64,000 nt of DNA from a virus, in IMG/VR virus record IMGVR_UViG_3300049460_000121, positions 1-64,000 of that record, one strand, 5' to 3'. Under the pieces are notes generated by a model. That model was not told the origin of the DNA, ran no database searches, and saw only the letters and a list, made by a program, of their open reading frames with translations. Below, in pieces: positions 1 to 64,000 of the stretch. Within the stretch, counting starts at the first letter, position 1; each line of letters begins with the position of its first letter. A program made the translations under genes and the position numbers.

Positions 1-228
1 ACTAACTTCACGCAGCCATGGACCTTTGAAGAAGTTGATGGTGCCTTCGTAGGCACGCTTATCAACCACAGCCTTCAGCGGGATGTACTGGAACTCTTCC
101 ACCGAATCGCCGCGGCGCAGGTAGGCGTGTTCGATGTTGTCGGCATTGCGGCAGATCTCGAAGGAGATCAGGTTACCATTAGCTACCATGGTGAATACCA
201 GGCCTGCTGCGTCGTGATGAACTTGCAT
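1..228 (-). CDS. Hypothetical protein, partial (C-terminus outside window)
   Basis: The first 76 codons of a minus-strand gene run off the left edge with no stop. The ATG at 228 is preceded by a strong GAGGAGG ribosome-binding site. The visible part is mixed charged and hydrophobic, with no signal peptide or motif I recognise. It follows a run of small minus-strand genes (265-1029) and is probably cotranscribed with them. Function unknown. Confidence 0.75.
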   Translation of the reverse strand, partial: MQVHHDAAGLVFTMVANGNLISFEICRNADNIEHAYLRRGDSVEEFQYIPLKAVVDKRAYEGTINFFKGPWLREVS

Positions 229-264
229 ATTACTGTCCTCCTCGGACTTAGGTTTGGGTACTGC

Positions 265-456
265 TTACTTGGTTGCGACTAAGCTATTCTTGACGCAGAT
301 GATCTTCCCTTCATAACGGAGAGAGTCACACCCTTTGATCTTACCACCGCGTTCCACGAACGCTTTGTCTTCAACAGACATGTGGTAATCGGCAATGGCG
401 GCGACGCCAGTGGTGAGGCCGAGCAGAGCGATTGCAGCGATGATAAGCTTTTTCAT
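265..456 (-). CDS. Small secreted or periplasmic protein
   Basis: This 63-residue protein has an N-terminal signal-like segment: two lysines, then a hydrophobic stretch of about 18 residues ending near an Ala-x-Ala-type site. The mature part holds two cysteines (around residues 43 and 54) that could form a disulfide in the periplasm. An AAGGAT ribosome-binding site precedes the ATG. Its neighbours are other small membrane-associated proteins, a common arrangement for phage host-envelope modifiers, but no family was recognised. Confidence 0.6.
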   Translation of the reverse strand: MKKLIIAAIALLGLTTGVAAIADYHMSVEDKAFVERGGKIKGCDSLRYEGKIICVKNSLVATK

Positions 457-469
457 GTTTCAGATCCTT

Positions 470-706
470 TTAGATTTTGCCAGTGCGGCGGGCTACTTCC
501 ATGCGGTACTGCATGACCAGCTCTTCACCACCTGCTTTGCGGAGATTGGTTTCGATCTCAGCATCGAATTCTTTACTGGTGTCAAGGGTAGCCTTGGCTG
601 CCTTGCTGCTGCGGTGTACTACAATGGCGGCAGAGACACCGCCACCGATAGCTGCGCCGATGGCGAAAGCTGCGGCACCAACTTTGATCAGGTTCAATAC
701 GCTCAT
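470..706 (-). CDS. Small membrane protein, hypothetical
   Basis: This 78-residue protein has one strongly hydrophobic Ala/Gly-rich segment near residues 8-30, followed by a charged helical tail. It would sit in the inner membrane with the tail in the cytoplasm or periplasm. The start at 706 is chosen over an upstream in-frame ATG at 721 because GGAGG lies 8 bases before 706. Family unknown. Confidence 0.6.
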   Translation of the reverse strand: MSVLNLIKVGAAAFAIGAAIGGGVSAAIVVHRSSKAAKATLDTSKEFDAEIETNLRKAGGEELVMQYRMEVARRTGKI

Positions 707-735
707 GTTACTGACCTCCACGGTCTAAGGATTAC

Positions 736-1029
736 TTATACGAAGTTACGACGGTAGAAAGTGAGCATGTGCTTCAACGACTCGACTGTGCGAGCACCTT
801 TCTGGAACTCGGTGATGGCATCCTGGACGCCATCCAGATTCATGAACTTCTCCTTTCTCTCTGGAGTCAGTTCAGCAAACTGTTCTTCGAGTACGACAGT
901 GATGACTTTCTCGCTCTCCATCACTTGTTTATTGTGACGTTTGATCATGAGATTGTCGATAGTGCGGATCCCTGCATAGAGGGCCATGGCACTTGCGACT
1001 AAAACGACTGCACCTTTGATTGCGCTCAT
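736..1029 (-). CDS. Small membrane protein, hypothetical
   Basis: This 97-residue protein has an N-terminal hydrophobic segment (about residues 5-24) followed by a basic, then acidic, helix-rich cytoplasmic-like region. The start at 1029 is supported by GGAGA 7 bases upstream; an in-frame ATG 32 codons earlier lacks a ribosome-binding site. It is the first gene of the leftward run 1029 to <1 and faces the divergent virion gene at 1143. Function unknown. Confidence 0.6.
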   Translation of the reverse strand: MSAIKGAVVLVASAMALYAGIRTIDNLMIKRHNKQVMESEKVITVVLEEQFAELTPERKEKFMNLDGVQDAITEFQKGARTVESLKHMLTFYRRNFV

Positions 1030-1094
1030 GGTGGTTCTCCATGTATCAGTGGGATTGTTCATGGGTACTATGTATGACTGAAAGAAAGTTAAGT

Positions 1095-1110
1095 GGGATT
1101 CTATGACCTC
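1095..1110 (+). promoter_or_regulatory. TATG-type promoter motif (putative late)
   Basis: ATTCTATGACC lies about 40 bases upstream of the virion gene at 1143. The same TATG core within an A/T-rich context recurs upstream of other virion genes (6037, 19833, 37010, 61564 on +; 54833 and 52090 on -). TATG is described as the late-promoter core of phiKZ-type phages; use here is inferred. Confidence 0.4.
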
Positions 1111-1142
1111 CCGACAACTCTTCATTATAAGGCTACACAGCC

Positions 1143-2306
1143 ATGAGCGTACTCCGACAACTCACAATGAACCACCTGTCCATCACGCCCTCGATGGAAT
1201 GCGCACAACTCACCACTCAAATCGACTGGATGTACGACCATTTCAATCGGTTGATGACGGCACTCCCGCAAGCTATGGCCGGTGATGTCTCCACGGAATC
1301 CAGCAGCTACCTGGAGCTCATCGGGTATTCCACAGAAGCTGAGAAAGGTCCGACGCTAGTCCAACGGATCTGGCAAGGCATCAAAACCCTCTTCGGCAAG
1401 ATCAAGGAATTCCTGGGTCGGCTGTTGAGCGCTCGCAAGCACCACCTGAAGGGCAACGAGTTCAAGATCGAGAAGCTGAAGAAGTACATTCAGAATATCG
1501 ACATGGACCGCAAGCCTGAAGGCAAGATGTCTGCCCACACCGCGCTACTCAGCGCTGACCCAGCGTCCGTGATCAGTTCGCTCCACAAGTTCACCGATCA
1601 GACCAAGCAGGTGATGGCCTTCCGTACCCACGGCTTGGAAATCCTGAACCATGTCGATGTTGGTACCCTGGACAGCGTGAAAGCCAAGGACATCCACAGC
1701 AAGTTTATCGCCAAAGAAGAAGTCGTACGGGCTGTAGATGGTGGTGGTTCTACCTCATTCCTGCGTGATGCGGACAAGATCTCGTACGAATCCCATCTGG
1801 GTACCAACCGCGAGAGCACGGAGTCTGACGTCCCATCAGTCATCCTGATGAACTCCATCGTGGCTGAGTACGAGAAGATGGTGAAGGACGACGCCCACTA
1901 CGTCCAACAGATCGAGAAGGAGTCGACTTCCGGTAAGGATCTCCTCGCCAAGTTTGAGAAGCTGATGTCTTCGAACTCGTTCCAGGGCCGTAGCTCGAAC
2001 TGGACCACCGTTGAAGAATACGACGAGATCAACCGTAAGGCTGATGCCGCCTTTGCACAAGGTCGGATGTTGTTCACACTCATGACCCAGGTGCAACGTT
2101 TGACGCACAACTACGTCTGGGATGTCCTGTATAGCGACCTCGAAGACGTGTTGCAAAAAGCTTTGGGTCAGTACAAGTTCAAGAAACACGAACTGCACGA
2201 AGAAGATCGTCACGGCGATGTAGATGCCGGCGAACGCCGTTATCGCGAAGAGCAAGCTCGCGATAGAGAACGCCATAAGAACGATGGCGATCACGAATAC
2301 AGATAA
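1143..2306 (+). CDS. Internal-head-type virion protein
   Basis: This 387-residue protein belongs to a paralogous set in this window (also at 6070, 37064, 38203, 48067, 49400, 50669, 63359). Shared layout: a propeptide-like N-terminus with S-x-E motifs (S-T-E at residues 50-52 and 63-65), a basic amphipathic helical segment (about 72-105), then a long helix-rich body. Here the C-terminal 40 residues are extremely Arg/Asp/Glu/His-rich. In phiKZ, inner-body proteins are packed in the capsid and cut by the prohead protease after S/A-x-E; the same role is inferred. It sits alone on the + strand and is followed by a convergent terminator. Confidence 0.6.
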   Translation: MSVLRQLTMNHLSITPSMECAQLTTQIDWMYDHFNRLMTALPQAMAGDVSTESSSYLELIGYSTEAEKGPTLVQRIWQGIKTLFGKIKEFLGRLLSARKHHLKGNEFKIEKLKKYIQNIDMDRKPEGKMSAHTALLSADPASVISSLHKFTDQTKQVMAFRTHGLEILNHVDVGTLDSVKAKDIHSKFIAKEEVVRAVDGGGSTSFLRDADKISYESHLGTNRESTESDVPSVILMNSIVAEYEKMVKDDAHYVQQIEKESTSGKDLLAKFEKLMSSNSFQGRSSNWTTVEEYDEINRKADAAFAQGRMLFTLMTQVQRLTHNYVWDVLYSDLEDVLQKALGQYKFKKHELHEEDRHGDVDAGERRYREEQARDRERHKNDGDHEYR

Positions 2307-2346
2307 AAAAAAGCAGACATAGGGCAGGCTCACGCCTGCCTCTATG
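2303..2346. terminator. Bidirectional hairpin terminator
   Basis: A 12-bp stem (arms 2318-2329 and 2334-2346, one bulged base, loop TCAC) separates two convergent genes. A run of eight A at 2305-2312 gives a U-tract for leftward transcription from the 2661 gene. The flanks read CATAG...CTATG, the same outer stem as at 11486 and 39646. Confidence 0.75.
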
Positions 2347-2355
2347 TTCTATGCA

Positions 2356-2661
2356 TCAACTTACGACGGGGACCTTATAACCCAGCATCTTCTGAACGAT
2401 CTTGACATGTTCACGGATGTAGGGCTGTATGCCTTTATGCTTACCGCACCTCATCTCCATGTATTTCTTACCCTCCTCACCGGACAGGTAGCGCACGGTT
2501 GAGTTACGCTCCATCTCCAGGCACTGGGCATCGAACTCACTGTCCCACTTGGTGCAGCCGTCGTAAAACCCTTTGGGAGGGGGTACAGTCAGATCGACCA
2601 TCTCCTCCTTCGCTTTCGATTGCCCTTTCCGCAACGAGTCAATCATATCGCAATAGTCCAT
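2356..2661 (-). CDS. Hypothetical protein downstream of ligA
   Basis: This 101-residue charged protein has five cysteines and no membrane segment. The ATG at 2661 is chosen because GGGAG lies 8 bases upstream; GTG codons at 2676 and 2670 are alternatives. It starts 22 bases after the ligA stop and is the last gene of the ligA operon. The cysteines might bind metal, but they are not in recognisable CxxC pairs. Function unknown. Confidence 0.6.
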   Translation of the reverse strand: MDYCDMIDSLRKGQSKAKEEMVDLTVPPPKGFYDGCTKWDSEFDAQCLEMERNSTVRYLSGEEGKKYMEMRCGKHKGIQPYIREHVKIVQKMLGYKVPVVS

Positions 2662-2683
2662 CTTCCCCACTCCCACTCACGTA

Positions 2684-4962
<2,279 letters not shown>

Positions 4963-5090
4963 GGTTGCGGACTCGGTGAAGTGCTAAGTGCTGAAAAGAA
5001 AGCGATGGATGGACCCATACTCCGTAGGATCATGTACGACTAAAACTTTTTAGAATGATATTCGTTGCAGCAGCCGTACATTCTATACGC

Positions 5091-5142
5091 ATGTTAAATA
5101 AAAAAATAAATGAAAGCAGACAGGCATCACCTGCTTCCATTT
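5091..5142 (-). terminator. Rho-independent terminator
   Basis: A perfect 12-bp stem (one G-U pair; arms 5108-5119 and 5131-5142) followed leftwards by an A/T tract that gives ATTTTTTTATTT in the transcript. It lies just downstream of the 5559 gene and should end leftward transcription before the ligA operon. Confidence 0.85.
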
Positions 5143-5160
5143 ACACCTGGCCGTGTAGGC

Positions 5161-5559
5161 TTAGTTGGCGTCGGCTGGTTTCTCAGTGTTCGGGCTGTCC
5201 GCGGCCGGAGCTTCGGCACTCTTGGGCGCCTCTGGGGCCTTCGCATCAGCATCAGCAGCTTTGGCCGCTTCCTTCTCCTTCGACGCTTTGCGATAGACTT
5301 CCATCACGCGTTCGCCGATGTCGGCAGCAGAGATCTTGCCCGAAGTGATGTCGTCGATCAGAACGTTCAGGTCGGCCTTCAGCGAAGTCAGGTCACCTTC
5401 CAGATCAGCCACGGCTTTCTTCAGGATGGCACACTTGCTCTCGGTCGAGATACCGGAATCATTCAGCATCTTCTTCAGACCACGGTTGGTCAGGTATTGG
5501 TAAGCGTTAGCGCCTAGGGAAACGGCAGCGATTGCACAGAAAGCGATTTTCAGGGACAT
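5161..5559 (-). CDS. Membrane-anchored coiled-coil protein with acidic Ala/Pro tail
   Basis: This 132-residue protein has an N-terminal hydrophobic segment (about residues 4-20; signal anchor or signal peptide), a helical coiled-coil-like middle (about 35-90), and an Ala/Pro/Glu/Asp-rich low-complexity tail (about 95-132) that is probably disordered. A GAGGAAG ribosome-binding site precedes the ATG. It may be an envelope protein; no family is recognised. It forms a single-gene unit between two terminators. Confidence 0.6.
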   Translation of the reverse strand: MSLKIAFCAIAAVSLGANAYQYLTNRGLKKMLNDSGISTESKCAILKKAVADLEGDLTSLKADLNVLIDDITSGKISAADIGERVMEVYRKASKEKEAAKAADADAKAPEAPKSAEAPAADSPNTEKPADAN

Positions 5560-5600
5560 GGTACTTCCTCAATGATTAGGGATGGAGCTTATTCACTTCA

Positions 5601-5610
5601 ATAATGTATC
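5601..5610 (-). promoter_or_regulatory. TACATTA-type promoter motif
   Basis: Reads GATACATTAT on the minus strand, about 45 bases upstream of the 5559 start. Close copies lie before minus-strand genes starting at 19128, 27520, 32577 and 42422. It resembles the A/T-rich early-promoter core of phiKZ-type phages. Inferred. Confidence 0.35.
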
Positions 5611-5629
5611 ACCGTAATTCTTTAGCGTG

Positions 5630-5659
5630 CAGCATAAAGGCAGGGCACGTAGCCCTGCC
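5630..5659 (-). terminator. Hairpin terminator with TTTATGCTG tail
   Basis: An 8-bp perfect G/C stem (arms 5639-5646 and 5652-5659) lies directly downstream of the 6018 gene and is followed on the minus strand by TTTATGCTGC. The same tail follows other terminators in the window. Confidence 0.75.
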
Positions 5660-5664
5660 GCGAC

Positions 5665-6018
5665 TTACGCTTTCTCGGTACCCAGCACACCACGTTCAGC
5701 CCGTTCCAGAGCGCGCTCTTTCAATGCATCGATCGCGCCTTCAATTTTGGTGATGGCGATATGGTTGTGTGTATTCTCGAACTTACCTTCGTTCAAGGTC
5801 CTCAGACGAATAGCGCAAACTTCCAAGAGGGCCTCGATGGACAATCCGTTAGGGTCGCCATTAACGACGCCACTCTGGAACTTGACGCAGTCTTGGAACT
5901 TACCGGATTGAAGGATGTAACTGTCAATCGCACCTGAGGGTTGGACGGCTGGACCTAAGGTAATGTCGAAATCCATCATGGATCGGCCGGTGTGGTGGCG
6001 AAATACTACATCACTCAT
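5665..6018 (-). CDS. Acb2/Tad1-like cyclic-nucleotide sponge (putative anti-CBASS/anti-Thoeris)
   Basis: This 117-residue protein starts at 6018, supported by AGGAGA; an upstream in-frame ATG lacks one. The C-terminal half carries a pattern I recall from the Acb2/Tad1 hairpin family of phage proteins. It reads N-G-L-S-I-E-A-L-L (57-65), then N85-x-x-A-I-T-K91-x-E, then arginines 102, 106 and 109, ending R-G-V-x-G-T (109-114). Characterised members bind cyclic di/trinucleotides (Acb2) or gcADPR (Tad1) and block CBASS or Thoeris signalling. Family assignment is from memory of the motif; ligand is unknown. It faces divergently from the virion gene at 6070. Confidence 0.5.
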   Translation of the reverse strand: MSDVVFRHHTGRSMMDFDITLGPAVQPSGAIDSYILQSGKFQDCVKFQSGVVNGDPNGLSIEALLEVCAIRLRTLNEGKFENTHNHIAITKIEGAIDALKERALERAERGVLGTEKA

Positions 6019-6030
6019 GTTTTTTCTCCT

Positions 6031-6044
6031 AAATTGTATGTAAT
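6031..6044 (+). promoter_or_regulatory. TATG-type promoter motif (putative late)
   Basis: AAATTGTATGTAAT lies 33 bases before the start at 6070 and matches the TATG context before the other + strand virion genes. Inferred. Confidence 0.4.
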
Positions 6045-6069
6045 TCCACATATCAGGATGGTCACAGTC

Positions 6070-7380
6070 ATGGGTTTCAGACAAGAACACGGGAAGGTGC
6101 TAAAACTACAGGTGGTCCAATCCTTGTACGGGTATCTCCCGTTCGATGAACAGGCCGAACACGAAGCTTCGTTCGAATCAGCTTGCCGTGCCGTCATGGG
6201 CGAAGCTTGGGACGTCAGCGGCCTCTCCATGGAATCGGCTGAAGGTTTGGCGCATTACCTACGTGGTGTTCACAGCGCCTCTGGCACACCTATGCGGGTC
6301 AACAACCGTAAGCTGATGATTGGCTTAGCCCATCAGGTATTGTCTCTGGAATCGCGTGAGAGCGCTTTGCCGGCTGGTACGTTGGCTGCCGCATTGGCCA
6401 GGCCGCAGCTGGAAGCAGACGCGACTGTCCTGCTGAAGCGTTACGGTCTTGATGCGCTGTCTACTGAAGGCATGGCGTTTGACGCGCTGAAGTTCGTCGG
6501 TAAGACGCTGGTGAGTCTGTTCCTCAAGAAAGGTGTCGACAAAGCCGTTGAGAAGGTTGAGAAAGCCTTCGATGCCAAGAACATCGACTATAGTCAAGTC
6601 CACAAGATGGTCGATTACATCTCCACTACCACCGGTGTTGTGCGTAAAGTGGAATACGCTCCAGTTGAAGGTAAGGTCTCTGGTGAAGGGATCGTCAAGA
6701 ACCTTACCTGGGGTCACGAGTTCGACGAAAAGGATCCAGTAGGATTCCTCAAGAAGAAGTTCGCTGAGTGGGAAAAGTTCTATCACGCCCATGAAGCTGC
6801 TGTCGCCAAGATGTCTGCTGCCGTCATGGCGGATGAGAAGTCCACCCGCGGCGCCATCAAAGCCGTTGACGTCGAAGACACCGACAAGATGGAGGAGATT
6901 CTCAAGAAGGCGAGTGACGCCCTATTGCAGATGGAGACTCCTACCAAGGTGGCTGAGAAGATGAAGCCTGTATTCCCAGGCGCACGGATGACCAGCATCT
7001 ACAAACCTCGTGCCTACGAGTACGGCTGCATCCACGTCATTGCTGATAAAGCGGCTAAAGACATCGCTCAGGTCCGTACCCTCAAGAAGGAAGAGGCTAT
7101 CGCCCTGCTTGAATGGCTGCATGGCGCAGTCAGCAACCTCAAGAAGTACACCACGGTGTTTGAGAAGGCCAAGTGGTCAGACCATTCCGACGGTGACGTC
7201 TTCTGGGATCAGGTTGAACAGACTCATCAGGCTGACTCTTACGCCGGCCTGATCTACTGGCAGTCCTGCGATGACGACTTCCTTTATGGTCTGGATGACA
7301 TTAGTGAGATCCTCGCCCGTCTTAACAACGGTATCATGAACTGGATCGATCGCAGCTTCCACGACCACCGCGCTGAGTAA
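6070..7380 (+). CDS. Internal-head-type virion protein
   Basis: This 436-residue member of the S-x-E/amphipathic-helix set has S-M-E at residues 53-55 and further S-L-E and S-T-E copies downstream. It has an Ala/Leu-rich N-terminal third, a basic amphipathic segment rich in Lys/Phe/Val, then a helix-rich body. AGGATGG lies 9-10 bases before the ATG at 6070; the in-frame ATG at 6058 has no spaced ribosome-binding site. The role inside the capsid is inferred from the pattern of phiKZ inner-body proteins. It is followed by a terminator. Confidence 0.55.
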   Translation: MGFRQEHGKVLKLQVVQSLYGYLPFDEQAEHEASFESACRAVMGEAWDVSGLSMESAEGLAHYLRGVHSASGTPMRVNNRKLMIGLAHQVLSLESRESALPAGTLAAALARPQLEADATVLLKRYGLDALSTEGMAFDALKFVGKTLVSLFLKKGVDKAVEKVEKAFDAKNIDYSQVHKMVDYISTTTGVVRKVEYAPVEGKVSGEGIVKNLTWGHEFDEKDPVGFLKKKFAEWEKFYHAHEAAVAKMSAAVMADEKSTRGAIKAVDVEDTDKMEEILKKASDALLQMETPTKVAEKMKPVFPGARMTSIYKPRAYEYGCIHVIADKAAKDIAQVRTLKKEEAIALLEWLHGAVSNLKKYTTVFEKAKWSDHSDGDVFWDQVEQTHQADSYAGLIYWQSCDDDFLYGLDDISEILARLNNGIMNWIDRSFHDHRAE

Positions 7381-7387
7381 TCCATTG

Positions 7388-7417
7388 GCAGGGACTTCGG
7401 TCTCTGCTTTGTGCTGT
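7388..7417 (+). terminator. Rho-independent terminator, UUCG loop
   Basis: An 8-bp stem (arms 7388-7395 and 7400-7407, one G-U pair) is closed by a TTCG tetraloop and followed by TTTGTGCTGT. It ends the 6070 transcription unit 8 bases after its stop codon. Confidence 0.85.
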
Positions 7418-7487
7418 AAATGTTTACGGAACATGTTTAGGGGATAAGGGGAACCGAGGGACGGTAGGACCGACGGAGGGGATCATA

Positions 7488-7580
7488 ATGGAGAGAGGAA
7501 TCCTCCGGATGACATCTGATTATTCTATCGAGTCATTGAGGGATTTATCCCGAGGCGAGTGTTATAACGCTGGGCAGTAG
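7488..7580 (+). CDS. 30-residue leader peptide or small protein
   Basis: An ATG at 7488 is preceded by GGAGGGG at an ideal 8-base spacing, stronger than that of nrdA itself. The ORF encodes 30 charged residues with one cysteine near the end and no membrane segment. The stop codon TAG lies in the loop of the hairpin at 7570-7586. That geometry suggests an attenuation-type leader for nrdAB, but a free small protein is equally possible. Confidence 0.4.
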   Translation: MERGILRMTSDYSIESLRDLSRGECYNAGQ

Positions 7581-7598
7581 GCCCAGCTATCTGTTTAT
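7570..7598 (+). promoter_or_regulatory. Attenuator-like hairpin overlapping leader stop codon
   Basis: CTGGGC/GCCCAG arms (7570-7575, 7581-7586) enclose a five-base loop with the TAG of the leader ORF, followed by an imperfect U-rich tract (CTATCTGTTTATTATT). A terminating ribosome would cover this stem. Regulation of nrdAB by it is inferred. Confidence 0.4.
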
Positions 7599-7757
7599 TA
7601 TTAGTCACAGGGCGGGGCGTTTTAGCGACCCGACTAATATGATCGGAACACAATTTCAACACTCGGGGAAACGCCTACTTTTCAATAAGTTACTCGTAAT
7701 TAATTACGGTGACTGAGAATGAGTTAGCGTAAAATATAGGATACCAAGGGAAATTCC

Positions 7758-10244
7758 ATGATTGAGCAAGTAGTTAAATTCGATGGTTCAGAAGAACCTT
7801 TTATTGCGAAGAAGATCAATGGCTGGGGCAAGTGGAGCGCTCGTGGGTTCTCCAAGTTTATCAACTGGGCAGACATCGTCACCAAGACGGTCTCTCAGAT
7901 GCCATCCCGCGTCACCTCCTCGGAATTGAACCAAGGTCTCATCCGCAATTGCATCGATGAAGACACCTGGGCCGGTCAGCTGATGGCTGGCCGTCTTTAT
8001 GCTATCGAATGCCATAAAGAGGTGTTTGGAAGCAAAGATCCATTGCCGCTGAAAATGATCCACGAGATCATGCAGGCTGCTAACGTGATGGTGCAGTTGG
8101 ACTACTCTGACGAAGAATACGTCAAGATCAACCGCTGGATTAACCACCGTATGGACTACGAGTGCGCTCACTACCAGCTCAAGCAAGGTCGTGACAAGTA
8201 CGCACTGCGTAACCGCATGACTGGCCGCGTGTACGAAACCCGTCAACTGGCGCTGATGCGCGTTGCGATGGTCGTCTGTGAGCGTGAAGAGCGTTCCAAC
8301 CGTATGGCTCGCCTGAAGTCCTTCTTCGCCGACCTGTCGGAAGAGCGGATCTCAGCACCTACCCCGAACCACAACAACATGGGCACTGGCCACAACGGCT
8401 TCTTCAGCTGCTGCCTGTACACCAGCGACGACACCAAAGAGTCGATCGCCACTACTACCCACATCGCCGAAGTCATGACCTACATGTCGGCTGGTCTGGG
8501 TTCGAACCATCACGTCCGTTCCCTGGGCGACCCTATCCGTGGTGGCAGCATCGTCCACAACGGTAAAGCGCCGTACTTCAACAAACAGACCGGCGTGGTC
8601 AAGTCCAACAAGCAGGGCTCCCGCGGTGGTTCGCTGACTGAATACTTCTCGGCCTTCGACCCAGAAGTCAAAGAGATGATGGTGCTGAAGAACCCACGCA
8701 CCCCGCTCAACAAGCGTAACCGCAGCATCGACTACTGCATGATGCTGAACCGCTTCCTGTTGTGGAAGTCGGCTGGCGAAGAAAACGTCTTCCTGTTCAA
8801 CTGCTACACCGCTCCTGACCTGTACGCCGCATTGTACGGTAAGGACCTGCAACTGTTCGCCGATCTCTACGACAAGTACGAGAAAGACGAGTCCTTCAAG
8901 AAGACTTACATCTCGGCCCGTTGGCTGGTGGTGAATGCTCGTTCGCAAGGTTTTGAAACTGGCCGCTTCTATAAGGCCATGATCGACACCATCAACTGGC
9001 ACACCCCGCACCGTGATGCGATCTTCAGCTCGAACCTGTGCGTTGAGATTACTCAACCGACGTACTGGTACAAGCAGATGATGGAGCTGTACAGCGAGAA
9101 GTTCATCTCCTACGTCCGCCTGGCTACCACCAAGCGTAAACAGGTGTACTTGGATGGTAACGTAGCGGTCTTGACCAAACGCGTCCCAGGTCCTATCGCA
9201 GCGATCGAACTACAGGCCGGTGACGTCTACTGCACTCTGGATGATCCAAAGGAACACAAGGTCGCCAAGGTCATCGATTCTCGCCGTGAGCCAGAAGTTT
9301 CTCTCTGTGCCCTGGGCGCTATCATCGTCACCAACTGCAAGACTGAAGATCAGTACCAGGAAGCTTGCTACAACCTGCTGTACATGATCGACTTCTGCAT
9401 CGACGTGAACGATTACGCACTACCGCACATGAAGCTGACTGCTCAGGCACGTCGTAACGCCGGTGTGGGCATCATGGACTTGGCGCACTACATGGCGCTG
9501 AAGGGTCTGAAGTACAACACGAAGGAAGGCTACGAAGAGATGCACCGCGTTGCGGAGCGTCACATGTACTGGCTGATCCAAGGTTCCCTCCGTCTGGCCC
9601 GTGAACGCGGTAACGCGCCATGGATCCACAAGACCGATTGGGTACGTGGTTGGACTCCTCAGAAGACCTACTCCCGTGAAGTGGACACGTTGGGCGATTT
9701 CGTCAACGTCTACGACTGGGATGAAGTGTCTGCTGACCTCATCGAAGTTGGTGGCGGTCGCTTCAGTTCCCTGTGCGCACACATGCCTGGTGAATCCAGT
9801 TCCAAGTACAGCGCGTGCACCAACAGCCTCATGGGTCTGCGTTACCTGTCCATCACCAAGAAGGACGGTAGCAACAGCATGGAGTGGGTTGCTCCTGAGG
9901 CCGATACCCTCAAAGATCAATACACGATCATGTGGGACCTGAATCGTTACGAGCAGATCAACCTGTATGCCATCTTCCAAAAGTGGGCAGACCAGTCGAT
10001 CAGTGCTGACTTCTACGCCGTCATCAAAGGTGACGACAAGATTGACAGCCTGGAGCTCGTGAAAGAAACCAACTACGCGTCGGACATGGGTCTGAAGACT
10101 TGGTACTACACCAACGTCGAAACCTCTGACAAAGAAGCCCTCAAAGGGACGCTCGAGCGTATCAAGCGCGAAACCCCGATGCTGGAAGATGATGGACTCG
10201 ACCTGAGTGGTGGGGTCTGCGGCAGCGGCGGTTGCTCCGTTTAA
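7758..10244 (+). CDS. nrdA: Ribonucleoside-diphosphate reductase class Ia, large subunit
   Basis: An 828-residue NrdA that reduces ribonucleoside diphosphates to deoxy forms together with NrdB (10309). An ATP-cone-like regulatory domain fills residues 1-90. Active-site residues are visible: Cys218/219 region (S-C-C), N426-L-C428-V-E430 (thiyl radical Cys428 with Asn and Glu), Cys517 in S-L-C-A-L-G, and the C-terminal redox pair Cys821/Cys826 in C-G-S-G-G-C. Cys428 and Cys517 are 89 residues apart, against 23 in E. coli, because about 66 extra residues (about 447-513) lie between them. It is in an operon with nrdB, 64 bases downstream. Confidence 0.96.
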   Translation: MIEQVVKFDGSEEPFIAKKINGWGKWSARGFSKFINWADIVTKTVSQMPSRVTSSELNQGLIRNCIDEDTWAGQLMAGRLYAIECHKEVFGSKDPLPLKMIHEIMQAANVMVQLDYSDEEYVKINRWINHRMDYECAHYQLKQGRDKYALRNRMTGRVYETRQLALMRVAMVVCEREERSNRMARLKSFFADLSEERISAPTPNHNNMGTGHNGFFSCCLYTSDDTKESIATTTHIAEVMTYMSAGLGSNHHVRSLGDPIRGGSIVHNGKAPYFNKQTGVVKSNKQGSRGGSLTEYFSAFDPEVKEMMVLKNPRTPLNKRNRSIDYCMMLNRFLLWKSAGEENVFLFNCYTAPDLYAALYGKDLQLFADLYDKYEKDESFKKTYISARWLVVNARSQGFETGRFYKAMIDTINWHTPHRDAIFSSNLCVEITQPTYWYKQMMELYSEKFISYVRLATTKRKQVYLDGNVAVLTKRVPGPIAAIELQAGDVYCTLDDPKEHKVAKVIDSRREPEVSLCALGAIIVTNCKTEDQYQEACYNLLYMIDFCIDVNDYALPHMKLTAQARRNAGVGIMDLAHYMALKGLKYNTKEGYEEMHRVAERHMYWLIQGSLRLARERGNAPWIHKTDWVRGWTPQKTYSREVDTLGDFVNVYDWDEVSADLIEVGGGRFSSLCAHMPGESSSKYSACTNSLMGLRYLSITKKDGSNSMEWVAPEADTLKDQYTIMWDLNRYEQINLYAIFQKWADQSISADFYAVIKGDDKIDSLELVKETNYASDMGLKTWYYTNVETSDKEALKGTLERIKRETPMLEDDGLDLSGGVCGSGGCSV

Positions 10245-10308
10245 TACGTTCCAACTCCGGGAGATCACCACTCCCGGTTCCCTCAACTTCTCGAAAGACA
10301 CTTAACAC

Positions 10309-11472
10309 ATGAGCGAACTGATCCTACCTCCATCCGCGAAAACAGACGCCAACTTCGCAGACATGATCTTCAACCCCAATAAGACTGACTACGACAATCC
10401 AGCATTGTTCTTAGGTCAGCGTGGTGGGTTGGGTGACACGATCCATGATCACCACCCTGAGTTGTGGAAGTACTGGCGTGCTCTGCGCTCTCTGGACTGG
10501 GACACCAACGAGTTCAACTTCGAACCGTGCAAGCTCGAGTTCCAGACCGTCAAGCCGGGCATCGCCCAAGGCATGATCCAGAACCTGGGTTTCCAATGGG
10601 AATCTGACACCGAGGCCGCAAACGGTATCAGCGCGGTAGCCAACCACTTCGTGACCAACTCGGCACTCAAGACCGTGTGGGAGCAGATCACTGCTAACGA
10701 GAACCTTCACTGGACCACCTACTCTGAGATCGTGCGTTACAGCTTCGACGATTCCAACCAGGTCCTCAAAGACGTGTTGGCGGTGAAGGAGTCCATCCAG
10801 CGATTCCAACGTATCGGCGAAGCGATGGGTAAAGCCTACCGCATCGGTCTGGAATACTCCCTGGGTCTGCGTAAAGCGGATGATCCGGAAGTCTACCAGG
10901 CAGCATTCATGTTCACCGTGGCACTGTTCCTGCTCGAGCGTGTAAACTTCATGGGTTCTTTCGCAGTGACTGGCGCTATTGCACAGACAGGTGACTTCAT
11001 CCCTATCTGTAATGCCGTCCAGCGCATCGCACAAGACGAAGCGGAAGTGCATGTGAACGTTGGCAAGTACGTCATCGGTTACGAGCTCACAACGCCTCGT
11101 GGGATCGCCTGCTGGAAAGCGAACCGTGCCTGGATCGACGACATGTTGATGGAAGGCCGTGCTTCCGAGATGCGTTGGATTAACTTCCAGCGTGACTCAG
11201 GCACGATCGTTCCAGGCGTGGGTTGGGATGAGCTGAAGACCTACGTGAATTTCAACTGCGCTGACGCAGCCGATACCCTGCACCGCCCAGTGGAGTTCAA
11301 CGCTCCAACGCAATGCAACCTGCCGTACATGACCAAGTGGCTGGACGTGTCGAAGACTCAGCACTCCCCTCAGGAATCTGACATCGGTCAGTACCGAGTG
11401 AACGTGGTGCGGAGCAACGACGAAGGCGTCAAGCTGCCGTTCAACTTACATCGCGCATTGCAACCAGCGTAA
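10309..11472 (+). CDS. nrdB: Ribonucleoside-diphosphate reductase class Ia, small subunit
   Basis: A 387-residue R2 protein that houses the di-iron tyrosyl-radical cofactor for NrdA. Ligands that can be placed are Asp100, Glu131-x-x-His134, radical Tyr138 (same spacing as E. coli E115/H118/Y122), Glu210 and Glu244. The last motif is unusual: D-E-A-E-V-H puts His248 four residues after Glu244 instead of three. The C-terminal tail should dock on NrdA. The ribosome-binding site is weak (GAAAGA). A strong bidirectional terminator follows. Confidence 0.95.
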   Translation: MSELILPPSAKTDANFADMIFNPNKTDYDNPALFLGQRGGLGDTIHDHHPELWKYWRALRSLDWDTNEFNFEPCKLEFQTVKPGIAQGMIQNLGFQWESDTEAANGISAVANHFVTNSALKTVWEQITANENLHWTTYSEIVRYSFDDSNQVLKDVLAVKESIQRFQRIGEAMGKAYRIGLEYSLGLRKADDPEVYQAAFMFTVALFLLERVNFMGSFAVTGAIAQTGDFIPICNAVQRIAQDEAEVHVNVGKYVIGYELTTPRGIACWKANRAWIDDMLMEGRASEMRWINFQRDSGTIVPGVGWDELKTYVNFNCADAADTLHRPVEFNAPTQCNLPYMTKWLDVSKTQHSPQESDIGQYRVNVVRSNDEGVKLPFNLHRALQPA

Positions 11473-11473
11473 C

Positions 11474-11521
11474 AAAAAAGAAAGGGCATAGAGGCAGGGG
11501 AATGAACCCCTGCCTCTATGC
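11474..11521. terminator. Bidirectional 15-bp hairpin terminator
   Basis: A perfect 15-bp stem (11486-11500 with 11507-11521, loop AATGAA) lies between convergent nrdB and the spanin genes. It is preceded by an A-run (U-tract for leftward transcripts) and followed on + by TATGCTGC. Confidence 0.85.
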
Positions 11522-11534
11522 TGCAAACTGTCAC

Positions 11535-11843
11535 TTACTTCTTCTGTATCAGCAGCAGGTTCTTTTCACGAGCAGTTTGGTTCATCGCCCGTGCCTTCGC
11601 CAAACCGCCGTTACAGACTGAGTTCTCGAGAAGCTGCCTGACGTATACCTTCGACCACATTGCAGACCTGACGCCCTGTGGAGCAGCCTCGTAAGCTACT
11701 TCTTCTGGGGGTGGTACGATTACGCAGTCCTTGATCCAATCCTCGTCCATAGTGACGAAGTGGGTCTGGGTCTCGTATTTCGTTTCGGTTCTGGTACAAC
11801 CGAACAACGCAAGCGCTAACCAGAGTGTCAGGAGGTACTTCAT
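11535..11843 (-). CDS. Outer-membrane spanin lipoprotein (Rz1-like)
   Basis: A 102-residue lipoprotein with a signal sequence and lipobox L-F-G-C (Cys16). A short linker region has a later D-C-V-I-V-P-P-P segment typical of o-spanins. Its ATG overlaps the stop of the inner spanin gene by four bases. Anchored in the outer membrane, it would join the inner spanin through the periplasm and fuse the membranes at lysis. It is longer than lambda Rz1, and the genes are adjacent rather than embedded. No endolysin or holin was found next to the pair. Confidence 0.7.
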   Translation of the reverse strand: MKYLLTLWLALALFGCTRTETKYETQTHFVTMDEDWIKDCVIVPPPEEVAYEAAPQGVRSAMWSKVYVRQLLENSVCNGGLAKARAMNQTAREKNLLLIQKK

Positions 11844-12304
11844 GGGTGTGTTCCTTCAATACAGTCTTTATACGTCGGGCGAATCTTGCAGAACGACTGC
11901 CAGGCCAAAGTCAGTTCCGACACATTGTCGACCCTTGGCCCGAGAGGTTCCGGTTTATTCGCGACAGGTTTTGGAACAACCGGCTGGAGTCCTTTAATCT
12001 CCGTAGCCGGTAACTCCACAACATTTGCTTGACGCTCGGCGATCACCGCATCGAGTTGATCCTCTACCGAATTGAAATACTCGGTAGAGGCAGCCACTTC
12101 CTGACTCAAGTCCTTATTGAACTGGACAGTCAGGCCAGACATATCCACTTGGACGGCGAGGCGTTCTTCTTCTTGCCGGTTATTAACCTCGGCCCTTGCC
12201 TTCCCTTCGATGTACCCAATTGCCGCAGGTACGCCTTTATAGATGGTGAGGGCCACGACGGCGATAGCAATCACTACCGCCACGACTTTGAGATTTTTAA
12301 GCAT
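11840..12304 (-). CDS. Inner-membrane spanin (Rz-like)
   Basis: A 154-residue protein with one N-terminal transmembrane helix (about residues 5-24), then a charged coiled-coil-like periplasmic part (about 30-90), a Pro/Val-rich linker, and a C-terminal segment with two cysteines. This is the topology of inner spanins, and the following overlapping gene encodes the lipoprotein partner. The ATG at 12304 directly follows the upstream stop (TGA-T-ATG). Spanin identity rests on topology and gene pairing. Confidence 0.65.
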   Translation of the reverse strand: MLKNLKVVAVVIAIAVVALTIYKGVPAAIGYIEGKARAEVNNRQEEERLAVQVDMSGLTVQFNKDLSQEVAASTEYFNSVEDQLDAVIAERQANVVELPATEIKGLQPVVPKPVANKPEPLGPRVDNVSELTLAWQSFCKIRPTYKDCIEGTHP

Positions 12305-12305
12305 A

Positions 12306-12977
12306 TCAGCGTCCGTTTGGTGGAGTAAGGAACTTTCCATATATGCGGCAGAAGATCTCGCTGTACTTCAGACCTTCTTTGGACACGAAACGATCTTTCG
12401 ACCACACGTAGCCATGGCCATCCATTTCGTCTTTCATCGACTTCGGTGGGAACTCTGGGCCAGACAGCATCGACTTCAGGATGTCTGGGTGAGTATCGTC
12501 AATCAACGTGAGGGTAACGTACGACGCGCTGATCTCGTGCTTGTCCGACTTGATGATAATCGGAGGTCGCTTGTCCGGCATACCACCTTCACACAGGGTG
12601 TAGAGGACGCCTTCGTACTCCTTGACGATCCGGCTGAACACTTGCAGGCCGAAACGACTACGGAACTGGCGGGAAGACCCGGTGAACGTCACGTAACCCG
12701 CCCAAGGCAGATCCGTTTCGTACAGATCATTCATGTCGGGATGGTCACCCTCGCCAAGGACGGCCTTATCGACCTTCATGATGATCGTGTGGCGGCAGAA
12801 AATGTTGTCGCTTTTGGATGGGATATTGTAGTAGACGACATCAGCGGAATCCCGCTTACGCAGAACGCTCTGCAAGCTGGAGTTGGTGCTCGTGATCTCA
12901 CGACCTGCCCGAGCCTTCTCCAATGGGACACTGATGACATCGTATTTCTTCGCGACTTGCTTGGCTACAGCATTCAT
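12306..12977 (-). CDS. Hypothetical protein upstream of spanins
   Basis: A 223-residue soluble, mixed-fold protein with no recognised motif. AAGGAG precedes the ATG at 12977. Its TGA ends one base before the inner spanin start, so it is the first gene of a three-gene unit with the spanins. It may be lysis-related by position only. Confidence 0.6.
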   Translation of the reverse strand: MNAVAKQVAKKYDVISVPLEKARAGREITSTNSSLQSVLRKRDSADVVYYNIPSKSDNIFCRHTIIMKVDKAVLGEGDHPDMNDLYETDLPWAGYVTFTGSSRQFRSRFGLQVFSRIVKEYEGVLYTLCEGGMPDKRPPIIIKSDKHEISASYVTLTLIDDTHPDILKSMLSGPEFPPKSMKDEMDGHGYVWSKDRFVSKEGLKYSEIFCRIYGKFLTPPNGR

Positions 12978-13015
12978 AACTGAAACTCCTTTACTGCTAT
13001 CCATTCGTAGTGGCA

Positions 13016-13048
13016 CGCAACATAAGACTCCGACCCGAAGGCCGGAGT
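13016..13048 (-). terminator. Hairpin terminator
   Basis: A 9-bp stem (13027-13035 with 13040-13048, tetraloop TTCG on the minus strand) followed on the minus strand by CTTATGTTG. It ends the run of genes 15405 to 13135. Confidence 0.65.
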
Positions 13049-13134
13049 GGTGGGGTTTTACTCACGGTATATCGGAGTAAGTCTCACCCGAATATGCTGC
13101 GTAACAGTTTTGTTATACCATACCACGAAGTGTG

Positions 13135-13758
13135 TTATTTATTACCAAGGATGCTGATGGCTGCTTCGGCGATGGTATCGTACAGATTATTGGCCACGCA
13201 TGGCTTCAATCGTAGGAACGCCAAACCGTTGATGAAGTGGTAGTCCATCACAGACGACATAGTCGCCAAGCACACACGCTTAACCAGCAACGATCCTTTT
13301 GGAGTCAGTTGGTGGGTTATGTTGTCAATGAGTTCCCATTCAGGGTCATCGATGTACACAAACATCTCAGCGGGTTCGGTGGGTGGTTCTGGGTGGGTAT
13401 GTGTACCCATGTTGAACAGCCAGCCTTCTTGCAGCGGAACCTTCAACAGCCGATAGCCGAGGTTGGCCTTCTTGGCCCTGTAAGGGATCATGACAGCCCG
13501 TTGGAACATTACTCCGTCCGGCAGGTTGTTCATGATCGACTTGTACGGCCAGTGAGCTAACATGAACTGTGTCGGTGTCAGGACTCGTCTAGATTTGGTG
13601 ATCTCAATAACAACACTCTCACGAGGTGTCATCAAAGGGATCATCGCGTAGGCCAATAACTCAGCCTCCGACAACTTCTTGAGTCCTACAGGTTCCGGTG
13701 GAGGAGGAGGTGGCGGTTCAGGCTTCTTCCGGAGTCTGTCCTTAATACGCTCGAACAT
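13135..13758 (-). CDS. Hypothetical protein with polyproline linker
   Basis: A 207-residue protein. A basic N-terminus (about 12 residues) is followed by a run of prolines and glutamates (about 13-23), a flexible linker, then a globular mixed domain. No domain was recognised. It starts just after the 13761 gene stop with no clear ribosome-binding site and may depend on translational coupling. Confidence 0.55.
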   Translation of the reverse strand: MFERIKDRLRKKPEPPPPPPPEPVGLKKLSEAELLAYAMIPLMTPRESVVIEITKSRRVLTPTQFMLAHWPYKSIMNNLPDGVMFQRAVMIPYRAKKANLGYRLLKVPLQEGWLFNMGTHTHPEPPTEPAEMFVYIDDPEWELIDNITHQLTPKGSLLVKRVCLATMSSVMDYHFINGLAFLRLKPCVANNLYDTIAEAAISILGNK

Positions 13759-13760
13759 GG

Positions 13761-14030
13761 TCAGAACTTTACGGTACTTGAGATGCTGTCGTCGAACAGG
13801 CGCGGAACTTCAAGACCCAGGCCGAGGTTCGCAGCAGCAAGACCCATGGCCTTCAGCCCATGCTCAGGAGTTTCAAACACGAAGAGGTTTTCATCCCAGT
13901 GTCTACTCTCGCCATGTAGCAAGTAGTAACGATCGCCAGCCTCGGAAACGATCTTGCCGTATTCAATGGTGGTGGGGAATTTACGATCGATACTAACTTC
14001 GATCTTGCGTATTACCGTACGGTCACTCAT
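13761..14030 (-). CDS. Hypothetical protein
   Basis: An 89-residue soluble protein, unknown family. GGAGA precedes its ATG, which overlaps the stop of the DUF488-like gene by four bases (ATGA). It is part of the tight minus-strand operon 15405 to 13135. Confidence 0.6.
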   Translation of the reverse strand: MSDRTVIRKIEVSIDRKFPTTIEYGKIVSEAGDRYYLLHGESRHWDENLFVFETPEHGLKAMGLAAANLGLGLEVPRLFDDSISSTVKF

Positions 14031-14398
14031 ATTTGTCTCCGTATCTCACCCATCCGTTGAACCTCGATACCGAGAGATTCACAGACCTTTATTAGGAAGT
14101 TGACGAGGATGTGGCGATGGCAGAACTTGTCAGCACCGCAGTAACATGCGATGGCGACTTCTTCCATGTTGCACACTTCTAGCCAACGTGCTTGGTTTGC
14201 GCGATAAGACTCGCGCATGTGCCCAGTATAATGCTGGGTATACTCCGCTTCGGTAATCTCCCCAGCCTTGTAGGCCATGACGAGTTTACGGGGCGGAGCA
14301 AAGACTTTGTCACCGCTCTTGAATGTGGTGTCGAGAAACGGAATCTTTTGACGATCCGCTTCCCGCCACTGAGCGACCTGGATAGTCCAGACCTTCAT
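14027..14398 (-). CDS. DUF488-like protein
   Basis: A 123-residue protein with the C-terminal signature A-C-Y-C-G-A-x-x-F-C-H-R followed by an amphipathic helix, as in DUF488-type proteins of bacteria and phages (function not established). Upstream an aromatic/Pro-rich segment and a helix around 45-70 fit the family. The start at 14398 is preferred because AGG is spaced 8 bases before it; the ATG at 14404 overlaps the upstream stop and is the alternative. Confidence 0.65.
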   Translation of the reverse strand: MKVWTIQVAQWREADRQKIPFLDTTFKSGDKVFAPPRKLVMAYKAGEITEAEYTQHYTGHMRESYRANQARWLEVCNMEEVAIACYCGADKFCHRHILVNFLIKVCESLGIEVQRMGEIRRQI

Positions 14399-14403
14399 TA
14401 CCA

Positions 14404-15405
14404 TTACCTACCTAGCAGGATGCGCCAGATCGCCTTCAGACGGTAGCGCCAGGTTGGAGTGCCGTAGATGAGGGCGTGCTTGTACGTCTCCAGCCACGTA
14501 TGCTTCATTGAGAACGCCGCAGAGAAGGCATGACCACCGCCGCCATTGGCAGAAGCGATCTTATCAACAGGGACGTTAGAGGAACGCAGACTGTAGATCG
14601 TCTTGCCATTGCGCTCCGTGTAGAGTACCACGTAAGGGTACTTCTTGCCGAGGATGTCGCCGATCTCGTTACGCAGGTGGTGTGGAGCATTAACGAATGG
14701 GATCTTCTTCCCACCGATGTCAATGAGCTGGATGTATTCCCGCATCACCGACTTGATGATCTTCTCGTCGTATGCAATCAGCATGTTGCCTTGAGTGATG
14801 ATGTTGTTGCGAGCATCACCCGTAGCTGTAGCAACCTGATTGAACCGCTCAAGAGTCAGAGGACCATTGATCAGCCAAGCGTTGAGCGCCTTGCCTTCAG
14901 GGATCTGGTGCTTCCACAGATCGTAGTCCTCGATCCACAACAGGACTTCAGGGACTTGGAGTTCAGCGTCACCGGTAAAGTACAACGTACCGATGTCATT
15001 GAAGAAGCGCCACGTCAACACAGCGCCGGAGCGCTCGACGTTCGTGCAGAGGAGGATAGGGGTTTCTTCAGCCTGCATCACCATCACTGGCAACTCGCTG
15101 ATGCCCTTACACTGACGGTAGCGGTGTTCCAGTTTCTCGATCGCCGACTTGTGATGGTCGATGATCATGATGAACTGTACATCATCAATCACTGAGTCAA
15201 TCTCTTCTTTGGTAAAGGAGAGGTCGACCAAGAAGACTTTCTTGCCTTTCAGGTTAGGCATTGCATCGCCGTACTGCCAAGCAATATAATCTGCGGACTC
15301 ACCTAAGTGTCCGTAGGCTACCCAGGCTGACGCGATGCCATCATTACAGCCACGGTGATAAAGAACAACTGTGTCACGCAGACACGGCTTAGGGATAGAC
15401 GTCAT
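14404..15405 (-). CDS. DHH/DHHA1-family phosphoesterase
   Basis: A 333-residue enzyme of the RecJ/NrnA-type DHH superfamily. Metal-binding motifs are H17-R-G-C-N-D22-G, D61 (F-L-V-D-L) and D83-H-H85. The C-terminal DHHA1 substrate-binding motif is G-G-G-G-H near residues 297-301. Relatives cleave short oligonucleotides, cyclic dinucleotides or ssDNA ends; which applies is not visible. Possible roles are nucleotide scavenging or removal of signalling nucleotides. AGGA precedes the ATG. Confidence 0.85.
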   Translation of the reverse strand: MTSIPKPCLRDTVVLYHRGCNDGIASAWVAYGHLGESADYIAWQYGDAMPNLKGKKVFLVDLSFTKEEIDSVIDDVQFIMIIDHHKSAIEKLEHRYRQCKGISELPVMVMQAEETPILLCTNVERSGAVLTWRFFNDIGTLYFTGDAELQVPEVLLWIEDYDLWKHQIPEGKALNAWLINGPLTLERFNQVATATGDARNNIITQGNMLIAYDEKIIKSVMREYIQLIDIGGKKIPFVNAPHHLRNEIGDILGKKYPYVVLYTERNGKTIYSLRSSNVPVDKIASANGGGGHAFSAAFSMKHTWLETYKHALIYGTPTWRYRLKAIWRILLGR

Positions 15406-15431
15406 GGTGGTTCCTAACTGGATAACGTGAG

Positions 15432-15453
15432 GGTGGACGGTTGCCCGTCCACC
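15432..15453 (+). repeat. Inverted repeat between genes
   Basis: A perfect 9-bp stem (GGTGGACGG/CCGTCCACC, loop TTGC) with TTTATA on the + side. It lies between two minus-strand genes; a terminator for antisense transcription or an mRNA-end structure is possible. Confidence 0.45.
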
Positions 15454-15464
15454 TTTATACGGTG

Positions 15465-15872
15465 TTACTGACCCAAGCTACCCCAGTAGAGAAAGACCTG
15501 CCGTTGCAGGTTCTTGGTCATGATGCGGCGTTCGGCGCGGTCATCAACGGCGTCGTATAAATCCCAGAAGCCTTTGCCAGGCAGGTCTTTGTCTTCGCCC
15601 GACTTACGCACCACGATCACCGTCAAGTGAGGTTGCCCTTGAGCACGGCAGAAGTGGTAGATGCTCGACAGCAGAGGCGAGAGCGTACTCCCCAACTGAT
15701 TACCCTTATTAGGGAGGCCGAACTCATTGGCAATGTTCTCGTAAGTGGTCGTGTGACCCAAGAACGCTTTACCTACCAAGTAGCTATAGATAGACCGGAT
15801 AAGGAACGGCCGGAACATGTCCTTAGTTTCTTGCAGGTCGGCTTGTTTACGCATTACGTCAATGTTGTTCAT
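15465..15872 (-). CDS. Hypothetical protein, possible winged-helix/MGMT-like fold
   Basis: A 135-residue protein. A middle segment (T-Y-E-N-I-A-N-E-F-G-L-P-N, then G-S-T-L, then P-H-L-T-V-I-V-V-R-K) resembles the winged-helix part of alkyltransferase-like and restriction-related proteins, but no Pro-Cys-His-Arg active site is present. The resemblance is weak. GGAG precedes the ATG. Function unknown. Confidence 0.5.
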   Translation of the reverse strand: MNNIDVMRKQADLQETKDMFRPFLIRSIYSYLVGKAFLGHTTTYENIANEFGLPNKGNQLGSTLSPLLSSIYHFCRAQGQPHLTVIVVRKSGEDKDLPGKGFWDLYDAVDDRAERRIMTKNLQRQVFLYWGSLGQ

Positions 15873-15939
15873 GGTGAAACTCCAGCCACGTAGTGTGGCA
15901 TTACATCGTGGACGTGAATGTCCAGGAATAGGGTGGGTG

Positions 15940-16281
15940 TTACTGTACGACGGTCAGACCGTCTGTATTGTCGGTGATCACGCCAGTGTTCAGGTCGATC
16001 GACCAGAACGTATTGACGCCAGTGGAGACATTGCCTGGGCCGATGTCCACGATGGTAAAGAACACGATACCCTCAACGATGAGCTGTTCTGGATCATGAC
16101 CGATGACTAGCGACTGGTCGTTGGACAGCATGACACCAATAGGCGGGAAGTCAGGACCGTCACCGATCAACTCTTTGATGCGGTCCATGATCTTGTTGTT
16201 GAGCTCAACGGAACATTGAGCGTTGCGATCGGCTACGTAAGCCAGGATCGTTTCGATCTCTTTGATGTTGATGAAGTCCAT
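15940..16281 (-). CDS. Hypothetical protein
   Basis: A 113-residue acidic protein: a helical first half and a beta-rich second half. No recognised motif. AAGGA precedes the ATG at 16281. It lies 13 bases after the 17155 gene in the same operon. Confidence 0.55.
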   Translation of the reverse strand: MDFINIKEIETILAYVADRNAQCSVELNNKIMDRIKELIGDGPDFPPIGVMLSNDQSLVIGHDPEQLIVEGIVFFTIVDIGPGNVSTGVNTFWSIDLNTGVITDNTDGLTVVQ

Positions 16282-16294
16282 AGTGATTCCTTAA

Positions 16295-17155
16295 TTAACG
16301 ATTGCCAATGTTATCGCCGTCTTCTTCATCTTCATCGAAGGGGAGTTCAGGGTAGTCGTCATCCACTACGACAGACAGGTCTTTGTCTCGACGGAAGGCG
16401 ATATGCTCGGCACGGTACGTACGAGGTAAGAACCTCGCATGACGGAAGATGATGTCACTGTCCATGTATCGACGGAAACACCAGGTGTACAGGTAATGAC
16501 ACAGCCGCTTGATGGAGTCCAAACCAGGCTCGGAGAAATCCACCTCTTTACGGTTGTGTAATGCCAGCACGGTTTGCCAGAACTGTCCGAACGACTTGTG
16601 GTAATCGTCCCACTGCATCCGGTCTGGCCAACTGTTGATAATGCCCTGAAGGTAGACGTCGTTATGCTCTTTCAGCAAGTCTTCCATCAGCGTAACGAAA
16701 TGTCGATGGCTGGTGAAGAAGTAGTGTTGCCCAAACTCCTTACCCATCTCCCCGTATTTACCAGGTCCGGTCTTCTTCAGAATCTTGGCGCGTTCCTGTT
16801 CCTCCATCCTCGCCAAATGCGCTCTACGCATCGCCAGCCGACCTTCAAGTTCAAAGTCCTTGACGATAGAGGTTTGGGTGATGGAGGCGAGATAAGGCCA
16901 ACCCATACGCCGCGCCAGCAGATCACCGGCTTGAGTATGCGGGATCTTGTTCGCGTCAAACAGGTGGGTCCGTAGCCGGTTGAAGAAACTCTGGAGGACA
17001 TACGGCTTGCCATCGAGTAACGACAGCGTCCGTTCCAGGTCTTCACGGTCGACTTCAGGTGGAATCCAATCCATTGGATCAGGCATACCCTCCCATGACT
17101 TAGGAGGAATGATCGGTGGGAGGTAATAACGGACGGGGTTCTTCTTGCTAGCCAT
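16295..17155 (-). CDS. Hypothetical protein with acidic tail
   Basis: A 286-residue protein with a Pro-rich N-terminus, a helix-rich basic centre with many His/Arg/Trp, and a strongly Asp/Glu-rich C-terminal 25 residues. AGGAG precedes the ATG. No family was recognised. The basic centre and acidic tail resemble nucleic-acid-associated proteins, but nothing specific supports this. Confidence 0.55.
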   Translation of the reverse strand: MASKKNPVRYYLPPIIPPKSWEGMPDPMDWIPPEVDREDLERTLSLLDGKPYVLQSFFNRLRTHLFDANKIPHTQAGDLLARRMGWPYLASITQTSIVKDFELEGRLAMRRAHLARMEEQERAKILKKTGPGKYGEMGKEFGQHYFFTSHRHFVTLMEDLLKEHNDVYLQGIINSWPDRMQWDDYHKSFGQFWQTVLALHNRKEVDFSEPGLDSIKRLCHYLYTWCFRRYMDSDIIFRHARFLPRTYRAEHIAFRRDKDLSVVVDDDYPELPFDEDEEDGDNIGNR

Positions 17156-17188
17156 GTCGCGTACTCCTAGATAGATGGGGTGTAAGTT

Positions 17189-17206
17189 GAGTCCCCGGAG
17201 GGACTC
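17189..17206 (-). terminator. Hairpin between genes
   Basis: A 7-bp perfect stem (GAGTCCC/GGGACTC, four-base loop) just downstream of the 17563 gene on the minus strand; no U-tract, so a weak terminator or mRNA stabiliser. Confidence 0.45.
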
Positions 17207-17209
17207 AGA

Positions 17210-17563
17210 TCAATGGGTATCGATGATACTTGCCGACTGGTCGATGATAGTCCGATTAGGATAGTCGATGAGGATAAACGCTCTGACCGAAGCGCCCATC
17301 ACTTCTCCTACGAAGTAGCGTTCAATCAGTTGAAAGTAGAACACACCCGCAGGATAGTTCACTTCACCATCACGCCACAGTAGACTGGTGGGGTCGTTGG
17401 AATAGCGTGCCACAAAGTCCAAATCAGACTCGACATCGTACTTGGCAAGGATCGCTTCGTCCAACACGTCTCTGAACTCAGCCAGTAGAACTGGACCTCC
17501 TTTACCTTCGATCTCTTCGTAGATAGCGAGGAGGTCAAAGAGGTCGACGTATTGTTGATCCAT
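17210..17563 (-). CDS. Hypothetical protein
   Basis: A 117-residue acidic protein, unknown family. AAGGAG precedes the ATG, which lies two bases after the dcd stop, so the two are cotranscribed. Confidence 0.55.
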   Translation of the reverse strand: MDQQYVDLFDLLAIYEEIEGKGGPVLLAEFRDVLDEAILAKYDVESDLDFVARYSNDPTSLLWRDGEVNYPAGVFYFQLIERYFVGEVMGASVRAFILIDYPNRTIIDQSASIIDTH

Positions 17564-17565
17564 GA

Positions 17566-18288
17566 TTAACTCCTTGGTAGGGTGACCCCTCGTTGGGACA
17601 TGTACTTGCCATCACGGTCCTTGTAGGACGTCAGGCAGTCTTCGTCGCTTTCGAAGAACAGCATCTGAGCAACGCCTTCGCCTGCGTATACCTTGGCGGG
17701 CAGAGTGGTGGTGTTCGAGAACTCCAGAGTCACTTCACCTTCCCACTCAGGTTCGAGCGGAGTCACGTTCACGATGATACCGCAACGCGCGTAGGTGGAT
17801 TTACCCAGGCAGATGGTCAGTACATTGCGAGGGATCTTGAACCACTCTTTGGTACGGGCCAGGGCGAAGGAGTTCGGTGGAATGATGCAGACATCGCCAA
17901 CGAAATCCACGAAGCAGTTCGGGTCGAAAGCCTTCGGGTCCACCATCGAGTTGTTGATGTTGGTGAAGATCTTGAACTCGTTACCGCAACGTACGTCATA
18001 GCCGTACGATGACGTTCCGTAACTAATCTTCTTGTCCTCTTCGCTGCCACGTACCTGGCCAGCTTCGAACGGAGCGATCATCGGGAACCACGGATTCATG
18101 CGATGAAAATATTCTATCGCGGCATCGTCGACAGGCGACCAGTGGCGACCATCGCTCATGCCCTGACCTACCACACCCAGATCGACAGTCGACCAGGCAA
18201 ACTCGTACGAGGCGTTCTGTACGATGTAGGTGAAGTGAGTCGGCAGGGTGGATTTGCGAACGATAAAGCGATCTGATTTGATGGACAT
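17566..18288 (-). CDS. dcd: dCTP deaminase
   Basis: A 240-residue trimeric dCTP deaminase, converting dCTP to dUTP and feeding dTMP synthesis with thymidylate synthase and Tmk. Core motifs are [18 protein letters not shown] and P-L-E-P-E-W-E-G, with the catalytic Glu in T-L-E-F-S-N-T-T. It ends [11 protein letters not shown]. The sequence is close to the Pseudomonas chromosomal enzyme (about 188 residues) from its first residues and from about residue 73 to the end. It carries about 50 extra residues near 15-65. The start is supported by AAGGA. Recent acquisition from a host is likely. Confidence 0.93.
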
Positions 18289-18302
18289 CGGGATTCCTTG
18301 GA

Positions 18303-18668
18303 TTAATTGTCGGACGTAACAAACCGGTATTTCGGCAGATGAATATCACCTTCCACATGCCGATGAATTTGGGTCAACCATTCAACGCCATCGTTCGAGT
18401 CCATGAGCTGGAACGTTTGGCTGAACAGGTGGAGGTGTGTATCATCCCCCTTACGACACATGGCGTACTTCAGGCTATCCGCGACGTAAAGGATCTCACG
18501 ACGGACGCCGGTGTGTTTCCAGCATTCCAGACGGATTGCTCGTTTAGGCTCAACAGCCAGACCCAGGGTATTCACTGGGATATAAAGGAAAGCTACATCA
18601 CCCGGCTTCTCGATTGCAGGTGAACCACGCGAGATGCTGACTACGTTAGTCTTTGCGTAGGAATTCAT
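18303..18668 (-). CDS. Hypothetical protein
   Basis: A 121-residue mixed-fold protein. No motif was recognised. AGGG precedes the ATG at 18668. It lies immediately upstream of dcd in the same operon. Confidence 0.55.
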
Positions 18669-18672
18669 GTTG

Positions 18673-19128
18673 TTATTTCCCTATGGTGAAGTTGTAGCGG
18701 ATGCCACTGAATCCTCTGTTCTTGAAGAACACCACATCGCAGGTGGATTTACCTGGATCGAGTTCTTCACCTAACCGGACAGCAGCTTGGTTGGCAACTC
18801 GTACTTCGTTTTCCAGCACGTACTGACGATCGTACACGTCCTCGATGATGAGGCGTAGCGGGTAAGCGGTACCGTCGTGGATGATCATGCCCACGAAACC
18901 CATGTTGTTGATGTCGTTTGCAGCAGCGTTCAGGCTGATGAACCGATTGGCGTGGAAGTCAATCAGTTCCTTCGGATTGGTGCTAGCCAGTACGCCGTTC
19001 AGGATCTCACCCCTGACATGCGGTGCGACGCGTTTGAGCATCTTCAGCGTCATCTTCTTGACAGTTGCCTTGTCATGGAACTTATGGATCAAGGAGAGTT
19101 GCAAAAGTGTATCGAGAGATTCTAACAT
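18673..19128 (-). CDS. Hypothetical protein
   Basis: A 151-residue protein, helical N-terminal half and beta-rich C-terminal half. The ATG at 19128 (AGGA upstream) is preferred over one at 19164, which lies within the hairpin region. It is the first gene of the operon running through dcd. Function unknown. Confidence 0.55.
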   Translation of the reverse strand: MLESLDTLLQLSLIHKFHDKATVKKMTLKMLKRVAPHVRGEILNGVLASTNPKELIDFHANRFISLNAAANDINNMGFVGMIIHDGTAYPLRLIIEDVYDRQYVLENEVRVANQAAVRLGEELDPGKSTCDVVFFKNRGFSGIRYNFTIGK

Positions 19129-19142
19129 CGAAATAGTCCTAG

Positions 19143-19170
19143 ATAGTCTTGGCTGTAACACCAAGACTAT
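19143..19170. repeat. 10-bp hairpin between tmk and the 19128 gene
   Basis: ATAGTCTTGG and CCAAGACTAT pair perfectly with an 8-base loop. It probably ends tmk transcripts, though no U-tract follows on the minus strand. Confidence 0.55.
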
Positions 19171-19178
19171 AATGTAGC
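19169..19178 (-). promoter_or_regulatory. TACATTA-type promoter motif
   Basis: GCTACATTAT on the minus strand, about 45 bases upstream of the 19128 start, matching the motif at 5601, 27551, 32618 and 42548. Confidence 0.35.
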
Positions 19179-19194
19179 ATCAGAGATCAGTTGA

Positions 19195-19815
19195 CTAACC
19201 GAAGATCTTGTCTAGCGTAGCCCTTACCACCGCAGCCACTTCAGTCGGATGAGGTTTACCATCAATGACGAGGAAACGCGCAGGATCTTGCACGATCCGC
19301 ATTTTGTAGCCTTCGATCGTTGCGATGGCGTTCTTGTAGAACTCTTCTTCCAGACGATCCAGCCGACCACGAGCAGCAGCCCGATGCATACTGGTTTCAA
19401 TGTCGATGTCGAAGTAGAAGGTCCAGTTCGGTTTGAAGTAACCGATGCTCACCTTTTCGATATCGGCGATTTGATGGGAACGAATCCCCTTAGCACGCTG
19501 ATAGGCAAACGTCGAGTCAGCGAAGCGGTCACAGAGGACAACGTAGCCTTTGACGAGGTGTGGTTCGATGACCTGCTCTATGTGTTGCTTTCGAGCGGCG
19601 TAGAACATCATGGTCTCGGTGACGATATCCACCGGTTCATCATGTTTGGACAACAGCAGCTCACGGATTTTCTCCGCATACGGCGTGCCCCCAGGCTCAC
19701 GAGTGACGATGTAAGGAATCCCCTTTGTCTGGAGATATTCCTCGATTACGTCACGCTGAGTTGTCTTCCCAGCCCCATCAATCCCTTCTAGGGAAATCAT
19801 AATTCCACGTTGCAT
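19195..19815 (-). CDS. tmk: Thymidylate kinase
   Basis: A 206-residue dTMP kinase (family about 210) making dTDP from dTMP. The P-loop G-I-D-G-A-G-K-T-T is at residues 11-19, the substrate motif R-E-P-G-G-T at 39-44, D-R-F at 96-98, and the LID segment contains R-G-R-L-D-R. All key residues are present. It follows thymidylate synthase and Dcd logically in dTTP supply. The start at 19815 has GGGGCGG about 7 bases upstream; a second ATG five codons in is an alternative. Confidence 0.95.
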   Translation of the reverse strand: MQRGIMISLEGIDGAGKTTQRDVIEEYLQTKGIPYIVTREPGGTPYAEKIRELLLSKHDEPVDIVTETMMFYAARKQHIEQVIEPHLVKGYVVLCDRFADSTFAYQRAKGIRSHQIADIEKVSIGYFKPNWTFYFDIDIETSMHRAAARGRLDRLEEEFYKNAIATIEGYKMRIVQDPARFLVIDGKPHPTEVAAVVRATLDKIFG

Positions 19816-19827
19816 TTATACCGCCCC

Positions 19828-19841
19828 AATTTTATGTATTC
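19828..19841 (+). promoter_or_regulatory. TATG-type promoter motif (putative late)
   Basis: AATTTTATGTATTC lies about 59 bases before 19892 and is nearly identical to the minus-strand copy before 54801 (AATTTTATGTCC). Inferred. Confidence 0.4.
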
Positions 19842-19891
19842 GCATCTTATAACCAGAACCTTTAAAGTTTTAACACAAGTGGAGTCTTGAC

Positions 19892-20371
19892 ATGTATGTA
19901 GATCGTACAAAGTCAGCCGCTGACAACATGTTAGCGTTGCTGAACACTACCAACGATGCTGAACTCACCTATGCTGACTTCCAGCTGGGCGATCCAACCG
20001 CATTGCCTCCTGTCTATCTGCCACCTGCTGACCCGGAAGATCCGGATGAGCCGCAGATCGTCGATCGCTCTGCCGACAACACCCAAATCTCCGCCACTGG
20101 TAAAGGGGACTACAGCGAAGTCGTGCAGCTGACCTACCGTCGTCTGGACCTGGACTTCGAAGTTCAGTTCATTCGTTACGACGCGGTTGACTACACCGAC
20201 TGGGCTGACTTCAAAGCCAAGTTCGCGGTGAAGAACGACATCCGTGTCGAAGAGCTGGTATTCAACCCAGCCGCCCTACCTACCGTTCCTGGTACGTACG
20301 ACATTGCCGTCAACCCAGTGGCCAAGTCGCTGATCTACTTCGGCACCAAGACCATCAAAATCACTGTTTAA
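19892..20371 (+). CDS. Small virion-type protein, first of tandem paralogues
   Basis: A 159-residue acidic protein whose N-terminus (N-M-L-A-L-L-N-T-T-N) and core (N-T-x-I/V-x-x-T-G-x-G-D-Y, then R-L-D-L) repeat in the next gene at 20386. The second half looks beta-rich. The pattern resembles small decoration or structural proteins I recall from other jumbo phages (possibly the DUF7941 type; unverified). A GGAG ribosome-binding site and an upstream TATG motif suggest late expression. Confidence 0.5.
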   Translation: MYVDRTKSAADNMLALLNTTNDAELTYADFQLGDPTALPPVYLPPADPEDPDEPQIVDRSADNTQISATGKGDYSEVVQLTYRRLDLDFEVQFIRYDAVDYTDWADFKAKFAVKNDIRVEELVFNPAALPTVPGTYDIAVNPVAKSLIYFGTKTIKITV

Positions 20372-20385
20372 GGCGGTCATAACCC

Positions 20386-20835
20386 ATGCTCGTTGATACT
20401 AGCAAAACAGCGTTTGAAAACATGCTGGCCTTGCTGAACACTACCAACGGGACCGAGTACACGGAAGAAGACGTGTCGTTCGGTCCTCCGGTGGTCTACA
20501 GCGATGTAGCACACCCCGACTACAACACCAAGGTCGTGATGACGGGTATCGGTGATTACACTGGCACCATCGACTTGTTCTACAAGCGGTTGGACCTCGC
20601 TCGTGAAATCATGTACCGTGACTACCAGGGTGGGGCTTATCCTGACGTAGAGACCTTCATGGCGTACGTGGCGACGCGCAACGACGTGATCGGTACCGAC
20701 ATCATCCTGGAGATCGATTACATCCCTAACGGTCCAGGAGACATCCCCTCGCACATCCTGCCAGCGGTTGACTCTTGGCTGTACATGGGTGAGCGTGAGA
20801 TCGTGTTCCTCGGCGTACCACCCGTAACACCGTAA
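20386..20835 (+). CDS. Small virion-type protein, second of tandem paralogues
   Basis: A 149-residue paralogue of 19892: both share the N-terminal A-x-x-N-M-L-A-L-L-N-T-T-N block and the D-Y-x-x-x-x-x-L-x-Y-x-R-L-D-L core, with a divergent beta-rich tail. It starts 14 bases after its partner. Tandem duplication is evident; function is unknown. A bidirectional terminator follows. Confidence 0.5.
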   Translation: MLVDTSKTAFENMLALLNTTNGTEYTEEDVSFGPPVVYSDVAHPDYNTKVVMTGIGDYTGTIDLFYKRLDLAREIMYRDYQGGAYPDVETFMAYVATRNDVIGTDIILEIDYIPNGPGDIPSHILPAVDSWLYMGEREIVFLGVPPVTP

Positions 20836-20881
20836 CAAAAAAAGAATAGGCTAGACGCAGGCGTGAGCCTGCGTCTATGCC
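20836..20881. terminator. Bidirectional hairpin terminator
   Basis: A 14-bp stem (20849-20862 with 20867-20881, one bulge, loop GTGA) preceded by an A7 run. Its outer arm TAGACGCAGGC...GCCTGCGTCTATGCC matches the family at 2318, 11486 and 39646. Confidence 0.8.
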
Positions 20882-20887
20882 GTTCGC

Positions 20888-20917
20888 AGCACAAAGTCAG
20901 GGGATATCACCCCTGAC
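20888..20917 (-). terminator. Hairpin terminator with TTTGTGCTG tail
   Basis: An 8-bp stem (20896-20903 with 20910-20917) followed on the minus strand by TTTGTGCTGCG. It ends the leftward unit containing 21445 and 21093. Two smaller inverted repeats lie at about 20926-20953. Confidence 0.7.
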
Positions 20918-20958
20918 CTCAGCCGACTTAAAAAGTCTAAACCAGCGGTGCTGGATTC

Positions 20959-21093
20959 CTACAGATTTATATTTCCGTACTGTTGCGATACGACAGTCAA
21001 GACTGCAATCAAAACAAAGGTTCGGAACATCTGCTTAACTAAACCACGAACAATCACGTTATTACTCACTGAAAATAAAGGTAGAACTGGCAT
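20959..21093 (-). CDS. 44-residue membrane peptide
   Basis: An ATG at 21093 directly follows the TGA of the 21445 gene (TGA-T-ATG), the same junction as at the inner spanin gene. The ORF encodes 44 residues with a basic first half and a hydrophobic stretch near residues 22-36 that could span a membrane. There is no separate ribosome-binding site, so translation would be coupled. Function unknown; real gene status is moderate. Confidence 0.4.
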   Translation of the reverse strand: MPVLPLFSVSNNVIVRGLVKQMFRTFVLIAVLTVVSQQYGNINL

Positions 21094-21094
21094 A

Positions 21095-21445
21095 TCAGTC
21101 GTGGATAGGAACCGTTGTGCTCACGTACTCCTCACACATCGCCGAAACTTCGCTGGCGATCGTCGCGGTAGTGGTGTTAAGACTACCGCGATAAAGATCA
21201 TCGGTGATGTTTAGTAACAAGGGTACCGTAGCACGATACCCCATGTCACCCATCTTCTTCTCGTCTCGCAAATAGGTCAGCACTTCGGCTTTGGCTACCC
21301 CATCATCATGCTTCTTCGCAATACCCTTGGCTTCCTTCGCCAGGTTGTTGCAATCCTTTTGTTGTACAAGGTATTCGCCGGCCACCGCATTGGTAGCAAT
21401 CAAAGAACCCAGAGCCAACAGCAGTACTGTCGCGAGATGTTTCAT
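21095..21445 (-). CDS. Secreted protein with signal peptide
   Basis: A 116-residue protein with a clear signal peptide: charged N-terminus, hydrophobic core, and a probable cleavage site A-V-A-G near residue 23. The mature part is helical with two cysteines (about 32 and 104) that could form a disulfide. AAGGAAG precedes the ATG. It should act in the periplasm or be exported; family unknown. Confidence 0.65.
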   Translation of the reverse strand: MKHLATVLLLALGSLIATNAVAGEYLVQQKDCNNLAKEAKGIAKKHDDGVAKAEVLTYLRDEKKMGDMGYRATVPLLLNITDDLYRGSLNTTTATIASEVSAMCEEYVSTTVPIHD

Positions 21446-21454
21446 GTAACTTCC

Positions 21455-21979
21455 TTAGAATTTCTGTCCGCTGTGACCCACAGCTTCGACATTTAGTTTG
21501 AAACTGATCAGGCTGAGAATGTCGACCCGATCTTCATCAGTTCTGCACGAGTCGATCTCATGCACCAGGGACTTAATGTTAACCCCACCACGCCGACGAT
21601 CGGCACCCCAGGCCAGTGTAGCGATCTGGTTGATGTACAGGTTATCAATGATCCATGGCGATGCTTCGGCTAGTGTCTTCAACTGATGAACAGTTGGTTG
21701 AACCAGTTGGCAAGAGAAGTACCGACCCCCGTCTTTCTCAGCCGCTTGCTTGCGTTTCCGATGGTAGTCGGTATCGCGAGAAGTCAGCAACGAGACGTAG
21801 TTGTCGTTAACCATTGCGGCCAGGATACCATCATCCACAGCCTCATCGGAGAAATCAAACTTCTCCAGATTGCGTTGCACGTAGTCGTAGACGTTGAAAT
21901 CAACCAACGCTTCAACCACGCAGCCGTTGTAGTAGAACGGCATCCCTTTTCGTACATAACCCAGTTTTACTAGACTCAT
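21455..21979 (-). CDS. Hypothetical protein
   Basis: A 174-residue protein; strand-rich N-terminus, helical C-terminus. GAGGAT precedes the ATG. No domain was recognised. Its N-terminal G-K-L/V-x-K-G-M-P-style start is loosely like that of the 23049 gene. Confidence 0.55.
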   Translation of the reverse strand: MSLVKLGYVRKGMPFYYNGCVVEALVDFNVYDYVQRNLEKFDFSDEAVDDGILAAMVNDNYVSLLTSRDTDYHRKRKQAAEKDGGRYFSCQLVQPTVHQLKTLAEASPWIIDNLYINQIATLAWGADRRRGGVNIKSLVHEIDSCRTDEDRVDILSLISFKLNVEAVGHSGQKF

Positions 21980-22131
21980 AGTCCTATCCTCATTACTTAG
22001 CGATTCACCACCCTTACAGGGTAAGTGTTCTTACCTGTCACCAATGTCAGCATGTTTTTTCTTATCACATCGACGTTAGAATACTACAGCAGCAGGGCAG
22101 GCGCTCTAGTCCACCCTACTGCTATCCCTGT

Positions 22132-23049
22132 TTACACGTCCAGCATCAGACGGTACGTGTCAAACTTCTCACGCACCCGATGCAGGAATACTTCCTCCAC
22201 GCGGACATTTCTGGAACGCACTAGACGAGGACGATTCTTCTTGAAGCGGGTTGACTCTTTGAGTCGATCGTTTATCTCGCCTACTTTAAGCCCATCAACA
22301 ACGCACTGGGTTACTTCCGTCATCAACATCCCCATCTCGAAAGCTGGGAAATCCTCGATGACGTACACTTCGTAGTTCTCCCCAAACTGCGAGAGTCCCA
22401 CGGTGTACAGAGAGTTAGGATCACCTGGTTTGTCCGCCGCTGTCCCCATAATGGAGTAGCCATTGGATTCTACCGAAGCAGCCACATACCGGCGAGCATG
22501 CCGTTCTTCACAACGGTCAGCGAACGCCTGCATGTTCTCTTCTGTACAAGCATCATCTTCCACGAGTTTGATCAGCTCCTGGCGATAGTTGTTGTCCTTA
22601 GCGGAGGATTCAACAGCCATGGCCGCGTATGCGATCGACTGCGAGCCCAGGTACTTGTCCGCGGACGGACAGAGCTCGAAGAGGTTCATCATGGAAGACT
22701 GGGTCGGATGAAACCGATCCAACTGGAAGGAGCGTCCCTTGTCGCCCTTGTCGGCGTCTTGGAGGAACTTGCTGTCTTCCAGCAGAACTGGCTCATCGAT
22801 GCGGTCGATCTTATCGTCGACCAGACCCATGCGTACTACTTTACCACCTTCGCAGTTTACGAACATTTCACCCAATCCCCGAGCAACCAGGTACTGCGCA
22901 AAGTTCGACCAACCTTCCTTGATTGCGCTCCACCCGAAGACGGTGGCCTCAAAGTACAGGTTGAATTCTTTCGTTGGAACGAAGTACACCAAGTTAATGC
23001 ACACGCACTTACCTGGAAACATATCCCCCAGCTTTACCAGCTTCTTCAC
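22132..23049 (-). CDS. DUF4262-like protein
   Basis: A 305-residue protein that starts with GTG (AAGGAG 8 bases upstream). Residues about 190-255 match the pattern of DUF4262: V-E-S-N-G-Y-S-I-x-G-T, then Y-T-V-G-L, then an acidic helix. The N-terminal half may be a divergent beta domain. DUF4262 has no established function. The C-terminal 40 residues are Arg-rich. The gene lies just downstream of the HD-domain gene. Confidence 0.55.
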   Translation of the reverse strand: MKKLVKLGDMFPGKCVCINLVYFVPTKEFNLYFEATVFGWSAIKEGWSNFAQYLVARGLGEMFVNCEGGKVVRMGLVDDKIDRIDEPVLLEDSKFLQDADKGDKGRSFQLDRFHPTQSSMMNLFELCPSADKYLGSQSIAYAAMAVESSAKDNNYRQELIKLVEDDACTEENMQAFADRCEERHARRYVAASVESNGYSIMGTAADKPGDPNSLYTVGLSQFGENYEVYVIEDFPAFEMGMLMTEVTQCVVDGLKVGEINDRLKESTRFKKNRPRLVRSRNVRVEEVFLHRVREKFDTYRLMLDV

Positions 23050-23067
23050 TACCCACTCCTTAACGAA

Positions 23068-23796
23068 TCAGTTCACTTCTTTTGCGAGGAAGTGTGCGGC
23101 TTGCGCTTCAAAGACCTGTCTTCCCACAGTGGCTTTGATCGCTTGACCGGTATACGTGTAGAACACCACAGACGCCATGAAGACTTCCTGGCGCTTGATC
23201 AGCTCTTCAGCCGAGAGGACGTTGCCGGAGCGAGTGAACTCCTGCCATAGGCCGTTCAGGTACTTGCAGCCGTGTCCCGAGAAGTTCTGCAAGATGTCAG
23301 CATCGCGCAGCATCTTTTGCAGACTGGTGGTGGGCTCGTGGATGAATGGGAATTCAGTAACCCGGATGAGTCCTTTGATCCCGTCCTTGTTGAAGCGAAG
23401 CCAATCACGCGTCTCAGGATCTTTGATGCAGGCCACAGCACCGTCGATGAAGAGGAACGCTTCAAGGATGTTCTCATGGTCAGGACGAATACCACCGGAA
23501 TGGTTAACGTCATGCAGGCACGCAGCAGCGAGCAACAACTTCAGCTGACCCTTATCGAAGGCCAACGAATCGCTCAAGTACAGCTTACCGCACCAGGACA
23601 CCATGTTTAGTAGATGCTGTTCATTGTGGTACGGTAGCGAATCCGCCCGATTGTGTTCCTGAACGTAGGACCACAGATGAATCAAGCCCATCTGGTCCAA
23701 CAGGTTGATTGCGTAAACGGCAGTGACCTGCTCGTCGATGGTCAACTGAGCGGCTGGCAGTTGGCGCTTCTGCGCCTGAGGTACTTGATCATTCAT
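23068..23796 (-). CDS. HD-domain metal-dependent phosphohydrolase
   Basis: A 242-residue protein with HD-superfamily metal ligands: H57 (Y-H-N-E-Q-H), H95-D96 (C-L-H-D-V-N-H-S-G-G), and a later R-D-A-D-I-L-Q. Relatives hydrolyse nucleotides, cyclic nucleotides or (p)ppGpp; the substrate is not visible. Its ATG overlaps the stop of the 24497 gene (TGATG). Candidate roles are dNTP pool control or removal of an alarm nucleotide. Confidence 0.8.
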   Translation of the reverse strand: MNDQVPQAQKRQLPAAQLTIDEQVTAVYAINLLDQMGLIHLWSYVQEHNRADSLPYHNEQHLLNMVSWCGKLYLSDSLAFDKGQLKLLLAAACLHDVNHSGGIRPDHENILEAFLFIDGAVACIKDPETRDWLRFNKDGIKGLIRVTEFPFIHEPTTSLQKMLRDADILQNFSGHGCKYLNGLWQEFTRSGNVLSAEELIKRQEVFMASVVFYTYTGQAIKATVGRQVFEAQAAHFLAKEVN

Positions 23797-24497
23797 CAGA
23801 GGCGATCCTGGTGGGTGACTGGGTTAGATACGTAGCTGCGGTTGATCACGGATACATGACCGTCAAGGAACGGGAACCACTTGAACAACATAGCCATGAC
23901 CTCTTCCATCGTCACGTCGAGCGGCGGTAGAGCGAAGCCCTGGCAGTGAGCGTGGTGGATGGTGAACGGACGAGCCTCACCAAAGAAACTAACTTCCCCG
24001 GTAACGATGACGTCCCAGTTGATGTCGTCAGGCCGCTCTTCAGGATCACCGTTCGCAATGCGGAATACGGCACCCTGAACCAATGGCACGTAGATATCGC
24101 CACGACCGTGGATAGTTGCACCGTCGGTTCGCATATTGTCCACATCACCGCGCGCCTTGGCTGCGTACAGATTCTGCATTGTCTGAGAGATGAACTGAAT
24201 GTCATTCTCCCAATACGCTGCACGAGAACCCACCAGCCGGATATCCATGCCGAACAACGCGTTCACCATGTTTTTGGCCAACACCCGAAAGTTGCTCGAG
24301 GTCATGCCGTTACGACGAGTGTTGGTGGCAGAGACGTCGTAGAAGACTTTCTCGTAGTGACCGGTACCATTGGCTGCTTGAAAGCCGTAGGAGATCAGTG
24401 GCAGGTCTTTCAAACTAACAACTCGCTGCACTGCAACTGGGACAACGCGCAAGGAGCTGGATTCGAACTCAGCTTCTTTCAATGCTTGCAATGTCAT
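23796..24497 (-). CDS. Hypothetical protein coupled to HD gene
   Basis: A 233-residue mixed-fold protein of unknown family. AAGGA precedes the ATG. Its stop overlaps the HD gene start, suggesting coupled synthesis and perhaps a shared pathway. Confidence 0.55.
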   Translation of the reverse strand: MTLQALKEAEFESSSLRVVPVAVQRVVSLKDLPLISYGFQAANGTGHYEKVFYDVSATNTRRNGMTSSNFRVLAKNMVNALFGMDIRLVGSRAAYWENDIQFISQTMQNLYAAKARGDVDNMRTDGATIHGRGDIYVPLVQGAVFRIANGDPEERPDDINWDVIVTGEVSFFGEARPFTIHHAHCQGFALPPLDVTMEEVMAMLFKWFPFLDGHVSVINRSYVSNPVTHQDRL

Positions 24498-24520
24498 CTT
24501 TCTATCCTTGTAATGGTGGA

Positions 24521-24769
24521 TTATGATTTACCGCGGGTTTGACACTTGACGTAGAACGTCACAATGGCGCCGTTATCCGTCTTGATTTTGCCGACGATGT
24601 AGTTCTCGCCACGACCGGTTACTTCAGTGTCCGGCATGTCGTCGATATAAGCCGACATCGATCTACGACACTCGGCCAGGTTAACGATAGGCATGGACAC
24701 CAGAGCCGGTATCGTGCCATTACCCCGGTCTGAAATACCGGTGACAATCATGGTTGCGAGTAAGTCCAT
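24521..24769 (-). CDS. Hypothetical small protein
   Basis: An 82-residue beta-rich protein with no motif. The ATG at 24769 overlaps the upstream stop (TAATG) with GGGA 6 bases upstream; an ATG four codons earlier is less likely. Confidence 0.5.
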   Translation of the reverse strand: MDLLATMIVTGISDRGNGTIPALVSMPIVNLAECRRSMSAYIDDMPDTEVTGRGENYIVGKIKTDNGAIVTFYVKCQTRGKS

Positions 24770-25110
24770 TAGGCGTCCCATCCTGTTTCATCGCTAAGAG
24801 AATCCGATTCTTTCGTCCGGCAAGCTGCGCAGACGTCATAGATCGGACCACTACTACCCTCTTCGAAGTCTCGATGAGGTTTGACGATCAGATTAGCCCC
24901 TTTGCACCAGTCACACGTACCAACGTTGTGCTGATCCATGAGGTGTTCTTTCGCTACGTCGATGTGCTCGCTGCAATAGAACTGTGTTTCGGAGTAACCT
25001 CCCTCCTTAACGACAACGACCAACTTATACGTAGACGGACTGTTGCAGGCTTGACAGCCGTACATCTCGTGACGTTCTAACGGAATCGCATCGCCTAATT
25101 TTCGACTCAT
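24769..25110 (-). CDS. Zinc-ribbon-like small protein
   Basis: A 113-residue protein with several Cys/His pairs: C-x-x-C near the start (G-C-Q-A-C), Y-C-S-E-H, C-D-W-C and C-A-A-C. This is enough for one or two zinc sites. GAGG lies 8 bases before the ATG at 25110. It may be a zinc-binding regulator or adaptor; partner unknown. Confidence 0.6.
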   Translation of the reverse strand: MSRKLGDAIPLERHEMYGCQACNSPSTYKLVVVVKEGGYSETQFYCSEHIDVAKEHLMDQHNVGTCDWCKGANLIVKPHRDFEEGSSGPIYDVCAACRTKESDSLSDETGWDA

Positions 25111-25133
25111 TCCTAGGGCCTCGATGGCATAAG

Positions 25134-25157
25134 GCCCATTGCTGTATAACAATGGGC
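25134..25157 (-). terminator. Hairpin terminator
   Basis: An 8-bp perfect stem (GCCCATTG/CAATGGGC) followed on the minus strand by CTTATGCC, downstream of the 25804 gene. Confidence 0.6.
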
Positions 25158-25195
25158 TGTTATGTAAATAATTACATCAAACTACAAGCGCGAAC

Positions 25196-25804
25196 TTAGT
25201 ACATCCAGTTCGGACGGTCGACTTCACCGGCCACCAACTTACCATCGCATTCGCGAACGATATTGTGGGATTTGCCGGCTGATGGGTAGGTCAGGTACTT
25301 GAACTCGCCACCGGCGTCAGTGCCAGTGCGGACTTCGAACTTGGCCTGCGGGATGGAGAGGTCGTTGACACGGGATTCAGGATCAGGCCAGGACTGAGTG
25401 CCACGGTTGATCCAGTGAGTGCACACGCCAGCTACGTGATAGATCGGCACGTTACCATCTTCACCAGCCAACTGGTTCATGCGACGCACGGCTTCGACCG
25501 AATAGTCGCGACGAGCTTCGAAGTGTGCACGCCACCAGCTACGCAGGGCGTTGGAGGCGTCAGTACCGGCGTCGAGCAACTCGTTGGCACGCTTCGGTTG
25601 ACCGTCGATCAGATCAGTCAATTCTTTGACCAACATCTCTTCGATACGCTGGTCGTTAGCGAACTCGTCACCGAAGGCCTTGGTGACGTATTCCGGCACT
25701 TCTTTGCCGAGGAAGGTCAGCAAGTAACCCAGGCTGTCAGCGGCGGCCTGGATACGGATGTTACGGGAAGTAGGGTTTTTGGCATCATCGTAGAATTGTT
25801 GCAT
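25196..25804 (-). CDS. Hypothetical protein, paralogue of 25810
   Basis: A 202-residue protein whose first 100 residues align with most of the 26247 gene: helix, L-G-x-x-V/I-P-E, N-D-x-R-I-E-x-M-L, then a W-W-x-x-H helix. The C-terminal half is unique and beta-rich. AAGGA precedes the ATG. Function unknown; the duplication is visible. Confidence 0.55.
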   Translation of the reverse strand: MQQFYDDAKNPTSRNIRIQAAADSLGYLLTFLGKEVPEYVTKAFGDEFANDQRIEEMLVKELTDLIDGQPKRANELLDAGTDASNALRSWWRAHFEARRDYSVEAVRRMNQLAGEDGNVPIYHVAGVCTHWINRGTQSWPDPESRVNDLSIPQAKFEVRTGTDAGGEFKYLTYPSAGKSHNIVRECDGKLVAGEVDRPNWMY

Positions 25805-25809
25805 GGTGT

Positions 25810-26247
25810 TTAGTCCTTCTGTTCAGGAATGAAGTTGTTGGTTGTGTCCCACAGGTCGGTCAGGCCTAGCAAAGCGGCCTCAGTGCGGGTGAGTTTATTG
25901 ATCGCAGTAACGACCATTTCCTGCTGCTTCACCGGAAACGGACTTTCTTTGCCTTCTAACACGGCATCCTGGATCTGGTGTTCCATCCACCAGGCATTCA
26001 GGTCTTTGACCCAATACTGACCCGATGCATTGATCTTCGCCGTTTCCTCGGAACTCAGGCTACCCAACAGCTCGCAGAGCATCGGTTCGATGCGGCGGTC
26101 ATTGGGATAGCCGTTGCGGTACTGACTATCGACCAACTCAGGTATTGGACGACCAAGCTCCAGTAAGAGGTTCCGGAGGATAGTTACAGCTTTACTGATA
26201 CGTTCCTCAGTTTCTGTCTGCGCGGGTCTTCCGTCGTAGCATGGCAT
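25810..26247 (-). CDS. Hypothetical protein, begins M-P-C-Y-D-G-R
   Basis: A 145-residue protein, paralogous to the first half of the 25804 gene. The opening M-P-C-Y-D-G-R is common among small phage proteins of unknown function. AAGGG precedes the ATG, and only five bases separate it from its paralogue. Confidence 0.55.
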   Translation of the reverse strand: MPCYDGRPAQTETEERISKAVTILRNLLLELGRPIPELVDSQYRNGYPNDRRIEPMLCELLGSLSSEETAKINASGQYWVKDLNAWWMEHQIQDAVLEGKESPFPVKQQEMVVTAINKLTRTEAALLGLTDLWDTTNNFIPEQKD

Positions 26248-26256
26248 GTTGCGCCC

Positions 26257-26490
26257 TTACTGTATTCTTCGTGCTCTAATGAACCCCTGCATGATCAGAA
26301 ACTCGACCATGGCTTCGGGGGAAGGTTTACGGCCGCGGTGGGTCAGGGACAACTCAACCTCTTCTGGGTTGAATGCCTTGAGGATGCGGTACTCCTCGGG
26401 TAACGTGAGGTGATCTCCATCAATATAGAAGATCATTTCCTCAGTAGCGGTTAGGTCTAATGCATTACCGGTAAAGTTGATAATAGACAT
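26257..26490 (-). CDS. Hypothetical small protein overlapping folA
   Basis: A 77-residue protein of unknown family. The ATG at 26490 lies inside the 3' end of folA (26-base overlap) with a weak GGA site. It is probably translated by coupling with folA. Confidence 0.5.
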   Translation of the reverse strand: MSIINFTGNALDLTATEEMIFYIDGDHLTLPEEYRILKAFNPEEVELSLTHRGRKPSPEAMVEFLIMQGFIRARRIQ

Positions 26491-27037
26491 GAGAGAGGAT
26501 TCCATTGTCATGCTTGACGCTCTCAAGTGTTTGGAAGCGCCATTCCTTAACGCCGTTCTCGAACTTGACAAACGTGTCGCAAGCATCTTCACTCGCCACC
26601 ACTGTCAACTCGACTTTGGAGCAGTAAGGCAACATCGCCTCGTAGATCTGTGCCCCACCGATCACGTAGATCCATTCCGTCTCGAAAGAGTTCGCAAGAT
26701 CCAGTGCCGCTTGAACGGAACCAACAACATGGATTTCAGCCGGCCACTCAGTTTCAGGTGTCGGTCGATCGCGACTGGTGATCACGATATTGATACGACC
26801 TGGCAGAGGCTTCCCGATGGACATGTAGGTGTTGTAACCTTGGATCACTACATTGCCCAGGGTGAAGGCCTTAAACCTCGGCAGATCGCCTTTGAGACGC
26901 CCCCACGGCAGATCGTTCTTCATGCCGATCCCACCGTACTCTGTCATTGCCAGAATAGCCACGAGTTTAGGATCAGGGGTGACAGGTGCAGGACGTTTGA
27001 GTTGTTCCAACCGCTTTCGCCATGATTCATAACGCAT
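26465..27037 (-). CDS. folA: Dihydrofolate reductase
   Basis: A 190-residue DHFR, regenerating tetrahydrofolate used by thymidylate synthase (29825/28399). Core motifs are A-I-L-A-M-T, G-I-G-x-x-N-D-L-P-W, P-L-P-G-R-x-N-I-V-I-T-S-R and Y-V-I-G-G-A-Q-I-Y. About 24 extra basic/Pro-rich residues precede the first strand. Gene order with tmk and thyA on the same strand fits a dTMP pathway. GAGGAAG precedes the ATG. Confidence 0.94.
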   Translation of the reverse strand: MRYESWRKRLEQLKRPAPVTPDPKLVAILAMTEYGGIGMKNDLPWGRLKGDLPRFKAFTLGNVVIQGYNTYMSIGKPLPGRINIVITSRDRPTPETEWPAEIHVVGSVQAALDLANSFETEWIYVIGGAQIYEAMLPYCSKVELTVVASEDACDTFVKFENGVKEWRFQTLESVKHDNGILSHVYYQLYR

Positions 27038-27058
27038 TACTAGCTTCCTCAGCTATTC

Positions 27059-27520
27059 TTAATAACGGGCATTGACCGTAACATCGACCAACACGGTGCC
27101 AACGAACTGGATCGAGGATTTCTTAGCGGTTATACGGACCCGCTGTTGACCCATGTACATGTTGGCGCGGAACACGTCGACTTGATCCTCAGGGATCTTC
27201 AACATGTTGAGTACATAGCGCAGTTCGCCGTAGGAGTAATCCCTCAAAGCGAATGACCGCACGCTGAACTCGTTCACCCAGTCTTCCAACTTGTCACGGT
27301 CGTAGAAGTACCAGATGTTTTTCTTGTAGCCTTTAACAGTAGCGTTTATTTTGGTATTGGGTTCTCCTGCTTTCTTACGCACGGTTCTTGGATCAGCGAG
27401 GACAATCTCACCTAGTCGATCAACACCACCGTTGAACACTAACTCGGGGTGCTTATCGACTAGGATATTGATTATGGCGCGCTTGATCGTTTCGATAGCT
27501 GGTGTTCTAGTATCGAACAT
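27059..27520 (-). CDS. Hypothetical protein
   Basis: A 153-residue protein, helical N-terminus and beta-rich C-terminus. It may be structural, but no family was recognised. AAGGA precedes the ATG, and a TACATTA motif lies about 35 bases upstream. Confidence 0.55.
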   Translation of the reverse strand: MFDTRTPAIETIKRAIINILVDKHPELVFNGGVDRLGEIVLADPRTVRKKAGEPNTKINATVKGYKKNIWYFYDRDKLEDWVNEFSVRSFALRDYSYGELRYVLNMLKIPEDQVDVFRANMYMGQQRVRITAKKSSIQFVGTVLVDVTVNARY

Positions 27521-27550
27521 GATCGTCCTTAGGATGATTGATCAGTTGTA

Positions 27551-27560
27551 TAATGTATCA
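27551..27560 (-). promoter_or_regulatory. TACATTA-type promoter motif
   Basis: TGATACATTA on the minus strand, about 35 bases upstream of the 27520 start. One of five copies. Confidence 0.4.
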
Positions 27561-27576
27561 TCACGATCAGTTTACA

Positions 27577-27960
27577 TCAGTGGACCGTTGTCCAGCGGTT
27601 CTCGTAGTAGTCCGAGTGCTCCTCGTCCTCTTTCGATGAAAGATCTAGCGCGTGGTAGCCACGATGCTCGTTCTTCCAGATGTCCACCCAGAGGAGTGTG
27701 ATCTCGCGTCCTCTGTAAGCCTTGCCTACGAAACCTGGTTTGGTGGTGTGCGCAAGTAGCTCATGGAACGCTGCCCTTGAGACTTCCCGCGCCTTGGTGT
27801 AGTCAGGGTGATGTCCACCCCTCGACAGCCAATCACTGATCACCACCAAACTCCCAGATTCCTTAACGTCCGCAACAAACAACGAAGGTCCATGAAACTC
27901 TGACCAGTAGTCGCCTGGCCGTGGATCCTCCAACATTTCCTTGATCGTCTTCCGAGGCAT
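27577..27960 (-). CDS. Hypothetical protein
   Basis: A 127-residue beta-rich protein with many His/Trp residues. No motif was recognised. AAGGA precedes the ATG. Confidence 0.55.
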   Translation of the reverse strand: MPRKTIKEMLEDPRPGDYWSEFHGPSLFVADVKESGSLVVISDWLSRGGHHPDYTKAREVSRAAFHELLAHTTKPGFVGKAYRGREITLLWVDIWKNEHRGYHALDLSSKEDEEHSDYYENRWTTVH

Positions 27961-27969
27961 GGCTAATCC

Positions 27970-28350
27970 TTAGGCAATGTAATCGACGAAATACTCAGCG
28001 TGGATAACTTTAGCTCTAGGGTCTTCGCGTCTTCGCAAGTATTGTTGCATACCTACGAAGGCCTCGGTGCGGATGCAGAACGGAGTGACGTATGGTGCCA
28101 CACACGGTTGCCAACGATCCATCTGGATGCTGTATTCACGAACTTCGTACACGGCCTTGACGATAGCTTCCTCGCCAATGGACGTCACCACTTCCAGATG
28201 AAGAACGCTGGTACATTGTTCATCAGGCTTGATCGGACAGAACGCATAGGAGCCCATGCGATATTCGCCATTCTCATGGATCGAGATAGATTCATTCTTC
28301 GATTCGGTGCTATTGCTTTTAATGATGCCGAATGACTTACGCGTAACCAT
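27970..28350 (-). CDS. Hypothetical protein
   Basis: A 126-residue protein of unknown family. The ATG at 28350 is preferred (AGGGG upstream) over one 15 codons earlier that lies within the hairpin after thyA. It is last in its operon before the gap at 27961. Confidence 0.55.
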   Translation of the reverse strand: MVTRKSFGIIKSNSTESKNESISIHENGEYRMGSYAFCPIKPDEQCTSVLHLEVVTSIGEEAIVKAVYEVREYSIQMDRWQPCVAPYVTPFCIRTEAFVGMQQYLRRREDPRAKVIHAEYFVDYIA

Positions 28351-28370
28351 GGTGAAGCCCCTAATGGAAC

Positions 28371-28389
28371 GGGGGAGAAACCCTCCCCC
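28371..28389 (-). terminator. G/C hairpin after thymidylate synthase
   Basis: A 7-bp perfect stem (GGGGGAG/CTCCCCC) 10 bases downstream of the thyA stop; no U-tract. Confidence 0.5.
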
Positions 28390-28398
28390 AAGCAATCC

Positions 28399-28701
28399 TT
28401 ACACAGCCACGGGAATGTCCAAGAACCCCCTGTGGCTGTAGCCGCTGAAACTTACCGCATCAAGCGTGAAGTCATCGATCTCTTTGAGATCACGCTCGAA
28501 GTGGATACGCACATCGCAGTCAGGCATCGACTCACGACTCAATTGTTCCTTGATCGCATCGATCTGATTCACGTAGATGTGTGAGTCCCCACCGACCCAG
28601 GTCAACGACGCTGCTTCCATATTGGTAACGTGAGCCACCACATGGACCAGCAAGGCGTACTGCGCGACGTTAAACGGCGTACCCAGCGGGGTGTCGCTTG
28701 A
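28399..28701 (-). CDS. thyA: Thymidylate synthase, exon 2
   Basis: The C-terminal 100 codons of thymidylate synthase, beginning T-C-A at 28701 right after the intron. Conserved TS motifs are P-L-G-x-P-F-N-V-A-Q-Y-A-L-L, G-D-S-H-I-Y-V-N-Q and the terminal P-V-A-V. Joined to exon 1 (29825-31171) the enzyme is 549 residues. An ATG at 28704 belongs to the intron end and is not a start. Confidence 0.93.
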   Translation of the reverse strand, partial: SSDTPLGTPFNVAQYALLVHVVAHVTNMEAASLTWVGGDSHIYVNQIDAIKEQLSRESMPDCDVRIHFERDLKEIDDFTLDAVSFSGYSHRGFLDIPVAV

Positions 28702-29824
28702 CATTATGTTCAGAGTTGTTCGTTACTCAACTCTCGAGGTACCACCTGGTAAGTGGCATATTTGGGGTTATTACTCTTGACTCGATGGGTAATCAGGGCT
28801 GGAGAAACCCCTAGCGAGCGAGCCGCTTCCGATTGTGACTTATACCGGATTCCATCGATCAGTATTTCATTCGTGTTTGGAGGTAACGTACCCTTCCTTG
28901 ATTCGGAAGCGCGGCGTTTGAATTCCTCCGTGTGTTTCTTACCGTAGAACGGGTTCTTCTCACCTGTTCTGAGTTTGGCCAACTCCGAATGCTTCTGACG
29001 AAACGCATCGGTGTGCTTATGGCCAACGCAGTACGTGTTACCGGTGTGGAAATCCCTCAACTTTGCTCGCACTTCCTCCGTATGGGATCTACCATACATG
29101 GGGTTATTCTCCCCAGATTGGCGCTCGCTAGCCTTCCTACGGTCTTCATCTGTCCATTCCGCATAACGTCTACGGACACCCTGAGTCATCTTCTCGATGA
29201 TCTCTAACCGCTTAGGATTCCTCGTTAGGTTATCCCCACCCTCTGCACCCAATCCAATGTTCAGAAGATGTTGATTCTCTACGTGTTCTCGAATAGCCAA
29301 TACTTCGGCTTCGCGAGCTTCCTTGACGGTGGGATACTCCCACGTACTCTCATGAAGAGTGGTGTGGCCTGAATCCCAAAGCTCCTGCATCATCAGGTTG
29401 TGGTGCTTACCTTTAGCGAGGAGTAGACGATGAATCTGAAGCCGTCTTCCCACATTCGCAGTACTGCCGATGTAGAAGAACTGTGTATTTTGGAACCGAA
29501 TGAAATAAACATAACCTTTAGACATTCTATCACCTATGACATTGCTCTGGGATTACCATACAATACACAGATGATACCTCAGCTACCTATCGCTAGGTAG
29601 AGCAGACTATATCACGATCTCTTCCTGAGACCCCTCCCGTTTCCACTCCACTTGGAGTGTACGCCCGTCGTTACCCATGATGCTTCCATTCGGGTCTTAG
29701 GCTAGTCGTTGGACACATCCTTCATTGAAGGACTTTGTAACGGATTGTCTCTTTCGAGAGTTTCCCGTTTTAGGGAGGTTATTCGACTAAGGTTACCCTT
29801 AGAAGGCGCTCAAGCTTACGCTTA
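28702..29824 (-). mobile_element. td-type group I intron with GIY-YIG endonuclease
   Basis: A 1,123-base insertion in thyA. The upstream exon ends M-R then a stop, and the downstream frame resumes S-S-D-T-P-L-G. The 5' splice site follows T (exon ...GCGT), which can pair with GCGC at 29806-29809 with a U-G wobble, and the intron ends in G, both group I hallmarks. The 5' 299 bases carry a core similar to the T4 td intron, including GATATAGTCTG at 29603-29613 and its partner GACTA at 29703-29707. The endonuclease ORF fills the 3' part. Confidence 0.9.
28710..29525 (-). CDS. GIY-YIG homing endonuclease (intron-encoded)
   Basis: A 271-residue I-TevI-like enzyme. The N-terminal GIY-YIG nuclease has Y-V-Y-F near residue 5, F-Y-I-G-S-T near 17 and a catalytic Arg near 27. 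Two NUMOD3-type DNA-binding repeats follow (E-N-N-P-M-Y-G and E-K-N-P-F-Y-G). A C-terminal helix-turn-helix, S-Q-S-E-A-A-R-S-L-G-V-S, is of the IENR1 type. It lies wholly within the thyA intron; its stop is 8 bases from the 3' splice site. It would cleave intronless thyA and promote intron spread. Confidence 0.9.
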   Translation of the reverse strand: MSKGYVYFIRFQNTQFFYIGSTANVGRRLQIHRLLLAKGKHHNLMMQELWDSGHTTLHESTWEYPTVKEAREAEVLAIREHVENQHLLNIGLGAEGGDNLTRNPKRLEIIEKMTQGVRRRYAEWTDEDRRKASERQSGENNPMYGRSHTEEVRAKLRDFHTGNTYCVGHKHTDAFRQKHSELAKLRTGEKNPFYGKKHTEEFKRRASESRKGTLPPNTNEILIDGIRYKSQSEAARSLGVSPALITHRVKSNNPKYATYQVVPRELSNEQL

Positions 29825-31234
<1,410 letters not shown>

Positions 31235-32032
31235 TTACACCGCTTGCGCGATGTCGTTTTGCATGGTCTCGTAGGCCTTGTAGTGCTCCATCAGCCACTC
31301 ATGAGACATCGGAGAACCGTCGATACCAGCTTTCGCCAGCATGGCAGGTGCTTGATCCAGCAGGTACTGCGACCAGTTCTCGAACTTCAGCTCTTTGACT
31401 TCAGGAGCGTCGAATTCCATCCAGGCCGGAGCACTGATGTCGTCTTCACCGGAACGGAAAGCAACACCGTCAGCCAGTTGGAACACGCAGACGATAGCCA
31501 GGTGAGTACTACCCACGTCGTCAGCTGGTTCGTAGATCACGCCGATGTCGTGCATGATGCCGTATGGAGGCGGCAGCTTGGCAGCAGAAACGTCGGAGTA
31601 GTCGTAACCGACTGGTGCAGTCAGTTGCAGCTCTTCGTACAGTTCACGGTAACCGGAAGCCATAACGGTAGCCACTGGATCCAGAACGCCTTGTGGGGTC
31701 CACACGAAGTCGATGATGTCGACGTGACCGCCGAAGCCGCACGAGTTATCACGCAGGCGGGTTTCGGTACCGTTGGAACCACGCAGGTATTTCACAAACT
31801 TCTTGCCGGTGGAGTCTACCACCAACATGTACAGAATCGGGTGAACGATGCTGAGATCTTCTTCCATCGCCAGGCGGGTCTTGCAGACAACATCACCAGT
31901 CAACCCCGCCAGTACTTGCACAGGGTCCTGGATCGACAGCTTATTGACGTCGGTGACCAGTGCTGCAACAGCTGACCGGTTGAAACCGAGGATCAGTTCC
32001 TTCTTCTTCGCGTATTCCAAATGTTGATTCAT
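31235..32032 (-). CDS. Nudix-family hydrolase
   Basis: A 265-residue protein with a Nudix box G-x5-A-x7-R-E-L-x-E-E-L-x-L at residues 115-137, preceded by G-G-H-V-D. The helix metal ligands Glu133/Glu134 are present. The first conserved Glu of the box is Ala121. Long N- and C-terminal extensions flank the fold. Nudix enzymes clear nucleoside diphosphate-X compounds; the substrate is unknown. AAAGG precedes the ATG. Confidence 0.75.
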   Translation of the reverse strand: MNQHLEYAKKKELILGFNRSAVAALVTDVNKLSIQDPVQVLAGLTGDVVCKTRLAMEEDLSIVHPILYMLVVDSTGKKFVKYLRGSNGTETRLRDNSCGFGGHVDIIDFVWTPQGVLDPVATVMASGYRELYEELQLTAPVGYDYSDVSAAKLPPPYGIMHDIGVIYEPADDVGSTHLAIVCVFQLADGVAFRSGEDDISAPAWMEFDAPEVKELKFENWSQYLLDQAPAMLAKAGIDGSPMSHEWLMEHYKAYETMQNDIAQAV

Positions 32033-32097
32033 GCTAGACCTTTAATCACGGTGAGAGACACACTACAGTTCGTAAGATACGTGCAGTGTGTATTCTT

Positions 32098-32577
32098 TTA
32101 CTCTCTACCGCAAAGTCGCATGAAGTCCGTGTATTCCTCGTGAGTCTTGAAGTGATCGTGGATAATGGCGTACGAGGTATCCTTGTTATTGATGAGCTCG
32201 CGTAGGATCACCGCGTAGGCGTAAGGGCTTGGGTTCTCAGCCAACTCATCGATGATCCCTAGGGTGTAAATCCGATCCTCAATGGGCGGGACTGTCCCTT
32301 GGATCATCCAACGGGTTCTGTCGAAGAGGATGGTGTTCTGCGGTTCCAGCCCCAAGCGCTCACAGACGCGTATGAGGTGGATAGCGAACACCAATGAGTA
32401 GTCATCGCCGGTATTACCTAACAACTCCCCTACGACCTCTGGTGGGATATTTTCACCACCTCCATACTTCAGGGTTGCTTTCCTCAACCTTCTTTTGAAC
32501 GCCATCTCATCGAGTCGGCGGAGGAGGTGGTCGATACGAATTTTCACGAACAGGGCCAAACGTTGCAGTAACTGCAT
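32098..32577 (-). CDS. Hypothetical protein
   Basis: A 159-residue basic N-terminus, then a helical body. No recognised domain. The AAGGAG ribosome-binding site abuts an 11-bp hairpin (32589-32624), which could mask or present it. Confidence 0.55.
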   Translation of the reverse strand: MQLLQRLALFVKIRIDHLLRRLDEMAFKRRLRKATLKYGGGENIPPEVVGELLGNTGDDYSLVFAIHLIRVCERLGLEPQNTILFDRTRWMIQGTVPPIEDRIYTLGIIDELAENPSPYAYAVILRELINNKDTSYAIIHDHFKTHEEYTDFMRLCGRE

Positions 32578-32588
32578 AAAGGACTCCT

Positions 32589-32626
32589 TACATTACCGTA
32601 GCGGATTTACACCACGGTAATGTATT
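32589..32626 (-). promoter_or_regulatory. Inverted repeat with TACATTA motif next to ribosome-binding site
   Basis: TACATTACCGT (32589-32599) and ACGGTAATGTA (32614-32624) form an 11-bp stem; on the minus strand AAGGAG follows it immediately. The upstream arm is also the TACATTA promoter-like motif. Confidence 0.45.
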
Positions 32627-32637
32627 GCTCAAGAATG

Positions 32638-33684
32638 TTACTCGGCCGATCCCTTCGGAACGGACACATGCTCGACGATCGAGATGATACCGCCGATTAC
32701 AACGTCGTAACTCTTATCCAGAGCACCGGCGTCGAAACCTTTGACAGATCCCGCGAATGGGAAGTGGTTCAACATCGGACCCCATTCAGCATCCTCGTCT
32801 GGGAAGTGGTGGGCCCACCATTTGACCTCGTCAGTATCGTCGAGAGTCCAGTAGTCTTCGTACGGACTGTCGCGCTCAAACAGTTCACGACCCAAGGTCA
32901 TCAGCTGCGTAATCTGAGATTGCGTGGGATACTCACACATGACGCGGAAACCGAGAGCGGGCCCAAACGGATGACCGTGCGTCTCACCATATTGGTTGTC
33001 GTTGTACGAGAAGTCAGCCAATGGGAAGTTAGGCTTCTCAGGAGCGCGGGCACCGAGCTTACGCATCTCGGCATCGGCGTAGGCTTTGGCTTCTGCCGGC
33101 TTCATGGATTCGCAACGCTTATAGATGCGCTCACAATCCTTGGTGTACTTGTTGACCGCAGCGATATACTTGGCAGACGACTTGACGTACAGGTCTACCT
33201 GATGGATGAGACCAGGCCAGAACGTCGACTGAGCTGATTTCAGTCGCAGCGCAGCAGCCAGGGCTGTGAAGTCACTGGTACCAGTCTTGACCACCCGAGG
33301 CTCTTTACCTGGATACAGGAGATCGTAGTCGACCTTCTTCGCAGCAGGGGCGGCAGACTTGTGTTGTGCTGCCTTACCACCGACTACCGAGGAGTAGAAC
33401 GCTTTGAACTTCTCGGTCAGGGATTCAAACGACGGGTGGACTTGTTGGTCAACGATCAACGGGATGTAATCCGGGTTGTACCAGACATCACGGGATTCCA
33501 TCGAGTGACCACCTGCACGGTCTGGAAGTTTATCAGCCCAGTGCTTATCCTTGGCGATGTGTTCTTCATCCTCGTCCAGGATACCGCGTGCAACGTCCTG
33601 ACTCATCTTGCGCGATTTGGCAAAATCGCTATCCGCTACGACCTTAATAAGGAACGCGCGCTGGGCCTTACTCTTCGATGCCAT
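32638..33684 (-). CDS. Hypothetical protein, virion-related candidate
   Basis: A 348-residue protein. Its first residues, S-K-S-K-A-Q-R, resemble a short N-terminal motif common in phage proteins of unknown role. An S-F-E-S motif lies near residue 88, followed by a K-F-K-A-F-Y amphipathic stretch as in the internal-head set, and the C-terminus G-S-A-E matches 38206. The ATG at 33684 is preferred (AAGG upstream). It may be a divergent internal-head protein. Confidence 0.5.
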   Translation of the reverse strand: MASKSKAQRAFLIKVVADSDFAKSRKMSQDVARGILDEDEEHIAKDKHWADKLPDRAGGHSMESRDVWYNPDYIPLIVDQQVHPSFESLTEKFKAFYSSVVGGKAAQHKSAAPAAKKVDYDLLYPGKEPRVVKTGTSDFTALAAALRLKSAQSTFWPGLIHQVDLYVKSSAKYIAAVNKYTKDCERIYKRCESMKPAEAKAYADAEMRKLGARAPEKPNFPLADFSYNDNQYGETHGHPFGPALGFRVMCEYPTQSQITQLMTLGRELFERDSPYEDYWTLDDTDEVKWWAHHFPDEDAEWGPMLNHFPFAGSVKGFDAGALDKSYDVVIGGIISIVEHVSVPKGSAE

Positions 33685-33725
33685 GTCATATCGCCTTGAC
33701 TGTTCTATTATCTCCCTGCTAGAGG

Positions 33726-33740
33726 GTCCATAGAATCTCA
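33726..33740 (-). promoter_or_regulatory. TATG-type promoter motif
   Basis: GATTCTATGGACC on the minus strand, 45 bases upstream of 33684; almost the same as the + strand copy at 1095. Inferred. Confidence 0.35.
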
Positions 33741-33789
33741 CAGCACAAAAAAAGAAACAGATACCACGGAGCTTGCGCTCCGTGGTATC
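33741..33789 (-). terminator. Rho-independent terminator, 13-bp stem
   Basis: A perfect 13-bp stem (33760-33772 with 33777-33789, loop TTGC) followed leftwards by TTTCTTTTTTTGTGCTGTG. It ends the 36954-33807 unit. Confidence 0.88.
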
Positions 33790-33806
33790 CACTCCCTTAC
33801 CAGCGG

Positions 33807-35003
33807 TTAATCCTGAGGCGTACGACTCTCATCGATGCAATGCATCACGTAGTCGGAGATCGATGACACGGCGTATTCGCGAGGCACCCCTGCGATGCCG
33901 TATTGGTTGCAGTACTCGCAGATGCCCCACCGACCGTCTTTGGTGATGAACAGATCCACCGACTGCATTGGACCAATAACTTCGTCCAGCAGTTGTTTGA
34001 AGACGTCCACTTCATTCTGCCCGCCCATCAGGCTGACTAGTGACGCCTCATCGATCCCGCAGATGTTTTCAAGCATCACGGTTGCACTGGTGGCTTGCTT
34101 GTAGACATCGCCGATGCGATTGCGGATGCAGGCAAAGCCGATGTCCCGTACGTGGTTGGTGAGTACGCGGATCTCGTACTGGATGTCATCCACGTAACGC
34201 TGGAAGGTGAAGTTACCCTCTTCCTTGACCTGCTGGGACTCTTGATCATCCCAAGCCTGGCCATGCGACAGATGGGCGTGAGGAGCGTACTTCTCAGCCA
34301 TCTCAGCGACCGTGGTCTTGCCGTAGAGGTCACGCAGGAACGGACCTACCGACACTTGGTCAAAGTCCACCACGAAGTGACACAGGCCACGAGCGCCGTC
34401 TTCTGGCTTGACCACGATCTTGCCAGTCAGTTCAGTACCCAGGTAGGACGGGTGGTAGTTGTCGCCCCAGTTACTGCCGTACGTTGGAACGATCAGCGCC
34501 TTGTCGGATTTGGCTTGACGCAGGAACTGGTTGATCGCAATGGCTTGACGCGTCTTGCTCAGACGCTTGGTCAGGAACAGACGGTCCTTAGGCACGATAC
34601 CGACCCACTTGTCATCGGCCGTGATGAGGATGTCGAAGTTGAAGCACGGCAGACCTTCTTGCATGACCCACTTCGGATCACTGTGCACGCTCACGTCGTA
34701 CCAGGCGCTCTGGAAGCGCGGTGGAATCATGTTGAACTGGTTGATCGAGTGAGGATCATCGATGCAGACCACGACATGGTTGCTGGACATGATAGGTCGA
34801 CTGTCGCCATCTTTTATGCCACTGAATTCAAAGCGTGGCATGGCATTCTTGATCGGTTCGGCTACTTCTGTCATTTCTGGTTCTTTCCAGATGAGTGGGT
34901 CAATGGGGGTGGTTGGTTCGACGCGGTTGATGTTTCGAGCGTCTACGGGATTCTCGACCGTCTCCCACTTGATCGGGACAAGGTCTACACGCAGTTCGGT
35001 CAT
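33807..35003 (-). CDS. ATP-grasp-fold protein
   Basis: A 398-residue protein with an ATP-grasp-like C-terminal half. ATP-binding lysines are in G-K-I-V-V-K-P-E-D-G (Lys195/199), then E277-I-R279, and the metal/phosphate set D350, E363 and N366 in I-C-E-Y-C-N. ATP-grasp enzymes ligate a carboxylate to an amine or thiol through an acyl-phosphate. The N-terminal 70 residues look disordered. The substrate is unknown. It shares its operon with a PL7-like lyase, a GNAT and a macro-domain protein. AAGGA precedes the ATG. Confidence 0.65.
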   Translation of the reverse strand: MTELRVDLVPIKWETVENPVDARNINRVEPTTPIDPLIWKEPEMTEVAEPIKNAMPRFEFSGIKDGDSRPIMSSNHVVVCIDDPHSINQFNMIPPRFQSAWYDVSVHSDPKWVMQEGLPCFNFDILITADDKWVGIVPKDRLFLTKRLSKTRQAIAINQFLRQAKSDKALIVPTYGSNWGDNYHPSYLGTELTGKIVVKPEDGARGLCHFVVDFDQVSVGPFLRDLYGKTTVAEMAEKYAPHAHLSHGQAWDDQESQQVKEEGNFTFQRYVDDIQYEIRVLTNHVRDIGFACIRNRIGDVYKQATSATVMLENICGIDEASLVSLMGGQNEVDVFKQLLDEVIGPMQSVDLFITKDGRWGICEYCNQYGIAGVPREYAVSSISDYVMHCIDESRTPQD

Positions 35004-35019
35004 GAGTCATCCTTGCGGG

Positions 35020-35694
35020 TTATTCGTGAGTGGTGGAGAGCTCACTGATGATGCAGATCGACCCATCACCTTCAGGCGTGGTGTCGGAGTAATCGATCTG
35101 GTTATAGACACCACCGTGGAACTGCAAGACCTGGTCGAACCAGGAGCTGTCCAGCTTCAGCGGGATCTTTGTCGACAACAGCCCTTGACAAAGCACGTTC
35201 AACGAGATCGAACCGCTGGCAGTCACGCCGATGCTGATCTTGAACGGTACGCCCAAGGGGACGTAACTGTGGATGGTGGTGTTGACGATCTCCGGATCGG
35301 CGAAGCTGGCACGGAAACCAATGGTGATCTTGCCTTTGCTCCAGAACACCTTCAACGGCGGGGTAGTGGCATCCTTGACGTGGATCTGTGCGATAACCAC
35401 TTTCTGTGCCGAGTTGACTTTGGTAACAGTCATCTCTTGTCGACTCCAGTGTTTAGTAGCACTGCCAATCGCCCAGTACTCAGGTTCCTTCCATTCGGTA
35501 CGAGTGCGCTTGGTACTCTTACTCGACGCACCCTTAGTAGGGGCGGTGAACTGGACCGCCCCGTCTTCCAGTTGCTCGACAACCCCAGGACATTCCACCA
35601 GGGCTAGCGATCCCATGAGCTCCAAGGCTACTGGGTTTGTTTCAGACACAGGGAGTGGTGTTGCGATGATGTAGTTGCTGATATCGACAAACAT
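35020..35694 (-). CDS. Alginate-lyase-like protein (polysaccharide lyase 7 type)
   Basis: A 224-residue protein with all three PL7 signatures in order: R65-T-E (substrate-binding arginine region), Q103-I-H105, and G-G-V-Y197-N-Q. In PL7 enzymes Gln, His and Tyr drive beta-elimination of alginate. The beta-jelly-roll length fits residues about 50-220. No signal peptide is seen, so it may be virion-borne or released at lysis. On a Pseudomonas host it could cut alginate in biofilm. The ATG at 35694 (AAGG) is preferred over 35724. Confidence 0.75.
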   Translation of the reverse strand: MFVDISNYIIATPLPVSETNPVALELMGSLALVECPGVVEQLEDGAVQFTAPTKGASSKSTKRTRTEWKEPEYWAIGSATKHWSRQEMTVTKVNSAQKVVIAQIHVKDATTPPLKVFWSKGKITIGFRASFADPEIVNTTIHSYVPLGVPFKISIGVTASGSISLNVLCQGLLSTKIPLKLDSSWFDQVLQFHGGVYNQIDYSDTTPEGDGSICIISELSTTHE

Positions 35695-35717
35695 GAGAGG
35701 ACCTTCAAGTAGGATAT

Positions 35718-35746
35718 GCGACATAAGTAGGGGATCGCTCCCCTAC
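35718..35746 (-). terminator. Hairpin terminator
   Basis: An 8-bp stem (GTAGGGGA/TCCCCTAC, 35727-35746) followed on the minus strand by TTATGTCG, just downstream of the GNAT gene. Confidence 0.6.
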
Positions 35747-35752
35747 CGATGA

Positions 35753-36181
35753 TTACCAAGCAATGGATTTCAGTACACGCTTCTCGTACTGGAGGTATTG
35801 CTCATCACCCTTACGGTAGACTTTACCCGTTTGGATGAATCCCGCAGCCTTGAACGACTTTCGACTTGGAGTGTTCGCGGGATCGATATACGCCCGACCG
35901 TTGCGACTCGCGAAGAAAGATTTGATGAACGTTGTCGCAATACCTTTACCGCGTTGAGCAGGATCCACGTAGATCGGACCCACCCGGTAGAAACCACTTT
36001 CCAGGCGAGGCATCGCAAAACCGATCAACTCGCTACCGTCCATGATAAGAATCATCTGGTCGGTCTTACGAGCGTACACGATGTCGCCTAGAAACCGGTC
36101 GTGACTTGCATCGGCCAGCATCTTCTTCAACGCTGGGGTGTCGTGGGTGTACTTCTCGTAGGTAATAATTTCAGACTCCAA
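35753..36181 (-). CDS. GNAT-family N-acetyltransferase
   Basis: A 142-residue GNAT protein. The acetyl-CoA motif A is V-x-P-x-x-R-G-K-G-I-A-T (about 73-85), with a preceding beta strand R-V-G-P-I-Y-V-D and a later F-K-A-A-G-F motif. The best full-length start is a TTG at 36181 inside the end of the macro-domain gene (55-base overlap). Its substrate is unknown; small-molecule or protein amine acetylation are both possible. Confidence 0.75.
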   Translation of the reverse strand: MESEIITYEKYTHDTPALKKMLADASHDRFLGDIVYARKTDQMILIMDGSELIGFAMPRLESGFYRVGPIYVDPAQRGKGIATTFIKSFFASRNGRAYIDPANTPSRKSFKAAGFIQTGKVYRKGDEQYLQYEKRVLKSIAW

Positions 36182-36954
36182 TCATAGACGTTGACCTGGA
36201 TACCGGAATTAGCGAAGACCTCATTGAGGATAGGGCGGACATCGGTCTCGTAATCCAACTGACCGGTTTCTTTGCCACACCCTACGCGTGGTAGATGGAC
36301 CTCAGTAATTCCATGAGCATCCAGGTAGTTTCGTAAACGGACGGCACTGCGATGTATTAATCGAGTGCAGGAAGCATTACGCCATTGATGCTTGGTGGGG
36401 AATAGTGCAACCCGAAAGGCTTCCTCTTGCACCACTTCCATATCGCCGGTGTTGATCTTCCCACTCTTGCACAGCCGCATGTACCGTCCAAGTGCTGTCT
36501 TGTACATGGTCCGCATGTATAGGGCAAGTCCTCTGCCATGGACACCGACCGTGTTGACTGGAATTGCTATGACAGACCCTTTGGGAGCAAGTTGTAACAT
36601 ACTCCCAGTTATGTCATTGATCACGGCACTCCTCCCTCTACAATCCAAACACACTGCCTGAGTCCTGACGCCATGTATCTCGGCTTCAAGGGGACCCTCA
36701 CAGGATGGGCATTCGGATGGAAGTGGTGGGGAAACTCTGTCGTCCATGTCGTTTGTCTCTACGAGGCTTTTAATAGCCCACGTCATTTCATCAAACTCAA
36801 CGACGTCACGTTCATCCAGTGCCAATTGCTGGTAACGGTAAGTGTTGAGGTAAATTGTGTGGTATGCACCGCCTGTTGCCATCAGCGTTACGACTGCGCG
36901 AAGGATGCCAGACGCGGTGACGTTGAAACGAATATTCTGTACCGTACCCTGCAT
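36127..36954 (-). CDS. Zinc-ribbon plus macro-domain fusion protein
   Basis: A 275-residue protein. Residues 1-75 form a small beta domain. A four-cysteine zinc ribbon follows (Cys82, 85, 102, 105). Residues about 112-265 form a macro domain: I-A-I-P-V-N-T-V-G-V-H-G-R-G-L-A near 129-144 and R-V-G-C-G near 223-227. Macro domains bind ADP-ribose or remove it from proteins, nucleic acids or signalling molecules. The architecture suggests reversal of host ADP-ribosylation or a related defence signal, but no activity is shown. Confidence 0.75.
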   Translation of the reverse strand: MQGTVQNIRFNVTASGILRAVVTLMATGGAYHTIYLNTYRYQQLALDERDVVEFDEMTWAIKSLVETNDMDDRVSPPLPSECPSCEGPLEAEIHGVRTQAVCLDCRGRSAVINDITGSMLQLAPKGSVIAIPVNTVGVHGRGLALYMRTMYKTALGRYMRLCKSGKINTGDMEVVQEEAFRVALFPTKHQWRNASCTRLIHRSAVRLRNYLDAHGITEVHLPRVGCGKETGQLDYETDVRPILNEVFANSGIQVNVYDWSLKLLPTRSTPTTPQR

Positions 36955-37003
36955 GATTGGCTCGATTTCGTGCTAAGTTCATATCCTCCCGACGAGCTGT
37001 AAC

Positions 37004-37017
37004 GAAATATATGAATC
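37004..37017 (+). promoter_or_regulatory. TATG-type promoter motif (putative late)
   Basis: GAAATATATGAATC lies 54 bases before 37064. A shared CCTCCCGAC block upstream (36986) also occurs before 1143 (1107). Confidence 0.4.
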
Positions 37018-37063
37018 AACCTCCTCATATGGGGGTTCAATCCACAACCCGAGTGACCAAGCG

Positions 37064-38206
37064 ATGAGTGAGTTCGGCGAAGCGATTAAAGAGTTGAAAG
37101 TGAAGGCAGACGCAGATGCCATCCCGAAAGATGTGGTTGAGCATTTCCAGGAAGAAGGCGAAGTCCTTCACGCTGAGATCAACAAAGACAAAGACCTCGG
37201 CATCACTGCTGAGAAACTGGCTGGCGTTGGTGTGTCCGTGGAATCGTTCATGGCGAACTTCCTCGAGCAAGTCTCCAACGAAAGCTGGGACGGCCGCACC
37301 GCGCGCCAGTTCGACATGGGTATCCAGACCATCCTCGGCGTCGCCGGGCTTGACGCTGCCACTGTAGGCTTCGAAGAATCGTTCGAAGCCGCTGGCAAGT
37401 TCATGGGTAAGGAAGAGCAGAAGGACCACGCTGAGAAAGGCGGCGAAGGCGTTCTCAAAAAGATCTGGGGTTTCCTGGTCAATGCGATCAAGAAGCTGGT
37501 GTCCGGCATTCAAGGATTCTTCTCTACCCTGGAGCGCATGGCTGGTTCTGTCGAGAAGATCGGCAAAGACCTTCAAGTCATGGTTAAGGGTCGTAGCTTC
37601 CGCACTGGCGAAGTAAAAGGCGCCTGGGCTCGTTACCTGCTGGTCGGCACTGGGACTGTCGGTCCGGTTGAAGCGATCAGCAAATCGTCTCAACTGCTGC
37701 AATCGATCACCGGCGCCTGGTCCAAGGACACTGCTGCTGCACTGGCTGCTGCCAAGACCAGTGGGAAACCGAAGCTGTCCGCGATCACCGCACTGCATTG
37801 GCCAATCCAATGGCCAGGCGGCACTACAATGAAACTGGAAGGTGGCGACGATGTCGGCGCTGCCAAGTTCTCCGCCAGCAAAGGCGAAGGTTCCAAGGGC
37901 AGTGCTGATGCGCTGACTCGTGTTGAAGCTGATGCGCTGGTAAAGGTCATCATCGGCTCCGCCAACATCATCCGTGGCCTGCGTACTGCGCTGAAGAAGG
38001 ACGTCGATCAGTATTCCACGATCGCCAACCAACTGGCAACGTCGCAGAACTTCAAACGCGGCGGTGACATGACTTCTGGTCGTGTAGCAGCTGGCCTCAC
38101 CAACAAGGCCCACACCGTCAACAAAGCCTGTGCATCCGTGATGCTGGACAACGTCCGCTCCGCTGTATCGCACATCAAAGCAAGTTTCGGGGGTAGTGCA
38201 GAATGA
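37064..38206 (+). CDS. Internal-head-type virion protein
   Basis: A 380-residue member of the internal-head set. S-V-E at residues 58-60 precedes a basic amphipathic stretch with V-L-K-K-I-W-G-F-L (about 130-165), then a helix/Ala-rich body. Its TGA overlaps the ATG of the paralogue at 38203, so the two are coupled. The ribosome-binding site is weak (GAGTG). Processing by the prohead protease is inferred. Confidence 0.6.
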   Translation: MSEFGEAIKELKVKADADAIPKDVVEHFQEEGEVLHAEINKDKDLGITAEKLAGVGVSVESFMANFLEQVSNESWDGRTARQFDMGIQTILGVAGLDAATVGFEESFEAAGKFMGKEEQKDHAEKGGEGVLKKIWGFLVNAIKKLVSGIQGFFSTLERMAGSVEKIGKDLQVMVKGRSFRTGEVKGAWARYLLVGTGTVGPVEAISKSSQLLQSITGAWSKDTAAALAAAKTSGKPKLSAITALHWPIQWPGGTTMKLEGGDDVGAAKFSASKGEGSKGSADALTRVEADALVKVIIGSANIIRGLRTALKKDVDQYSTIANQLATSQNFKRGGDMTSGRVAAGLTNKAHTVNKACASVMLDNVRSAVSHIKASFGGSAE

Positions 38207-39630
38207 GTTCCGTATTCCAAAGCCTGGTAGCCAAGCACTTGGCTACTCTCTCGACTGAAAGTGTCGAGGTTGAGAAGGTGGCTGGTGAAGGTCCGAAGGG
38301 TGCTGACTTGGTTAGCGCCGACAACACCAACCTGCCAAAGACCAAGGACAACGCTGACGAAGGTAACGACAAGGTCCATGACCTCGTTGATGCCAAGATC
38401 ACTGATTTGCCGAAGACTGCCAACAACGCAGACGAAGGCAATGATGAAGTCCATGACCTCGTCGATGCGATGATGGACGAGTCCAAGAAGATGGAAGAGA
38501 AGCAGAAGGAATTCGAAGAGGGTGGTCGCGTCCACGCTTCGATGGAATCTCTGCTGCGCGGTACCCTGGACACTTACCGTACCAACGGCATGAGTGAACA
38601 GGCTCTGGCACTCTACTCCATCTCCGTCGAATCGGCCTTCATGGCTGCTGGCCTGGATCACCTGCCGGTCTCCATGGTCGTCCCATCGTTCGAAGCGGCT
38701 GACACCCAGCTGGCTGTCGTCGACAAGGTCGAGAAGAAAGGCCAGGGCATCCTGAAGACCATCATCGCTTGGGTCGTCAAGGCGTTCAAGTACATCGGTC
38801 AAGCACTGGCCAAGTTCGCCGGCCTCTTCACTGCCAACAAGAAGAAGGTCGCTGATCGCGCTGAGCGCATGATCGGCATGATCAAAGGTTCCGCTCCAGT
38901 TGCTGCTATCGGCAAGGACGAGGCGGACAAAGACAAGGCGTCTACGTCCAAAGAAGTGGCTGTGGCTTCTGAAGTCAAGGTCAATGATGCTGAAGCGAAG
39001 ATCATGTCTCGCAACGGCACCATCGCTTCCCTGGACGATGCAGCCAAGGCTATCAGCACCAACTACAACAAGGCCATGATGGCTTGGGGTACTGCGTTCG
39101 ACATGCTGGTCAACATGCCTTCCGTATCGGTTAACACCGACGCTGGCGAAGCGCTGAAGAAGCTGAACCAAGGCATCGCGTCCAAGGTCGGCAAAGGCTT
39201 CAAAGAAGACCTGAACGTCAACGAAGAGTTGGTGGTCACTCCTGGTAAGGACAGTGCCTACCCAATGATCGGTGCCGACGTCAAGGTCGTCGCGATGCAT
39301 GAAGCCAAAGCGGCTACCATGCAGGTGCCGAGCAAAGAGTCCCTGGTCAAGCTGCTGGAGACCATCAAGGAAGAACTCAGCGGCCAGAGCAAAGCCGAGC
39401 AAGGCCTGAACAGCGCCGTGGCTCACGTCAACAAGTCAGCTGATGAATATCAGAAGATCTCTGGTGAAGTGAAAAGCGCCGATGGCCTGGACGTGCAGAA
39501 AGCGACCAGCAACCTGATGTCCGCTACCTCGATCTTCTCTCGTGGTATCGCAGCAGCAGGCACCAGCTACGTGACTTCGTACAACACGCTGATGAACGTC
39601 ATCCAGCGTAGCGTAGACCACGCAGCGTAA
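38203..39630 (+). CDS. Internal-head-type virion protein
   Basis: A 475-residue paralogue of 37064. S-T-E lies at residues 17-19, and further S-M-E and S-V-E motifs occur downstream. An Asp/Glu/Lys-rich N-terminal third contains two copies of N-A-D-E-G-N-D-x-V-H-D-L. A basic amphipathic helix (about 183-225) and a helix-rich body follow. A perfect 15-bp terminator lies 15 bases after the stop. Confidence 0.62.
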   Translation: MSSVFQSLVAKHLATLSTESVEVEKVAGEGPKGADLVSADNTNLPKTKDNADEGNDKVHDLVDAKITDLPKTANNADEGNDEVHDLVDAMMDESKKMEEKQKEFEEGGRVHASMESLLRGTLDTYRTNGMSEQALALYSISVESAFMAAGLDHLPVSMVVPSFEAADTQLAVVDKVEKKGQGILKTIIAWVVKAFKYIGQALAKFAGLFTANKKKVADRAERMIGMIKGSAPVAAIGKDEADKDKASTSKEVAVASEVKVNDAEAKIMSRNGTIASLDDAAKAISTNYNKAMMAWGTAFDMLVNMPSVSVNTDAGEALKKLNQGIASKVGKGFKEDLNVNEELVVTPGKDSAYPMIGADVKVVAMHEAKAATMQVPSKESLVKLLETIKEELSGQSKAEQGLNSAVAHVNKSADEYQKISGEVKSADGLDVQKATSNLMSATSIFSRGIAAAGTSYVTSYNTLMNVIQRSVDHAA

Positions 39631-39680
39631 CAAAAAAAAGAAGACGCATAGAGCCAGGGCGTAATGCCCTGGCTCTATGC
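39631..39680. terminator. Bidirectional 15-bp hairpin terminator
   Basis: GCATAGAGCCAGGGC (39646-39660) and GCCCTGGCTCTATGC (39666-39680) pair perfectly. An A8 run lies on the left, and TATGCTGTTA follows on +. It separates convergent genes. Confidence 0.88.
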
Positions 39681-39682
39681 TG

Positions 39683-40123
39683 TTAACGTTCCATACGGCT
39701 GACGACATTAGCCATGTTGATCTCGCGAGTCACATTGAGACCTGTTGCAGGATTGACCACAGAGATCATGATCTCACCTGCCACGATACCCCGTTTGATG
39801 AAAGCTTCGAGGGTTAAGTCGAAGACCTCTTCCACGGTGTACTCGTAGTCCGGTTCCATCTTGACAGCGATCTCGTACTCGTACCCTTCACGCCAGACTT
39901 TACCGAGAACGGTTTCGATCTTAGCGTGAACCACTTCTTCGTTGATGATGTCAAACGCATCAGCTGACTTGGAGAGTGGGATGAGGGTAGCCTTACGCAC
40001 AGCGCCTGGAGCACGATCAGCCAACCGCTTAGCTGTTTCACACACGGCCTTGTTAGTGCCATGGATGATTGCAGCTAAGCCGAGGGTGACCATGTAGTTT
40101 TCACGTACTTGGGTTTGCATCAT
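39683..40123 (-). CDS. Hypothetical protein
   Basis: A 146-residue mixed-fold protein of unknown family. AGAGG precedes two adjacent ATGs (40123, 40120). It overlaps the end of the 40670 gene by about 20 bases. Confidence 0.55.
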   Translation of the reverse strand: MMQTQVRENYMVTLGLAAIIHGTNKAVCETAKRLADRAPGAVRKATLIPLSKSADAFDIINEEVVHAKIETVLGKVWREGYEYEIAVKMEPDYEYTVEEVFDLTLEAFIKRGIVAGEIMISVVNPATGLNVTREINMANVVSRMER

Positions 40124-40670
40124 CGCGACCTCTCACCATGTATTCCATCTTGTTTTCGATCACGATGTTGACTCCTTCCCTAACCATGGCGTAGGCGGCC
40201 GTCAGGGTTGGAGGAGGACCCATGGGGATAGCCGCAATTGTGGAGAACTCACCCTTCTTCAATCCGCCAGCAAACATAGCGCCACGCGGAGGATCAGACC
40301 ACATCTGGAATGGATTAAGTGGACCCAGTGGGATCATCAACTCTTCTACCGACAGGGACTTGCCTTCTGACCTTCCGGTCTGGAGCCTATAGTGACTGAA
40401 GTCGACCTGCCGTTGAGCGGCAGCGATCTTGGTCAGTTCAGCTACTGTCGGAACAGGCGGAAGACCCTCGGGCATTTCCTGCAACGCCTTAGCCCACTCG
40501 TTCAGCTCCAGGAGTTGCGCTTGGACCTCAGGAATGTCGCTGGCGATAAAGCGCGTCATGTCTACCTTGGTGCCGAGGTGGTCTTGACCTTCCACGAGGA
40601 AACGGCGCAGAGCGGCCAGGTCACGGTACTTCGGATGGATTTTAATACTGACTACTTTATTCTGGGACAT
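40101..40670 (-). CDS. Hypothetical protein
   Basis: A 189-residue helical protein with a Pro/Met-rich centre. No motif was recognised. GAGGA precedes the ATG. It overlaps neighbours on both sides in a tight minus-strand operon. Confidence 0.55.
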   Translation of the reverse strand: MSQNKVVSIKIHPKYRDLAALRRFLVEGQDHLGTKVDMTRFIASDIPEVQAQLLELNEWAKALQEMPEGLPPVPTVAELTKIAAAQRQVDFSHYRLQTGRSEGKSLSVEELMIPLGPLNPFQMWSDPPRGAMFAGGLKKGEFSTIAAIPMGPPPTLTAAYAMVREGVNIVIENKMEYMVRGRDDANPST

Positions 40671-40857
40671 GTGGAGTCCTCGATTGGTCTGGATGGTAGG
40701 TGAAGCGCTTAACCATCGGGTTGAAGGTGTGTAGGCTGATTCGCGGAGGCTGTGGCTCAGTCACGACCTTAATCCAGTCAGCCATGAATAGGGTCCACGC
40801 TCGAGCATGCTTACACTTGAACTTCGGGTGATTCGAGATCGCTGTTACTGTTCCCAT
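40657..40857 (-). CDS. Hypothetical small basic protein
   Basis: A 66-residue His/Lys/Arg-rich protein. AGGAG lies 9 bases before the ATG at 40857, which sits inside the end of the ATP-grasp gene. It overlaps the next gene by 14 bases. Function unknown. Confidence 0.5.
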   Translation of the reverse strand: MGTVTAISNHPKFKCKHARAWTLFMADWIKVVTEPQPPRISLHTFNPMVKRFTYHPDQSRTPHVPE

Positions 40858-41608
40858 CCCACTGCACTCCTATCAGTTGCTGCCAGCGGGCTGACACCAT
40901 GTCCCAGTACGTACCTTCCAAGTGGTCGCCATAGGCGCCGATGGAGAACCCATCGTTCACTTCGACCAATGCGGTCTCGCCAGTTGAAAGGACACCGAAG
41001 TCAATAGCGTAGCCTGCGGGAGAACCATCGACCTTGAACTCGAAGACAGCGCGTTCGATTTCAGCGTAGTTAGGTACCAGATCCTGCGTGCCTGCATTTG
41101 CCCACCGTACAGCGCGGACACGCCCATCGACCACGTAGACTCGCCACTCGGTTAGAAACTCCACCACGTCCGATGTAAACACCGGTTGTTGGTTAGAGGT
41201 CCCATTGAAGCGGAAGTCGTCGCTGTGTTCTGCCACGAACCCGGTGAAGCACTTCCAGCCGTCTGGCTTGATGAAGAACTTCTGGCCTTGATCGAGTAGG
41301 TACTTGGCATCCTTCAACGAACGGATGTGACCTACGTTGCGATAGAGGAGGTGATTCAGGCACAACGGGTAAGGGGTGTGTTCAACCAGTTCTTTGCCAT
41401 ACGCACGCAGCGCATGCTTCATGAACATCACACCACCTACCACCAGGTCCGTGTCCTTGAACATGAAGAACCCACGAGAGACGATCTTCTCGGTAGTCAC
41501 GACAACCTGGATGCCAAGACTACGCGCCTTGCTGGCCACGAGCTCTTCCTCGACACCCAGTCGACTGTTGCGCTTTTCGAGGACTACACGCAGCGGTTGA
41601 CCCTTCAC
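40811..41608 (-). CDS. ATP-grasp-fold protein (DUF4343-like)
   Basis: A 265-residue second ATP-grasp protein. The nucleotide-binding Lys114 is in F-F-I-K-P-D-G, E154-x-R156 follows, and the ligand set D203, E216 and N218 lies in A-L-V-E-V-N-D-G. It starts with GTG at 41608 overlapping the stop of the 41769 mini-gene (GTGA). I recall similar proteins annotated DUF4343/ATP-grasp in phages, with no known substrate. Confidence 0.72.
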   Translation of the reverse strand: MKGQPLRVVLEKRNSRLGVEEELVASKARSLGIQVVVTTEKIVSRGFFMFKDTDLVVGGVMFMKHALRAYGKELVEHTPYPLCLNHLLYRNVGHIRSLKDAKYLLDQGQKFFIKPDGWKCFTGFVAEHSDDFRFNGTSNQQPVFTSDVVEFLTEWRVYVVDGRVRAVRWANAGTQDLVPNYAEIERAVFEFKVDGSPAGYAIDFGVLSTGETALVEVNDGFSIGAYGDHLEGTYWDMVSARWQQLIGVQWDGNSNSDLESPEVQV

Positions 41609-41769
41609 TTGGTTAACAGATTGAGGTAGTCAACCACAATCGGGCCTTTGAACTGGGGAGCCTGGTAATTAGGCATGCGGTCGTTCTTCAACTGCTGAGC
41701 AGTGATGATCGTGATACCGCGCATGGTCTTGCTAAGCTTACGTATCGTTTCCAACGTTTGTTGATTCAT
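41605..41769 (-). CDS. 54-residue hypothetical protein
   Basis: An ORF from 41769, too short to show up at a 60-residue cut-off, sits exactly between two genes. Its ATG overlaps the stop of the 42422 gene (ATGA) and its TGA overlaps the GTG of the ATP-grasp gene. The sequence has T-I-I-T-A-Q-Q and P-I-V-V-D-Y-L-N-L, reminiscent of the tail of RecA/DnaB-type ATPases, but no P-loop is present. The tight packing supports it as real. Confidence 0.6.
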   Translation of the reverse strand: MNQQTLETIRKLSKTMRGITIITAQQLKNDRMPNYQAPQFKGPIVVDYLNLLTK

Positions 41770-42422
41770 GAATGTACTCCTACCAGGGTGTCTAGGGATT
41801 GCGCCAATTCAGACCGGCCGATGTAGGCTCTAAGCGCCAAGTATTCATCGGGGTACCGTTCGGAAATGTACGACATTAGTTTTGCTTCGACTTGCTGTTG
41901 CAGATCAGGCGGGAAGTCAGCGCCACTTGGGCCAACAATGTCCAACGTGATCCAGCGCTCGACGTTACGGCTGCACGAAATGCACAGTTTGGCGTAACCG
42001 AGGGTGTAACCTTTCTCAACGGTCATCAGGTGGAGATCACCTTCAGGACCATCAAACTGCCAACAGTTGTTACGGACATCCTTCACGATTGCGTCAACCA
42101 TACGGCCACGGTCGTTCAGTTTGTCTTTGTAGACTAACATCACAGCTTCTGAGACGCGTCCTACGATGCCAAGATCGAGAAGAGCAGCCTCACACTCAAA
42201 CACCAACTCACGTTCCACCAAGAGCACTCCAAGGCGCTCATACACCTCTTCTGTCTTGTAGATCCCTTCCACCCGAATCTCTTCGAGTAAATCGCGGTAG
42301 TCGAACGGCTTAGCGACGATGTAATACTTGTACGTCAGCTTATCGTTCTCATCCTTCACTAGCACGTTGAGGATGTTCCCAAACTTTACAGTTGGGTTTT
42401 CAATTGACATCCGACCATGCAT
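41766..42422 (-). CDS. Hypothetical protein
   Basis: A 218-residue mixed-fold protein of unknown family. GAGGA lies just before the ATG at 42422; an ATG four codons in is an alternative. It is the first gene of the operon continuing to 39683. Confidence 0.55.
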   Translation of the reverse strand: MHGRMSIENPTVKFGNILNVLVKDENDKLTYKYYIVAKPFDYRDLLEEIRVEGIYKTEEVYERLGVLLVERELVFECEAALLDLGIVGRVSEAVMLVYKDKLNDRGRMVDAIVKDVRNNCWQFDGPEGDLHLMTVEKGYTLGYAKLCISCSRNVERWITLDIVGPSGADFPPDLQQQVEAKLMSYISERYPDEYLALRAYIGRSELAQSLDTLVGVHS

Positions 42423-42547
42423 ACTTCCTCCGACTAACTCATTATCGATTCCTTTGTGGACAGTGACATAAATCGACTCCCTCCACCATCGGCAGAGGGG
42501 AGTCTTGCTACCGCTACTTCAGTACTCATGTTTGGTGTACACATGAG

Positions 42548-42557
42548 TAATGTATTA
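42548..42557 (-). promoter_or_regulatory. TACATTA-type motif with adjacent hairpin
   Basis: TAATACATTA on the minus strand, about 125 bases before 42422. A 9-bp inverted repeat (42523-42531 with 42541-42549) borders it and may end the 43985 transcript. Confidence 0.3.
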
Positions 42558-42566
42558 CTTAAAATT

Positions 42567-43985
42567 TTACAGAGCATCGATTTGCGGAGTACCCGAAACA
42601 GAGCCACCTTTAGCCACGAAGGCTTTGAAATCAGGATCCTCACGATCCAGGAACACTTCGATCATGGACTTACACGCCATCGCCCGGTTAGGGGTTGGGC
42701 CTGTGCCTTGTAAGACGTACTGACTCTTACAGCCGGTCAGTGTCCCACTCATGATCTTGATCTCACCACCACTGTCGTAGTAGACCTCCACAGCCATCGT
42801 AGGGATCAACAGGTCTGGGTTGGAACGTTCCCAAGGCAGCAACATGAACTGACCTTGACGACGAGCCATCTTCGACGCTTCGACGTACGGGTTAGCGCTG
42901 AAGGTTTTCTCCGACCGCTTGGCGTAGTGCGCACCATTCCCCACCACAGTCGTTGCAAACTCACTGTTGTTGGTACTTCGGTTCATGGTGTACTTGTTAC
43001 CTTCGGCTTTACCCATGCCACCGATCAGATTGTTAGCGTCCGCAAACCGAGTGGCGTTACCTTCGGTGTTGAGGATGTCCAGCGAATCATTGAACAGCTT
43101 AGGTGCACCCGCAGACCACACCGAGATGCAACGGCCATCATCAGTCCAGGTCTTGTCAATCCCGCTAGTCGCCTGAGACGGTGCCATGAAGATCTGCAAG
43201 ACCCGTTTAGCTTTGTCGAGACGCTTGGTGTCGTATAACGGCCAGGCGTAGACGAACTGCTGCTGGATGTAGAAGCCCAAACCCGAGGAGTAGATGCCAC
43301 CCTTCTCGTTTTGCAGCAAGTCAGGCAGGTCCACGTACATGGTCCCGTCTTCCAGCACGATGTGGTCGCGTGGAGCCTTGTTGCTTGCCTCCTCCATCTG
43401 GAATCCACTGATCTTGGATTCCACTGGAACCTGAATGGAATTCAAGGCATTGTTGATCAACGTCTTGAGCACCATGTAGGGAGGAGTAGCCCGTACGATC
43501 GTACCGATCGACATCTTCCGCAACTGTGTCACCGCCACTTCCTCCAAGACAAACGTCAGCGTCAACGTCTTGGAGCGGTTAGCGGTCTCACGGTCTTTGA
43601 ACTGTGGAGCGGCTGAGATCTCAGGACCTCGTGGGAGGTCGTCAGTGAGGTAAGCGGTGTAAGTCCTGGCCTCGATGGCTCCAGCCCCCTCACCGCCACT
43701 GACGCCCGTCAGGATGTGCTTCTTAATGGTGATCGTGAGGTCATCCTGAAACGGAGCGATGTCAAAGATCGCTGTACCCGATCCGTACTGCAACGTGACC
43801 GAGTGATCGTCCATGTAAGCGACTTTGTAATCACGATCCACGTCCATGCGCATCGTTTGCAGAGGGTGGAGTTGTCGACCCCCTGCGTTGACGAAGATCT
43901 CGAGTTTGTAGTACGGACTACCAGGCTTGCCAGTGATCCGTCTCAGCTCCAACCCGAGAGCCGATGACTCAACTGCGACTGCCAT
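42567..43985 (-). CDS. Virion structural protein
   Basis: A 472-residue beta-rich protein with no recognised enzymatic motif. It is the last of four overlapping minus-strand genes (42567-47990) of virion type. GGAG precedes the ATG. A tail or baseplate role is inferred from operon context only. Confidence 0.5.
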   Translation of the reverse strand: MAVAVESSALGLELRRITGKPGSPYYKLEIFVNAGGRQLHPLQTMRMDVDRDYKVAYMDDHSVTLQYGSGTAIFDIAPFQDDLTITIKKHILTGVSGGEGAGAIEARTYTAYLTDDLPRGPEISAAPQFKDRETANRSKTLTLTFVLEEVAVTQLRKMSIGTIVRATPPYMVLKTLINNALNSIQVPVESKISGFQMEEASNKAPRDHIVLEDGTMYVDLPDLLQNEKGGIYSSGLGFYIQQQFVYAWPLYDTKRLDKAKRVLQIFMAPSQATSGIDKTWTDDGRCISVWSAGAPKLFNDSLDILNTEGNATRFADANNLIGGMGKAEGNKYTMNRSTNNSEFATTVVGNGAHYAKRSEKTFSANPYVEASKMARRQGQFMLLPWERSNPDLLIPTMAVEVYYDSGGEIKIMSGTLTGCKSQYVLQGTGPTPNRAMACKSMIEVFLDREDPDFKAFVAKGGSVSGTPQIDAL

Positions 43986-44610
43986 GTTCTAAACTCTCCA
44001 AGTAGCGTTCGATGGCATCCATCCGAGTGACGGACTTCGGTGTGGCTTCTGGTGGCGCTGTACCTTCCTCCTGATGACCCTGGTTGAGACCAAAGCTGAA
44101 CGAAGGACGAACAGGCATAGCGCTGTGCATCGAGCTGGACACCACCATGGAGTCGATGTCTTTGTTGAACTCTTTAGCCCATGGCCGAATGACCGTGGCG
44201 AACTCGGACATGTTCTTGAAGTCTTCAGGATCTGGAGCGACGTACGTGATGTTCGTCCGCATCTCGGCCAAGTGGAACTCCAGGTGGTCGACGATACGCT
44301 TGTACGCGTCAGCCGCTACCTTGTGGGTAGGGAAGCTGATGGAGGCGCCGTCTGCGAACAGATCGACGATCTCCATGATGGTCCCACCCGTCGGGATCAT
44401 CTCACCAGTCAGACGAGTCATGTCGTCGTCACTGCCGTCAGAGACGATGGAGATGTTCAGGGTCTTGTTACGAGCCCTGAAACTGACGTGGTCCAGATTG
44501 AACAGGACTTGGTAGTCCTTGTCGAACAGGAAGTACGCTGTCGACTTTGCACGGACCTTCTTAGGCGGAGCCTTATGAAAGCCAGACCGTTGGATGGGCA
44601 TCGATTGCAT
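43969..44610 (-). CDS. Hypothetical virion-associated protein
   Basis: A 213-residue protein; basic N-terminus, mixed centre, Pro/Glu-rich tail. The ATG overlaps the upstream stop (TGATG), and its end overlaps 43985 by 17 bases. Virion role from context. Confidence 0.5.
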   Translation of the reverse strand: MQSMPIQRSGFHKAPPKKVRAKSTAYFLFDKDYQVLFNLDHVSFRARNKTLNISIVSDGSDDDMTRLTGEMIPTGGTIMEIVDLFADGASISFPTHKVAADAYKRIVDHLEFHLAEMRTNITYVAPDPEDFKNMSEFATVIRPWAKEFNKDIDSMVVSSSMHSAMPVRPSFSFGLNQGHQEEGTAPPEATPKSVTRMDAIERYLESLEHGSRS

Positions 44611-45965
44611 CAGAGAACCCCAGGGGCTAATTTGATCAATGCCAAGATCACGGGGATGTAGTAGAAGCGTTCCAGGTTAGGAAACCGTGGAGCTTCCTCT
44701 GCCACACGCAAGAGGTCTTGGAGATCGGTGGATTCGGTATCGAGGCGGTCGTAGAGCAACCGTTCAAGGATACTCTTGTTACCGCCATCGTCGTAGAACT
44801 CATCACTGAAGATGTAGTTCTTGTCTTTGAGGACAGGATGGATCAGAGGAATCTCGCGAACACTGACCTCAGTGCCCTGCGTCAAGTCCAGGTGTGGCAG
44901 GAGGGCGTTCATGGTACCGCTACGCACGCCAGCTTCGATGAAGTCTTCCTGCCCATGCGCCAACTCAAGCTCAGAGTCAATGCTGAACGGAACGTCCCGC
45001 ATCGTCACCACTTGCTTAATGCCGCTGAAGTAGATCGAGTTCATCATCGGACGAGCACGGAAGGAATGGATGTCGCTGATTCCCCCGTAACGCGAAACGC
45101 TGGACAGCAAAGAGATGTCCATCCGCATGATTGCATCGAATAACGAGTACTGGTTAGAAAATACATCGTTCTGCACGCCGAGCTCAGTAATCTGCAACAC
45201 CAGCGGGAAGGAACGACTGTCCACGGTCGCACGAATGAAGCGCGTCATGTACGGATCGTAGGTCGGTACCAGTTGGCCAGGTACGCACAGGGTCTTGAAC
45301 TCGGTAGCGTAGAAGTCACGCAGGTACAGATGCGCCAGACGTTCGTAAGCACGACCCAGACGGCGGATGACATCCACCTCTTCTTCACGGATCAGGCATT
45401 GAATGCCGTTGCGCATGTTCTCACGGTCGAAGATGAAGGTGGCTACCGTCTTCTTCTTGAGACCGGCCATGACTTCGGCAGTGATATTGCGCGTGGCGCG
45501 GTAACTGATCTCTGTCCCGGATTCAGGATAGATGGTGTTACGTTTGGCTTCAGTCACCTGGAACAGTGCAGACGTCCCATTACCGATGTCGGCAATAAAG
45601 ATGTCACCCAAGTTCGGTGTCATCGGACTGTAGACCATGGAAGAGCCCGTAGACTCCCAACCACGACTGTCCTCAGCGTTCTGGCTGTGGGACAGTGGTT
45701 GTGTCACCACCAATTCCCAACCACGGATCAGGTGTAGTTGTTGCAAGGCCGCCAGCAAGTCATCCTGATAGGACGCTGCTGCGTTATCGCGCAGTTGGAC
45801 CTGGTTGTAGAAGTCAACAACCATGCGTTGGCCAGATGGGAACAAGGCCAGGGTGTCGTAACTCACCTTGCGGGTATCAACCACTGGCGATTGGTAGGTC
45901 TCTTCGTGCTTCTTGAGGTTCGGTACATCGGGCGCTTTGGCCACAGGTACTGTTGGAAGTGGCAT
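44610..45965 (-). CDS. Virion structural protein
   Basis: A 451-residue beta-rich protein. The start at 45965 is chosen because GGAG lies 9 bases upstream; ATGs at 45986 and 46046 lack sites. No family was recognised. Coupled to the 44610 gene. Likely a tail/baseplate component by context. Confidence 0.5.
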   Translation of the reverse strand: MPLPTVPVAKAPDVPNLKKHEETYQSPVVDTRKVSYDTLALFPSGQRMVVDFYNQVQLRDNAAASYQDDLLAALQQLHLIRGWELVVTQPLSHSQNAEDSRGWESTGSSMVYSPMTPNLGDIFIADIGNGTSALFQVTEAKRNTIYPESGTEISYRATRNITAEVMAGLKKKTVATFIFDRENMRNGIQCLIREEEVDVIRRLGRAYERLAHLYLRDFYATEFKTLCVPGQLVPTYDPYMTRFIRATVDSRSFPLVLQITELGVQNDVFSNQYSLFDAIMRMDISLLSSVSRYGGISDIHSFRARPMMNSIYFSGIKQVVTMRDVPFSIDSELELAHGQEDFIEAGVRSGTMNALLPHLDLTQGTEVSVREIPLIHPVLKDKNYIFSDEFYDDGGNKSILERLLYDRLDTESTDLQDLLRVAEEAPRFPNLERFYYIPVILALIKLAPGVL

Positions 45966-46097
45966 AACTGACTCCAAGTTAGCCATCCCAATGGATATAC
46001 CGAGCGATATACCCACTGAGACGCTCTGTAATGACGCACACAGCACGTTCTCTATAAAGACAAACGCATGTATACCTTTCGGCTAACAGCGCTGGTA

Positions 46098-47990
46098 TCA
46101 GCGCAGGGCCATGATGGAGAGGAACTGCACGTAATGAGGTCCACCGTTGGTACGGCTACGCACTCCTGGATCGGTGATGTCAACCCAACCAGGAGGATGA
46201 GGACCTACGCCACTACCGTCATTAGGCCAACCGCCATTGCCGGTGTTACCGCCTGGACGTGTATCGACCCAGTTACCGTCTTCGTCCCAATAGCCTGGAC
46301 TACCCCCGCCACCAGAACCATCCGGATTGCTGATCCCGCCATCGGACATATTCACTCGCCAGTTGCTACCGGTGTACAGACTCGGGTCACGAGGACCGTA
46401 CTGTTTAACCGCCGAGGCAAACTGCCCGCCCGCATTTCTCCCTACACCCGACAGACCACCCCGCCATCGATTGTCAATACCGCCTGGACCTTCGTAGCGA
46501 TGTCCACCCTGGTTAAACATGCCGTAACCATGAGCCATGATGAACTGGAAGAACCAGACCAGGTAGTTGGTCACGATGAACTTGCCATCGATCAACCGAC
46601 GCACTGCCCATTCGACGTCCAATGGAGGTACGACTGTTTGGAACAGCAGTAACGTCGCGATTGGGTTGGTCTTCATGTCCATGATGGCATCAGGCACGAA
46701 CAGACTGTAGTTGGTCACGAACGACATGCGCAGGTGATAGGTCCGACGCAAGTCCAGAGGCTTGGTGGTTCGAACACGCAGGTGCTCATCGATCACCAGG
46801 ATCTCTTGCGCCATGGCGGTGTCGTCACAGAACAGCGTGAACAACACCGGAGACTGACCTTTGACGGTAAGCTTCTGTGGAGCCTGTCTGAACAGCGTGT
46901 CGATTTCCTGGATGAACGTCATGTCTGGTAAGGCAGACAGGTCCAGGATGTCTTGTGGGTCGGTAGGATCGAGTACAATCATCCAGCTGATGATTGGAAT
47001 CGAGTAGACCGGTTGTGCGCTCTTCGGTGGAATCCATTCGTCGTAGTACGGCACACGCAAACCGCCCGTCGGAGCAGGATAGTAGTTCACCCACTCATTC
47101 ATGGTGTCGAGCGCCTTGATCCCGATCGATCCATTCTTGTCGAGTTCTTCTACAGAGAACTTGGCAGTCGAATCGAAGAAGTCAGCACCGACGTGTTGTT
47201 GATGGACGACCAACGGGTAAGCGAAGTACAGATGAGTGCAGCGATCGTATTGCAGCTGATAGCTGAATTCGATTTCCCACGTCGAGTTACCGGCCATCTT
47301 CCGTTCCTTCGGGATGTCGGTGAAGTCGAAGTAACCGGTGATTGCTACCTGCTTCTGTTTGACCATCATGTTCAATGTGTCTTGACGACCATCGACAGTA
47401 CCGATCAAGTGGAACGGTACACACTGGCAGGACTTGAACCACTCGGCGAACGTTTCACCGTAACCGGCAATCCCTTCCCGCAGTTCGTGGATGTGAGCCA
47501 ACGTCCCGAGCGTGCCATCAGCAATCGGGATGTCGTATTCGATCTCATGGGTGATGGACGTGCGGTTCTGCTTACGCTTGACCGCCATCTCGTCACGCCA
47601 ACGAATAGCTTCCTGTCTGGTAGCACAGGTGTACTTGAATGACAACACCAGGTCCGAAGTGACGAACACTGGACGGAGCGACAGACCCAGACGACGATCC
47701 TCGTAGAACGGAGGTTGTTCGTTGTCCATGACACTGCCAGTCAACATCGAGTCATTCTTGATGCTGTCATCAGCCACCACCACAAGGCGGCGGTCAGACG
47801 ACCAACGGATCTCTTGAGTTTCTCCGAGGGCGGTACCAGGCTGGTTGACTTGTTCAAACTCACCGGGCATGTACAGGGGAGTCTTCTGGTCAATATCGCA
47901 GATGCGCATTACATCGCGCGCAATCGACATGGCCACAGGACGTGTGATGTTTTCGTAATTGGTCGTTAAACCCAACGTGATCCGGGGCAT
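46098..47990 (-). CDS. Virion structural protein with Gly-rich tail
   Basis: A 630-residue protein: about 500 residues of mixed beta fold, then a Gly/Asn/Pro-rich low-complexity tail (about 515-625) with collagen-like character. AAGGA precedes the ATG at 47990. Such tails occur in phage fibre and baseplate proteins; placement here is inferred. A small hairpin overlaps the stop codon. Confidence 0.52.
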   Translation of the reverse strand: MPRITLGLTTNYENITRPVAMSIARDVMRICDIDQKTPLYMPGEFEQVNQPGTALGETQEIRWSSDRRLVVVADDSIKNDSMLTGSVMDNEQPPFYEDRRLGLSLRPVFVTSDLVLSFKYTCATRQEAIRWRDEMAVKRKQNRTSITHEIEYDIPIADGTLGTLAHIHELREGIAGYGETFAEWFKSCQCVPFHLIGTVDGRQDTLNMMVKQKQVAITGYFDFTDIPKERKMAGNSTWEIEFSYQLQYDRCTHLYFAYPLVVHQQHVGADFFDSTAKFSVEELDKNGSIGIKALDTMNEWVNYYPAPTGGLRVPYYDEWIPPKSAQPVYSIPIISWMIVLDPTDPQDILDLSALPDMTFIQEIDTLFRQAPQKLTVKGQSPVLFTLFCDDTAMAQEILVIDEHLRVRTTKPLDLRRTYHLRMSFVTNYSLFVPDAIMDMKTNPIATLLLFQTVVPPLDVEWAVRRLIDGKFIVTNYLVWFFQFIMAHGYGMFNQGGHRYEGPGGIDNRWRGGLSGVGRNAGGQFASAVKQYGPRDPSLYTGSNWRVNMSDGGISNPDGSGGGGSPGYWDEDGNWVDTRPGGNTGNGGWPNDGSGVGPHPPGWVDITDPGVRSRTNGGPHYVQFLSIMALR

Positions 47991-48017
47991 GGATAATTGT
48001 CCTTGGTAGAAACGATA

Positions 48018-48053
48018 CACAGCATAAAACGGAGGCGGGCAACCCACCTCCGT
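48018..48053 (-). terminator. Hairpin terminator with TTTTATGCTG tail
   Basis: Stem ACGGAGG/CCTCCGT (48029-48053) with an inner GGG/CCC, followed on the minus strand by TTTTATGCTGTG; downstream of 48067. Confidence 0.8.
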
Positions 48054-48066
48054 CTCATGGGCGTTA

Positions 48067-49395
48067 TCAGTCTTGGATGACCGATTCTTCAGCCAAGGTC
48101 AACACGCTGGAAGCAGCGTACAGAGTACGGGCAACCAGAACGTTGATGGTCCAAGACAAGCCGTTGATGACTTCAACGATCTCGTACTCGGTTTCCATGA
48201 CACGGCCGATGGTGCTGGTGGTTTCAGTCACGGTGGTGTAAGACGGACGACCGTCAGCATCAACGGTTTGTTGTTGCATCTCGCGATCGATCTGATACTT
48301 CGAACCGACACGCTCAACAGCGGTTTCAGCCGCCTTCAGAACGCGCATGGATTCTTTCTCGATACCACGGATGGTAGCAACGGCGCTGTCCAACAGCACG
48401 TCGATAGCATCCAGGTACGCAGACACCTGTTCTGGAGTCAGAGACTTCAGAGGCACAGCGTTCTTGGCCACCATGTCAGCGCTTGGCGAGGTGTCACGGA
48501 AAGTGACGATCATGTAATCGCCGTCATCTGGTTCGGTCATCAGCGACTTATTGCCCAGCAAGTGGGCAGGTTGCAACTTGATCGCCGCTTCCAGCTGTTC
48601 CAACACCTTGCCGAGGTCAGCACGGAACATGGCCGATGCAGGACGGTCAGTGCCCAGCAGTTGATCCAGACGGCTCGACAGGATGGACTCGATACCACCT
48701 TGAGCGCCCAGCAGGATTTGAGCCAGCTGAGTGTTCAGGGAAGCTTCGGATGCCATGGCTGCCAATGGATCAGTTGCGAAGCCATCACCTTGTACCAGGC
48801 CCGCTGCGTACTTGCCGAGTTTCAGTTCCTTGCCACCAGACCCTTTGCGGGAACCGATGCGAGCACGGATGCTGTTCAGGCGTTTGCGCAGACGCTCAAC
48901 GGTTACGAACAGGCGCCGCCACCACAGAGCGATGCGAGCAAAGAAGTTCTTCACCGACGCTTTGAAGGAAGAGGCTGCCTGACCAACCCAATCGCGCAGG
49001 GAGTCGATGGACTCCAAGGAGATCTGACCGTTGAGCTCCTGGTTCAGACGAGGAACTTCCACATCCAGGATACGTCGGATGGATTCGAGCGAAGCGTTGG
49101 CGATTGGCACGAAAGCGTCAGCCGATACTGCGTCAACAGCCGGAGCTGCATCAACGATCGACATGACAGCGCCCACGCCGCTGTTGATGGCGTCGGAACC
49201 AACGGCCGGTGCGTCAGCTTCGATCAGGCACTGAAGCTCTTCGTCGACTTCGTTGCGGTCTTCACGGATCTCGAGGATGGTTTCAGAGTCCATCGGAAGA
49301 TCGTTGGAGAGTTCGGTAGGAGCGGCCACCACTGCCGATTCAAAGCTGGCACTGCCCGCCATGAAAGATTTGAAGTCTGCTGCAAGTTTAGACAT
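48067..49395 (-). CDS. Internal-head-type virion protein
   Basis: A 442-residue member of the internal-head set. S-F-E is at residues 17-19, with two S-L-E motifs (about 102 and 125) before a basic Trp/Arg-rich amphipathic stretch (about 140-185) and a helical body. It starts five bases after the 49400 paralogue (AGG site). Processing is inferred. Confidence 0.6.
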   Translation of the reverse strand: MSKLAADFKSFMAGSASFESAVVAAPTELSNDLPMDSETILEIREDRNEVDEELQCLIEADAPAVGSDAINSGVGAVMSIVDAAPAVDAVSADAFVPIANASLESIRRILDVEVPRLNQELNGQISLESIDSLRDWVGQAASSFKASVKNFFARIALWWRRLFVTVERLRKRLNSIRARIGSRKGSGGKELKLGKYAAGLVQGDGFATDPLAAMASEASLNTQLAQILLGAQGGIESILSSRLDQLLGTDRPASAMFRADLGKVLEQLEAAIKLQPAHLLGNKSLMTEPDDGDYMIVTFRDTSPSADMVAKNAVPLKSLTPEQVSAYLDAIDVLLDSAVATIRGIEKESMRVLKAAETAVERVGSKYQIDREMQQQTVDADGRPSYTTVTETTSTIGRVMETEYEIVEVINGLSWTINVLVARTLYAASSVLTLAEESVIQD

Positions 49396-49399
49396 GGGA

Positions 49400-50581
49400 T
49401 TACCTTTGAGCTTTCAATGAAGAATGGCAGTAGTGAAGGACCGCCTTACATACCGAGATTGCATCGTTGCCCAGAGGGCGACTGATGTTTGTTGTCCAGT
49501 ACATCAACGCGTTGACCGTCTTACGAATGTAATCGCGATCACCTGCGCTCATCGCACCGTCTGAAGCAATGCGCATGCTGAAGTTTTCAGCCACGCTCTT
49601 CGCACGCTTGATCTTAGCGAGCGTTGTACTGTTACTTGCCCGACTGATTGCACCCAGGATCTCGACCAGGATCTCTGGCATCTTGACGATGTCGAGAGGA
49701 CCCAAGGTATCGAAGTCGCGTTGTGCGGCGTAGGTGAATTGCTCAATCGTGGAATCCGAATACACGAACCCATGGAAGCGCAACCCCACCGTACCCTTAT
49801 CACGCAAGTCCGATTGGAACAGGTACACCGTCTTACCGCCGATCAGCGGTGAAGTGCCCTGCACACCGTCGCGCCTGAAACGTTCGCGGGGAACAGGCTT
49901 CATGTTCAGTCGATTAGCGAGCCGTTGGAAGGGAATGGTTTCGACGATGTCAATACAAGCCGTCTTCTTATCCTCACCCGTCACCACGGTTGGCATCTTG
50001 TCCAAAGCACGCAACACGTCATTAGGCAGGTCGCCGAATGTCACGTTACATACGTTCAACAAAATCCGCAGTTCGTGTTCCATACGGATCGAGTCGGACA
50101 TGTAGTTGTGTCCGCGACGCAGATAACGGTGCAGACGGTTCAGGGTAACGAAGGGTTTATCCACCGTACGACCCCGAGCAGCAATGGCAGCCTTCTGCAT
50201 CATGAAAGCACGACGACGCAGGATGGTCACCATGATGTCGATCTCCGACATCCACTGCATGAAGCGTTTGAAGAACTCAGCGATTGCTCGACCGATAGCC
50301 TTGGCCACAGAGACCAACGCGTTCTCACTGGCTTCGAAACTCATGTCCACACTTTCAAGACTGATGTCCGTGCCTTCAACCGCCAGACGATAGACGTCAG
50401 TGGAAGCTTCACGGAACTCATGGTCTGTCATGTCTGGTTTAGCCAACACGAGGTGGGACAGAGCGTCGTGGGTGTCCAGCAAACGGACCACTGCCTCGAA
50501 ACTCTCGTCAACCAACCGGTCGTGTTCTCGTAACACGTCTACCGACTCATCGTCGTCGATAGTTTCAAGTTCTGACTCCAT
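49400..50581 (-). CDS. Internal-head-type virion protein
   Basis: A 393-residue member of the set: a very acidic N-terminus, S-L-E then S-F-E near residues 74-82, a basic amphipathic helix with F-F-K-R-F-M-Q-W (about 95-125), then a mixed body. GAGG lies only two bases from the ATG, so translation may be weak. Paired with 48067. Confidence 0.58.
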   Translation of the reverse strand: MESELETIDDDESVDVLREHDRLVDESFEAVVRLLDTHDALSHLVLAKPDMTDHEFREASTDVYRLAVEGTDISLESVDMSFEASENALVSVAKAIGRAIAEFFKRFMQWMSEIDIMVTILRRRAFMMQKAAIAARGRTVDKPFVTLNRLHRYLRRGHNYMSDSIRMEHELRILLNVCNVTFGDLPNDVLRALDKMPTVVTGEDKKTACIDIVETIPFQRLANRLNMKPVPRERFRRDGVQGTSPLIGGKTVYLFQSDLRDKGTVGLRFHGFVYSDSTIEQFTYAAQRDFDTLGPLDIVKMPEILVEILGAISRASNSTTLAKIKRAKSVAENFSMRIASDGAMSAGDRDYIRKTVNALMYWTTNISRPLGNDAISVCKAVLHYCHSSLKAQR

Positions 50582-50619
50582 ATCCTCACCACTGGTAGGT
50601 TAAGCTATATGATTCAGGA

Positions 50620-50648
50620 AACAGCATAAAGGAGGACCGAAGTCCTCC
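50620..50648 (-). terminator. Hairpin terminator with TTTATGCTG tail
   Basis: A 7-bp stem (GGAGGAC/GTCCTCC, loop CGAA) followed on the minus strand by TTTATGCTGTTT, downstream of 50669. Confidence 0.8.
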
Positions 50649-50668
50649 CCTACACTAATTGCCGTACA

Positions 50669-52006
50669 TCAGACTACAGCGACGCCAGTACCTGGCTCCT
50701 TGTCTTCTTTTGTAGCAGCAGCTGCGCCTTTGTGCTTGGCAGCCGAGGCCATGCCCAGGCTGTAAGCTTGCTTGGCAACAGTGCCCATGAAGGCCACGTA
50801 TTGCGGAGCGTAGGAGGACACCTGCTTGACCAGGGACTGAGCAGTGCTGAAGAGTTTCTTCGCTTCTGCTTGGTCAGCTGCGTCGCCCGACTTGTCTGCG
50901 CCTTTCTTCGCAGCGTCGATTACCGCGTGTGCTTGGCGAACGGATTCGCTGCTGTCGGTAGCGATCTTTTCCATCAATGCGCCGATGGATTCCAGCTTGC
51001 CACCCAATGCCACGATCTGAGGACCGGTCAGTGGAGTGAAGTCTTCGCCGGCCTTAGGCGATTCGCCTTTGGTGATTGCGAACTTCGCTTTCAGTACGCC
51101 GTCGAGACCGCCGCCTTCGCCTGGAGAGAACTTGATGGCGTAGCCGCCGGTCAGGTCGTGATCCTGCTTGTGCAGTTTGGTGTCGATGGTGCGAGCGAAC
51201 GCGCCGATGGTGCCAGCGTCTGCTTTGCTCAGCGCGTTGACGATACCGGTGCTGATAGCACGCAGCTCTTTGGTCACGGTCAGTACGCCAGAGGTCCAAC
51301 CGGACTCTACGGCAGACAGCGCGTGATCAGGATCGACCTTACCGCCAACGACCAGGGCGCTGTAGGACGAACCTTTCAGCTTGCCAGTGGCTTCGCCGCT
51401 TACGCCTTTACCCACGCCTTTCAGCTTGGCACCGGAAGCCTTGACGGCCTTGGCGGATTTGCCGATGGTGTTGACCCAGTTGGTCAGGCGAGTGATCGCG
51501 CCCAGGACGGCAGTCTTCAACACGTTCCAGATGCGGGTCAGAATGTTGCCAGTCTTTTCCTTCGCTTCCGGAGCGGCGTCTTTGGCACCGTCGTGGCCGA
51601 TGGCCAGGGCTTCGAACGAGGCTTGTGCTGCCATCAGGTCGTCAGCGAACAACTCTTTCGGAATTTCACGGGCTTCCAGGGAAACCGCGACGCCTTGCAG
51701 GAACAGCTGCGATGCAGCACCGTCCAGAGGAATGCCGCGAGCTTCGAAGGATTCCAGTTGCAGCATGAACGATTCCATCGATTCGGTCGCGTCAACGAGC
51801 TTCTGCGCGCCAGCGTTCGATTTGTTCAGCTTGATGACTTCCTGAGCGGTTTCTTCGAGGGCTTCCTCGAGGTCACTGCGGGTGTCATCAGTCACAACGG
51901 TCAGCTCGGTAGCACCGGCATCGTTGAGTTCGTTGGTAGGGGCGATGACAGCGACAGCTTCGCCAGACTCCACCGCGTAATCCATCAAGGCTTGGCCGAG
52001 ATCCAT
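50669..52006 (-). CDS. Internal-head-type virion protein
   Basis: A 445-residue member of the set, Ala/Gly/Lys-rich. S-M-E, S-F-E and S-L-E motifs lie between about 76 and 130, then an amphipathic stretch with I-W-N-V-L-K-T-A-V-L (about 152-175). The start at 52006 has GGAG 8 bases upstream. A TATG motif lies at 52090. The role is inferred as for its paralogues. Confidence 0.6.
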   Translation of the reverse strand: MDLGQALMDYAVESGEAVAVIAPTNELNDAGATELTVVTDDTRSDLEEALEETAQEVIKLNKSNAGAQKLVDATESMESFMLQLESFEARGIPLDGAASQLFLQGVAVSLEAREIPKELFADDLMAAQASFEALAIGHDGAKDAAPEAKEKTGNILTRIWNVLKTAVLGAITRLTNWVNTIGKSAKAVKASGAKLKGVGKGVSGEATGKLKGSSYSALVVGGKVDPDHALSAVESGWTSGVLTVTKELRAISTGIVNALSKADAGTIGAFARTIDTKLHKQDHDLTGGYAIKFSPGEGGGLDGVLKAKFAITKGESPKAGEDFTPLTGPQIVALGGKLESIGALMEKIATDSSESVRQAHAVIDAAKKGADKSGDAADQAEAKKLFSTAQSLVKQVSSYAPQYVAFMGTVAKQAYSLGMASAAKHKGAAAATKEDKEPGTGVAVV

Positions 52007-52085
52007 AATGAGACTCCAGGTTCTATTGGTTGTGCGGGGAAAGAGCTCCCCCGCAGTACACATGGTTACGTCTTGCGGCGTAAGG

Positions 52086-52098
52086 TATTCATACTAAC
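52086..52098 (-). promoter_or_regulatory. TATG-type promoter motif (putative late)
   Basis: TTAGTATGAATACC on the minus strand, about 84 bases before 52006. Inferred. Confidence 0.3.
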
Positions 52099-52118
52099 TA
52101 CCTCACGCACTCCAGCTA

Positions 52119-52625
52119 TTAAGCTTGGATGTCACCGACGTAGATTTTCATGGTGCCGATCAGGTCTTCGAAACCGGCGGTGAGGATCCATTGCTGGATC
52201 AGCGCTTCGAGCGACAAACCTGCACACATCTGCAAGGTCTGTTTGGCCGCATCGTTCAGCTGTGGGGGACCCACGGTGGTGTCTTCGCACGGCTTGAGGA
52301 GTAACGCCCAATCCTGGAACGACAGACCGCGACGGGTTTTATCACCGTTCACGATCGCAGCCGTTTCCAGAACGAAAGACGTCACGGAAGCCGATACGAG
52401 TACACCGGGTTGCAACAGGTTGTCGAACAAACCACCAGCCGCAGACCAGGCACGCAGCACCGTCTCCAAAGTCTCGAGCTCCGCAGGGAAACTGATCTCT
52501 TGGTTAGTGGCGCTGCTCGCATACAACGCATCGATATTAGCGTCGTGATACAGAACAGGAGCGTCCTGGGTCTGTGGAGCTTGGTTGTTCGTAGGAAACC
52601 CGCTTACGGTGTAAACGAGGCCCAT
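52119..52625 (-). CDS. Hypothetical virion-associated protein
   Basis: A 168-residue protein, mainly helical, two cysteines. GAGGGG precedes the ATG, which overlaps the stop of the 53527 gene (TAATG). No family was recognised. Confidence 0.52.
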   Translation of the reverse strand: MGLVYTVSGFPTNNQAPQTQDAPVLYHDANIDALYASSATNQEISFPAELETLETVLRAWSAAGGLFDNLLQPGVLVSASVTSFVLETAAIVNGDKTRRGLSFQDWALLLKPCEDTTVGPPQLNDAAKQTLQMCAGLSLEALIQQWILTAGFEDLIGTMKIYVGDIQA

Positions 52626-53527
52626 TAGTTCCCCTCCATCGAGGCGATCTTCGCACGGACCAGAACGAGTTCACGTTCGTAGCCTTCGATGATCGATTGG
52701 GTGCGCGCGTCGGTAGCGCCGCGACCTGATTGGGTCAGCGCTTCGAGACGCATCTCGCAGGCACGGCGTTCTTTCTTCGCACGCTCGTAACGCTCGATAT
52801 CACGGTTGACGGAACGAATGCCAACCGAGGTAAAGAGGCCAGAGAGCAAAGGCACGACGCCGAGTTCAAGAGGATCACCGGCACCGCCCATCAATGCTGG
52901 TACCGGGATAGCCTCATGGCCACCGTTGGAAACCACCAACTCCGGGATGCCTTGTAACTTCCCCATGATCACACGAGGGTCGTCATACAAGAGCTCGAGG
53001 ATTCGGAAGTAGGCCGCACGGTTGTTGTCCAACCATTCGATTTCAGCTTTGCTCAATTCACCTTTCTCGGGAGACTGGAAGACCAATACGTTGGTCTCAG
53101 CCGTCACCAGCCGCAACATGAAGCGGCTGGTATAGTCACCGAAGAAGTCAAGGATCTCAATCAGGCGCAACAGCGTCACGGTCTGATAGGTGATGCCTTC
53201 CACATGGATGGTATCTTTCAACACCTTCGCCGTGTGATCGGTGAGTAGCTCACCGAGTTTGAGGGCATGGTCCTTGGCCTGCTCGATCGTCTCGAGCAGA
53301 GGGTTGCGCAGGTTGCGAATGCGCGATGGCACGAACTTCAGGAACGCCGCCAGGAATTCCTTGCCGTACTGCGAGGAGTACGTGGCACCAGGCAAGGCCT
53401 GGATGAGGTTCTCGAGGGCTGGACCGACGACGTCAGCCAGTTTGGACATTGCCAGGCGCAATTTCTCACGCACATCCTTTTTACCGAATGTAGGCAACAG
53501 ACGGCGGATAAACTCAAGGGGCTTCAT
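52625..53527 (-). CDS. Hypothetical virion-associated protein
   Basis: A 300-residue helix-rich protein with a basic N-terminus and a coiled-coil-like C-terminus (about 235-295). The ribosome-binding site is weak. Coupled to 52625 downstream; the operon begins at 54801. Confidence 0.5.
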   Translation of the reverse strand: MKPLEFIRRLLPTFGKKDVREKLRLAMSKLADVVGPALENLIQALPGATYSSQYGKEFLAAFLKFVPSRIRNLRNPLLETIEQAKDHALKLGELLTDHTAKVLKDTIHVEGITYQTVTLLRLIEILDFFGDYTSRFMLRLVTAETNVLVFQSPEKGELSKAEIEWLDNNRAAYFRILELLYDDPRVIMGKLQGIPELVVSNGGHEAIPVPALMGGAGDPLELGVVPLLSGLFTSVGIRSVNRDIERYERAKKERRACEMRLEALTQSGRGATDARTQSIIEGYERELVLVRAKIASMEGN

Positions 53528-53556
53528 AGTGGCTCGCTCGATGCAGGGGTGGGGAA

Positions 53557-54801
53557 TTACAGACGACCAGGAACGCGGCCTTCCATGAACATCTTCATAA
53601 CGTCAGTCAGGTCGTTAGACTTGCCGCCGCCTTTCAGATCTTTCATGGCGTAGACGCCAGCCTGTTCGATGTCACGGGTGTACAGCGTGACGGTGTCGTG
53701 GTCGGTGTCGATCACGAACAGCAGCATCATCAGCGAGTCGTCGAAGATCTGCTGGCGAACGCTGAAGTCGTCGATACGACCGTCGATGGTGTTTTCCAGA
53801 TCACGGATGGTGTCGCGGGTAGTGATAGCGATCGAGGACGCTACACCGACCGAAGTCTCACCAGTCATCAGGGTGGCCAACAGACCTTTGTTCGCACGCT
53901 TGTACGCCGAGCGGAAGTAGCCGGACTTGTCAGCCATGGCCGCTTGACGATAACGGTCGATGTAATCCTGGTTCATGACCAGATCACGCCACATCGAGAT
54001 TTCGCCCACACGCCATTTGCGCATACGAGCCGAACGAGAGCGATCTTCGCCACCGAGGGCCAGGATCTCTTTCATGACGTGTGGATCAGCACCGATGGTG
54101 CGCAGACGGATCTGCACAGGCAGAGTGGCTTTCTTGCCATTCTTCTCGATGGTCACGTCGACGATCTGACCAACGGCCAGGTTGTCGATGTCCTTCACGG
54201 TAGCAGCCGCAGCGTTGACGCTGATGCCAGTATCGCGTTGGTCGTCAGCACGAGCACCAGCCGCATCCATTACCTTGGAGAAGGCGCTAGGATTGGACTG
54301 AACCGACTGCGGAAGCGCGGCTTCAGTGCAGTAGTTGCTGTAGCGTTCCAGACCAGCAGCTTCGCCAACAAATGGCAAGCCGAATTGGTATGACTCGGTA
54401 GACAACAGGTTCAGTGTGGCCGCACCAGCAGAACGGTCCGGCGCGAACCGATCCAGGTACTTGGAGACCTTGATGCCTTCGATGGTGTTATCCGCAGCAA
54501 CTGCCATCAGGTAGTACGCAGTGAACAGGCGCTGAGCGGTGTTCAACACGTCTTTGATGTTGGCGTAGCGCGCGGCGCGTTGGTCGATAAGGGTGAAGGG
54601 TTCGATCCGAACCGATTGAGTGGCACGGACATAGTTACCAGGAGAACGCTCCATGGTAGTAGTCAGCGCCTTCAGTGCGGAATCGATACCGGTATCAACG
54701 CCTTTCTTGACGACAGCTTGAATCCCTGCATCGAGCGCGGATTTGGCGGCTGCGAGAGCAGTGGCTTTAAGCACATTGCCCACAATTAATCCGAGGGTCA
54801 T
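53557..54801 (-). CDS. Virion structural protein
   Basis: A 414-residue protein; Ala-rich N-terminal helix (about 5-45) and an S-T-E-S motif near residue 135. It has a mixed beta centre and a C-terminal part rich in Asp/Asn. AGGAGA precedes the ATG, and a TATG motif lies 32 bases upstream. No family was recognised; virion role from context and promoter. Confidence 0.5.
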   Translation of the reverse strand: MTLGLIVGNVLKATALAAAKSALDAGIQAVVKKGVDTGIDSALKALTTTMERSPGNYVRATQSVRIEPFTLIDQRAARYANIKDVLNTAQRLFTAYYLMAVAADNTIEGIKVSKYLDRFAPDRSAGAATLNLLSTESYQFGLPFVGEAAGLERYSNYCTEAALPQSVQSNPSAFSKVMDAAGARADDQRDTGISVNAAAATVKDIDNLAVGQIVDVTIEKNGKKATLPVQIRLRTIGADPHVMKEILALGGEDRSRSARMRKWRVGEISMWRDLVMNQDYIDRYRQAAMADKSGYFRSAYKRANKGLLATLMTGETSVGVASSIAITTRDTIRDLENTIDGRIDDFSVRQQIFDDSLMMLLFVIDTDHDTVTLYTRDIEQAGVYAMKDLKGGGKSNDLTDVMKMFMEGRVPGRL

Positions 54802-54827
54802 GGGGTTCTCCTAGAGTGCGTAGGGGT

Positions 54828-54842
54828 GTTGGACATAAAATT
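54828..54842 (-). promoter_or_regulatory. TATG-type promoter motif (putative late)
   Basis: AATTTTATGTCC on the minus strand, 32 bases before 54801; its AATTTTATGT core is identical to the + strand motif at 19828. Confidence 0.42.
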
Positions 54843-54859
54843 TGAAGACGAGGTTCACG

Positions 54860-55930
54860 ATGGCAGCAAACACAGAGGATTTCCTCTATAAGGAAGTCCT
54901 GACAGCATTAGCCGCACAGCAGGGTCAGCAGAACACCTGGGATGTTGTCGATAACATCTCTAGGGCGATGGGTAGCGGCTCCGAGTACAGTCGTTACGGA
55001 GACTACTTCTACGGCCTCAATCGACTCCCAAACCTTGCACCACTCCCAACACATCAAGAGCTGCAAGGCCTAGTCCTCTTTACAAGGCCAAGCCTTAATC
55101 TGTCATACGATAACATCTCGTATCTCAGGCCGATGACTCACCTACTGACTCAGGATCCTCAGACGTACCAGTACGCGGTCCGCATGATGCTGGATACCAC
55201 GACCAACCGAGCCACTGTAAACAAGTCGCCACTGGTCGATCCGTACATGCCGTACCTGACTTTGCTGAGCAACAGTATCGTCACCATGAGCCCTCCACCC
55301 GACATGGGAATCAACACCTATGTCAGTCCGGAAGGCCTGATGAAAGAAGCGTGGATCATGAACGACTCTATCGCAGAGTATAATGGCCGCTACGACATCA
55401 CGGCCACGTTCAACAACGTGAAAGGCGGTGCGATCCCGATGATGTTCCACGCGTGGCTTTCCTACATGGGTGCCATCCGTATCGGTCCTGCTGTTCCTCA
55501 CGCTGAAGCGCGGCGTAAAGACTGTATGGATTACTTCACTCGGATTGAGCGATTCAAGTTCGACACGAGTGGTCGCTTCATCGAACAATGGTTCCACACA
55601 GGTGCCAGCGTTCCGACCAACATCTCGATCGGTAGTGCGTTTGGTTACAACCGGGAAGAAGGCATCGAGATGGAGAACAAACAGTTCTCCGTTCAGTTTG
55701 CCTCGGTGGGTGCTGTCTACAACGACCCTATCCAGTTGATGGAATTCAACCTGCGGATGGAGAACTTCAACAAGAAGCTGGTGGCTCCCGGTTTGTACTA
55801 CGTGAAGATCCCGCATTCTCTCATCGCCGCGACGAACTACTACGGCTATCCGTATATCAACCTCGCCACTTACGAGATGGAATGGTGGATCGAGAAAGAT
55901 CTTCTGGACAAATTGACGAAAGGGCTTTGA
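54860..55930 (+). CDS. Virion structural protein (tail/baseplate)
   Basis: A 356-residue beta-rich protein, divergent from 54801. The start at 54860 is chosen for GAGG 8 bases upstream. It lies one base upstream of the 977-residue baseplate-like gene. Family not recognised. Confidence 0.52.
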   Translation: MAANTEDFLYKEVLTALAAQQGQQNTWDVVDNISRAMGSGSEYSRYGDYFYGLNRLPNLAPLPTHQELQGLVLFTRPSLNLSYDNISYLRPMTHLLTQDPQTYQYAVRMMLDTTTNRATVNKSPLVDPYMPYLTLLSNSIVTMSPPPDMGINTYVSPEGLMKEAWIMNDSIAEYNGRYDITATFNNVKGGAIPMMFHAWLSYMGAIRIGPAVPHAEARRKDCMDYFTRIERFKFDTSGRFIEQWFHTGASVPTNISIGSAFGYNREEGIEMENKQFSVQFASVGAVYNDPIQLMEFNLRMENFNKKLVAPGLYYVKIPHSLIAATNYYGYPYINLATYEMEWWIEKDLLDKLTKGL

Positions 55931-55931
55931 A

Positions 55932-58865
55932 ATGAAATCCAGTGACATCCTTGCCCAGATGGCGGACTTGCGCTACGAGCCAACTCGCCTTCAAGGTTAC
56001 TTGATGGGATTGGTGGAAGACGTGTTTGAGGGGGAAGTTCTCCTGACTGACCCTGGCCTCCCCTTTCCGTTCCTGATGGAGTCTTCTGTTATTCTGACAG
56101 CGGCGGCCATCCAACGTGATGAAGTGTTGACGTCTCGCCAGTTCCCCAACATGGCCAAGACTGATGAAGACCTCTACCACCACTTGACCGATGCGGACTT
56201 CAGCAAGATGTTCGGTTCGGCTGGTGAGGCTTGGTTCTACATCTACCTGTCCAAAGAAGAAGTGCTGGCGTCTGCGGTGCAGGTCGGTCAAACCCGTACA
56301 CGTAAGCTGACCATCCCACGCCATACGTCGATCACGACCAACGGCATGGTCTTCACCATGCAGTACCCGATCAACTTCATCGTGAAAGCTCACGGTGGCA
56401 TTGACGTGGTGTACGACGCCTCCATCCCTTCTCCGTTGCAGACCCTCAAGGGCAACCGGGTAATCGTGGAGCCCGTCTGGTTGAAGATGGTGACGCCTGG
56501 CCAGAAGCCAGTGGAGTTCCTGCGGTTGAAGGTCAAGCTCAAGCAAATGAAGTTGACCAGCTACATCGCCGCCTTGACTCAGTCGACCTCCTTGAAGAAG
56601 GTCTACGAGCTGTCCGATAACTACTTGTACACTCGTGCGTTCTACATGCGTTCGGATGGCAAGTGGGAACCGATGCAGACCACGCACTCCCAACAAGTGT
56701 TCGATGCCTTGAAGCCTACGCTCTTGCTCAAGGTAATCGGGAACGAGTTGACGGTCGAGCTGCCGTACGTCTATTACCTCAGCGGTGCAGTCACCCGGAA
56801 CATTCGTATTGATGTCTACACCACCAAAGGTGAGATCAACATGAACCTGGGTAACCTGGATGCGAAGGCGTTCACGGCTGACTACCTCGATTTGGACAAC
56901 GATGACGCTGGCATCTATTCCGCTCCATTGGAAGTGATGTCCACCATCGCCATCATGTCGACTGACACAGCGTCGGGCGGTACTTCGGCTCCGACCTTTG
57001 CTGAACGTCGTGACCGGATGCTGAACAACGCTACGGGTCCTCAGGTGATCCCGATCAGTAACGCTCAGATGGATACCACGCTCGCCGATCTGGGCTTCAA
57101 CGCTCAGATGTACATGGATGACGTGTCGATCCGTACCTACCTTGCGTCTAAGGCTATGCCTAACAACGTGGGCGGTCAAGCGTCGACGGGTATCGATACC
57201 GCAGTGATGACCATGAAGACCACGCTCGAGCAAATCGCTGGGCTGGAAACCGTGATTGTCAACGGCGATCGGTACACGATCACTCCGAAGACCATGTACC
57301 GCAACATGGACGGCGTGTTGACCATCCTGAACGATACGCAGCGTAAAGCGCTGGAGTTGATGTCGGGTGAGCAACTGGTGAACGGTATCTCTGGCAAGAA
57401 CTTCTTGTTCACGCCACTGCACTACGTGCTCGATGCAACAGAGAATCGGTTTGTGGTGCGTCCGTACTATTTGGCTGATCCTTCGTTCGACCTGACCTCC
57501 TACTCGGCCAGTAACGACACGCTGGGTCTGACCATCAGTAGCTCTAACGTCCGCAGCATCAAGCAGACGGATGCAGGCTACGTGATTCAGATCGTCACTG
57601 ACTCCAACGATGTCTGGAAAGCGCTGGATGATGAGCAGTGTCATGTTCAGCTTGCATACATGCCGAAGTTCGAATCCAACTTTGCGTACCTCAAAGGCAC
57701 GTTGCTGGGTAAGACCGCGACCAATGAGCGGATCTACGAGTTTGTGATCGGCACCAACTGGGACATCGATGAGCAGCATCAGCTGACCACCCGTTCGTTC
57801 CAGATGTTCGATGACACGCCCCGTAACTTCAAGTTGGACTTGGACGTGGACCTACACCTCCTGTGGTCTGTCTCTGACTACACGGTGATCGGTTCTGAGT
57901 CTTCTGACGTGGACAGCTTCCTGGGCCGCTTCCAGCTGCCTTACGAAGTAATCGGTGTCTACCATGAGAACATTGGTTTGAAGTTCGGTGACGAGCTCAC
58001 AGGCCTTTGGGCGATGTCTCGCGGCATGGTGGGCGATCGTAAGCCGCTGGTGTACGACGAAGACGTTCCAGCCCGTTACCCATCGACGGTGTACGAGATC
58101 GATCCCGTCACTAACCGTCCTAAGGTCATCACTGACGGGGATGGTAAGCGGACCTTGGTCGTCAAGTTCGCCAAAGGTGAGTTGGAGAAGAACGAAGACG
58201 GGTCGCAACGCATGCGCTACTTCAAAGGTGAAGCGCAGATGGACGAATACGGGAACGTCATCTACGAAGGTGAACGTAACCTGCTTCGTTGGTGGGATGT
58301 CTGCCTATTCGACGCCGTGTACCGTTACAGTACTGACGTGCTCGACGTGGCGTACCTGCGGACCGTACCTGCGATTCTCGTGGAATGGATCAACGACCTG
58401 TTGGCTCCTATCCGTTCGTCGGTATTGGACCGTACCCTGTTGTACTACCAGCCGTTGAACTCGTTGAAGCACATCGACGTGCTGGTGGAAGACGGGGAAG
58501 ACCGTGTTATCTACGCCGCACAAGACCTGAAGATCGACTACTACGTCAGCAAGCAGGTCTACGAAGACTCAGGTCTCCGTTCCAGCCTGCAAGCCTCGGC
58601 AATCGCTGCCGTGATCAAAGGGTTAGACAAGGTTGTGGTGTCACGTAACGGTCTGGAGACAGACATCAAGGGCACAGCTGGGGCTGACGTGATCAGCGTC
58701 CGTGTCAGTGGTCTGGGTGGGTTGGAGAATGACTTCAACGTGATTACGATCAAGGATGAATCGGCACGTATGTCGGTGGCCAAGTCGTTGGGTATTCGTC
58801 CTGATAACACTATCAGTGTCGTGGACTCGATCAAGGTCAACTTCCTGCGTCACACCGAAAGCTAA
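55932..58865 (+). CDS. Large baseplate-like protein (gp6-like candidate)
   Basis: The longest gene in the window, 977 residues. The pattern of beta-rich repeats with I-P-R-H-T-S-I-T and I-D-V-Y-T-T-K-G-E-I-N resembles baseplate wedge proteins of the T4 gp6/J type, which build the baseplate ring. Confidence is limited because no alignment was run. It starts directly after the 55930 stop and is followed by a terminator. Confidence 0.5.
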   Translation: MKSSDILAQMADLRYEPTRLQGYLMGLVEDVFEGEVLLTDPGLPFPFLMESSVILTAAAIQRDEVLTSRQFPNMAKTDEDLYHHLTDADFSKMFGSAGEAWFYIYLSKEEVLASAVQVGQTRTRKLTIPRHTSITTNGMVFTMQYPINFIVKAHGGIDVVYDASIPSPLQTLKGNRVIVEPVWLKMVTPGQKPVEFLRLKVKLKQMKLTSYIAALTQSTSLKKVYELSDNYLYTRAFYMRSDGKWEPMQTTHSQQVFDALKPTLLLKVIGNELTVELPYVYYLSGAVTRNIRIDVYTTKGEINMNLGNLDAKAFTADYLDLDNDDAGIYSAPLEVMSTIAIMSTDTASGGTSAPTFAERRDRMLNNATGPQVIPISNAQMDTTLADLGFNAQMYMDDVSIRTYLASKAMPNNVGGQASTGIDTAVMTMKTTLEQIAGLETVIVNGDRYTITPKTMYRNMDGVLTILNDTQRKALELMSGEQLVNGISGKNFLFTPLHYVLDATENRFVVRPYYLADPSFDLTSYSASNDTLGLTISSSNVRSIKQTDAGYVIQIVTDSNDVWKALDDEQCHVQLAYMPKFESNFAYLKGTLLGKTATNERIYEFVIGTNWDIDEQHQLTTRSFQMFDDTPRNFKLDLDVDLHLLWSVSDYTVIGSESSDVDSFLGRFQLPYEVIGVYHENIGLKFGDELTGLWAMSRGMVGDRKPLVYDEDVPARYPSTVYEIDPVTNRPKVITDGDGKRTLVVKFAKGELEKNEDGSQRMRYFKGEAQMDEYGNVIYEGERNLLRWWDVCLFDAVYRYSTDVLDVAYLRTVPAILVEWINDLLAPIRSSVLDRTLLYYQPLNSLKHIDVLVEDGEDRVIYAAQDLKIDYYVSKQVYEDSGLRSSLQASAIAAVIKGLDKVVVSRNGLETDIKGTAGADVISVRVSGLGGLENDFNVITIKDESARMSVAKSLGIRPDNTISVVDSIKVNFLRHTES

Positions 58866-58902
58866 CAGCATAAAGCCACCTACCCCGCAAGGAGTAGGTG
58901 GC
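58866..58902 (-). terminator. Hairpin terminator with TTTATGCTG tail
   Basis: A 9-bp stem (GCCACCTAC/GTAGGTGGC, 58875-58902) between convergent genes. On the minus strand TTTATGCTGTTA follows. Confidence 0.8.
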
Positions 58903-58912
58903 CTTGTGTCGC

Positions 58913-59698
58913 TTATGTTTCTGGGGACTCTTTCGCGAGCAGTTCCCGATCCTTCTGATACATCGCAGCAGTGTCGCTGGCGATCGCGTCTACCAGTTCG
59001 GCGCTTGGCTCCCAACGCTCCCATTTCCGCTTAGGGGTGTTGATGCCGATGGTGCAGAGTGGGAAAGGTTCCGCTTCCGTCTGCGCCGGGATCAGACGTA
59101 TAGTGGACGGCATGTCTGGAGCCTCGTCCTTCTCCCAGACGTACTCGAAGTTGTGACCGTACAGATGCACGTACTTACTGCGATCAAACTGAGCGGTCAC
59201 CCAGTTTACCACCGCGCGCCATTCGTAATTATCGACCGGACCCAGGAATAGGTACTCGCGAACATACCGAGGTTGGCCCACGGTGGTCGGACCTTCTTTA
59301 CTCATCCAGACCGTAGCAAACGTCAAGACCATGTGGACATGACGTTTCCTGCAATCGAAGAAGTACTGACGCTTGACCAGCTCTTCGCCTTCCTGCGCAG
59401 GGTCTGCGTGAGGGAAGAACGTCTCGGCAGGAGGCCGGCGAACGTCATGCTGGTTATAAGTGCCGTTGAAGAAGTGCTGGAACTGCGCTGCGATCGCCGA
59501 GAAGATCGGACTGACGTTGAATTCCTTCGGACCATCGGGCGTTACGATAGTCAGGCTAGTGGCGTAGTTAGCGCCATCCGGATTCAACAGACCAAGTAGC
59601 TCATTGATACTTTGTTTGACCAACGCCTGATCGGCTGTGCGGTGGACCTCTTCAACAGCGAGCTCCTCGTCGGTCTTGAAACGTACGTGTTCGGTCAT
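58913..59698 (-). CDS. Hypothetical protein coupled to DNA polymerase gene
   Basis: A 261-residue mixed-fold protein, unknown family. GGAGG precedes the ATG at 59698, which overlaps the polymerase stop by four bases (ATGA). A replication partner is possible by position only. Confidence 0.55.
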   Translation of the reverse strand: MTEHVRFKTDEELAVEEVHRTADQALVKQSINELLGLLNPDGANYATSLTIVTPDGPKEFNVSPIFSAIAAQFQHFFNGTYNQHDVRRPPAETFFPHADPAQEGEELVKRQYFFDCRKRHVHMVLTFATVWMSKEGPTTVGQPRYVREYLFLGPVDNYEWRAVVNWVTAQFDRSKYVHLYGHNFEYVWEKDEAPDMPSTIRLIPAQTEAEPFPLCTIGINTPKRKWERWEPSAELVDAIASDTAAMYQKDRELLAKESPET

Positions 59699-61488
59699 GC
59701 GGCCTCCATATCCAGTTTGGCTTGTTCGACCCATTGATCGAGAGTCGGCATCTTGCAGATCGTTTGCACGATTTCAAGACAGTTCTCTTGCGGGCCAGTA
59801 AGGTTGATCGATGCATGCCGCTGTACCTCACGACCCACACCACGGATTTTACAAGGTTCATTCATCGTCGTCTCTTTCGAGAGGTTCTGAATGATCTCCG
59901 CCGTAGGGTAAGTAGTTTCAACGTCGGCGTCGGAGTTGAATACGTGAATCATACTGCGGACGTCTGGCATGTCCTCGAAGAGGAACAGTCCACTGTCCAC
60001 CACGTTGTGGCTTGGGAAGGTTACGATCCACCCATCCTTGCCCATGACCTTGGCATCATTCTCGTCAGCCATTTGGTCAGAGGTGGAGCAGATGATCTTC
60101 TTGCGACGTTTCATGATGGAGAACATCATGTCGATCGCGTTGATGGTCGGTTGCGAGTTGAAGCGCGAGTAGTCACACGCACCCGCCAGCATGGAGATCT
60201 GCGACGACAAGTCGGAGTTCTTCTTGTCCAACACCCACAGACCCAAGGAGTCAAAGATGTTGTACACGCCGTAACGGACTTTGTGGTTCTTCTGCATGTC
60301 CATGTGCCAATGCAGAGTACCGGATGGGATCGCCGAGTCTTCGACATCGTACTTGATCTTACCAATACCCAACTGACGCGTCAGAACTGCGTCCAAGCCG
60401 TACCCGCCTGATTCCTTACCCTTTGCCTTACGCAACTGCCAATACGTCTGCATGGCATCCTGGATACGCCAGGAGGAGGTAGTCAGTGCAATGTCCCAAC
60501 GCTCTTGAGGATCCAGACGCATTTCACGTCCAGAGGCGGTGCGCTTGATTGCCTGCCCCTGTTTCAGGAACGTGTTACGGAACTCGTAAGGAACGCGACT
60601 GTCCGAGGTCAAGTCAACCATGTCAATGCCAGCATGTTGGCACGACGCTTCGATTACCTTGGCGTCGTACATGACGTTCCAACCGGTGACGATGTCAGGC
60701 TGGTCTTCATGCAGGTCGTTGATCATGGAGCTGGTGATACCGATGTGGTCAGCAGCCTCATGAACACGGACGGGCATCTTCATGATGTCGTCCAAGAACG
60801 ATGGATACTCACCGGACTCTTTGTTCTTGAGTTTGTTGATCACCGTCTGCTGCCATCCGACCAGAGCCAACTTGAACTCTGCGATAACCTGTTCGGTGAA
60901 GTCAGTGATCTCAGGACACCATTCACCCTGAGCCACGTACAGATCGATGCCATCATCGTTTACCGCCGACCAGAGGATCGGACGAGTCCAATCACCGAAC
61001 ACGTCGGTCTCGGAGTCGATCACGGTTACGCGGTTCGGGTGGAATTGATCCGGCCACTTCTGCGCGTAGGTTTGTTTCATGAAGACTTCAGGACCCGCAT
61101 CCAGTCCGTAGAGGTATTGGCTACGTGCCAACATCCTTACACCGTGAGCTGGGTTGCCGAAACCTAAGCGGAAGCAGATGTCTTGACGCAGGTTCATTTG
61201 CGTTGACTTGAACATGTCCACGCGAGCCAGGTCTTCGAACTGGATCTTGTCCGGGTGAGTACGGAAGTGTGGCTTGGTCACCCAGTACGGACGCTCGAAG
61301 TTCTTGCGTCGACGCAGGTTTGGAATGCGGCGCCCATCTTTGAGGATCAGGTATTCCTTGATCGTGAGCATGTCATCACGCGAACCCTCACCGCTCGAAG
61401 TGGTGTAGGTAATGTGCTTACATTCACGCGCCACGACATCGCCCGGTTGTAGGGAGGCGATAATGGCATCAGCTTCTTTACGTTTCAT
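59695..61488 (-). CDS. B-family DNA polymerase, exonuclease and motif A part
   Basis: A 597-residue B-family polymerase fragment. Exo I is D158-S-E160; Exo II region N271/D275; Exo III D413 in Y-N-I-F-D. Polymerase motif A is D520-A-D522-x-x-T-T-Y-P, but the protein ends about 70 residues later, with no motif B (K-x-x-x-N-S-x-Y) or motif C (D-T-D). The fingers/thumb must come from another gene, as in phiKZ-type split polymerases; that gene is not in the window. The ribosome-binding site is weak. Confidence 0.82.
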   Translation of the reverse strand: MKRKEADAIIASLQPGDVVARECKHITYTTSSGEGSRDDMLTIKEYLILKDGRRIPNLRRRKNFERPYWVTKPHFRTHPDKIQFEDLARVDMFKSTQMNLRQDICFRLGFGNPAHGVRMLARSQYLYGLDAGPEVFMKQTYAQKWPDQFHPNRVTVIDSETDVFGDWTRPILWSAVNDDGIDLYVAQGEWCPEITDFTEQVIAEFKLALVGWQQTVINKLKNKESGEYPSFLDDIMKMPVRVHEAADHIGITSSMINDLHEDQPDIVTGWNVMYDAKVIEASCQHAGIDMVDLTSDSRVPYEFRNTFLKQGQAIKRTASGREMRLDPQERWDIALTTSSWRIQDAMQTYWQLRKAKGKESGGYGLDAVLTRQLGIGKIKYDVEDSAIPSGTLHWHMDMQKNHKVRYGVYNIFDSLGLWVLDKKNSDLSSQISMLAGACDYSRFNSQPTINAIDMMFSIMKRRKKIICSTSDQMADENDAKVMGKDGWIVTFPSHNVVDSGLFLFEDMPDVRSMIHVFNSDADVETTYPTAEIIQNLSKETTMNEPCKIRGVGREVQRHASINLTGPQENCLEIVQTICKMPTLDQWVEQAKLDMEAA

Positions 61489-61560
61489 TGATTCGGTGGT
61501 CCTGCTTGGTTAACTATCCAATGAACAGAGCTTGTAATTAATTAATGCGACTGCTGAAAA

Positions 61561-61573
61561 GGGTATGTATAAA
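61561..61573 (+). promoter_or_regulatory. TATG-type promoter motif (putative late)
   Basis: GGGTATGTATAAA lies 32 bases before 61596. Inferred. Confidence 0.4.
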
Positions 61574-61595
61574 ACCTCATTCGAAGGACCCCACT

Positions 61596-62909
61596 ATGTT
61601 CGATCTTTCTGATCTGTCCGAGGAAGCGATTAGCGTCCAAGTGAACAGTGTATTCCCTAAACGCGTTGGGGAAATCTTTGCCAACTGCCTCGCCAACAAG
61701 GACGATCACGCGTTTGTCCTGATTGAGCTTGAGAAGCTCGCTAAGCTCACCTTCGATGAGACAGGCATCAACCTGTCCTTCGGTTACCTGAAGGCTGAAC
61801 TCATCGCTGGCAAGTACCTGTGCAGCATCAAGCAACCACAACTGAGTGCCTTCAACCCACTCATGCCGAAGATGTTGGCCAAGCTGGCAGCACTCGATTA
61901 CACCAACTTCGTTTCGGACGAACTGTTGAGCGGTAAGCTCGACATGCAGAAGGTCAAGGCGTCTGGCTTCTACAGTCAGATCCAGTTCCTGATCAAGTTC
62001 ACCCCTGAGATGTTTGATGGGCTACTCGATGCGAAAGAACTCACCTCGGTATTCATCCACGAGTGTGGTCATGCTTGGACCATCCTCGAGTTCATGGGTC
62101 AAACCGTGATCACCAACACGATCCTCGCTGAGTCGATCGGTAAGTTGGGTCCTGATGATTCAGCTGAACGCGTCTTCGAAGTCGGCAAGGCTGCCATCCT
62201 GATGGCTGGTGGTGAGGTTCCGGATGAAGTCTCTGACATGATGGACATTCTGGTCTGCATTCAACAAGGTCAGGAAACCCGTATCCAGAATCGCCTGAGC
62301 TCCAAGTACGTGGGTAACCGTCTGGTTGAGCGTGTAGCCGATCAGTTCGCTTCTCGCTTCCTGTTGGGCGCATCCCTGGTCACCGCCTTCGGTAAGATCG
62401 AACGCAACCGTAACCCACTCCTGGCGTCCTCTGGATACGACCCTAAGTGGGTGGGCATTACCTCCAACCTCTTGTCCGTCGTTACCTTTCCTTATAAGGC
62501 GCTGAATGCCGGTGCGTTCAAGTTGACCATCAGTATCCTTAAAGGTTACGCGTTGGCCACGGCTGCTCCGCTGCTCAAAGCTGCTACCACCGACTACATG
62601 AACGATCGCTTCGGCCTGGCAGATCGTGAGACGCCGTTGGAGCGTACTGCGTCGATTCGCCGTGAACTGGTAGGCTTCTTGAAGAACGGTGCCCTGGCTG
62701 ACGATGTACGCCGTCAGGTGCTGGCTGACCTCGCGACCATCGATGTGGAGATGCGCAACGTCCACAAATACGGTGACGTGATCACGAAGGCGTTCACAGG
62801 CGCCTATAACCTGGCGATTGGGCGTACTCATGCTGTGGGTCAAGCCACCGTACAGGAGTCTCTGGCCAACAACCGTTTGTATGAAGCCGCTGCATCCCTG
62901 AAAGGATAG
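61596..62909 (+). CDS. HExxH zinc metallopeptidase
   Basis: A 437-residue protein with H155-E156-x-x-H159 (H-E-C-G-H) and a downstream E245-x-x-x-D249 (E-R-V-A-D-Q-F-A) of the type that gives the third zinc ligand. Hydrophobic stretches follow around 285-330. It may process phage or host proteins; the target is unknown, and it differs from the S-x-E-cutting prohead protease type. AAGGA precedes the ATG at 61596. It sits upstream of virion genes on the same strand. Confidence 0.7.
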   Translation: MFDLSDLSEEAISVQVNSVFPKRVGEIFANCLANKDDHAFVLIELEKLAKLTFDETGINLSFGYLKAELIAGKYLCSIKQPQLSAFNPLMPKMLAKLAALDYTNFVSDELLSGKLDMQKVKASGFYSQIQFLIKFTPEMFDGLLDAKELTSVFIHECGHAWTILEFMGQTVITNTILAESIGKLGPDDSAERVFEVGKAAILMAGGEVPDEVSDMMDILVCIQQGQETRIQNRLSSKYVGNRLVERVADQFASRFLLGASLVTAFGKIERNRNPLLASSGYDPKWVGITSNLLSVVTFPYKALNAGAFKLTISILKGYALATAAPLLKAATTDYMNDRFGLADRETPLERTASIRRELVGFLKNGALADDVRRQVLADLATIDVEMRNVHKYGDVITKAFTGAYNLAIGRTHAVGQATVQESLANNRLYEAAASLKG

Positions 62910-62916
62910 AGTCACC

Positions 62917-63333
62917 ATGAACAAACTCGCCATCGCCCAAGAACTCGCCTCCCTCCCTCCAGGCGTCATGATCGAAAACCGGCGTCAGCGCATTACCGCA
63001 CAACTGGGCCTGGCATCTGGACTGATTGTACCCATGTCCAGTACCGAGCTCCCACCTGGCGAACAACGTAACTACTTCTACGCCAACGTGGAAGAAGTCC
63101 AATCCATCCTTTACCAGATCAACGAGTGCATTCCGTTCCACGTTGAACGTTCGTTGGAGATTGGTTACCGCGTCTGGGCTGACCGTCACGAGAAGACCTT
63201 CCGTCCGAAAGCCATGGATCTCTATGGCGATCCAATCATCCGGGTAATCACGCCCGAAGCCACCGACCTGCTGATCACAGCCGCAGACGTAGAACGCGGC
63301 GTTGCGATGATTCGCGAAGGTCTGTCTGTTTAA
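62917..63333 (+). CDS. Hypothetical protein
   Basis: A 138-residue protein of unknown family. The GGATAGAG ribosome-binding site lies in the end of the metallopeptidase gene, seven bases away. It is in a unit with 61596 and 63359. Confidence 0.55.
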   Translation: MNKLAIAQELASLPPGVMIENRRQRITAQLGLASGLIVPMSSTELPPGEQRNYFYANVEEVQSILYQINECIPFHVERSLEIGYRVWADRHEKTFRPKAMDLYGDPIIRVITPEATDLLITAADVERGVAMIREGLSV

Positions 63334-63358
63334 CGTCGAAACATAGAAGGACATGAGC

Positions 63359-64000
63359 ATGAACGCTGTAACCTCCCTCAGTACATTCTCGATCGAATCG
63401 GCTGAAGTCGATTTCAACGAACGTGTCGATGCCGAAGTTGGGTTCCGTGATCAGATCGAAAACCCGATCTTCACCAAAGAGTACGAAGACGCCGAACGGG
63501 TGTTCTCGACTTTCAAACGTATCAACGAGCGCGGCTTTGTTTGCCGGGCTGACATCAGTGGTGTTGCTGACCTCGCTGAGTCCTACCCTGCCATCAAGCG
63601 CATGCTGGCGCGTTACCCGCTGAACAGCTTCACCGAAGAGCCTAGCCGGGTAAACTTCGAAGTGTCGAACGAAAGCGTGATCCGTTCTGTCCTGACCGCA
63701 TTGAAGGAAGCCTTCTTCCGGATCGTCAAGTTCCTTCGTGAGTCGCTGACTCGTGTGTGGGATAACCTGATCAACGGGAAGAAGCGCACGGTCGAGGTGG
63801 ACAAGATTGGTCCACGCGTCGATGCGATGCAGCGTTACATTGTCGAAGTCGACAAGATCATGAGTGAAAGCAAGGTCGGTGAAGATTACGGCAAGTGGCA
63901 ACGCCGTAACATCAAGTCCGCTGCTGACAACCTCAGCAAGAACTGGAACGCCCTCAAGCACGTCGTGACAACTGACCAGGTCCGCAGTAAAGAGCTCGTC
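63359..64000 (+). CDS. Internal-head-type virion protein, partial (runs off right edge)
   Basis: The first 214 codons of another member of the set. S-I-E lies near residues 12-14, then a body leading to a basic amphipathic stretch (F-F-R-I-V-K-F-L-R-E near 120-130) and a charged helix. The ATG at 63359 has AAGG 8 bases upstream; 63353 is too close. The stop is outside the window. Confidence 0.6.
   Translation, partial: MNAVTSLSTFSIESAEVDFNERVDAEVGFRDQIENPIFTKEYEDAERVFSTFKRINERGFVCRADISGVADLAESYPAIKRMLARYPLNSFTEEPSRVNFEVSNESVIRSVLTALKEAFFRIVKFLRESLTRVWDNLINGKKRTVEVDKIGPRVDAMQRYIVEVDKIMSESKVGEDYGKWQRRNIKSAADNLSKNWNALKHVVTTDQVRSKELV

What the first reader, a model, noticed from the sequence alone, without database searches (positions are those of the whole stretch)
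36127..36954. Zinc ribbon fused to a macro domain in a phage
A small beta domain, a four-Cys zinc ribbon and a macro domain in one 275-residue protein is an unusual architecture. The ribbon could target nucleic acid while the macro domain removes ADP-ribose. The gene overlaps a GNAT and sits in an operon with an ATP-grasp protein and a lyase.
Basis: partly seen in the sequence, partly recalled or inferred. Interest (0 to 1): 0.65.

Follow-up and report, generated by a model that had tools for sequence, protein, structure and literature searches.

The report
Ligase-derived tail on phage ADP-ribose eraser
A giant phage carries an enzyme-like protein whose rear half closely resembles bacterial enzymes that strip ADP-ribose off DNA, and whose front half is a leftover piece of a DNA ligase, which suggests (but does not prove) that the phage uses it to clean toxin-modified DNA.

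Summary
The observed protein is real: 275 aa at 36954..36127 (-), conserved at 84% with purifying selection in one other jumbo phage. Residues ~113-260 are a macro domain of the DarG/TARG1 class (NCBIfam DarG 1.5e-25, macro part only; AlphaFold macro pLDDT mostly >90; top PDB match DarG-macro with ADP-ribose; catalytic Lys and Asn conserved). The "small beta domain plus zinc ribbon" was not identified by direct searches, but its origin can be resolved: it is the OB-fold and C4 zinc finger of an NAD-dependent DNA ligase (LigA). In related jumbo phages the nearest macro genes stand alone, directly downstream of a ligase remnant: a full-length ligase with its KxDG site destroyed (L015), OB-ZnF-HhH (L012), or OB-ZnF alone (L014, L094, L095; PHROG DNA-ligase hits to 6.9e-21). 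In L014 both genes share a frame, separated by one TGA. The window and L001 carry them fused. Best reading: a DNA-targeted ADP-ribosyl hydrolase acting against DarT-like DNA ADP-ribosylation; the ligase origin is well supported, the DNA targeting and substrate are inferred. Rival: clearance of soluble ADP-ribose signals, favoured by a neighbouring SLOG gene in several relatives. New variant of a known kind.

The parts
36127..36954 (-). fused OB-zinc finger-macro protein, 275 aa
   Evidence: ortholog L001:6001-6828 84% identical; dN/dS 0.14-0.18
36721..36954 (-). residues 1-78: LigA-type OB-fold domain (degenerate)
   Evidence: HMM of stand-alone OB-ZnF neighbours finds it at 1.4e-5, HMM of LigA plus neighbours at 2.3e-7; hhalign to the neighbours over residues 3-110, E 4.2e-7
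36631..36720 (-). residues 79-108: C4 zinc finger of DNA_ligase_ZBD type (C82, C85, C102, C105)
   Evidence: all four Cys invariant in the seven OB-ZnF sequences
36175..36618 (-). residues 113-260: DarG/TARG1-class macro domain
36391..36393 (-). K188, equivalent of catalytic Lys80 of T. aquaticus DarG; with N134 (=N22, 36553-36555) and W191 (=W83, 36382-36384)
   Evidence: K188 and N134 invariant in 30 sequences, W191 in at least 90%; equivalence from the alignment to 5m31 and PMC5179494
35753..36181 (-). GNAT acetyltransferase, TTG start, overlaps the 3' end of the fused gene by 55 bases
   Evidence: Pfam 5.5e-6; 89% identical in L001 with the same overlap
2684..4678 (-). the phage's own intact LigA (KLDG present)
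   Evidence: Pfam DNA_ligase_aden 1e-70, OB 3e-26
37064..38206 (+). divergent phiKZ_IP-like internal head protein gene; similar genes lie divergently beside the cassette in L014, L016/L098, L094, L095 and L097
   Evidence: Pfam for the window gene; likeness in the relatives read by eye

Best explanation
The protein is a DarG/TARG1-class ADP-ribosyl hydrolase carried on the DNA-engaging part of a dead DNA ligase. SHOWN: its N-terminus is homologous to the OB fold plus C4 zinc finger of an NAD-dependent DNA ligase, and its C-terminus is a macro domain with the catalytic lysine and ADP-ribose-binding Asn/Gly residues in place. SHOWN: in related phages (L012/L013, L014, L015, L094, L095) the same two modules are neighbouring genes. 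INFERRED: a ligase gene beside a macro gene lost its catalytic site, was trimmed to OB-ZnF(-HhH), and finally fused, perhaps by loss of one stop codon. INFERRED: the retained OB-ZnF brings the hydrolase to phage DNA (possibly inside the phage nucleus, into which phage ligases are imported), where it removes ADP-ribose from bases or ends, reversing attack by DarT-like DNA ADP-ribosyltransferases. The confidence given is for the whole chain including the function; the ligase origin alone I hold at about 0.93.
For: Ligase origin: PHROGs NAD-dependent DNA ligase (phrog_3869) matches L012 6.9e-21, L014 2.7e-8, L094 1.5e-6, all starting at ligase position ~310, and L015 1.2e-39; the stand-alone-neighbour HMM finds E. 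coli LigA at 3.7e-10 and the fused ORF at 1.4e-5 among 2462 ORFs; the fused-only HMM's best non-self hits are exactly L095, L014, L012, L094. L015: KLDG->RYVG, BRCT lost. L014: same frame, TGA plus 3 codons between the genes. A separate scan with the OB-ZnF query returned only macro-adjacent loci, 3 of 3. Macro: top fold match DarG-macro with ADP-ribose, E 3.5e-10, TM(target) 0.80, then TARG1; K80/N22/W83 equivalents kept. Thymidine-ADPr reversal is shared by several ALC1-like-class macro domains (PMC9411070). The part kept is not the NAD-binding Ia domain, which other phages keep alone (PMC9503650). Phage ligases enter the phage nucleus (PMC13282480).
Against: No DNA-binding or hydrolysis data. 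The LigA OB loop GRTG (332-335, invariant in six true LigAs) is not kept in any cassette member, and HhH, which I know as a main DNA clamp of LigA, is absent from the fused form. OB-ZnF net charge is -6, though true LigA OB-ZnF is often mildly acidic too. A SLOG gene stands upstream in the records of L012, L013, L014, L015 and L016, a context usually tied to soluble ADPr derivatives. Phage nuclei already exclude many host enzymes. N-terminal model confidence is only about 40-74 pLDDT.
Confidence: 0.5

Rival explanations
1. The macro domain clears small soluble ADP-ribose derivatives (cyclic ADPR variants, ADPr-1''-P) made by host NAD-based immunity; the ligase remnant is a scaffold or a link to a SLOG sensor.
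For: A SLOG/DprA-like gene (phrog_768 2.4e-47) directly upstream in L012, L014, L015/L097 and L016. Iyer et al. 2022 argue that most phage Macro domains act on low-molecular-weight ADPr (PMC9503650).
Against: No SLOG relative found in the records of the window, L001, L094 and L095, which include the fused forms. No KptA in the searched records. The macro domain is of the DarG class. The NAD-binding ligase part was lost, not kept.
Confidence: 0.27
2. OB-ZnF is a protein-docking or phage-nucleus-import module that places the hydrolase at the replisome or ligase; the substrates are ADP-ribosylated proteins.
For: LigA GRTG loop not kept; the window and L001 records encode an intact LigA as well; phage ligases are imported into the phage nucleus (PMC13282480).
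Against: No partner identified; relatives without a detected ligase also keep OB-ZnF, although those records may be incomplete.
Confidence: 0.14
3. The N-terminal part is a neutral evolutionary remnant tolerated in front of an ordinary macro protein.
For: In L016 and in many phages the macro domain is a stand-alone gene.
Against: dN/dS 0.18 and four Cys kept; OB-ZnF kept beside macro in at least five related records.
Confidence: 0.07

Closest known systems
DarG antitoxin (DNA ADP-ribosyl glycohydrolase), macro domain
   Same: macro domain of the same class, Lys80/Asn22/Trp83 equivalents kept, best fold match
   Different: macro is C-terminal, no DarG C-terminal DarT-blocking domain, no DarT gene recognised beside it
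NAD-dependent DNA ligase LigA (OB-fold and C4 zinc finger)
   Same: N-terminal 112 residues correspond to LigA OB-ZnF in order and spacing
   Different: no Ia, nucleotidyltransferase, HhH or BRCT; GRTG loop lost
TARG1 and S. coelicolor SCO6735 (ALC1-like class)
   Same: same macro class; some reverse thymidine-ADPr on DNA (PMC9411070)
   Different: no OB or zinc finger; TARG1 uses a Lys/Asp pair whereas DarG keeps only the Lys; SCO6735 has neither
Phage anti-DarT factors AdfA and AdfB
   Same: phage genes that counter DarT (PMC11481870)
   Different: AdfB (ICP1 Gp145) binds DarT directly and is described as an antitoxin mimic; neither is described as a LigA-macro fusion
Solo Nlig-Ia domain of phages
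   Same: a fragment of NAD-dependent ligase kept alone in phages (PMC9503650)
   Different: the opposite end of the ligase (NAD-binding), not OB-ZnF

Membership tests
DarG/TARG1 (ALC1-like) class macro domain | macro fold with the class's closest structural matches | tested here: met
   AF2 model pLDDT mostly >90 in the macro part; top Foldseek hits 5m3e, 4j5s, 5m31
DarG/TARG1 (ALC1-like) class macro domain | catalytic Lys and ADPr-binding Asn/Gly | tested here: met
   K188, N134, G137, G140, G142, G225 invariant in 30 sequences (PMC5179494)
DarG/TARG1 (ALC1-like) class macro domain | removes ADP-ribose from DNA or protein | not testable with these tools
   needs an enzyme assay
DarG antitoxin | full-length equivalog score | tested here: not met
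   90.2 bits against a cut-off of 250, macro part only
DarG antitoxin | N-terminal macro plus C-terminal DarT-inhibiting domain | tested here: not met
   macro is C-terminal; residues 1-112 are LigA-like
DarG antitoxin | adjacent darT | tested here: not met
   no ART family among the neighbouring proteins scanned
NAD-dependent DNA ligase | OB fold plus C4 zinc finger | tested here: met
   by homology chain; a direct Pfam hit is lacking for the fused protein itself
NAD-dependent DNA ligase | KxDG nucleotidyltransferase domain | tested here: not met
   absent in the 275-aa protein; destroyed (RYVG) in the full-length relative L015
NAD-dependent DNA ligase | OB-loop GRTG | tested here: not met
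   TASG in the window, other non-GRTG residues in all cassette members
Anti-DarT factor (functional class) | rescues phage or cell from DarT | not testable with these tools
   needs co-expression with DarT

The most novel reading that the evidence does not exclude
A phage lineage has turned a decayed DNA ligase into the DNA-targeting subunit, and then the targeting domain, of a dedicated DNA de-ADP-ribosylase: first a gene pair, then a fusion. That would be a phage-made DNA-repair enzyme against DarT-type toxins, and a phage Macro domain outside toxin-antitoxin loci whose architecture points to DNA rather than soluble ADP-ribose as its substrate.
Probability: 0.4. Interest if true: 0.75.

Novelty: new variant of a known kind. 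Interest (0 to 1): 0.57.

Why it matters
Macro domains are in over half of jumbo phages, but apart from phage-encoded toxin-antitoxin systems a 2022 survey found no direct evidence that they act on macromolecules (PMC9503650). A macro domain fused to the DNA-engaging module of a ligase makes that open question testable with one protein and its natural split versions. It also shows, within one phage group, plausible steps from enzyme, to dead enzyme beside a partner, to gene pair, to fused domain.

Tried and rejected
Direct identification of residues 1-112 by Pfam, PDB sequence search and phage tblastn failed; the Sorting nexin-5 and DUF7351 hits were weak and rejected. A two-sequence AlphaFold run gave pLDDT 36 and was replaced. 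A viral-contig scan with the window LigA found no relatives, so LigA references came from E. coli and cultured phages. KptA- and Nudix-based ADPr routes were searched in the window's record and its relatives: no KptA at all, Nudix above cut-off only in G006. L104_3744_3992, a weak HMM hit, reads as a generic zinc finger and was rejected. ATP-dependent ligase as a replacement in relatives without LigA: none found. Net charge as a sign of DNA binding: uninformative, since true LigA OB-ZnF is similar. The fold searches were dominated by the macro half and did not test the OB-ZnF fold.

Full report
THE OBSERVATION. The ORF 36127-36954 (-) encodes 275 aa. A macro domain is certain: Pfam 1.8e-6, phrog_335 4.7e-19, NCBIfam DarG 1.5e-25, PADLOC DarG 3.9e-26, each confined to the C-terminal half. 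A C-x2-C-x16-C-x2-C ribbon lies at residues 82-105. One other fused ortholog was found in IMG/VR, L001, 84% identical over its whole length; dN/dS is 0.18 for residues 1-112 and 0.14 for 113-260, so both halves are maintained. The window is part of a 267-kb phage record that encodes a nuclear-shell homolog and phiKZ-type internal head proteins: most likely a nucleus-forming jumbo phage.

WHAT THE N-TERMINUS IS. Direct searches with residues 1-112 gave nothing. The clue came from the nearest macro relatives. In viral contigs with macro domains 41-48% identical the macro gene stands alone. In most of them it lies directly downstream of a gene that carries a piece of NAD-dependent DNA ligase: a full-length 627-aa ligase in L015, OB-ZnF-HhH (249 aa) in L012 (L013 has the same macro match), and OB-ZnF alone (115-138 aa) in L014, L094 and L095. 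L016 has none. PHROGs names these pieces as DNA ligase, 1.2e-39, 6.9e-21, 2.7e-8 and 1.5e-6 for L015, L012, L014 and L094; Pfam finds ligase adenylation and OB domains in L015 at 1.5e-17 and 1.8e-5.

The window's N-terminus belongs to this set. Among 2462 ORFs, an HMM of the stand-alone pieces finds the fused ORF at 1.4e-5 and E. coli LigA at 3.7e-10. An HMM of true LigAs finds L012 at 9.5e-12 and the fused ORF at 0.011; with L015 and the stand-alone pieces added, 2.3e-7. The HMM of the two fused proteins has L095, L014, L012 and L094 as its best other hits. Profile comparison covers residues 3-110 against the stand-alone set (E 4.2e-7) and residues 40-91 against LigA (E 4.3e-5). These hhalign E-values are for a single comparison.

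HOW IT AROSE (INFERRED). The L015 ligase has lost KxDG (RYVG instead) and its BRCT domain. The window and L001 records encode an intact LigA elsewhere, so the fused piece is a second, repurposed copy. In L014 the OB-ZnF and macro genes are in one frame with a TGA and three codons between them, so one stop loss would suffice for fusion. The order of events is read from present-day forms, not from a tree.

THE MACRO DOMAIN. With a 30-row alignment the macro part is modelled at pLDDT mostly >90. The closest solved structures are T. aquaticus DarG-macro with ADP-ribose and human TARG1. DarG Lys80 (inactive when mutated), Asn22 and Trp83 (PMC5179494) correspond to K188, N134 and W191; the first two are invariant in all 30 rows. 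It is not a DarG: the full-length score is far below the cut-off, the DarT-blocking domain is absent, and no DarT was recognised beside it.

FUNCTION. The most likely function is removal of ADP-ribose from DNA, because the catalytic part is of the class that reverses thymidine-ADPr (PMC9411070) and the added part comes from a DNA-handling enzyme and is not its NAD-binding part. This step is inferred. Against it: the OB-loop residues of true LigAs are not kept, HhH is missing in the fused form, and SLOG genes upstream in several relatives fit a soluble-signal role, which is the published expectation for most phage Macro domains. Phage counters to DarT exist (AdfB, PMC11481870), so the selective pressure is real, but the host of this phage is unknown.

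NOVELTY. The literature searches found macro domains as common in jumbo phages and solo Nlig-Ia ligase domains, but no ligase OB-ZnF joined to, or paired with, a macro domain. Most subscription papers and bioRxiv preprints are not covered. I file it as a new variant of a known kind.

Noticed in passing
L015:655-2538 (also L097:3155-5038): Full-length NAD-dependent DNA ligase with motif I KLDG changed to RYVG, other degenerate motifs, no BRCT; the only ligase adenylation domain found in that 243-kb record.
   Followed up: partly
L012:1155-1751, L014:1536-2129, L016:1891-2502, L097:2644-3210: Conserved SLOG/DprA-like gene directly upstream of the ligase-remnant/macro genes; not found in the records of the window, L001, L094 and L095.
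   Followed up: partly
window 35020-35724: Alginate_lyase2 gene (phrog_31475 1.2e-100) between GNAT and the 398-aa gene; absent at that place in L001, so a variable insertion.
   Followed up: partly
window 31235-32032: 265-aa protein (phrog_8902) with a stretch reminiscent by eye of a Nudix box (GHVDIIDF...GYRELYEELQL); no Pfam NUDIX hit in the record.
   Followed up: no
window 40811-41608: R2K-clade ATP-grasp protein (Pfam R2K_2 1.7e-27, R2K_3 1.5e-25).
   Followed up: no
records G004 (258 kb), G007 (188 kb), G008 (254 kb): Large phage records with OB-ZnF and macro genes but no NAD- or ATP-dependent DNA ligase found by PF01653 or PF01068; may be incomplete.
   Followed up: partly
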